IMG/VR virus record: IMGVR_UViG_3300025325_000137
Coordinates: 1 to 23,825 of that record
DNA from: a virus
Length of the DNA: 23,825 nucleotides
Direction: 5' to 3' (one strand)
Part shown: piece after piece, positions 1 through 23,825 of the stretch
Layout: the number at the start of each line of letters is the position of its first letter
Position numbering within the stretch: the stretch's first letter is position 1
Made by a program: the position numbers and the translations under genes
Notes under the pieces: generated by a model
Told to the model about the DNA's origin: nothing
Seen by the model: the letters and a program-made list of their open reading frames with translations, nothing else
The model's database searches: none

Positions 1-311
1 TGGCAGTTAAACGGCGCTGGCTGGCCGGTGAAGAGACCGATGCGGAGTTAAAAGTGGCGCGCAGCGCCGCTCACGACGTTTACGCCGCTTACGCCGCCGC
101 CGACCCCTACTACGACACCGTCGCCGCCGACGCCCTCGCCGCCGCCTATGCCGTCGTCCACGACGCCGCCTACGCCACCGCCTACGAAGCCGCCACCGCC
201 TTCGCCACCACCTATGTCGTCGTCGGCGGCGACGATGCTATTCGTGATCGGCAGAACGCGAAGCTGGAGGCGCTGCTGATGACGCTTGCGCCACAGGAGG
301 CACATCCATGA
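1..311 (+). CDS. Alanine-rich repeat protein, C-terminal part (5' end outside window)
   Basis: This open frame runs in from the left edge (first full codon at base 3) and ends at the TGA at 309-311, so only about 102 C-terminal residues are visible. It begins with a basic segment (KRRWLAGEETDAEL), continues through about 50 residues rich in Ala with Tyr, Asp and Val, and ends with a conserved tail (RDRQNAKLEALLMTLAPQE). The same order of segments occurs in the complete leftward gene at 21671-22438 (KRRWLDGDATDAEL, Ala-rich stretch, RDRQNAQLETLLMTLAPQE), so the two are paralogues and this copy probably has a similar, unseen N-terminal domain. Its stop overlaps the next ATG in an ATGA junction, which suggests translational coupling. 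The function is unknown. Most of the Ala-rich part is built from GCC-type codons. Confidence 0.75.
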   Translation, partial: AVKRRWLAGEETDAELKVARSAAHDVYAAYAAADPYYDTVAADALAAAYAVVHDAAYATAYEAATAFATTYVVVGGDDAIRDRQNAKLEALLMTLAPQEAHP

Positions 312-601
312 GTGGTTACGCCCCAACCTTTGACCGCCCGCCCGCGCAACTGGAACACAGTCCGGCTGCCGTGCTCGGCATGTCCAGAGTTTGCCGACGT
401 GTGCTGTGCGAATTCCCTGTATCCGACGTGATGACTTTGGTCTTCGTTTACGCCGGGACTCATGTGATTGTGGTGGACACCAGTATCCCGGCTGCCATAA
501 ATGCGGTAGTGGCAAGCACCGGAATCGGCCACTGGAGGCAGGTGGCGCGGACCGGACGCGCGTATGTGTTTGAGGCGGTCGCAGATGAACCCGGATCATG
601 A
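308..601 (+). CDS. Hypothetical protein, 97 aa
   Basis: The ATG at 308 overlaps the preceding stop (ATGA) and has a strong AGGAGG site at 295-300 with 7-base spacing, which fixes the start. The 97-residue product has a central stretch of hydrophobic beta-like sequence (VMTLVFVYAGTHVIVVDT) and no motif I recognise. It is not clearly a membrane protein. It sits in a three-gene rightward cluster with the Ala-rich protein upstream and a 62-residue gene downstream, all upstream of the terminator at 841-874, so the cluster is probably one accessory transcript. No function can be given. Confidence 0.7.
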   Translation: MSGYAPTFDRPPAQLEHSPAAVLGMSRVCRRVLCEFPVSDVMTLVFVYAGTHVIVVDTSIPAAINAVVASTGIGHWRQVARTGRAYVFEAVADEPGS

Positions 602-773
602 GTGGCTTCGCCTCCGCATGATTATGCGCCAGATCGACGCGAACGCCACATTGCTCAGTAGATACGCCCGCTGCATGATGGTGCGCCCGATGGTGCGCCT
701 GGAACCGGCGCCAGTGGTGGCGGACAATGCGGAAGCGGTGCGGATGTCACGGCAGTGGACAGTCCGAGCATAA
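585..773 (+). CDS. Hypothetical small basic protein, 62 aa
   Basis: This frame overlaps the end of the preceding gene by 17 bases. I chose ATG 585 (MNPDHEWLRLRMIM), preceded by GAGG at about 571-574, over the upstream in-frame start at 564, which has no ribosome site. The 62-residue product is rich in Arg and Met and probably helical, with no recognisable motif. It is the last gene before the intergenic segment and terminator at 774-874. Translation is supported mainly by the tight gene packing and the absence of a competing frame, so confidence is moderate. Confidence 0.5.
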   Translation: MNPDHEWLRLRMIMRQIDANATLLSRYARCMMVRPMVRLEPAPVVADNAEAVRMSRQWTVRA

Positions 774-784
774 TGTGCTAGACT
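756..784 (+). promoter_or_regulatory. Candidate sigma70-like promoter ahead of a terminator
   Basis: TGGACA (756-761), a 17-base spacer and TAGACT (779-784), with TGC just upstream of the -10 box (extended -10 pattern). It overlaps the end of the 62-aa gene. A start near 791 would run into the terminator at 841-874 after roughly 80 bases, so it would give a short RNA unless antitermination occurs. Prediction from sequence only. Confidence 0.25.
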
Positions 785-840
785 GTATCCAATAACCTGC
801 GCGGTTTCGTCCGGATCCCAAATTTACCCGCGCGGTGGAA

Positions 841-874
841 CGCCCCGGTTTTAGTCTCCTGGCCGGGGCGTTTT
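841..874 (+). terminator. Strong rho-independent terminator
   Basis: CGCCCCGG (841-848) pairs perfectly with CCGGGGCG (863-870) across a 14-base loop and is followed by TTTT (871-874). It closes the rightward accessory cluster and insulates it from the late region that starts at about 900. The 147-base gap 774-920 holds this terminator, the candidate promoter at 756-784 and the ribosome site of the next gene. Confidence 0.85.
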
Positions 875-920
875 GCGTTCTGGCGCATTTCGTGTATCAT
901 AGGAGCATGAGAATGCCTCG

Positions 921-2096
921 ATGGACAGGACTCCGATGATGCACGCGCGAGACCACATGCGGCGGGCAGCGCAGCTGTTGTTGCTTTATAGTCGCCTTAT
1001 CGTGTTGCTGGATGACGAATTCATCACCGCTGAAAGCGCGCCGCTGGCTTCGCCGCGCACCTGCGAACCGGGACCGGGGACGCTGACGCTGGTGCAAACG
1101 GATGGACAGTTCTCTATTGCTGCTGGAGTGATGGCGTATCCGGCGCAAGTTTCGCCCGTAGCCGGAGACCAGGGATTTATTTACGCTACCGGTTTTGCGC
1201 GTATTGCTGGACGCAGCCTGCTCAGCAAATCCAGGGAATCAGCGAATCCTTCAACCGGAATACAACCACTCGCCTGGTTTGCAACCGCTGCGCTGCCAGC
1301 CTCCACTACGGCTGGCGTCAGACATGCCATCTATCCGAATTCAGGCACGAGTTTGTCGGTCATCGCCGAGGGTGGATTTTTGACGCCATCGGCAACGTAT
1401 GCGGTAGCAACAGATTTTGAATACGCTATCGTCCTGCGAGAGATGGGCGCATTCTATTTTATCAAAGGCGGAACATATCTTGATTGGACCCTTTTCTGGG
1501 TTGATGTGAAGAGCACGACCACACCGATGTATCCAGGCTTTTCTAATTTTTTTGCGACGGGAACCCTGGATTATTTCCAAATTCGCGATCTATATGGCGC
1601 ATTAGCCAGCGATTTTGGCATCGCCACCATAACGGATACCACACTCGCCAGCGGGGACACACTTACCGGTACGGCTAACGCAACCAGTGATTTTGAATTT
1701 ACCCTACCCGGCGCGACGTTGGCCGGCGATGAAATCGTGCTGCGTTACCGGCGCACCGACGATAACAACTGCTGGAAAGCCTATGTTCTGCGCAATGCCA
1801 CGAACACGGCCTGGGATGTGCGCCTGGACAGCGTGGCGGCAGGAATAGCGACTAATCGGATTGCCGTTACGGGCGTGGGCAGTCCAGACATGATTCGGGT
1901 GATCCATAGAGGCGCGTTGCATGACCTGTTCACAAAAGCGGGTACGGTATGGACAAAGCGCGCCTCACAGGTCAATATGGCGCATCAGAACACGGTGACG
2001 TTTTTGAGCATTGAGGCGGTGGCTGGCACGACGCTGACGCGGGTCACGAGTTGGCCGTATACCAGCAGCTCGTATGATATTCTGAGTGCGACATAG
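921..2096 (+). CDS. Probable virion protein with beta-sandwich (LamG-like) C-terminal region, 391 aa
   Basis: A 391-residue product if the ATG at 921 is used. The first 30 residues are helical and basic. The rest is beta-rich, Thr/Ser/Gly-rich sequence of the kind found in phage fibre or appendage proteins. Residues about 235-390, with an alternating pattern (EIVLRYRRTDDNNCWKAYVL ... DMIRVIHRGALHDLF), read like a concanavalin/LamG jelly-roll fold. That is a fold impression, not a family match. The start is uncertain: AGGAG (901-905) is well placed for ATG 907 or 913, which encode only a short out-of-frame leader whose TGA overlaps the in-frame ATG at 936. The gene leads the rightward late region, well away from the tail-tip genes, which is unusual for a tail fibre. 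Confidence 0.65.
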   Translation: MDRTPMMHARDHMRRAAQLLLLYSRLIVLLDDEFITAESAPLASPRTCEPGPGTLTLVQTDGQFSIAAGVMAYPAQVSPVAGDQGFIYATGFARIAGRSLLSKSRESANPSTGIQPLAWFATAALPASTTAGVRHAIYPNSGTSLSVIAEGGFLTPSATYAVATDFEYAIVLREMGAFYFIKGGTYLDWTLFWVDVKSTTTPMYPGFSNFFATGTLDYFQIRDLYGALASDFGIATITDTTLASGDTLTGTANATSDFEFTLPGATLAGDEIVLRYRRTDDNNCWKAYVLRNATNTAWDVRLDSVAAGIATNRIAVTGVGSPDMIRVIHRGALHDLFTKAGTVWTKRASQVNMAHQNTVTFLSIEAVAGTTLTRVTSWPYTSSSYDILSAT

Positions 2097-2104
2097 GAAG
2101 ACCG

Positions 2105-2542
2105 ATGACAACTCTCGTCTATGTGTTCAGTAGGCGCTCGCTGGTTAACGGAAGATACGTAATGGACATTGCCGAGGCGTATCAAGGCGCGTTCACAGAC
2201 ATCAACGAGCAGCTGGACGCCGAGATAGCTGGTCTGCCGCTGCTGGTGGTCGAGTGTGAGGTGGATACCCCGACGCGCGTCGCAATCCAGGCGGACGCCA
2301 ATTTCCCGATGATCTTCTGGCGTGAAACGGACGTCAACGGAACCATCGTCGCGGGAAATGAAGCCAATGTGGTCACGCTAACACAGGCCAATGCGTTTAT
2401 CGCGTGGATGACGAACCCGGCACGCTGGCCGAATCTGTCACAGCGTAAAAAGGATGTGATTTTGTCATGTATTGGCAAAACGCGTAAACAAGCCGGGGTA
2501 ACGCTGGTGCGGGCGATGCGCCGCCTATTGAGTGAGGATTGA
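2105..2542 (+). CDS. Hypothetical protein, 145 aa
   Basis: The ATG at 2105 follows an AGGAAG site (2096-2101) and lies 8 bases after the preceding stop. The product (MTTLVYVFSRRSLVNGRYVM...) has alternating hydrophobic segments in its first two thirds and a basic helical C-terminus (SQRKKDVILSCIGKTRKQAG). No signal peptide or membrane segment is evident and I do not recognise the family. Its position between a virion-like protein and a secreted or membrane protein, upstream of the terminase genes, suggests a structural or accessory role, but this is only context. Confidence 0.65.
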   Translation: MTTLVYVFSRRSLVNGRYVMDIAEAYQGAFTDINEQLDAEIAGLPLLVVECEVDTPTRVAIQADANFPMIFWRETDVNGTIVAGNEANVVTLTQANAFIAWMTNPARWPNLSQRKKDVILSCIGKTRKQAGVTLVRAMRRLLSED

Positions 2543-2543
2543 T

Positions 2544-2951
2544 ATGTGGATAATTTTGATAGCTATTGCGATCCTGATGCAACTCATTCCCGGTCAGTCA
2601 ATCTGGGACATGTGCCCGCTGGTCGAACCGGTGTCGGCGCTGCTCATTGACGAGCGCAGCGCCTACGCGCATGATACGATCAGTCTTGATCCTGACGCAG
2701 TGGCGGCGTGGACCGGGCATCCGCTGGTATGGAGCGCGGCGGGCGGTTTTTATGCGCGCCGTCTGCCGGAGTTTGTGCAGTACCGGCTTGTTGTAACCAA
2801 TGCGGATGACTCACAGGTGTCCGGTCTACTCACTCGCAACCGGGACGGCGAATGGTTCGCCTATCTGACGCGGGATTTGCCGGAAAACCTAGCCGATGAG
2901 TGGCACGTGACGTGTGGCGTCTGGCGTCTGGATGAGGTGGTGAGGCCATGA
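2544..2951 (+). CDS. Hypothetical secreted or membrane-anchored protein, 135 aa
   Basis: I chose ATG 2544 because GAGG at 2534-2537 gives a 6-base spacing; an upstream in-frame GTG at 2532 lacks a site. The N-terminus (MWIILIAIAILMQLIPGQS) is a single hydrophobic segment without a strongly charged n-region, compatible with a signal anchor or signal peptide. The remainder is soluble, with a C-terminal part that looks like a small beta domain (LVVTNADDSQVSGLLTRNRD). The start lies 1 base after the preceding stop, and the stop overlaps the next ATG (ATGA). Family not recognised. Confidence 0.65.
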   Translation: MWIILIAIAILMQLIPGQSIWDMCPLVEPVSALLIDERSAYAHDTISLDPDAVAAWTGHPLVWSAAGGFYARRLPEFVQYRLVVTNADDSQVSGLLTRNRDGEWFAYLTRDLPENLADEWHVTCGVWRLDEVVRP

Positions 2952-3049
2952 CCACTATGGCCTTGTTTCTATTGATCGTTATCTGGTTTGGCATCGGACT
3001 GTTTCTGTGGGTTACGCGCCACGAGCGTGGGGAGGATTTTGACAGATGA
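2948..3049 (+). CDS. Very small single-pass membrane protein, 33 aa
   Basis: A 33-codon frame fits exactly between its neighbours, with ATGA overlaps at both ends: ATG 2948 on the stop of the secreted protein, and TGA 3047-3049 on the ATG of TerS. The product begins MTTMALFLLIVIWFGIGLFL and has one hydrophobic helix (about residues 4-22) followed by a charged tail (TRHERGEDFDR), which predicts an N-out/C-in membrane peptide by the positive-inside rule. GAGG just upstream can serve as ribosome site. The precise double overlap makes translation likely. Its role is unknown. Confidence 0.6.
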   Translation: MTTMALFLLIVIWFGIGLFLWVTRHERGEDFDR

Positions 3050-3513
3050 CGAGGGGCAAACATCCCGTTTATGATGATAAATTCCGTGCCAGTGCTTGCG
3101 TGATGCTGGAGGCTGCTGGGTATCCTGCCCGTAAAGGCGCATTGCATCATGTGGCTGGACATCTGGGTATTCACGACCGCACATTGAGTCGGTGGTTCAA
3201 GGGAGAGAGCAATCCCCCCCCGGACAGGGTTGTCAATAAAATACAGTTTGACATGCGTGATCTGTTGAGGGAGGAGTTGCAAGCTGCATTACTGGCGATG
3301 GGTGCTGCTCGTGAAGATGCCACGTACCGCGATCTGGGTGTTGTGGTTGGAATCCTATCGGACAAACTAAATGTCCTTGAAAACCGACCTACCGAACGCA
3401 TTGAACATACTGGAACCGTTACCGTCGAAGAACGAATTAGCCGAGTTGCTGTCCTACTTGACACCGCAAGAACTCGTGGAATTGGACAGCTTACTTCTGG
3501 AATCGACGATTGA
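3046..3513 (+). CDS. terS: Putative terminase small subunit (HTH DNA-binding)
   Basis: The 155-residue product lies immediately upstream of and overlaps TerL. Residues about 27-50 (ARKGALHHVAGHLGIHDRTL) form a helix-turn-helix of the type used by small terminases to bind the packaging site; a helical segment follows (about 60-90) that could serve oligomerisation. Known small terminases recognise pac or cos DNA and load the motor subunit. The assignment rests on HTH plus position; direct family recognition is weak. GGGGAGGATTTTG upstream supplies a somewhat distant ribosome site (GGAGG to ATG about 11 bases). The gene overlaps terL by 143 bases, more than is usual here. Confidence 0.65.
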   Translation: MTRGKHPVYDDKFRASACVMLEAAGYPARKGALHHVAGHLGIHDRTLSRWFKGESNPPPDRVVNKIQFDMRDLLREELQAALLAMGAAREDATYRDLGVVVGILSDKLNVLENRPTERIEHTGTVTVEERISRVAVLLDTARTRGIGQLTSGIDD

Positions 3514-4699
3514 TCTGCCGACTCCTTACCCGCTCCAGCAGGCCATCAAGGATCACCCGGCACGGTACAAGGTCATCGCGTGTGGGCGACAAGTGGGCAA
3601 GACGATCCTGTGTGCGCTGGATGCGCGCGACTGCCTGATCGCCGGGAAGCGCGCGCTGTACACGTCGCCGTCGCAAAAACAGACTGACCAGTTCTGGGAA
3701 TATGTGAAACGGTTCACCGAGGACCTGCGCCCGTACCGGCACGATAGCCGCCGGATCATGCGGTTGGGCGATGGTCTGTTGGACGTGCAGACGGCCAGTC
3801 AGCCGGACACCTTGCGCAGCGGACACTATGATCGTATCTATTTCGATGAGTGCGCGTATCTGGACGCGCGCGTGTGGTCGCAGGTCGGTATCCCAATGCT
3901 ATTGGCGCGGGACGGCGGGGCATGGTTCATGAGCACGCCGAAACGCCGGAACTGGTTTTTCCAGCATTTTATCAGAGCGCGTGATGCCCAGGCGTCGGGC
4001 AGTGACCGTTGGACAGTCTGGAACTTCGCCACTACCGAAAACCCCTACCTGTCGGAAGCGGCACTTGAGGCGCTCACGGGCGAGATGACGGAAGAGGATT
4101 ATCAGCAGGAGATACTCGCACAGTTTCTGGAGGGACAGGGCGCTGTATTCCGATATGTGGACAGTATCTGTGTGCTGCCGCGGGTCGAACCATTCGAGGG
4201 CCGGTTCGTCATGGGTGTGGACTGGGCACAGGTGCGCGATTTCACTGTGCTGATTGTGATGGACCGGGAGACGCGCCGCGTGGTGGATATGGACCGCTTC
4301 AATGGGGTGGACTGGGCTTTACAACGAGGTCGATTGATGACGCTGGCGCAGAAGTGGAACCCGGAGGTCATCTATGCGGAATCGAATAGTATCGGCGGCC
4401 CAAACATTGAGGCGCTGGTACGGGACGGGCTGCCTGTGCGCCCATTCGAGACGACCGGTGTCAGTAAGCCGCCACTGATTGAGAGCCTTGTTCTGGCGTT
4501 TGATCGGAGCGAAATTGCGTGTTTGGATGATCCCGTGCTCAAAGGGGAACTGATGGCATTTGAGCGCAAGGTATCCACGACCGGTCGGAGCCAGTACAGC
4601 GCGCCGGACGGGATGCACGACGATACGGTGATGGCGCTGGCGATTGCATGGCACGCGGTCACGAGACCGAAGGCAGAAGACCTGATCGCCTTTATCTGA
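3371..4699 (+). CDS. terL: Terminase large subunit (packaging ATPase/nuclease)
   Basis: The 442-residue packaging motor has both expected domains. The ATPase shows Walker A CGRQVGKT (71-78), Walker B RIYFDE (155-160) and a coupling motif STP (188-190). The RNase H-like nuclease shows GVDWA with Asp at about 284, YAES with Glu at about 337, and HDD at about 417-418, the metal-binding acids that cut concatemers. It acts at the portal to pump DNA into the procapsid. The start at ATG 3371 lies far inside terS and has no obvious ribosome site, but the N-terminal segment (LSYLTPQELVELDSLLLE) matches the usual N-terminus of this family, so the long overlap appears real. Translation may be coupled to terS. 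Confidence 0.95.
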   Translation: MSLKTDLPNALNILEPLPSKNELAELLSYLTPQELVELDSLLLESTIDLPTPYPLQQAIKDHPARYKVIACGRQVGKTILCALDARDCLIAGKRALYTSPSQKQTDQFWEYVKRFTEDLRPYRHDSRRIMRLGDGLLDVQTASQPDTLRSGHYDRIYFDECAYLDARVWSQVGIPMLLARDGGAWFMSTPKRRNWFFQHFIRARDAQASGSDRWTVWNFATTENPYLSEAALEALTGEMTEEDYQQEILAQFLEGQGAVFRYVDSICVLPRVEPFEGRFVMGVDWAQVRDFTVLIVMDRETRRVVDMDRFNGVDWALQRGRLMTLAQKWNPEVIYAESNSIGGPNIEALVRDGLPVRPFETTGVSKPPLIESLVLAFDRSEIACLDDPVLKGELMAFERKVSTTGRSQYSAPDGMHDDTVMALAIAWHAVTRPKAEDLIAFI

Positions 4700-4711
4700 T
4701 TGGCGGAGAGC

Positions 4712-6253
4712 ATGAGTATTCTGGATCGAGCGTTACATCGGCTGGGTTATGCGAAGGCGCGCACGGGCGGAGACCGGTTAGTGACGCGCGATGATCGCTG
4801 GTCAGTGCCGGATTACAGCACGGTGGAGAACCAGGTCACGCTCATGCAGAAGTTGTCATGGGTGTTTATCGCCGTGACACAGGTGGCAGAGGCGGCGGCC
4901 GGCAGCGCGCTGAGTGTCAAATTGCGCATAGGGGAAGGCATCGAGGACGTTGAGAACCATCCATTTGAACTGAAGCTGCAGCGGCCGAACCCGTTCCAAT
5001 CACGGTTTGAATTGTTAGTTGAGACGTTCGCATACCGGCGCTTGTCCGGGAACGCCTACTGGTGGCTGAATAAGCCAGACGAGACTAGCGAACCGACCGA
5101 GATATGGGGTATTTCGCCGGGCAAGATTCTGCCCGTGCCGGACGGGAACATGGGCATTCAACACTATGCATACAACCCGGGCTTCGGCATGACGGAACTA
5201 ATTATCCCTCCGGATGAGATCGTACACTTCAAGGCGTTTCATCCGACGAATCGATACATTGGGCTATCCCCGATTGAGGCGCTGGCCGGGCAGGTTGTGG
5301 GGGACCTCAAGGCGGTGGAGTGGAACGCTAACGTTTTTGCGAAAGACAACGCGAAAATTCCCGGCGCGCTGGTATGGGCGGACATGGTGCAGGACCCGGA
5401 ATGGGAGCGCATCAAGCGCGAATTGATTGACGAGCACGGCGGTGTGCGCCGGTCGCTTATGCTGCTGCGTGGCGCGGGGGCGAAGGGCGTGAGTTGGCTA
5501 CAGATGGGAGTCAGTCAGAAAGACCTCGAATTTCTGGAAGGCCGCCAGTTCACCAAAGAAGAAATATTCGCCGTGTTCGCGCCGGGTCTGGCGTCCCTGT
5601 TGGCAATCAATGCCACCGAAGCAAATGCCGTCGCCGGGCGGGCAACGTTTTTGGATATGTGCATCTGGCCCATGCATCAGCAGATAGCTGAGAAAATCAC
5701 GAATGATCTGTTGCCTTTGTATGGCGATAATCTGATGTGTGAGTTTGATGACGTGCGCAAGACCGACCGAGTGCTGGAACTTCAGGAGCAGGACGCTTAT
5801 GAGCGCACGCATACGCTGGATGAAGTTCGCGCGCGATGGTATGGGGACGAGTCGATTGGCGACGAACGCGGCGCGCTGCTGATGGCGGAAATCACGAAAC
5901 CCGCGCCGTTTGCCCCTTCCCCCCCGGCTATGACTGACACGGCGCCGGACGACCAGGCTATCACACAAGCGGTGAACCGACTGGCGCAGGAGGCCGAGGT
6001 GAGCATGAAGTCTCAGGCGCTGTCCGCGATGGAAGACGAAATGCGGCGCTGGCGCAAGATGGCAAAACATCGATTGGTTGGTAAAAACTTTCACGCCGCA
6101 CTGGACTTCGAGAGCGACATTATTCCGGCGCCGCTGATGAGTTGGATAAAGGGCGGATTGGAACGGGTTGAGACCGGCGCAGAATTGATGCGCGTGTTTG
6201 ATGAGGTAGATCTGCGGGCATGGGGAAAATATTACAATGGCGAATTTAGCTGA
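4712..6253 (+). CDS. Portal protein (HK97 family)
   Basis: This 513-residue protein has the HK97-type portal layout: an N-terminal wing region, LSGNAYWWL (about 110-118), the conserved PPDEIVHFKAFHPTNRYIG segment (about 167-185) and a C-terminal charged, helical region. Portals form the dodecameric ring at one vertex through which TerL pumps DNA and to which the neck attaches. ATG 4712 is chosen because GGAG (4705-4708) precedes it, though at short spacing; an in-frame TTG at 4700 lacks a site. It directly follows terL and overlaps the MuF gene by 17 bases, the classic terminase-portal-MuF order. Confidence 0.92.
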   Translation: MSILDRALHRLGYAKARTGGDRLVTRDDRWSVPDYSTVENQVTLMQKLSWVFIAVTQVAEAAAGSALSVKLRIGEGIEDVENHPFELKLQRPNPFQSRFELLVETFAYRRLSGNAYWWLNKPDETSEPTEIWGISPGKILPVPDGNMGIQHYAYNPGFGMTELIIPPDEIVHFKAFHPTNRYIGLSPIEALAGQVVGDLKAVEWNANVFAKDNAKIPGALVWADMVQDPEWERIKRELIDEHGGVRRSLMLLRGAGAKGVSWLQMGVSQKDLEFLEGRQFTKEEIFAVFAPGLASLLAINATEANAVAGRATFLDMCIWPMHQQIAEKITNDLLPLYGDNLMCEFDDVRKTDRVLELQEQDAYERTHTLDEVRARWYGDESIGDERGALLMAEITKPAPFAPSPPAMTDTAPDDQAITQAVNRLAQEAEVSMKSQALSAMEDEMRRWRKMAKHRLVGKNFHAALDFESDIIPAPLMSWIKGGLERVETGAELMRVFDEVDLRAWGKYYNGEFS

Positions 6254-7733
6254 TCGCGACGATTACGAAAATCAGATTATCCGCCGACTGGCTGCCCTGG
6301 GGCTGCTTGCGGAGATCATGCGCACACTGGGCACAGATATGGACGTGTCTAATCTGACTGCGGCTTTTTGGGGAGACATTGAAGCGCGCATCCGCGGGAT
6401 CGTTACTACCGAATTATTCGCTGTGTTCCGGGCGGCATGGGTGGCCGATGAAGCGGCGCTGGGATACACGTTTCCGGCTGAGTATGCGGACCGCTGGTTA
6501 CAGCGCAATATGGCGCAGTATGGCGCGGACCTTGCGCGGCAAATCACGCTTACGCAGCAGACGGCGGTCGAGCATTACGTCGGGCAGTACTTTGACCAGC
6601 AGTGGAGTCAGGGTCAGTTACGCGGGATGCTGGAACCGTTTTTCGGTGCGGAACGAGCCGCACTAATCGCGCGGACCGAAGTCACGCGTGCGGCGTCCAA
6701 TGCCACCGGCGCAGTGCAGGAACAACTGAAGCGGGAGAATGTGCAAACACGGCAAATATGGCGGACGCGAGAAGACGAATTGGTGTGTCCGATATGCGGC
6801 CGATTGCGAAACAAATTGCAGGGGATAGATTGGGAACTCCCGCCGCCAGCTCATCCGCGTTGTATCTTACCTGGTAATGAAATCGTGGTGCCCGGTCGCA
6901 TTCAGGCTGCAACCACAAGCTATTATGTCGGACGGTGTATTGAGGTAACTTTTGGTAGCGGGAGCACATTGGCCGTCACCGCGCATCACCCGATATTGAC
7001 GCGGCGCGGTTGGGTTTTCGCGGGCGAACTGAAAAGTGCGGATCAACTCATCCGGGCAATTGCCCCCGAAAGGATAGTTGCGGCCATCTATCCAGAGGAT
7101 GACTACGTGCCAACCCGCATTGAGCAGATAGTGAATACGCTGATGAAATCGAGCACGATGACGACCAGACGAATGCCAGTTTCCGCCGAAGACTTCTATG
7201 GTGACGGCTCCGGTTTCATAGGTGAGATCGACATTGTATTTGCCGATAGCTTTTTGCTGGACGAGAGGAAACCCGTGCTCGGTCATAGTTTGGGCGATAA
7301 CACGCTCAACGTGGGCAACATTGTGCCAGGCAGTCTCCAGTGTTTTGGCTCGCAGCAGGAGCGATTCGGGTTTCACAGGAATGCCTCGAGTAGCCTCGTG
7401 AGCAGCCATCACTTGTGCGCACCGTTGCTCTTCGGACATGTTAGCCCACTTCATCAATTCAGCGTCGGATTGATTACGCGGGATAATGCCACACGCCAAA
7501 AGCCGGCGTCGGAAAGTCCAGCGATTGATCCCCGCCTCGCGGGCGAGTTTGTTCTCCGATTCGCCCGCGAGATAGCGATGGAGCAAATTATCCAGATCAG
7601 AGATTTCGATTTTTCGGGGCACGTGTATGACCTCCAGGTTAGTCCATACGAACTATACATCTGCAATTCTATTATAACACATAACTGTCGGTGTTGGCCT
7701 GACCTTATCATCATTGAAACGGAGGCTGTGTGA
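6237..7733 (+). CDS. MuF-type minor head protein precursor, interrupted by an intein
   Basis: The 498-residue precursor contains a 223-residue MuF-type minor head protein (extein residues 1-208 and 484-498). The extein shows the MuF signature IARTEVTRAASNA (about 144-156), CPICG (184-188) and the C-terminal HPR|CRCW motif. The last of these is interrupted after Arg208 by 275 intein residues. MuF proteins bind near the portal inside the procapsid and help head assembly. After splicing, AHPR joins CRCWPDLIIIETEAV, restoring the family's usual HPxCRC sequence, which is the main evidence for the exact junctions. ATG 6237 overlaps the portal gene and has only a weak purine-rich site. The gene ends in a TGATG overlap with the next gene. 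Confidence 0.9.
   Translation: MANLADRDDYENQIIRRLAALGLLAEIMRTLGTDMDVSNLTAAFWGDIEARIRGIVTTELFAVFRAAWVADEAALGYTFPAEYADRWLQRNMAQYGADLARQITLTQQTAVEHYVGQYFDQQWSQGQLRGMLEPFFGAERAALIARTEVTRAASNATGAVQEQLKRENVQTRQIWRTREDELVCPICGRLRNKLQGIDWELPPPAHPRCILPGNEIVVPGRIQAATTSYYVGRCIEVTFGSGSTLAVTAHHPILTRRGWVFAGELKSADQLIRAIAPERIVAAIYPEDDYVPTRIEQIVNTLMKSSTMTTRRMPVSAEDFYGDGSGFIGEIDIVFADSFLLDERKPVLGHSLGDNTLNVGNIVPGSLQCFGSQQERFGFHRNASSSLVSSHHLCAPLLFGHVSPLHQFSVGLITRDNATRQKPASESPAIDPRLAGEFVLRFAREIAMEQIIQIRDFDFSGHVYDLQVSPYELYICNSIITHNCRCWPDLIIIETEAV
6867..7622 (-). CDS. Antisense homing endonuclease (Vsr/EDxHD type) nested in the intein
   Basis: This 251-codon gene lies wholly inside the intein on the opposite strand, in exactly opposed codon register. 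Residues about 10-50 (YLAGESENKLAREAGINRW) form a helix-turn-helix, followed by a segment seen in free-standing phage endonucleases (MSEEQRCAQVMAAHEATRG). Residues 104-200 form a Vsr-like fold: Glu106, NVDL with Asp132, Glu143, FGGNWH (145-150), His155, then GWHVVILW (170-177). These match the catalytic pattern of the EDxHD family typified by I-Bth0305I. The GTG start has GGAGGT (7635-7630) at 7-base spacing and an extended -10 box further upstream. The product would cut intein-less MuF alleles. Residues about 200-251 lie opposite the essential intein blocks A and B and may be only tolerated sequence. It is not the strand shadow of a gene, because specific family motifs are present. Confidence 0.85.
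   Translation of the reverse strand: MPRKIEISDLDNLLHRYLAGESENKLAREAGINRWTFRRRLLACGIIPRNQSDAELMKWANMSEEQRCAQVMAAHEATRGIPVKPESLLLRAKTLETAWHNVAHVERVIAQTMTEHGFPLVQQKAIGKYNVDLTYETGAVTIEVFGGNWHSSGRHRARFHQRIHYLLNAGWHVVILWIDGRNYPFGGNCPDELIRTFQFARENPTAPRQYRVMRGDGQCAPATKSYLNTPSDIIACGCSLNATGHHDFITR
7630..7679 (-). promoter_or_regulatory. Promoter and ribosome site of the antisense endonuclease
   Basis: On the minus strand, TGTTATAAT (7679-7671) is a perfect extended -10 element (TGnTATAAT). There is no good -35 box, which extended -10 promoters can lack. Transcription would start near 7664. GGAGGT follows at 7635-7630, 7 bases before the GTG at 7622. On the plus strand the same bases encode the Ile-Ile-Thr of the intein's C-terminal SIITHN block, so the regulatory signals share DNA with essential splicing codons. 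Confidence 0.6.
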
Positions 7734-8224
7734 TGCAGGTTTCGTATACAGTGGACATGACCGCCGCACTCAAGAGCCTGGACTCTATGGCGCATCCGAA
7801 GAACATTGCGGTGGCGTTATATGTCGGTGCGGTGTATCTGCAATCCAAGGTGTCGCCATACCCGCCCGCCGTCGCGCATCCGAAACAGCCATTTACGAGC
7901 GACAAGCAGCGGCGCTATGTGATAATGGCGCTGCGCAAAGGCATTATCGAGATTCCGTACCGGCGCGGGCAATCACCGGGGTCACAGGATTTAGGCCAGC
8001 GCTGGCGTATCGACCGGTCGACCGATGGCATGGTGTGCACACTGCGCAACACGGCACGGTATTCCCGCTATGTAGTCGGCCCAAATCGTCTGCAATCTGC
8101 TTACATGCGCGGATTGGGATGGCGGTCTCAGGAAACGGTGATGAGCAAGGAACATGATGCGGTGGCCGCGAAGATCGTCGCGCAGCTGCGCAAGACAGTG
8201 ATGCGCAAGACAGTGAAAGGATAG
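7733..8224 (+). CDS. Probable head or neck morphogenesis protein, 163 aa
   Basis: ATG 7733 overlaps the MuF stop (TGATG) and has GGAGG (7721-7725) at 7-base spacing. The 163-residue product has an N-terminal helical part (VDMTAALKSLDSMAHPKNIA), then a segment rich in Pro and aromatic residues (SPYPPAVAHPKQPF), and a basic C-terminal helix. It resembles the small proteins often found between MuF and the capsid protease, or HK97 gp10-like neck proteins. This is an impression from size, position and the conserved-looking central segment. A structural or assembly role is likely, and the exact role is not known. Confidence 0.6.
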   Translation: MQVSYTVDMTAALKSLDSMAHPKNIAVALYVGAVYLQSKVSPYPPAVAHPKQPFTSDKQRRYVIMALRKGIIEIPYRRGQSPGSQDLGQRWRIDRSTDGMVCTLRNTARYSRYVVGPNRLQSAYMRGLGWRSQETVMSKEHDAVAAKIVAQLRKTVMRKTVKG

Positions 8225-8233
8225 AGGTGGAGT

Positions 8234-10510
8234 ATGCCCTGGAAGATTGCTGAAGTGGACGGGATGTATTGCGTCCACAAAATGAATGACGATGACACAA
8301 TGGGCGAAAAGGTCGAGTGTCATGCGACGATGGAAGAGGCTGAGGCGCACATGCGCGCGCTGTATGCCAACATGGAAGACATGGGCGGAGACATGTCTGG
8401 GAAGGCCGCGGTCAAAGCATTGACCGGCGGGGAAGGGAACGCGTGGGTATTGGATGTGCGTGGCGTGCCGTATGGCAGTCCGTCTGACCGGGATGGTGAC
8501 GGTCAGTATTTCGATGCGCGCACGGTGTTACATGAGGACAAATTTCCTCTGCCCCCGGCCGTGTACTATCATGGGATTGCGGACGATGGGAAGAGGCTCG
8601 CTCCCACTCCGGAATACATCGGCAAGACGGTCAGTTTCGAGGACCGGGCGGATGGCCGCTGGTATCGGGTTGTTCTCAACCAGGCGGCGGATAAGGCCCG
8701 GCGTATCTGGGACGCCGCGAAACAGGGGAAAGCGTTTGTCAGCAGCGGGTCGAATCACCTGCACCGAGTTGACCGGAACGGGCGGATTGTGCAGTGGCCA
8801 GTCTTAGAGCTGTCCTTGATTGATGCCTATGATGGGCGCGCCCCGGCGAACAAGCACGCCATTGCGCTGCCCGCGCTCAAAGCGATCTACGCGGCGGCGG
8901 GAATTGACCTGCCGGCAGAAATCGGGTACACTGATTCTGATACTGATACACAGGGAACACAGGGTGTTACGCCGTTCCGAGCATCAGACGTTATTCGCAT
9001 GGATAACTCTAGCGACAAGGAACGGGATATGGAACCCCAGGAAATTCAAGACCTCGTAGTAAAAAGTGTGGACGATGCGCTCAAGGCCCAGTGGGACGCT
9101 GATGAGGCGGCTCGCAAGGACCGGGAAGCGCGTGAGTCCGACAAGCAGGCCGCTATCAAAGCGGCGCTCGATCTACAGGCAGCCGAATTCGCCAAATCGA
9201 AACGCCTCCCGGAAGGCATCCCTTACGTGGCTAAATATGGCGACGTGTGGAAGTACGACAACCTGGAGCCGGGAGACATGGCGCTGATGATCGGGTTGCT
9301 GCGTGAAGCGAAAGCGTCTCGCTTGAGTAAATTCGGCGAGAGCGAAGCGGCCGTGAAAGCGCTGGGCATTAAGCTCGAAGAAGATGCCGCGAAAGATGGC
9401 GAAATCGGCATACAGGGTATGTATGCGCTCAAGGCGGCCGGCTTCGCTGGCAAGGCCAATGATCTGAACTATTCCACTTACGCCACCTATGGTGACGAGT
9501 TCGTCGGTGTGGCTTACTCCCAGGCACTATGGGAGTCTATTCGCAAAGGGGCGGTTATTGCCAACCGACTCCCGACAGTCGAAGTGCCTCCTGGGCATGA
9601 AAGCATCAATGTCCCAGTCGAAGGTGAAGACCCGATCTTTTACAAAGTCGCGCAGGCGACCGGTCTCGCGTCGGCTACCGATTCACACCCGGCCGCGACA
9701 GTGACCGCCAGTAAAGCGGCCACGACAAATGTGTCTCTGACGCTGAACAAGATGGGGGCGCGGACGATCTACTCCGGTGAACTGGAAGAGGATTCGATTG
9801 TGCCGTGGGTGAATTACCTTCGCACCAAGATGGTTACGGCAGGGAACGAATATCTGGATGCCTCGATCATCGATGGAGACAACGCCACCGGCGCGACAAC
9901 TAACGTGAATGACATCGCGGGCACTCCAGCTGGCACGGAGTATTTCATTCTGTATGACGGGTTCCGTGTATCGCCACTGGTGACTACAACCGCCAACAGT
10001 CGCGCGGGGGGCACATTGGACGTAAACGACTTCCTTGCGACGCTGCAACTGATGGGTGTGCAGGGCAAAAACGCCGACCAGTCCAATACGGTCTTTATCA
10101 TGCCGCCGTCTGTGCAATGGAAAGCACTGCAACTGGCGGAAGTCAAGACGCGTGACGTGTTCTCACAACCGACGCTAGAGAACGGGAGACTGGTACAGAT
10201 TTTCGGGTACGGTATTATCACGTCGTACTTCTATAACTTCTGGTCGGTCAAGTCCGGACTGGTGGCCGGATATGAATACAAGGAAAACAGCGCGGGTAAG
10301 TTGGACGTAGATACCGCCTCTAACAACACCTTCGGGTCTTTCCTTGCCGTGCGTTTCGACCAATGGCTGTTGGGCTACCGCCGACGGATGCTGCTGGAAA
10401 TGACGCGCTTCCCGGAGTCGGACAGTACGCAGATTGTGGCTCAGATGCGTGTTGGTCTGATCCAGCGCGATACGGAAGCGGCCGCCATCACCTACGGTAT
10501 CACGGTGTAA
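8234..10510 (+). CDS. Prohead protease-scaffold-major capsid protein fusion (HK97 fold)
   Basis: The 758-residue polyprotein has four parts. Residues 1-50 form a small N-terminal domain (PWKIAEVDGMYCVHKMN ... MRALYANMED). Residues about 65-230 resemble an S78-type prohead protease, with candidate catalytic His113 (AVYYHG) and Ser170/171 (AFVSSGSNH), and the ELSLIDAYDG segment typical of the family. Residues 262-330 are a charged coiled coil, the likely scaffold (delta) domain. Residues about 330-758 are the HK97-fold major capsid protein. In HK97 itself the protease and capsid are separate genes, so here maturation must include self-cleavage that releases the capsid subunit. The start is ATG 8234 behind GAGGTGGAG. 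A beta-helix protein follows. Confidence 0.88.
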   Translation: MPWKIAEVDGMYCVHKMNDDDTMGEKVECHATMEEAEAHMRALYANMEDMGGDMSGKAAVKALTGGEGNAWVLDVRGVPYGSPSDRDGDGQYFDARTVLHEDKFPLPPAVYYHGIADDGKRLAPTPEYIGKTVSFEDRADGRWYRVVLNQAADKARRIWDAAKQGKAFVSSGSNHLHRVDRNGRIVQWPVLELSLIDAYDGRAPANKHAIALPALKAIYAAAGIDLPAEIGYTDSDTDTQGTQGVTPFRASDVIRMDNSSDKERDMEPQEIQDLVVKSVDDALKAQWDADEAARKDREARESDKQAAIKAALDLQAAEFAKSKRLPEGIPYVAKYGDVWKYDNLEPGDMALMIGLLREAKASRLSKFGESEAAVKALGIKLEEDAAKDGEIGIQGMYALKAAGFAGKANDLNYSTYATYGDEFVGVAYSQALWESIRKGAVIANRLPTVEVPPGHESINVPVEGEDPIFYKVAQATGLASATDSHPAATVTASKAATTNVSLTLNKMGARTIYSGELEEDSIVPWVNYLRTKMVTAGNEYLDASIIDGDNATGATTNVNDIAGTPAGTEYFILYDGFRVSPLVTTTANSRAGGTLDVNDFLATLQLMGVQGKNADQSNTVFIMPPSVQWKALQLAEVKTRDVFSQPTLENGRLVQIFGYGIITSYFYNFWSVKSGLVAGYEYKENSAGKLDVDTASNNTFGSFLAVRFDQWLLGYRRRMLLEMTRFPESDSTQIVAQMRVGLIQRDTEAAAITYGITV

Positions 10511-10522
10511 GGGAGACGCCTC

Positions 10523-11467
10523 ATGTACAACCTGAAACGTGGTTCTTCTTCCATCGGTGATCTTGCTGATGGGTTCGGCAGTGCTTTTCTGCCCGCGCTG
10601 ATCGGGAACACCTACTTTGTCAATCCGAGTCTGTCCGTCAGTGGGAGTGGGACGGTGGATGATCCGTTCAATTCCGTGCTAGCGGCCTATAATCAGTGCA
10701 CGGACGGCGCGAATGACGTGGTATTTATGATCGGTCAGTCCAGTGCCTGGAGTCCGGCGGCATCTCTGACGTGGAGCAAAAGCTACACGCACCTGATCGG
10801 CATCAGTTCGCCGCTTCCGGGAATGGGACAGCGGTGCCGGATTGTCGGGTCCGCTTCGGTGGACATCTCTCCCGTGATTACGTTCAGCGGGACTGGGTGT
10901 ATCGTCAGCAACATTCAGATATTCAACGGCAAGGACGCTGATAGCAGCAGTGGCGCGGTAATCGTTTCCGGCGCGCGCAATGCGTTCATTAACGTATTCT
11001 TCGCGGGCATGGGGCACGCAACACCAGCTGCTCGGACTGACAGTTACAGTCTCAAAGTCACCGGCGCGGAAAACCTATTTGCGGACTGCACTATCGGACT
11101 GGACACCATCGACCGGTCCGCTGCCAACTACGAACTGTGGCTGAGCACCGGGTCCGTGCGCAATACGTTCAAGCGCTGTCACATTCTGTCACAATCGGAC
11201 ACCAACACACGCGGCGCGGTCCTGATCGACGGCATGGACCGCTGGGTGATATTCGATGATTGCCTATTCGAAAACTTCTCTGTCAACTGGGCAACCGCCA
11301 TCACCAATGCATTCTCAATCACGGTAGCCACCACGCATTATGTAATCCTGCGTGGGGCTTGTCAGTTTGTCGGGTATACCGGCATTGCCGATACACTGAC
11401 ACATATCTACGGGGCAGGCCCGGCGCCGAATAGCGGGATGTTCCTGAGCACTCAGCCAGCGGCCTGA
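10523..11467 (+). CDS. Beta-helix protein, probable capsid decoration or fibre, 314 aa
   Basis: This 314-residue gene follows the capsid gene by 12 bases, with GGGAG (10511-10515) upstream of ATG 10523. Its sequence is a parallel beta-helix type: an N-terminal entry (GNTYFVNPSLSVSGSGTVDD) followed by repeated short beta rungs with small residues and Asn (IVSNIQIFNG, AFINVFF, ENLFADCTI, NTFKRCHI, VIFDDCLF, YVILRGACQF). Such pectate-lyase-like folds are common in phage fibres and exposed capsid proteins. Its place directly after the capsid gene suggests that it decorates the head rather than the tail. A perfect GC hairpin lies just after its stop. Catalytic residues for an enzyme are not evident. 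Confidence 0.75.
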   Translation: MYNLKRGSSSIGDLADGFGSAFLPALIGNTYFVNPSLSVSGSGTVDDPFNSVLAAYNQCTDGANDVVFMIGQSSAWSPAASLTWSKSYTHLIGISSPLPGMGQRCRIVGSASVDISPVITFSGTGCIVSNIQIFNGKDADSSSGAVIVSGARNAFINVFFAGMGHATPAARTDSYSLKVTGAENLFADCTIGLDTIDRSAANYELWLSTGSVRNTFKRCHILSQSDTNTRGAVLIDGMDRWVIFDDCLFENFSVNWATAITNAFSITVATTHYVILRGACQFVGYTGIADTLTHIYGAGPAPNSGMFLSTQPAA

Positions 11468-11474
11468 TGTCTAG

Positions 11475-11501
11475 GCGGGGGCGGTCTCTAGCCGCCCCCG
11501 C
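11475..11501 (+). terminator. Perfect 10-bp GC hairpin after the beta-helix gene
   Basis: GCGGGGGCGG (11475-11484) and CCGCCCCCGC (11492-11501) are perfect inverted repeats with a 7-base loop, placed 8 bases after the stop. No T-tract follows (TGGATAGG instead), so it may act as an mRNA 3'-end stabiliser or pausing site that sets the ratio of capsid to downstream transcripts, rather than as a full terminator. Confidence 0.5.
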
Positions 11502-11517
11502 TGGATAGGACAAGCAC

Positions 11518-11883
11518 ATGCAAATTATCGAGATCGTTCGATTGATAGGGACTACGGCGGTTGGTGGCGCAGCCACAATAACGGCCGACCGCCCGATACG
11601 CGGGTTCCTGGTTGCGGTGGAGTGGGTCGATGGCGACCTGACCGACGGCGTAGACGGGACGCTGAGTGTAATTCGTACCTCGTCCGGTGTAAACAAAACA
11701 CTGCTTACGCTGACCGATGCCAATGCCGATGCATGGTACCAACCGCGCGAAGACCGCCATAGCGCGTCCGGGGCAGCGGCGAGTGTCAATGACCAGTACA
11801 TGATAGTGGATGGCGTATTGCAGTTGGTCATTGCCAGCGGCGGTGACGCCCACACCGGTGGCGCGCTAGTCTATCTGTTTTAG
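11518..11883 (+). CDS. Hypothetical beta-rich protein, probable virion component, 121 aa
   Basis: The 121-residue product of ATG 11518 has alternating hydrophobic beta strands with Gly/Asp turns (RPIRGFLVAVEWVDGDLTDG, QLVIASGGDAHTGGALVYLF), the look of a small structural or decoration protein. It is the first gene after the GC hairpin and precedes the connector genes. The ribosome site is AGGA within GGATAGGACAAGC. I do not recognise the family. The head-region context and all-beta character support a virion or decoration role only by inference. Confidence 0.65.
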   Translation: MQIIEIVRLIGTTAVGGAATITADRPIRGFLVAVEWVDGDLTDGVDGTLSVIRTSSGVNKTLLTLTDANADAWYQPREDRHSASGAAASVNDQYMIVDGVLQLVIASGGDAHTGGALVYLF

Positions 11884-11892
11884 GAGGAAATG

Positions 11893-12099
11893 ATGCGAAC
11901 CATTCAATTCGTGCAGGACGTGGTAGCCAGTGGTGTATTCTTCGATTACGGAGATACAGGCATATTCGATGAGGCTGCGGCCTATGCGCTGGTCTCAGGC
12001 GGATGGGCAGTGTATGTCGATGGTCTGCCCGCCCCGGAAACGCTAGGGATAGCAGAGGAAGTGACGTCGGAGGAACCAGTACGCCGTAACCGGAGATAG
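11893..12099 (+). CDS. Small hypothetical head-region protein, 68 aa
   Basis: Two ATGs stand in tandem (11890, 11893). AGGAGG (11882-11887) is only 2 bases from the first and 5 from the second, so 11893 is the better start. The 68-residue product (MRTIQFVQDVVASGVFFDYG) is acidic in its middle and C-terminal part, with a basic end (VRRNRR). Small proteins like this often sit between the capsid and connector genes of siphoviruses. Its function is unknown. It ends 3 bases before the connector gene. Confidence 0.65.
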   Translation: MRTIQFVQDVVASGVFFDYGDTGIFDEAAAYALVSGGWAVYVDGLPAPETLGIAEEVTSEEPVRRNRR

Positions 12100-12102
12100 C
12101 GC

Positions 12103-12687
12103 ATGGCCGCGTACATCACAACCACGGAACTGAAGGCGCAGCTTACCAGCCAGACGATGGGCGCCGGTGACGATGCGCTGTTGCTGGAAATATGCAGTCG
12201 CGCGACCAGGTGGTTTGAGAGCGAAACAGGCCGCGTGTTCGACGCCAGCAGCAACACGTCACGTTCCCTGGATGCTATCCAGGACGTGGATGGGCCGCGT
12301 CTGAAACTGCCGTGGGACCTGTGCAGTATCAACAGCATCACGAACGGAGACGGCGTGGCGGTGACCAGCAGCCAGTATGCAACCGAACCGCGCTATGGCA
12401 CGCCGTATCATGAGATCGTGCTGCTGCCATCGTCCAGCATAGTCTGGTCATACCTGACCAATCCGCAGAACGCGATCACTATCAGCGGAAAGTGGGGCTA
12501 TAGTGAGACCGTGCCGGCAGATGTCAAAGGCGCAGTGCTGGTGCTGGGCGCGGCCATGTACAAGGCGCGGGACGTGCTGGTGGGGGTCAGCTCACCGGTG
12601 GTCACAGCGGAGGGGAGCGTGATCATGCCATCCACCATCCCTGAGATCACGAATGATGTGGCGTGCAAATACAGGCGGTGGTCATGA
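12103..12687 (+). CDS. Head-tail connector (adaptor, HK97 gp6-like)
   Basis: The 194-residue product starts at ATG 12103 (GGAG at 12092-12095). It has an N-terminal helical segment (ITTTELKAQLTSQTMGAGDD) then LLLEICSRATRWFESETGRV, the usual beginning of head-completion adaptor proteins in which paired helices bind the portal. A central beta domain follows (HEIVLLPSSSIVWSYL), and then a helical C-terminus. In HK97-like phages this protein forms the ring below the portal. It is followed by, and overlaps, the tail-terminator-like gene. Confidence 0.8.
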   Translation: MAAYITTTELKAQLTSQTMGAGDDALLLEICSRATRWFESETGRVFDASSNTSRSLDAIQDVDGPRLKLPWDLCSINSITNGDGVAVTSSQYATEPRYGTPYHEIVLLPSSSIVWSYLTNPQNAITISGKWGYSETVPADVKGAVLVLGAAMYKARDVLVGVSSPVVTAEGSVIMPSTIPEITNDVACKYRRWS

Positions 12688-13148
12688 TGGAATCCTACAC
12701 ATTGCGCGGGATGTACGAAGCGGTGGCGGATGTGACGATCACGTTCGTTAACCGGATGGACGAAGCCAAAACCGCGAAAGTGTTCGACATTGACAGTGGC
12801 GTAGCCTCTGTGACCGACGCCGACTGTCCGGCGCGGATCATGGCCCCGCATTATGGCGCTCAGGACATATCCGGTGTAGTCAGCATGACGCTGGGACACA
12901 ACGTAAGTCAACAGGTATTTCAATTGACTGAATTGTACCTGTACCAACCGGTGACTGCCGGAGAGGGGGTCCGTGCGTGGTTGGGCGATCTGGTGGACAT
13001 TGCCGACGTGTATCTGGCGATGGTCAATCAGATGCAGTTCGGCCGGGGCGTTCTGACCGGCGCGAATCTGTCGATCCAGTCGATTGAGTACGGGAAGATT
13101 CTCTACGCCGGAATTGTTATCAGCATGACGATTCAGGTCACGAGTTAA
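12684..13148 (+). CDS. Probable tail terminator/tail completion protein, 154 aa
   Basis: Tandem ATGs at 12684 and 12687 overlap the connector stop; AGGCGG (12673-12678) is a fair site for the first. The product has N-terminal helices or loops, a central region (LYLYQPVTAGEGVRAWLGDL) and a C-terminal strand pattern (GKILYAGIVISMTIQVTS) like the end of tail terminator proteins, which cap the tail tube and attach the tail to the neck. Position between the connector and the decoration/tail-tube genes agrees. Homology is not certain from reading alone. Confidence 0.6.
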   Translation: MMESYTLRGMYEAVADVTITFVNRMDEAKTAKVFDIDSGVASVTDADCPARIMAPHYGAQDISGVVSMTLGHNVSQQVFQLTELYLYQPVTAGEGVRAWLGDLVDIADVYLAMVNQMQFGRGVLTGANLSIQSIEYGKILYAGIVISMTIQVTS

Positions 13149-13158
13149 GGAGTGAGGG

Positions 13159-13566
13159 ATGGTCGACATTACAGTAGGCGCCGTGAAGCCAACGGCGGGA
13201 TATGAACACATGATTCAGCATGGCATCACCGGTGAGGCGACTATTGCGGCCGGGGATGGTCTGTACAAGGGGACTTCGGGTACACTACTCAAAGCGCTGA
13301 ATGACACGCAGGCGCACGCGGCGCTTGTCGGCATTGCGCTCGACACGCAGGCAACCAGCGGCGGCGCAATCACCTATATGCCGGACGGGGGCAGCATCGA
13401 TTGCACCGGATTTACGGAAGGGGTCGCCGTCGTTGTCAGCAACACGGCGGGCAAACTGCATCCAGTCGCGGACCTGGGGACTACGGAATTTTTCACCTAT
13501 GTGGGCGAGGGCACCAGCGCGCGGTTTCTCATTCGCATCCATGCGACGCCCGACCAATTGGCCTAA
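13159..13566 (+). CDS. Probable capsid decoration protein (DUF2190-like), 135 aa
   Basis: AAGGAG (13147-13152) precedes ATG 13159 with a 6-base spacing. The 135-residue product shows features of small capsid-stabilising trimer proteins: a beta-rich Gly/Ala sequence (ITGEATIAAGDGLYKGTSGT), a central AALVGIALDTQATSGGAITY, and a C-terminal FLIRIHATPDQ. The order here, after the tail terminator rather than after the capsid gene, is a little unusual. It is likely a head-exterior protein, but other small beta-rich virion roles cannot be excluded. Confidence 0.65.
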   Translation: MVDITVGAVKPTAGYEHMIQHGITGEATIAAGDGLYKGTSGTLLKALNDTQAHAALVGIALDTQATSGGAITYMPDGGSIDCTGFTEGVAVVVSNTAGKLHPVADLGTTEFFTYVGEGTSARFLIRIHATPDQLA

Positions 13567-13570
13567 TGTC

Positions 13571-14008
13571 ATGACCCGATACTTTGTGCTGGTCAGTTTG
13601 AACCAACCGGACGAACTCATGCCGGGCAAGCCGAACCCGAAATACGGGAAGCCGGGCGAAAGCGTGGAGCCGGGCGAGATTATCACCGATGAGATCGGCG
13701 GGTTTCTAGAGCATCGCACGGACCCGAAAACCGGTGACCTGAAACCGTCCTACTATGCCGACGCGCTGCGTCACGGGTTGTTCGTTCGCGTCGGGGAAAA
13801 GGACGTGGTGATCGATGCGGTTATGCAGCATGTGCCAGAACATCTGGCGCGCATGTACTACCAATTGATCCGTGAGGAGCAGGCGGCAGCAGAGGCAGGG
13901 GTTATGGCGCAAGCTCCCGCCCGCGCGCGCAAGGCGAAATCTGCGCCTGAGACAATCCTGACTGAAGATGATACGCCGCAGGGCGTGAATGAGGGGAGCG
14001 AGGAATGA
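13571..14008 (+). CDS. Hypothetical protein, 145 aa
   Basis: ATG 13571 follows the preceding stop by 4 bases. I see no ribosome site, so translation probably depends on coupling. The 145-residue product (MTRYFVLVSLNQPDELMPGK) is hydrophilic, with a Pro/Gly-rich N-terminal part, a central helix (AVMQHVPEHLARMYYQLIRE) and an acidic Ala-rich C-terminus. It sits just before the tail-tube protein and overlaps it (ATGA). Family not recognised. A tail-assembly or neck role is suggested by position only. Confidence 0.6.
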   Translation: MTRYFVLVSLNQPDELMPGKPNPKYGKPGESVEPGEIITDEIGGFLEHRTDPKTGDLKPSYYADALRHGLFVRVGEKDVVIDAVMQHVPEHLARMYYQLIREEQAAAEAGVMAQAPARARKAKSAPETILTEDDTPQGVNEGSEE

Positions 14009-14463
14009 CCGGGAAAGGTCAGCATTTCGGAAAGTTCGAGTTGGACAGCGCCGATGCCGGGTCGCTGGTGGATTATTCATCTGACATACTGACGGTGACA
14101 GGTTTTGATTTCAATCTGAACACGGCGCAGCACCATACACCTGGAAGCCGGAACCAGACCACCACATACGGCGGAAACGTGACGAATGACGGCACGATTG
14201 CGGGAAAAGTGGACCCAACATCTGGGAGCTTTTACCGTGTCTGTAAAGCGTGGGAAGCCTCGGTGCGGGCCGGCACGATTGCGACACGCACATTTCGCTG
14301 GAGTACGCCGGATGCCTCAACAGCCGGGAGTCAGCAGCGCGGCGGGGAAGTCTACCTGAAATCACTAACGCATGGCGCGACCACTGGCGGGAGCGCGGAG
14401 TTGAATACCTTCACGGTCGTGCTGACAGTGGACGGTGCGGTCACGGATACAACGGTGACGTGA
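14005..14463 (+). CDS. Probable major tail (tube) protein, 152 aa
   Basis: The 152-residue product begins at ATG 14005 (ATGA overlap; GGGGAG at 13993-13998, 6-base spacing). It is beta-rich, with the N-terminal segment DYSSDILTVTGFDFNLNTAQ and a final strand-rich part (NTFTVVLTVDGAVTDTTVT), consistent with a single-domain tail-tube subunit that polymerises around the tape measure. Position before the chaperone-like and tape-measure genes is the classic one. At 152 residues it is at the small end of siphovirus tube proteins. Moderate confidence, because the fold is judged by eye. Confidence 0.7.
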   Translation: MTGKGQHFGKFELDSADAGSLVDYSSDILTVTGFDFNLNTAQHHTPGSRNQTTTYGGNVTNDGTIAGKVDPTSGSFYRVCKAWEASVRAGTIATRTFRWSTPDASTAGSQQRGGEVYLKSLTHGATTGGSAELNTFTVVLTVDGAVTDTTVT

Positions 14464-14996
14464 TGGCAGACCAGGATCGGATGGACGTTATCGACATCGA
14501 AGACATGGAACCGGAACTCATCTCGCTCCGGGTCATGGTTAACGGTGTTGCCAAGCATATTGAGATGCGCGCTTTCAGCCTGTACGAATGGTTTGAGACA
14601 GTTTCACTCGTATCTGACCCCATCCCGCCCAAGAAGCTGGATGACAACGGGACCAAAGTCGATAACCTAGAAGACGAGGAATACCGGCGGGAACTGGCAA
14701 TGACAGAACACCGGCGCTATGCGTTGTTGATTATCCGTGCACTGCAAGCGACGGGTAACTACCTGAGTCTGGCGAAATTGCCGCCCGCTAAACAAATCGA
14801 GCAATTTCTCCAGGTGGTAGACTTCGGAATGTATTGGGATTTGCGGACGCTGCTGTTATCGCATCGAAGCCGCCACTTCGCCCGGCTGGAGGAGCGGGCT
14901 GAGTCCTTTCAGTCCAGCGGAGAAACGACTGGCGAGAATCCGGCGGCGGTATCGCTTGACACCGAAACAGTGGCGGACAATGCCAACGGCCGATAA
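14463..14996 (+). CDS. Tail assembly chaperone-like protein, 177 aa
   Basis: ATG 14463 overlaps the tube-protein stop (TGATG). The 177-residue acidic product (MADQDRMDVIDIEDMEPELI) is mainly helical in its middle (LAMTEHRRYALLIIRALQAT), as expected for the G-type chaperone that lies between tube and tape measure and coats the tape measure during tail assembly. In many phages a ribosomal frameshift near the end makes a longer GT product. Here the following small frame is in the +1 register and I see no standard slippery heptamer, so a frameshift is not supported. Confidence 0.65.
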   Translation: MADQDRMDVIDIEDMEPELISLRVMVNGVAKHIEMRAFSLYEWFETVSLVSDPIPPKKLDDNGTKVDNLEDEEYRRELAMTEHRRYALLIIRALQATGNYLSLAKLPPAKQIEQFLQVVDFGMYWDLRTLLLSHRSRHFARLEERAESFQSSGETTGENPAAVSLDTETVADNANGR

Positions 14997-15006
14997 GGAC
15001 ACACTC

Positions 15007-15129
15007 ATGATCGATGAACTGGTGTTAGAGAAAACGCTGGACGGGATGGTCCAGCGTTTTACGAATGACCAGGGCGTCCTGTATGCGGAGTTCCGACTGG
15101 CGCTGCTGTTGGCGCGGGAGGGAGTGTAG
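15007..15129 (+). CDS. Small protein in the tail-chaperone T position, 40 aa
   Basis: A 40-codon frame (MIDELVLEKTLDGMVQRFTN...) starts at ATG 15007, 10 bases after the chaperone stop, with AAGGA upstream, and ends at TAG 15127-15129 directly before the tape-measure GTG. It occupies the place of a GT extension. Its frame stays open upstream through at least the last 45 bases of the chaperone gene, so a +1 frameshift product is possible. A perfect 12-bp inverted repeat lies within it (15031-15060). The presence of a ribosome site favours a separate small protein. Confidence 0.5.
   Translation: MIDELVLEKTLDGMVQRFTNDQGVLYAEFRLALLLAREGV
15031..15060 (+). repeat. Perfect 12-bp inverted repeat, terminator-like, before the tape measure
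   Basis: AAAACGCTGGAC (15031-15042), loop GGGATG (15043-15048), and GTCCAGCGTTTT (15049-15060) form a perfect stem with a 3' TTTT. It resembles an intrinsic terminator or attenuator yet lies inside the 40-aa frame, 70 bases before the tape-measure start. Confidence 0.75.
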
Positions 15130-17250
15130 GTGACCGGGAACAGTACTGATGTGACATACGTCCTCAAAGCGAAAAATGAGGCGTCCAATGTTATCAATCA
15201 GGTGAAAGGCGCCTTGCAGGGCACCGGCACGGCGGCGGCCGGAACTCGCGGCGCGTTTGATTCCCTCGCGCGTGGGGCGCTGGCGGTTGGCGCGGCGTAC
15301 ATTGGGATGAAAGGAATCCGACTTGCCGCGGATATGTACCAGACCGGGGAGGAGGCACGGCGCACGGAGACCGTATTCCGCCAATTAGCCCGGTCGGCTG
15401 GGGGCTATACCGCTGTCATGACCCGGATGGAGACGGCGACCGGAAACGTAGTTGACCGAATGACGCTGCAAAGTTCAGCTAACCGGATGTTGCAGATAGG
15501 ACTGGCGACTACCGCAGACGAATTAGCGCGCATGACGGAGTTGGCGGTGAAACTCGGTGGGGTGATGAACCCAGGGAGTTCAGCGGCTGGGAATATCGAC
15601 AGTTTTATCTCGATGATGGGGAAACAGTCCAAGGAGCAACTGGCTGATTTTGGCATCTCGGTAACAGATGTGGAAGTGCGCATTCAACAACTGATTGACA
15701 CAGGCCAGGCGATGAACCGTGCCGAGGCCTTCGGTCAAGCGGTCATAGATGAAGCTGCGGAATCGCTCCTCAATTTAGGGAGTGCGGCTGAAGTGGGGGA
15801 AACCTCCGTTTCTCGTCTGGAAACCCGTTGGGAAAATTTTTGGTCGGGCATGAAAATCGGGGTAGCGGATACGGTAAATGCCTTCGCTGATGGTCTGGAA
15901 TACATAGAAAGTGTCGGGTTTGACGAGTTTGCATATTTCGTGCTTCATGGGGAAAGCACTCGTCCCCTTTCTCAAGTGCGAGAACAGGGATATGTGAACA
16001 TACAGACGGGTTTGCAGGAGATGTTACGGACACAGACGGCCATAGGCGAGAATCCGTACCGCACCCCACGCGAAACAATAGATAGCGCCGCGGCGCAAAA
16101 CTTCTCAACTGTGCGCTATGCCCAGATGCTCCGGGAAGCGATGGTTAGCGGGCCGGGGATGGGATTTGCCGCCATGCAAAACATGGGACAATACGGCGGG
16201 ATGACCAGCCAGTATGGACGCCTACAGGGGTTTCAGATGCTGGGGGGTGAACAGATCATGGGCGGGGTAGCGGCCCAGAATCTGGCGCAGATGGCGCGGG
16301 ATATTGCGCAGCAGGCGGAGGAGGCCAAGACCGCCTACGGGGACATGCTGAGTGATGCTCAGCTTGCGCAGATGAATGAAGCGGTCAAGGCCGCGAACGA
16401 GCTGGCGAATGAGGCCGGCCGCGCGCGGGACAACTTCGACCGGATGAACCTCGGCCAGATCATGGGACAGCAGGGCGGCGGGCGGTATGCAGAAATCATG
16501 GACGCCGTGATCGAATCCATGCCGGAAGGGGCGGCACGGGACGCGGCGGCGCGCGCTTTTGCAATGGGCACCGGGCAGGAGACCGCCATGTCCCGGCTCA
16601 TGGATGAGAAGATCGCGCCGTATTTGGCACGGATGGCGGGTATCAATCCACAAGCGGCGCTGGGAGCCGGGCAGAACCTGAATACGTTTTTGACCCAGGC
16701 AGCATTGGCCGGTTGGTCGCCTCAGCAGATGGCGCAGTACGCCATGCCTGCAATGGGCTACCAGATCACCGGCGGCGCGGGAGGTCAACAAATCAACATC
16801 CCGCAGGGCGCGGTTCCGGGGCAGATCGCGGCACAGTATGGGATGAGTGTGCAGGAAGTGCTGGCAATGACCGGGGCGACCAACACACGCAACATGCCAT
16901 TTGGCACGTTTACGCGACCCGGTACCGGCGGCGGGATTGTGCCCACGGAAATGCCAGATGCTGTGCAAGGCCTGTTCGACACAATGCAGACCGGGATTGA
17001 GGACGCGCAGGCCGGTGTCGGGGAACTGACTGCCGCGCTTGATGAAGTGGACAACCGGATCGTGACCGTGCAGATTGACTTTCTGGCGAATATTCCAGCC
17101 TGGTTGCAACAAATCCTCAATCTCGGAGGATTCGGCAAAGCCGTCGGGGATAGTGTGCAAACCAATGGCGGGCAACCGCCTGGCACGACCAACACCAACA
17201 AAGGCAGTTCCAGCACGAACACCATACATACCGGAGCCGGGGGACGGTAA
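15130..17250 (+). CDS. Tape measure protein with C-terminal LysM-like segment
   Basis: The 706-residue protein starts at GTG 15130, immediately after a TAG, with GGAG at 15121-15124. It has the usual tape-measure plan: an N-terminal VTYVLKAKNEASNVINQVKG segment, a hydrophobic patch (LAVGAAYIGMKGIRLAADMY, about 51-70), long Ala/Gln/Met-rich helical stretches and a Gly/Asn/Thr-rich C-terminus. Tape measures set tail length. At about 0.15 nm per residue the helix predicts a tail close to 100 nm. Residues about 557-598 (IPQGAVPGQIAAQYGMSVQE then VLAMTGATNTRNMPFGTFTRPG) read as a LysM-like peptidoglycan-binding unit, unusual for a position inside the tail tube. No peptidase motif is seen. Confidence 0.9.
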   Translation: MTGNSTDVTYVLKAKNEASNVINQVKGALQGTGTAAAGTRGAFDSLARGALAVGAAYIGMKGIRLAADMYQTGEEARRTETVFRQLARSAGGYTAVMTRMETATGNVVDRMTLQSSANRMLQIGLATTADELARMTELAVKLGGVMNPGSSAAGNIDSFISMMGKQSKEQLADFGISVTDVEVRIQQLIDTGQAMNRAEAFGQAVIDEAAESLLNLGSAAEVGETSVSRLETRWENFWSGMKIGVADTVNAFADGLEYIESVGFDEFAYFVLHGESTRPLSQVREQGYVNIQTGLQEMLRTQTAIGENPYRTPRETIDSAAAQNFSTVRYAQMLREAMVSGPGMGFAAMQNMGQYGGMTSQYGRLQGFQMLGGEQIMGGVAAQNLAQMARDIAQQAEEAKTAYGDMLSDAQLAQMNEAVKAANELANEAGRARDNFDRMNLGQIMGQQGGGRYAEIMDAVIESMPEGAARDAAARAFAMGTGQETAMSRLMDEKIAPYLARMAGINPQAALGAGQNLNTFLTQAALAGWSPQQMAQYAMPAMGYQITGGAGGQQINIPQGAVPGQIAAQYGMSVQEVLAMTGATNTRNMPFGTFTRPGTGGGIVPTEMPDAVQGLFDTMQTGIEDAQAGVGELTAALDEVDNRIVTVQIDFLANIPAWLQQILNLGGFGKAVGDSVQTNGGQPPGTTNTNKGSSSTNTIHTGAGGR

Positions 17251-18833
17251 TGGTCACCTATCAGGTCGAGCTTAAATTCGACTTTGCGCGGGACGGCACG
17301 TATATCCATGCGCAAGCGGACATGACGCCGCGCCTGATTATGTTGCAAACTTCCTATGGAATGCAGGACCCGTACCAGACAGTTTCCCCGGCAGCAACAT
17401 TAGCGCTGACGTTTACTAATCGGGATGGCGCGTTCAACGTAAACGATCCGACCGCCGCGCTGTATGGACTGCTCAATCCGGGCATATTGGTGCGGTTGCG
17501 GGTAGCAATCGATGGAACGTGGCACACGCGCTTTATCGGGCATACGACGGCCAGCACACGCTATGTCGTTGGTAAACATGAGACACAGAAACAGGTTCTG
17601 GTCACGGTCACGGACCCGGTGAATCGCCTGTACAATGATGTCTATATTCCGCCTCTGGAGACGAACGTAACCACCAACACGCCGCTGGTGACGATGTTCG
17701 ACAAGCCGGTTATCACGTGGCCGTATGACCGCAGTTTCTTTATGCTGGACGCGAGCGAGTTGGACGGGGCAGATGGGCTGTTCGACGCGCCGAATACGAT
17801 CTATTCGTTCGAAACTGGACTGACCACTCTGGATTATTCGGGAGACGTGGGAGACCTTGGTGGCGGGATGTCCCCACTCAACTTCATTACGCAGATGGTC
17901 ACCAGTGAATGCGGCGGGCGGTTTTATTGGGACCCGCATCAGGCAAAATTCATTTTTCACAATCGGCATCACGATGTGCTCAATCAGGAGACCATAACAG
18001 CGACATTCACTATGGCTGACCTGCTCGGCTACACGTTTGGGCAGACACCGGTGATCAACGACGTGACGATCCAGTATGAGCCGCGCCAGTTGGGGACACC
18101 ATCATCGATAATCTATGCCAGCGATTCAGTTCCGTTCCGGTTGCGTAGCGGGGAAATTCGGACTATGTCGGTGCGCTATCGGGACCCGACTATCGACACG
18201 ACCATCATCAGCGCTATCAACGTCATCGCACCGGTGCGCGGAGTGGACGTGATAGCTAATGAGCTATCCGGTGGAGGGGGTGCAGACCGCACATCGGTTG
18301 TCGGATATACATCCAATTCCGGTGGACAGAGCGCCGCGTTGACACTGACCAATTCATCCTCGGTCGATGTGTATATCACGACGCTGCAATTGCGGGGCAC
18401 GCCACTATCCCGCCGCAATGGGGAACAGGTGCGAGCGGTTGACCCGACGAGTATCCGTGCCTATCAACGGTCCCCGCTCCCTCCAGAGACCATTCCGGGA
18501 TTGAACGATGCGGACATGGCTGCCGACTATGCGCGATTGCTGGTGAACCGGTTCAAAACCCCGACTGGCGCGTTTACGTCTGTGACCGTGCGCGCCAATG
18601 ACAATGGGGTGCTACTAACAACATCGTTCTCTATTGATTTGATGGAACAAATCGCGCTCACGAACGATTGGACGCGGCACGATGCGCAATATGTGGTCAT
18701 GGGAATTCAAGAGCAATGGGATGCGCCCAGCGCGATCTGGGACATCACCTATCTGTTGAAACCATTTGCGCTGGAAAACATCTTTCGTATAGACTATTCC
18801 GAACTGGACGCCAGCGATGGGCTGGCGTTCTAA
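17250..18833 (+). CDS. Tail hub/minor tail protein, 527 aa
   Basis: ATG 17250 overlaps the tape-measure stop (TAATG). The 527-residue product follows the tape measure, where distal-tail and hub proteins are encoded, and is beta-rich. It begins with a distal-tail-like strand pattern (MVTYQVELKFDFARDGTYIH), has a region reminiscent of hub proteins (about 200-300), and a long beta C-terminal half (DRTSVVGYTSNSGGQSAALT). A short motif recurs: SELDGADGLF near residue 170 and SELDASDGLAF at the very C-terminus. No lysozyme or peptidase motif is visible. Probably a baseplate/hub component at the tail tip. Confidence 0.75.
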   Translation: MVTYQVELKFDFARDGTYIHAQADMTPRLIMLQTSYGMQDPYQTVSPAATLALTFTNRDGAFNVNDPTAALYGLLNPGILVRLRVAIDGTWHTRFIGHTTASTRYVVGKHETQKQVLVTVTDPVNRLYNDVYIPPLETNVTTNTPLVTMFDKPVITWPYDRSFFMLDASELDGADGLFDAPNTIYSFETGLTTLDYSGDVGDLGGGMSPLNFITQMVTSECGGRFYWDPHQAKFIFHNRHHDVLNQETITATFTMADLLGYTFGQTPVINDVTIQYEPRQLGTPSSIIYASDSVPFRLRSGEIRTMSVRYRDPTIDTTIISAINVIAPVRGVDVIANELSGGGGADRTSVVGYTSNSGGQSAALTLTNSSSVDVYITTLQLRGTPLSRRNGEQVRAVDPTSIRAYQRSPLPPETIPGLNDADMAADYARLLVNRFKTPTGAFTSVTVRANDNGVLLTTSFSIDLMEQIALTNDWTRHDAQYVVMGIQEQWDAPSAIWDITYLLKPFALENIFRIDYSELDASDGLAF

Positions 18834-18847
18834 TCTAAGGAGTCATG

Positions 18848-19351
18848 ATGGCAAATTGGACCGCAGTAAAAACATGGAGCGCCGGAGAAGTCCCGACTGC
18901 CGCATTGGTCAACGCACATCTCCGTGACAACACCGCCTACCTGCTGCAGCGCACGCTGGCAGGCGGCGCAGCGGACGTAGTACTGAGTGGCGCGCCAACT
19001 ACAACCAGCGCGACATTTGTCGATGTGACCGGCGCGACGGTAGCCGTCACGACCGTCGCTGCCAACATGGACATTCTGATTATTGCGTTTGGTCACTTGA
19101 GCAATAGCGGCGCAGCAGATGTAACACTAACCGCTACGGTAGACGGAACGAATGTAGGAAATGCGACCTACGGACTCCAGATCGTGCAGATAGCTGGCGC
19201 GGGCGGCAATTATCCGTTCTGCGTCGCATTCCGATATACTGTTGCGGCGGCCGGCGCGCATACGGTCAACCTGCAATGGAAAACCTCCGCAGGCACAGCT
19301 ACAATTCACGGAGACTCGGCTGGACAATTCTCCGCCGGCGAGATTGGATAA
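18848..19351 (+). CDS. Tail tip/fibre protein with conserved phage-tail N-terminus, 167 aa
   Basis: Two ATGs stand in tandem. AGGAG (18838-18842) favours the second (18848, 5 bases) over 18845. The N-terminus WTAVKTWSAGEVPTAALVNA, continuing HLRDN, matches a motif I recognise from many phage tail-tip and fibre proteins (W...AGE..TAA.LN.H.RDN), which attaches them to the tail. The remaining ~130 residues form a beta-rich, Thr/Ala/Gly-rich domain (TTSATFVDVTGATVAVTTVA) likely to be exposed and possibly receptor-binding. It is short for a fibre. The receptor is unknown. Confidence 0.75.
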   Translation: MANWTAVKTWSAGEVPTAALVNAHLRDNTAYLLQRTLAGGAADVVLSGAPTTTSATFVDVTGATVAVTTVAANMDILIIAFGHLSNSGAADVTLTATVDGTNVGNATYGLQIVQIAGAGGNYPFCVAFRYTVAAAGAHTVNLQWKTSAGTATIHGDSAGQFSAGEIG

Positions 19352-19364
19352 ATGAGGAGCAGCT

Positions 19365-19817
19365 ATGAGACAGCATCAATTGCCAATCAGTTTAGCGAAC
19401 AGTGACAAACTGCACAGTGAGCTAGCGAGCGAATTGACCAACAAATACGTCGGTCTGAACTCTGAGGAATTCGGGACGGTCTGGAAGGCGCTGCTGACGG
19501 ATGACAGCACGACCACGCATGACGGGATAGCTGACGGCGTAGCGATGGCGCATGACCCGGATGTGCTGACTCCAGAGCAGTCCATAACCGCGGCGGTAGC
19601 AATCAACAGACAGCAGCTGGTCGAATATCTGAAGACGCAGCTGACCACACCAAACCCGGTCACGGCGACGGTCAGGGCGCAGGCGCAGGCATATATCGAT
19701 GAGAGTGTGAAACTGCAAGCCGCCATGACCAATATCGCGGCCTTGTACGGGTACAACCTCGGCACGAATGCCGGGTATTTGCAAACCGCCCTGATACTGG
19801 TTTCGTTGATGACATAG
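19365..19817 (+). CDS. Hypothetical protein in the tail/lysis boundary, 150 aa
   Basis: GAGGAG (19354-19359) lies 5 bases before ATG 19365. The 150-residue product is mostly helical (NSDKLHSELASELTNKYVGL; VRAQAQAYIDESVKLQAAMT) and lacks a signal or membrane segment. I do not recognise it. Its place after the tail-tip gene and before the membrane-protein pair suggests a late structural or accessory protein. Confidence 0.65.
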   Translation: MRQHQLPISLANSDKLHSELASELTNKYVGLNSEEFGTVWKALLTDDSTTTHDGIADGVAMAHDPDVLTPEQSITAAVAINRQQLVEYLKTQLTTPNPVTATVRAQAQAYIDESVKLQAAMTNIAALYGYNLGTNAGYLQTALILVSLMT

Positions 19818-19818
19818 G

Positions 19819-19847
19819 TTGCCATCCGGTTGTGAATAAGGTAAGAT
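19819..19847 (+). promoter_or_regulatory. Weak candidate promoter before the membrane-protein pair
   Basis: TTGCCA (19819-19824), a 17-base spacer and TAAGAT (19842-19847) resemble sigma70 boxes. The start would fall at or near the ATG at 19854, giving a leaderless message, and the possible ribosome site AAGG (19838-19841) would lie inside the promoter. Only one of the two signals is likely to be used. Confidence 0.25.
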
Positions 19848-19853
19848 ACGTGT

Positions 19854-20525
19854 ATGGACCCACATCTCATTGAAACGATTTTCGGCGCGGGCGTGCTGAC
19901 CATTTCGGCGGCCGCGTTTCTGGTGATGGCGCTTACCGCGTTCCTGAAAGTCCGCCAGCGCGGGACCGACAAGAACCCGGAAGAAACACAGTTCGGGCAG
20001 GTCCTGACAACGTTGGTCAGCACAATTGCAAAGTTCGACCGGGTAGCCGATGCGGTAGACCAGTCAACTATGCAGATGCAAAGGAACACAGAGGCGTATA
20101 TCCTGACTGCCAAAAACGCACTGGAACAGATGGAAGCAATGGAGAGTCGCCGCGCCGGGGAGAATCAGGCTATGTTGAAACGCATCGAAGACAACACCGC
20201 TGCGATTGCCAACCAGTCTGTGGTTATTGCTACCCAAACGACTGCGCTCAATCAGATCGGCCCGTCCATCGAAGGCCTGCGAGCGGACGTGAATACACTC
20301 ATCGCGCGCATGACCGCCATTTTGGAAAAGTATGATCAAACCAACGGCGAACTAAATGATGAGGTCCGCCGCTTCAACGATACCGTGCGCTCTATCGACG
20401 CCCACCTGAAGTGTTTCGAAGAATTGTTCGCCGAGGAGAAGAAGAAGAAGCAGAAAATGATAAAGCAGTCCGGGACCGAAGATAAACCAATCGACGACGC
20501 AATCAGTGAAGGGAAAGCGCTTTAA
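19854..20525 (+). CDS. Membrane-anchored coiled-coil protein, 223 aa
   Basis: The 223-residue product has one N-terminal membrane helix (IFGAGVLTISAAAFLVMALT, about 9-28), then a long helical, coiled-coil region (about 60-190; repeating heptad-like LKRIEDNTAAIANQSVVIAT) and a charged tail with a lysine cluster (AEEKKKKQKMIKQ). It directly precedes and overlaps (TAATG) a holin-like gene. Such partners could be lysis accessories, but spanins normally face the periplasm and are shorter, so the assignment is open. It could equally be an anchor or exclusion protein. Confidence 0.65.
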   Translation: MDPHLIETIFGAGVLTISAAAFLVMALTAFLKVRQRGTDKNPEETQFGQVLTTLVSTIAKFDRVADAVDQSTMQMQRNTEAYILTAKNALEQMEAMESRRAGENQAMLKRIEDNTAAIANQSVVIATQTTALNQIGPSIEGLRADVNTLIARMTAILEKYDQTNGELNDEVRRFNDTVRSIDAHLKCFEELFAEEKKKKQKMIKQSGTEDKPIDDAISEGKAL

Positions 20526-20923
20526 TGGACGCCTATCTACTCATGCTCGTGGGCTACTGTGCCGGTGTGCAGCAGGCCGTTGACATCTTCAAAGCCTATC
20601 TGGACCGGAGCCAGGCCAGCATCGCCGACGAAACCCGCACGCTGCTGCTGCTGCTGGCAAAAGTGATCGCCGCCGCCGTCGCCGTTGTGCCTACCTACGT
20701 GGCCATTCCGTTTCGAACCGGGACTTGGCTGGACAGTTACCCGGTCGTGCTGGTGGCCGTGAGCGTGGTGCTTGTGGCTGCCGGCAGCCAGTTCATCTAT
20801 CACGTGCTTAAGATCGTCAAGGCGGTCTCCACTGCATTGCCCCGACCGATGACGTTTACTGCAAGTGCCATCCGCACGAGCGATTTGGAACCTTTACGTG
20901 CGGATCCGCCCGCGCACGGGTAG
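20525..20923 (+). CDS. Holin-like membrane protein, 132 aa
   Basis: ATG 20525 overlaps the upstream stop. The 132-residue product has two strongly hydrophobic helices, about 41-60 (LLLLLAKVIAAAVAVVPTYV) and 73-92 (PVVLVAVSVVLVAAGSQFIY), and a soluble C-terminal tail. This fits a small two-helix holin, which forms lesions in the cytoplasmic membrane at lysis. It is the last rightward gene, at the usual end of a late operon. No endolysin is recognisable next to it in this window, so a holin is inferred from topology and place, not from family. Confidence 0.5.
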   Translation: MDAYLLMLVGYCAGVQQAVDIFKAYLDRSQASIADETRTLLLLLAKVIAAAVAVVPTYVAIPFRTGTWLDSYPVVLVAVSVVLVAAGSQFIYHVLKIVKAVSTALPRPMTFTASAIRTSDLEPLRADPPAHG

Positions 20924-20948
20924 GATAGCGCATTCATGCGCCGGAATC

Positions 20949-20985
20949 AAAAAGCCCCCGCCATTGCTGACGAGGGGCTTCTGTG
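20949..20985. terminator. Bidirectional intrinsic terminator between convergent operons
   Basis: AAGCCCC (20952-20958) pairs with GGGGCTT (20974-20980) across a 15-base loop. On the minus strand the stem is followed by TTTTT (20953-20949), a good terminator for the leftward genes. On the plus strand only TTCTGTGTTT follows, so it may also stop the late transcript, more weakly. Confidence 0.8.
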
Positions 20986-20995
20986 TTTCCGCGGA

Positions 20996-21280
20996 CTACT
21001 TTAGCAGACTGCCAATCGGATTAATCCCCAGATAGTCGAAGTCCTGCCGTCCGCGCATCTCGACAACTTCACCCGCCACAATCCAGCGGGACCGCCAGCG
21101 GCGCTTGTGAAACCCGGAAAACTCGGTGCGCGCACCATGTTGTTCCATAATGATTATCGCATGATTATGCAGAACCGCTGCGTCTCGCGCGGACAAGTGG
21201 AGCGCGTCAGTCTTCGGGTTAATGCTGATGCTTTTCGGCATCGCGCAAGCGATGATGTTTTTTGCTGTGCGCTTTTTCAT
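20996..21280 (-). CDS. Hypothetical basic protein, 94 aa
   Basis: On the minus strand the ATG at 21280 is preceded by GGAGACGGA and overlaps the stop of the zinc-ribbon gene upstream (ATGA), which decides the start; a longer upstream extension of the same frame has no site. The 94-residue product (MKKRTAKNIIACAMPKSISI) has a basic N-terminus and a central basic HKRRWRSRW segment, and ends IGSLLK just before the terminator. I do not recognise the family. It is the last gene of the leftward operon. Confidence 0.6.
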   Translation of the reverse strand: MKKRTAKNIIACAMPKSISINPKTDALHLSARDAAVLHNHAIIIMEQHGARTEFSGFHKRRWRSRWIVAGEVVEMRGRQDFDYLGINPIGSLLK

Positions 21281-21528
21281 TCCGTCTCCCCATGCGCCAG
21301 ACGATCCCGGCAGGACCAGCAGTAAAACAGATTGCCGATTCCTATCAGTTGATCCACGTCGAACTGATGCCCGCATTCCGCGCACGTGCGCGGCGCTTGC
21401 AGTGCGATGAGCGAAGCCTTGAGACGCGCATTCTCGCTGATCAGCCGCTCGACCTTCAGGCGTAGGAGGTGGTTCTGCTCTATGAGGGACAGGTGCTTGT
21501 TCTCATCCCACCATTTTCGATGTGTCAT
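21277..21528 (-). CDS. Coiled-coil zinc-ribbon protein, 83 aa
   Basis: The start at ATG 21528 follows AGGAGG on the minus strand, about 10 bases upstream. The product has an N-terminal helix with leucine-zipper character (LIEQNHLLRLKVERLISENA, about 16-35), then a zinc ribbon: CAEC at about 49-52 and CWSC at about 70-73. A coil plus ribbon suggests a dimeric DNA- or RNA-binding adaptor, for example a small transcription or host-takeover factor. No family is identified. It is tightly coupled to both neighbours. Confidence 0.65.
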   Translation of the reverse strand: MTHRKWWDENKHLSLIEQNHLLRLKVERLISENARLKASLIALQAPRTCAECGHQFDVDQLIGIGNLFYCWSCRDRLAHGETE

Positions 21529-21542
21529 TGAATAGCTGCCTC

Positions 21543-21674
21543 CTATTTTAAGCACAAATACCACGGATAATGAGCTAAACAGTCTGGCAGCACGAACACT
21601 ACATAGAGCACGGTAACCAAGATCGCCACCAGTAGCAACAGCACAAGCAGTAGATGCCGTCTCGCTGAGTTCAC
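21543..21674 (-). CDS. Very small single-pass membrane protein, 43 aa
   Basis: This 43-codon gene starts at GTG 21674 and overlaps the preceding stop (GTGA). Minus-strand CAGGAG, 9 bases before the GTG, supplies a ribosome site. The product has a basic N-terminus (MNSARRH), one strong hydrophobic helix (about 8-29, LLLVLLLLVAILVTVLYVVF) and a short C-tail with two cysteines. The N-in/C-out topology resembles small membrane effectors or holin-like peptides, but nothing proves function. The stop TAG forms the first bases of the next gene's AGGAGG site. Confidence 0.6.
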   Translation of the reverse strand: MNSARRHLLLVLLLLVAILVTVLYVVFVLPDCLAHYPWYLCLK

Positions 21675-22438
21675 GATTTATGCTCCTGCGGCGCTAACGT
21701 CATCAGCAGTGTCTCCAGTTGCGCGTTCTGCCGATCCCGCGTGGCAGAGTAGACGCCGTTGGCGGCGAAGGTGGCGGCGTGGGCGGCGGCGAAGGTGGCG
21801 ACGGCGGCGGCGGCGAGGGCGTCGGCGGCGGCGGTGGCGAGGGCGTCGGCGGCGGCGTGGTCGGCGGCGAAGTCGGCGGCGGCGAAGTCGGCGACTACTG
21901 TTGCGGTGTCGGTGGCGTAGTCGGCGGCGGTGTCGTAGTCGGCGGCGGTGGCGGCGGCAGTGACGGCGGCGTCGTAAGCGTTGACGCACGCCGCTTCCAA
22001 TTCCGCATCGGTCGCATCCCCGTCCAACCAGCGTCGCTTGGTCGCCAAGACCGCCACACTGCGCGGGTCCGGGTTGTCGACCAGCGCCAGCGCTTCCTCC
22101 GCGCACCACAGCATAAACTCATGCAGCACGCGGGTCGCGTCCGCCACCCACAGGCACAACCGTTCGCTGGCAACGTGTTTATTGCCGCCATGCGCGATGA
22201 TGGTTCCCCGCAGGAGCGCTCGCTCCACCCCCGCGCCGGGCGCAAACTGAAGCGCATCCAGTGCGCGCTCGCTGCCATGCAGTCCATGCACGCAGGGAAT
22301 AATCTCGCCCTCCACCCGCAGTGCCTGACCGGGGACAACCGGTAAGTTTTCTTCCCCGGTTGTGAACTCGCCGTTTACGACGCGCACAAAGTGCCAGACC
22401 AAAAACCCATCGCTTGCCTCAATCTTGTTTATTGTCAT
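21671..22438 (-). CDS. Alanine-rich repeat protein with conserved N-terminal domain (DUF7666-like), 255 aa
   Basis: The ATG at 22438 has AGGAG upstream on the minus strand. Residues about 1-125 are a compact domain (IIPCVHGLHGSERALDALQF, RLCLWVADATRVLHEFMLWC) that I recognise as the one fronting many phage proteins with Ala repeats, often labelled DUF7666. Residues about 145-235 are an Ala-rich low-complexity stretch in which Asp, Phe, Tyr and His recur every four or five positions, probably helical, made of GCC/GAC/TTC codons. The tail (RDRQNAQLETLLMTLAPQE) matches the paralogue at 1-311. Function is unknown. Its start overlaps the ribbon-helix-helix gene by 20 bases. Confidence 0.75.
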   Translation of the reverse strand: MTINKIEASDGFLVWHFVRVVNGEFTTGEENLPVVPGQALRVEGEIIPCVHGLHGSERALDALQFAPGAGVERALLRGTIIAHGGNKHVASERLCLWVADATRVLHEFMLWCAEEALALVDNPDPRSVAVLATKRRWLDGDATDAELEAACVNAYDAAVTAAATAADYDTAADYATDTATVVADFAAADFAADHAAADALATAAADALAAAAVATFAAAHAATFAANGVYSATRDRQNAQLETLLMTLAPQEHKS

Positions 22439-22607
22439 TCTCCTGTTTCTCCAGTTCCCGGTCTATTAAATACCGAATCGTCTTGCTGATACTGGCATGT
22501 CCGCGATTGTCCCGGATGTCTATGCCGCGCTCAGTCAGCGACCCCATGATTCTCTGGAGCTTATCGCGGTATTCGTCGGGCAGATAGAGCTGGATCGTTT
22601 GTGACAT
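22419..22607 (-). CDS. Ribbon-helix-helix transcriptional regulator, 62 aa
   Basis: This 62-residue product has the ribbon-helix-helix pattern: an N-terminal strand (QTIQLYLPDEY), a first helix (RDKLQRIMGSLTERG), a loop, and a second helix beginning SISKTIRYLIDRELEK. Such proteins dimerise and insert a beta ribbon in the major groove, often repressing their own promoter. The ATG at 22607 has AGGAG (minus strand, 22617-22613) at 5-base spacing, and a near-consensus promoter lies just upstream. It heads the leftward cluster and is likely to control it. Confidence 0.8.
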   Translation of the reverse strand: MSQTIQLYLPDEYRDKLQRIMGSLTERGIDIRDNRGHASISKTIRYLIDRELEKQENDNKQD

Positions 22608-22630
22608 ATGCGCTCCTGTCTGTTTCTTCC

Positions 22631-22659
22631 ATTATATAAGCATATACCTATATTATCAA
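22631..22659 (-). promoter_or_regulatory. Near-consensus sigma70 promoter of the leftward regulator cluster
   Basis: On the minus strand TTGATA (22659-22654), a 17-base spacer, then TATAAT (22636-22631). The start would be near 22624, 17 bases before the ATG at 22607. The spacer is very AT-rich with repeated TATA-like steps, in contrast to the flanking DNA, and is a likely operator for the regulator. The upstream gene's stop lies only two bases beyond the -35 box. Confidence 0.75.
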
Positions 22660-22660
22660 G

Positions 22661-23398
22661 TCAATTTCCGATGACGGTATGCCGGTTACCCGTTCCGACG
22701 ATCAGCCACCATACCGCACCACCATCACATATGCCCATCTCGCGGCGTGCGAAGAAATGACCCAGCAGCGTCGCGCCAGAGGGCAAACAGAATAGGCCGC
22801 TTGCGGATGGCACGAACGGCCCAAGCCCGGTGCGCCAGATGTCCAGGTGCTCAACCACGCTGCTGCTGAGATAGTCCACAAAGCGCGTGTAGCCCTGACA
22901 GTACAACGCGGCACAATTCCGAACACCGGTTAACCGAGCAACATGGACTACCGCGTGTCCCTCCGTGATGAGCACCGCATCGATGATCCCTTGCTGCGTG
23001 CCCAGCCACGCCAGCACGTAATCGAGGCGGCAATCGTACAGACCGCGCGCGTACCGACAGCCGCCGGATTGCGGATCGAACAGCGACCGCCACACAAGCT
23101 CGCTGATGATCGCGCGTGTGTCCGCCCCCCAGACGATCCCATATTCCGTCTGCGTGATAATCGCCGCAAGGTCCGCCCAGGTCAGTCCGGGGATGGATGC
23201 TTGCAATGCCGCCAGCGCGTAATAGGCGCATCCGGCGCGATCTTGTGGCCCGCATGGGACATCCGGTTTCAGAAACATGTACAGCGCGTCGGACGCCACA
23301 ATGCGCGCCTGCGTGAGAGACGCCGGGTCCACTGGCTGCCACGTGACTCCGGAAGCTGCGAAAACGGCGGTGAGGACGGTGATGATCAGCGCGGCCAT
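22661..23398 (-). CDS. Secreted protein, possibly papain/C39-like cysteine peptidase, 245 aa
   Basis: The N-terminus (MAALIITVLTAVFAASG) is a typical short signal peptide. After it, residues 52-68 (QDRAGCAYYALAALQAS) have a Gln and Cys57 at the head of a helix, and EGHAVVHVARLTG (146-158) supplies His148, followed by a strand and VDYLSSSVVEHLDIW. This Gln-Cys-His order and spacing is reminiscent of C39/papain-like peptidase folds. I infer the fold from this pattern and did not recognise a family. Extra cysteines suggest an oxidising extracellular location. Such an enzyme could act at the envelope, for example in superinfection control. Start ATG 23398 overlaps the upstream gene by 13 bases. 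Confidence 0.55.
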   Translation of the reverse strand: MAALIITVLTAVFAASGVTWQPVDPASLTQARIVASDALYMFLKPDVPCGPQDRAGCAYYALAALQASIPGLTWADLAAIITQTEYGIVWGADTRAIISELVWRSLFDPQSGGCRYARGLYDCRLDYVLAWLGTQQGIIDAVLITEGHAVVHVARLTGVRNCAALYCQGYTRFVDYLSSSVVEHLDIWRTGLGPFVPSASGLFCLPSGATLLGHFFARREMGICDGGAVWWLIVGTGNRHTVIGN

Positions 23399-23577
23399 TT
23401 GCTTCGCCTAATAGCTTTGCGTAGTTCATTTTCCAATATGCGGTCATTGTGTTCTGGATTGGAACACCGATAACCCCACAATCGGTAATGGACCATTGGC
23501 TGGTCACAGATCGGACAGCGTAGATCTTGATGTATTTTATCTAGTCGGGTTTCAACAGTCAAAGTCGTTTTCTTCAT
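23386..23577 (-). CDS. Small zinc-ribbon-like protein, 63 aa
   Basis: ATG 23577 overlaps the stop of the upstream gene (ATGA) and has AGGTGG on the minus strand, 8 bases away. The 63-residue product has CPIC at about 21-24 and a third Cys at 38 in YRCSNPEHNDR, with nearby His that could complete a zinc site (pattern CPxC-x13-C-x4-H). The C-terminus is basic (RKAIRRSKW). This suggests a nucleic-acid-binding or structural zinc finger. No family identified. Confidence 0.6.
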   Translation of the reverse strand: MKKTTLTVETRLDKIHQDLRCPICDQPMVHYRLWGYRCSNPEHNDRILENELRKAIRRSKWPR

Positions 23578-23825
23578 TGACAGGCCACCTCAACTGGCTC
23601 ATCGCCGTACCCCGGTCCAACTTCGCTGATCGCAATCGTATGTATCCATAGGCGACTATCCGCCTGAAACACCGGCCAGGGAATGGTAAACGTAAAGCGC
23701 CCATACCAGTCACTGTCTCCACTCGTGATGAGCCACGCCGCCGACCAAGGCGCGGTATCACTTCCGAACATGGGTGCAGGCGGGGACTGCTGAACAAGCA
23801 CGGTCGGGTTGCACGCGCCGGAGTG
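23574..23825 (-). CDS. Hypothetical protein, C-terminal part (5' end outside window)
   Basis: The frame is open to the right window edge, so the start is not visible; about 83 residues remain, ending ...GDEPVEVACQ. An in-frame GTG at 23801 exists but has no ribosome site, so the true start is likely beyond the edge. The sequence is hydrophilic and beta-like (TSGDSDWYGRFTFTIPWPVF), with Pro-rich spacing and two cysteines, compatible with an exported or surface protein. Its stop overlaps the next gene (ATGA). Confidence 0.6.
   Translation of the reverse strand, partial: HSGACNPTVLVQQSPPAPMFGSDTAPWSAAWLITSGDSDWYGRFTFTIPWPVFQADSRLWIHTIAISEVGPGYGDEPVEVACQ

Follow-up and report, generated by a model that had tools for sequence, protein, structure and literature searches.

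A predicted homing-type endonuclease gene lies antisense, codon for codon, within the intein of a phage MuF gene

The window, i.e., the whole stretch of DNA analysed here (23,825 nucleotides, positions 1 to 23,825 of IMG/VR virus record IMGVR_UViG_3300025325_000137), carries a gene whose product matches Phage_Mu_F (E 7.9e-6) and the head protein family phrog_15127 (E 4.6e-22), and which contains an intein. Near opposite ends of the window lie two related alanine-rich repeat ORFs (3-311, plus strand, and 21671-22438, minus strand; KRRWLxGxxTDAEL...). The plus-strand features of the MuF locus are:

6237..7733, plus strand: MuF-like phage minor head (head morphogenesis) gene, a single ORF of 498 aa that contains the intein
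6861..7685, plus strand: intein of 275 codons at the HPR/CRC junction (Intein_splicing, Foldseek)
6861..7070, plus strand: N-terminal splicing region with blocks A and B, Cys1, and TAHH at 6978-6989 (sequence, AlphaFold2)
7578..7688, plus strand: C-terminal splicing region with blocks F and G and His-Asn, including Cys+1 at 7686-7688 (TIGR01443 intein_Cterm)
7251..7520, plus strand: sense read-through linker, intein residues 131-220 (disorder predicted, AlphaFold2 pLDDT 44-54)

On the sense strand the Pfam Intein_splicing model is matched above its cut-off (E 1.4e-10), and the predicted model of the intein was paired by Foldseek with the Mtu RecA mini-intein (prob 1.00, E 6.8e-5). The initial annotation, made from the letters alone, had placed an intein at 6861-7685 with a full set of splicing residues, and this holds: Cys1, T40-A-H-H43, H274-N275 and Cys+1 are all present. 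AlphaFold2 predicts both Hint termini confidently (pLDDT 91-98 for intein residues 1-70 and 92-98 for residues 241-275). By its splicing residues and predicted Hint fold, the segment qualifies in sequence and predicted structure as an intein, splicing itself being inferred. It could be argued that only the antisense nuclease described below is a real resident of the locus, while the sense intein no longer splices and MuF functions with the insert retained; the linker is long and disordered, and there are no splicing data. However, Cys1, the block B histidine (H43) and the terminal asparagine (N275) are invariant across 95 homologous inteins, both splicing regions are found in 103 of the 103 nested representatives of the family (defined below), and the insertion point splits a conserved MuF motif, so that we give this reading very little credence.

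A nuclease match in the intein's own sense frame was found neither with Pfam nor in a further profile search, in agreement with the initial annotation, which had located the nuclease on the opposite strand of the same DNA. The minus-strand features are:

6867..7622, minus strand: gene for a homing-type endonuclease of 251 aa, antisense to the intein, from a GTG at 7620-7622 to a stop at intein codon 3 (ORF, Pfam, profiles, AlphaFold2)
7488..7595, minus strand: helix-turn-helix (HTH) DNA-binding domain, antisense residues 10-45 (relatives match HTH_7 and further HTH families)
7017..7313, minus strand: Vsr/DUF559/I-Bth0305I-like catalytic domain, antisense residues 104-202, with E106, D132, E143, H150 and R162
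7631..7635, minus strand: GGAGG, the Shine-Dalgarno sequence for that gene, eight bases upstream of the GTG and opposite block F (VYDLQ)

This ORF, whose extent had been given correctly, lies entirely within the intein, with its start in the complement of block F. The two frames are codon-aligned and run back to back: reverse-complementing a sense codon gives an antisense codon, with the middle base shared.

The HTH and Vsr-like core that had been read from the antisense translation were borne out by family models, profiles and predicted fold. The antisense protein matches PF18741 (REase_MTES_1575) with E 4.8e-7, under the family's curated cut-off, and DUF559 weakly; the former was matched by 33 of 38 family members, and many members match HTH families. 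When solved structures were searched with the family profile, 3hrl (5.9e-6), I-Bth0305I (3.4e-5) and Vsr (0.0032) were recovered. Only the profile gave such matches: a single-sequence phmmer search of the PDB with the antisense protein returned nothing useful. In PHROGs the window's antisense protein had no match at 0.001. Structures of the products of both strands were predicted with rows from annotated GenBank loci left out. The antisense model has a mean pLDDT of 90.3, shows three helices in the HTH region and is of low confidence only in the tail (221-251), which lies opposite intein blocks A and B. Opposite the disordered linker, the N-terminal half of the nuclease protein is encoded, and it is predicted to be ordered (pLDDT 95-98). 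Foldseek ranked the I-Bth0305I catalytic domain first and Vsr second (prob ~1.00, with modest E values of 0.004-0.006). D132, E143 and R162 are invariant in the 103 nested representatives, H150 is present in 98 of them, and at least 90% have E106; for the last Asp of EDxHD, no conserved counterpart was recognised in the family. We assign a Vsr-like catalytic fold to the antisense protein on the strength of profiles and structure prediction, its catalysis being inferred.

Signals for separate translation of the antisense gene are written into block F. Across the family the antisense start lies opposite the His of GHVYNL, and this His is encoded by CAT (antisense ATG) in 55 of 66 cases, against a background of 26.9/64 (p 6e-12). 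The nearby Leu is CTC, which gives GAGG/GGAG, the Shine-Dalgarno sequence, in 68 of 91 cases compared with 22.9 expected (p 5e-23). At the terminal His of the intein, where there is no antisense gene opposite, codon choice is unskewed (CAT in 34/80). A Shine-Dalgarno-like sequence is present in 68/103 representatives. A minus-strand promoter scan yielded no convincing candidate (2 found, 1.4 expected by chance).

The arrangement is not confined to the window. By tblastn, the antisense protein was found in 121 phage records (in 108 over at least 80% of its length); wherever such a record was examined, the other strand carried a gene annotated as head morphogenesis or MuF. In IMG/VR, a single protein query detected 49 loci and a subset alignment 328 stretches; the 38-sequence alignment was too diverse for the locus search and a 15-sequence subset was used instead. 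GTDB added 20 loci from many phyla. Among the host genes of the family, 28 of 40 tested match Phage_Mu_F in Pfam. A stop-free codon-aligned sense frame was found in 161 of 164 related loci; the mean number of stops is 7.7 and 12.5 in the two remaining sense frames. Many stop codons in the antisense frame of homologous inteins would have counted against the initial annotation, but an open antisense match is present in all 164. Among the matches listed in a separate motif scan, 10 of 112 nested cases have a match interrupted by an antisense stop, and in the inspected cases these stops fall in the C-terminal tail. After removal of sequences of at least 85% nucleotide identity, 103 nested non-redundant representatives remained. 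Cultured phages with the arrangement infect Salmonella, E. coli, Gordonia, Mycobacterium, Pseudomonas and Klebsiella. It thus appears to be common, present in about a hundred diverse phage lineages, and not a single oddity.

Nowhere in the records examined is the antisense gene annotated as a nuclease. A piece of it is annotated as a hypothetical protein in Salmonella phage vB_StyS-sam (L064:2324-2725, minus strand); no other examined record annotates any of it. Several Guernseyvirinae MuF genes (e.g., L293:1501-3360, plus strand) are annotated as NAD+--asparagine ADP-ribosyltransferase, probably an annotation carry-over. Gordonia phage Sedona, Klebsiella phage RCIP0113, Mycobacterium phage Sejanus and E. 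coli phage fEg-Eco06 were considered as carriers of inteins without the antisense gene and rejected, since a diverged antisense nuclease is present in each.

Two loci carry the nuclease without an intein opposite. At L039 (5001-5675, plus strand, on the same contig as L163) a free-standing gene of the nuclease family lies between minus-strand phage structural genes. At L104 (3851-4696, plus strand) an intact ORF of the family stands beside a MuF fragment; on the other strand there are 5 stops, and splicing regions are not recognisable. The locus looks like a decayed intein whose endonuclease survived. The occurrence of the nuclease without an intein argues that it is an independent gene that was captured antisense.

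In this register antisense residues mirror sense residues, and one might propose that the intein alone is coding and that its conserved, codon-aligned sense frame produces the antisense ORF, conservation included, as a by-product. We resampled the sense codons synonymously 1000 times. A 251-codon antisense opening arose in 13 of the 1000 sense-preserving resamplings, so that openness in the window sequence alone is weak evidence. However, the resampled antisense products scored at most 129 bits, compared with 256 observed, by a model built without the window's family. With the antisense protein held fixed instead, the sense frame stayed stop-free in only 3.8% of resamplings. Over the nuclease part, about 257 sense stops are expected from each host's usage of the antisense codons TTA, CTA and TCA, and 0 were seen; this count covers nested loci only, with the non-nested representatives L039 and L104 kept apart, and the observed 0 is partly conditional. 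As far as sequence comparison can decide, the evidence against chance across the 103 non-redundant lineages is overwhelming.

The pattern of variation points the same way. Over antisense residues 21-185 it is the antisense third position that is most variable (122 vs 40 columns, p 4e-13), and over residues 196-245, opposite blocks A and B, the pattern is reversed (34 vs 11, p 1e-4). We computed pN/pS for these two regions, nuclease and A/B, in 11 ungapped Guernseyvirinae inteins: in the nuclease region it is 0.23 for the antisense and 0.98 for the sense frame, and in the A/B region 0.68 and 0.48, respectively. It follows from both measures that the sense frame over most of the nuclease is kept stop-free and is otherwise nearly free to vary. 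The by-product explanation is also contradicted by the predicted structures, confidently nuclease-like on the antisense strand and disordered on the sense strand over much of that stretch, and by L039 and L104, where the antisense gene persists without an intein opposite. Resampling, codon-position and pN/pS tests thus rule it out computationally as an artefact, and we give it practically no credence. On these estimates the two frames are an overlapping gene pair, both open beyond chance and both under selection.

One short stretch is constrained from both sides:

7188..7208, both strands: patch in which sense E110-D-F-Y-G-D-G116 lies opposite antisense A139-V-T-I-E-V-F145

The family consensus of this patch is EDFHGDG on the sense and PVAVEVF on the antisense strand. 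At antisense residues 139-142 (PVAV) the third bases are 96-99% fixed, compared with 29-57% at nearly all other conserved four-fold nuclease sites; position 144, inside the patch, is at 71%. Because these third bases are fixed, the sense peptide EDFHGDG must be frozen, and because the sense third positions of EDFHGDG do vary, the constraint acts on the sense protein and not on the DNA. L201 (motif at 5807-5826) and L286 carry a MuF mini-intein of about 160 codons in which EDFHGDG is kept and the antisense nuclease is absent, the antisense frame of L201 having many stops. Since the motif is kept there without the nuclease, it seems that EDFHGDG has its own, as yet unidentified, role on the sense strand. 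With this patch also conserved, the sense strand is, by comparison of homologues, more than a passive read-through.

Intein-less MuF alleles, which the initial annotation had suggested looking for, were found in jersey-like phages: 58 of 406 records contain most of the query including the intein, and most of the others have the exteins only. In 5sent1 the empty allele is exact, PAHPN/CRSS compared with PAHPN-(C...HN)-CRST where the intein is present. The inteins of jersey_S1 and demigod are identical at 816 of 816 positions, compared with 90-92% in the exteins; between the E. coli phage Snoke and the Salmonella phage jersey_S1, identity is 95.7% for the intein and only 69% and 82% for the exteins. 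Because near-identical inteins sit in more diverged exteins, we infer that the element passes as a unit from one lineage to another. Such transfer, together with alleles that are empty at the same codon, fulfils, by genome comparison, the criterion for a mobile intein, in jersey-like phages and not in the window's virus; the criterion of an in-frame endonuclease is not met, the nuclease being antisense. A search for close relatives of the window's virus that lack the intein recovered that virus alone. A co-conversion tract at the insertion site is not claimed: the proximal flanks diverge, but those of intein-free pairs do likewise, and the signal is not clearly separable from general mosaicism. 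For jersey-like phages, the intein-containing capsid gene has been reported as a mobile element, in passages that do not mention an antisense gene (PMC8425127).

In several Guernseyvirinae (L058, L060, L062, L065) the motif FGGNWH of most members reads FGGGWA, with Ala in place of H150. The antisense pN/pS given above for Guernseyvirinae remains low despite Ala at this putative catalytic position. Some antisense copies may therefore be inactive nucleases. The absence of His150 from some members, the HTH domain, the occurrence of Vsr-type folds in repair and defence proteins as well, and the lack of assay data leave room for a real antisense protein that does not home, i.e., a regulator, a repair enzyme or a defence nuclease sheltering in the intein. 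We consider this unlikely, though worth keeping in mind, as the gene is nearly always inside an intein (161/164 loci), homing is the known activity of its relative I-Bth0305I, and the intein that houses it shows the behaviour of a mobile unit. The word homing in the initial annotation is thus supported by presence or absence at a single codon and by the passage of complete inteins from one phage lineage to another; cleavage has not been shown.

Taken together, the element is very probably a mobile intein with a homing endonuclease that is encoded separately, on the other strand of the intein's own DNA. The computation itself demonstrates two open codon-aligned frames, selection on both, a nuclease fold, a constraint that switches strands, presence or absence at one site and horizontal transfer as a unit; antisense expression, cleavage and target specificity remain inferences, as does splicing. 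In the proposed mechanism, translation of the MuF head protein from the plus strand would continue across the entire region, and the Hint domain (about residues 1-130 and 240-275) would splice itself out, the antisense-derived stretch being a tolerated linker. The minus strand would be translated from the start codon and ribosome-binding site in block F into a free HTH-nuclease. In a mixed infection, this nuclease would most likely cut intein-free MuF alleles at the HPN/CRC codons, and repair of the break would copy the intein, and the antisense gene with it, into the cut allele.

More broadly, there is a good chance that we are dealing with a widespread class of selfish elements, with an intein on one strand and a homing endonuclease on the other, locked codon to codon, where in the patch the catalytic strand of the nuclease and a conserved intein element occupy the same base pairs. 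If so, neither partner could be freely lost or changed without the other, which would explain persistence across many phage groups. Homing inteins are known from textbooks as in-frame fusions, and a nested antisense endonuclease would be a second, independent architecture; it would also show very clearly that complementary, codon-aligned strands can each encode a folded protein under selection. The origin of antisense overlapping genes and how tightly two active proteins can share codons become open to testing, as does a possible slowing of the decay that homing endonucleases usually undergo, once the endonuclease is locked into the intein. Jerseyvirus laboratory phages with and without the element already exist.

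We found no earlier description of an endonuclease antisense within an intein in the open-licence literature searched, which excludes most subscription papers, including key ones on EDxHD enzymes, thus a prior description is possible. In fractured genes, free-standing EDxHD (Vsr-type) endonuclease genes lie between the halves of phage split inteins; there the gene sits between split halves and not antisense inside an unsplit intein. Endonucleases of classical mobile inteins are translated in frame as part of the intein (PMC3943268). PI-SceI and PI-PfuI share with the MuF intein a Hint domain at a conserved host motif, an endonuclease and a sporadic distribution, but the MuF intein has its endonuclease in a gene of its own, read from the complementary strand of the same codons. 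I-Bth0305I, of the EDxHD/Vsr fold, likewise has a Vsr-like core, a helical DNA-binding domain and a phage home; it is, however, intron-encoded, whereas the MuF family is intein-nested and antisense and has an N-terminal resolvase-like HTH. For group I introns, homing endonuclease genes encoded on the other strand are known, e.g., the His-Cys box genes of Porphyra S1506 introns (PMC2585584). There, too, the gene is antisense to a splicing host element, but the opposite strand is a non-coding ribozyme extension, while in the MuF intein both strands are protein-coding over the same codons. Ambigrammatic narnaviruses carry an ORF on each strand, codon-aligned and cleared of every reverse stop, and the codon-aligned register is the one in which synonymous changes can remove all such stops (PMC6884476); because of this property, the register may explain both the origin and the persistence of the arrangement described here, which is our inference. 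The narnaviruses are RNA viruses whose reverse ORF has no described function, whereas in the MuF intein both products can be assigned.
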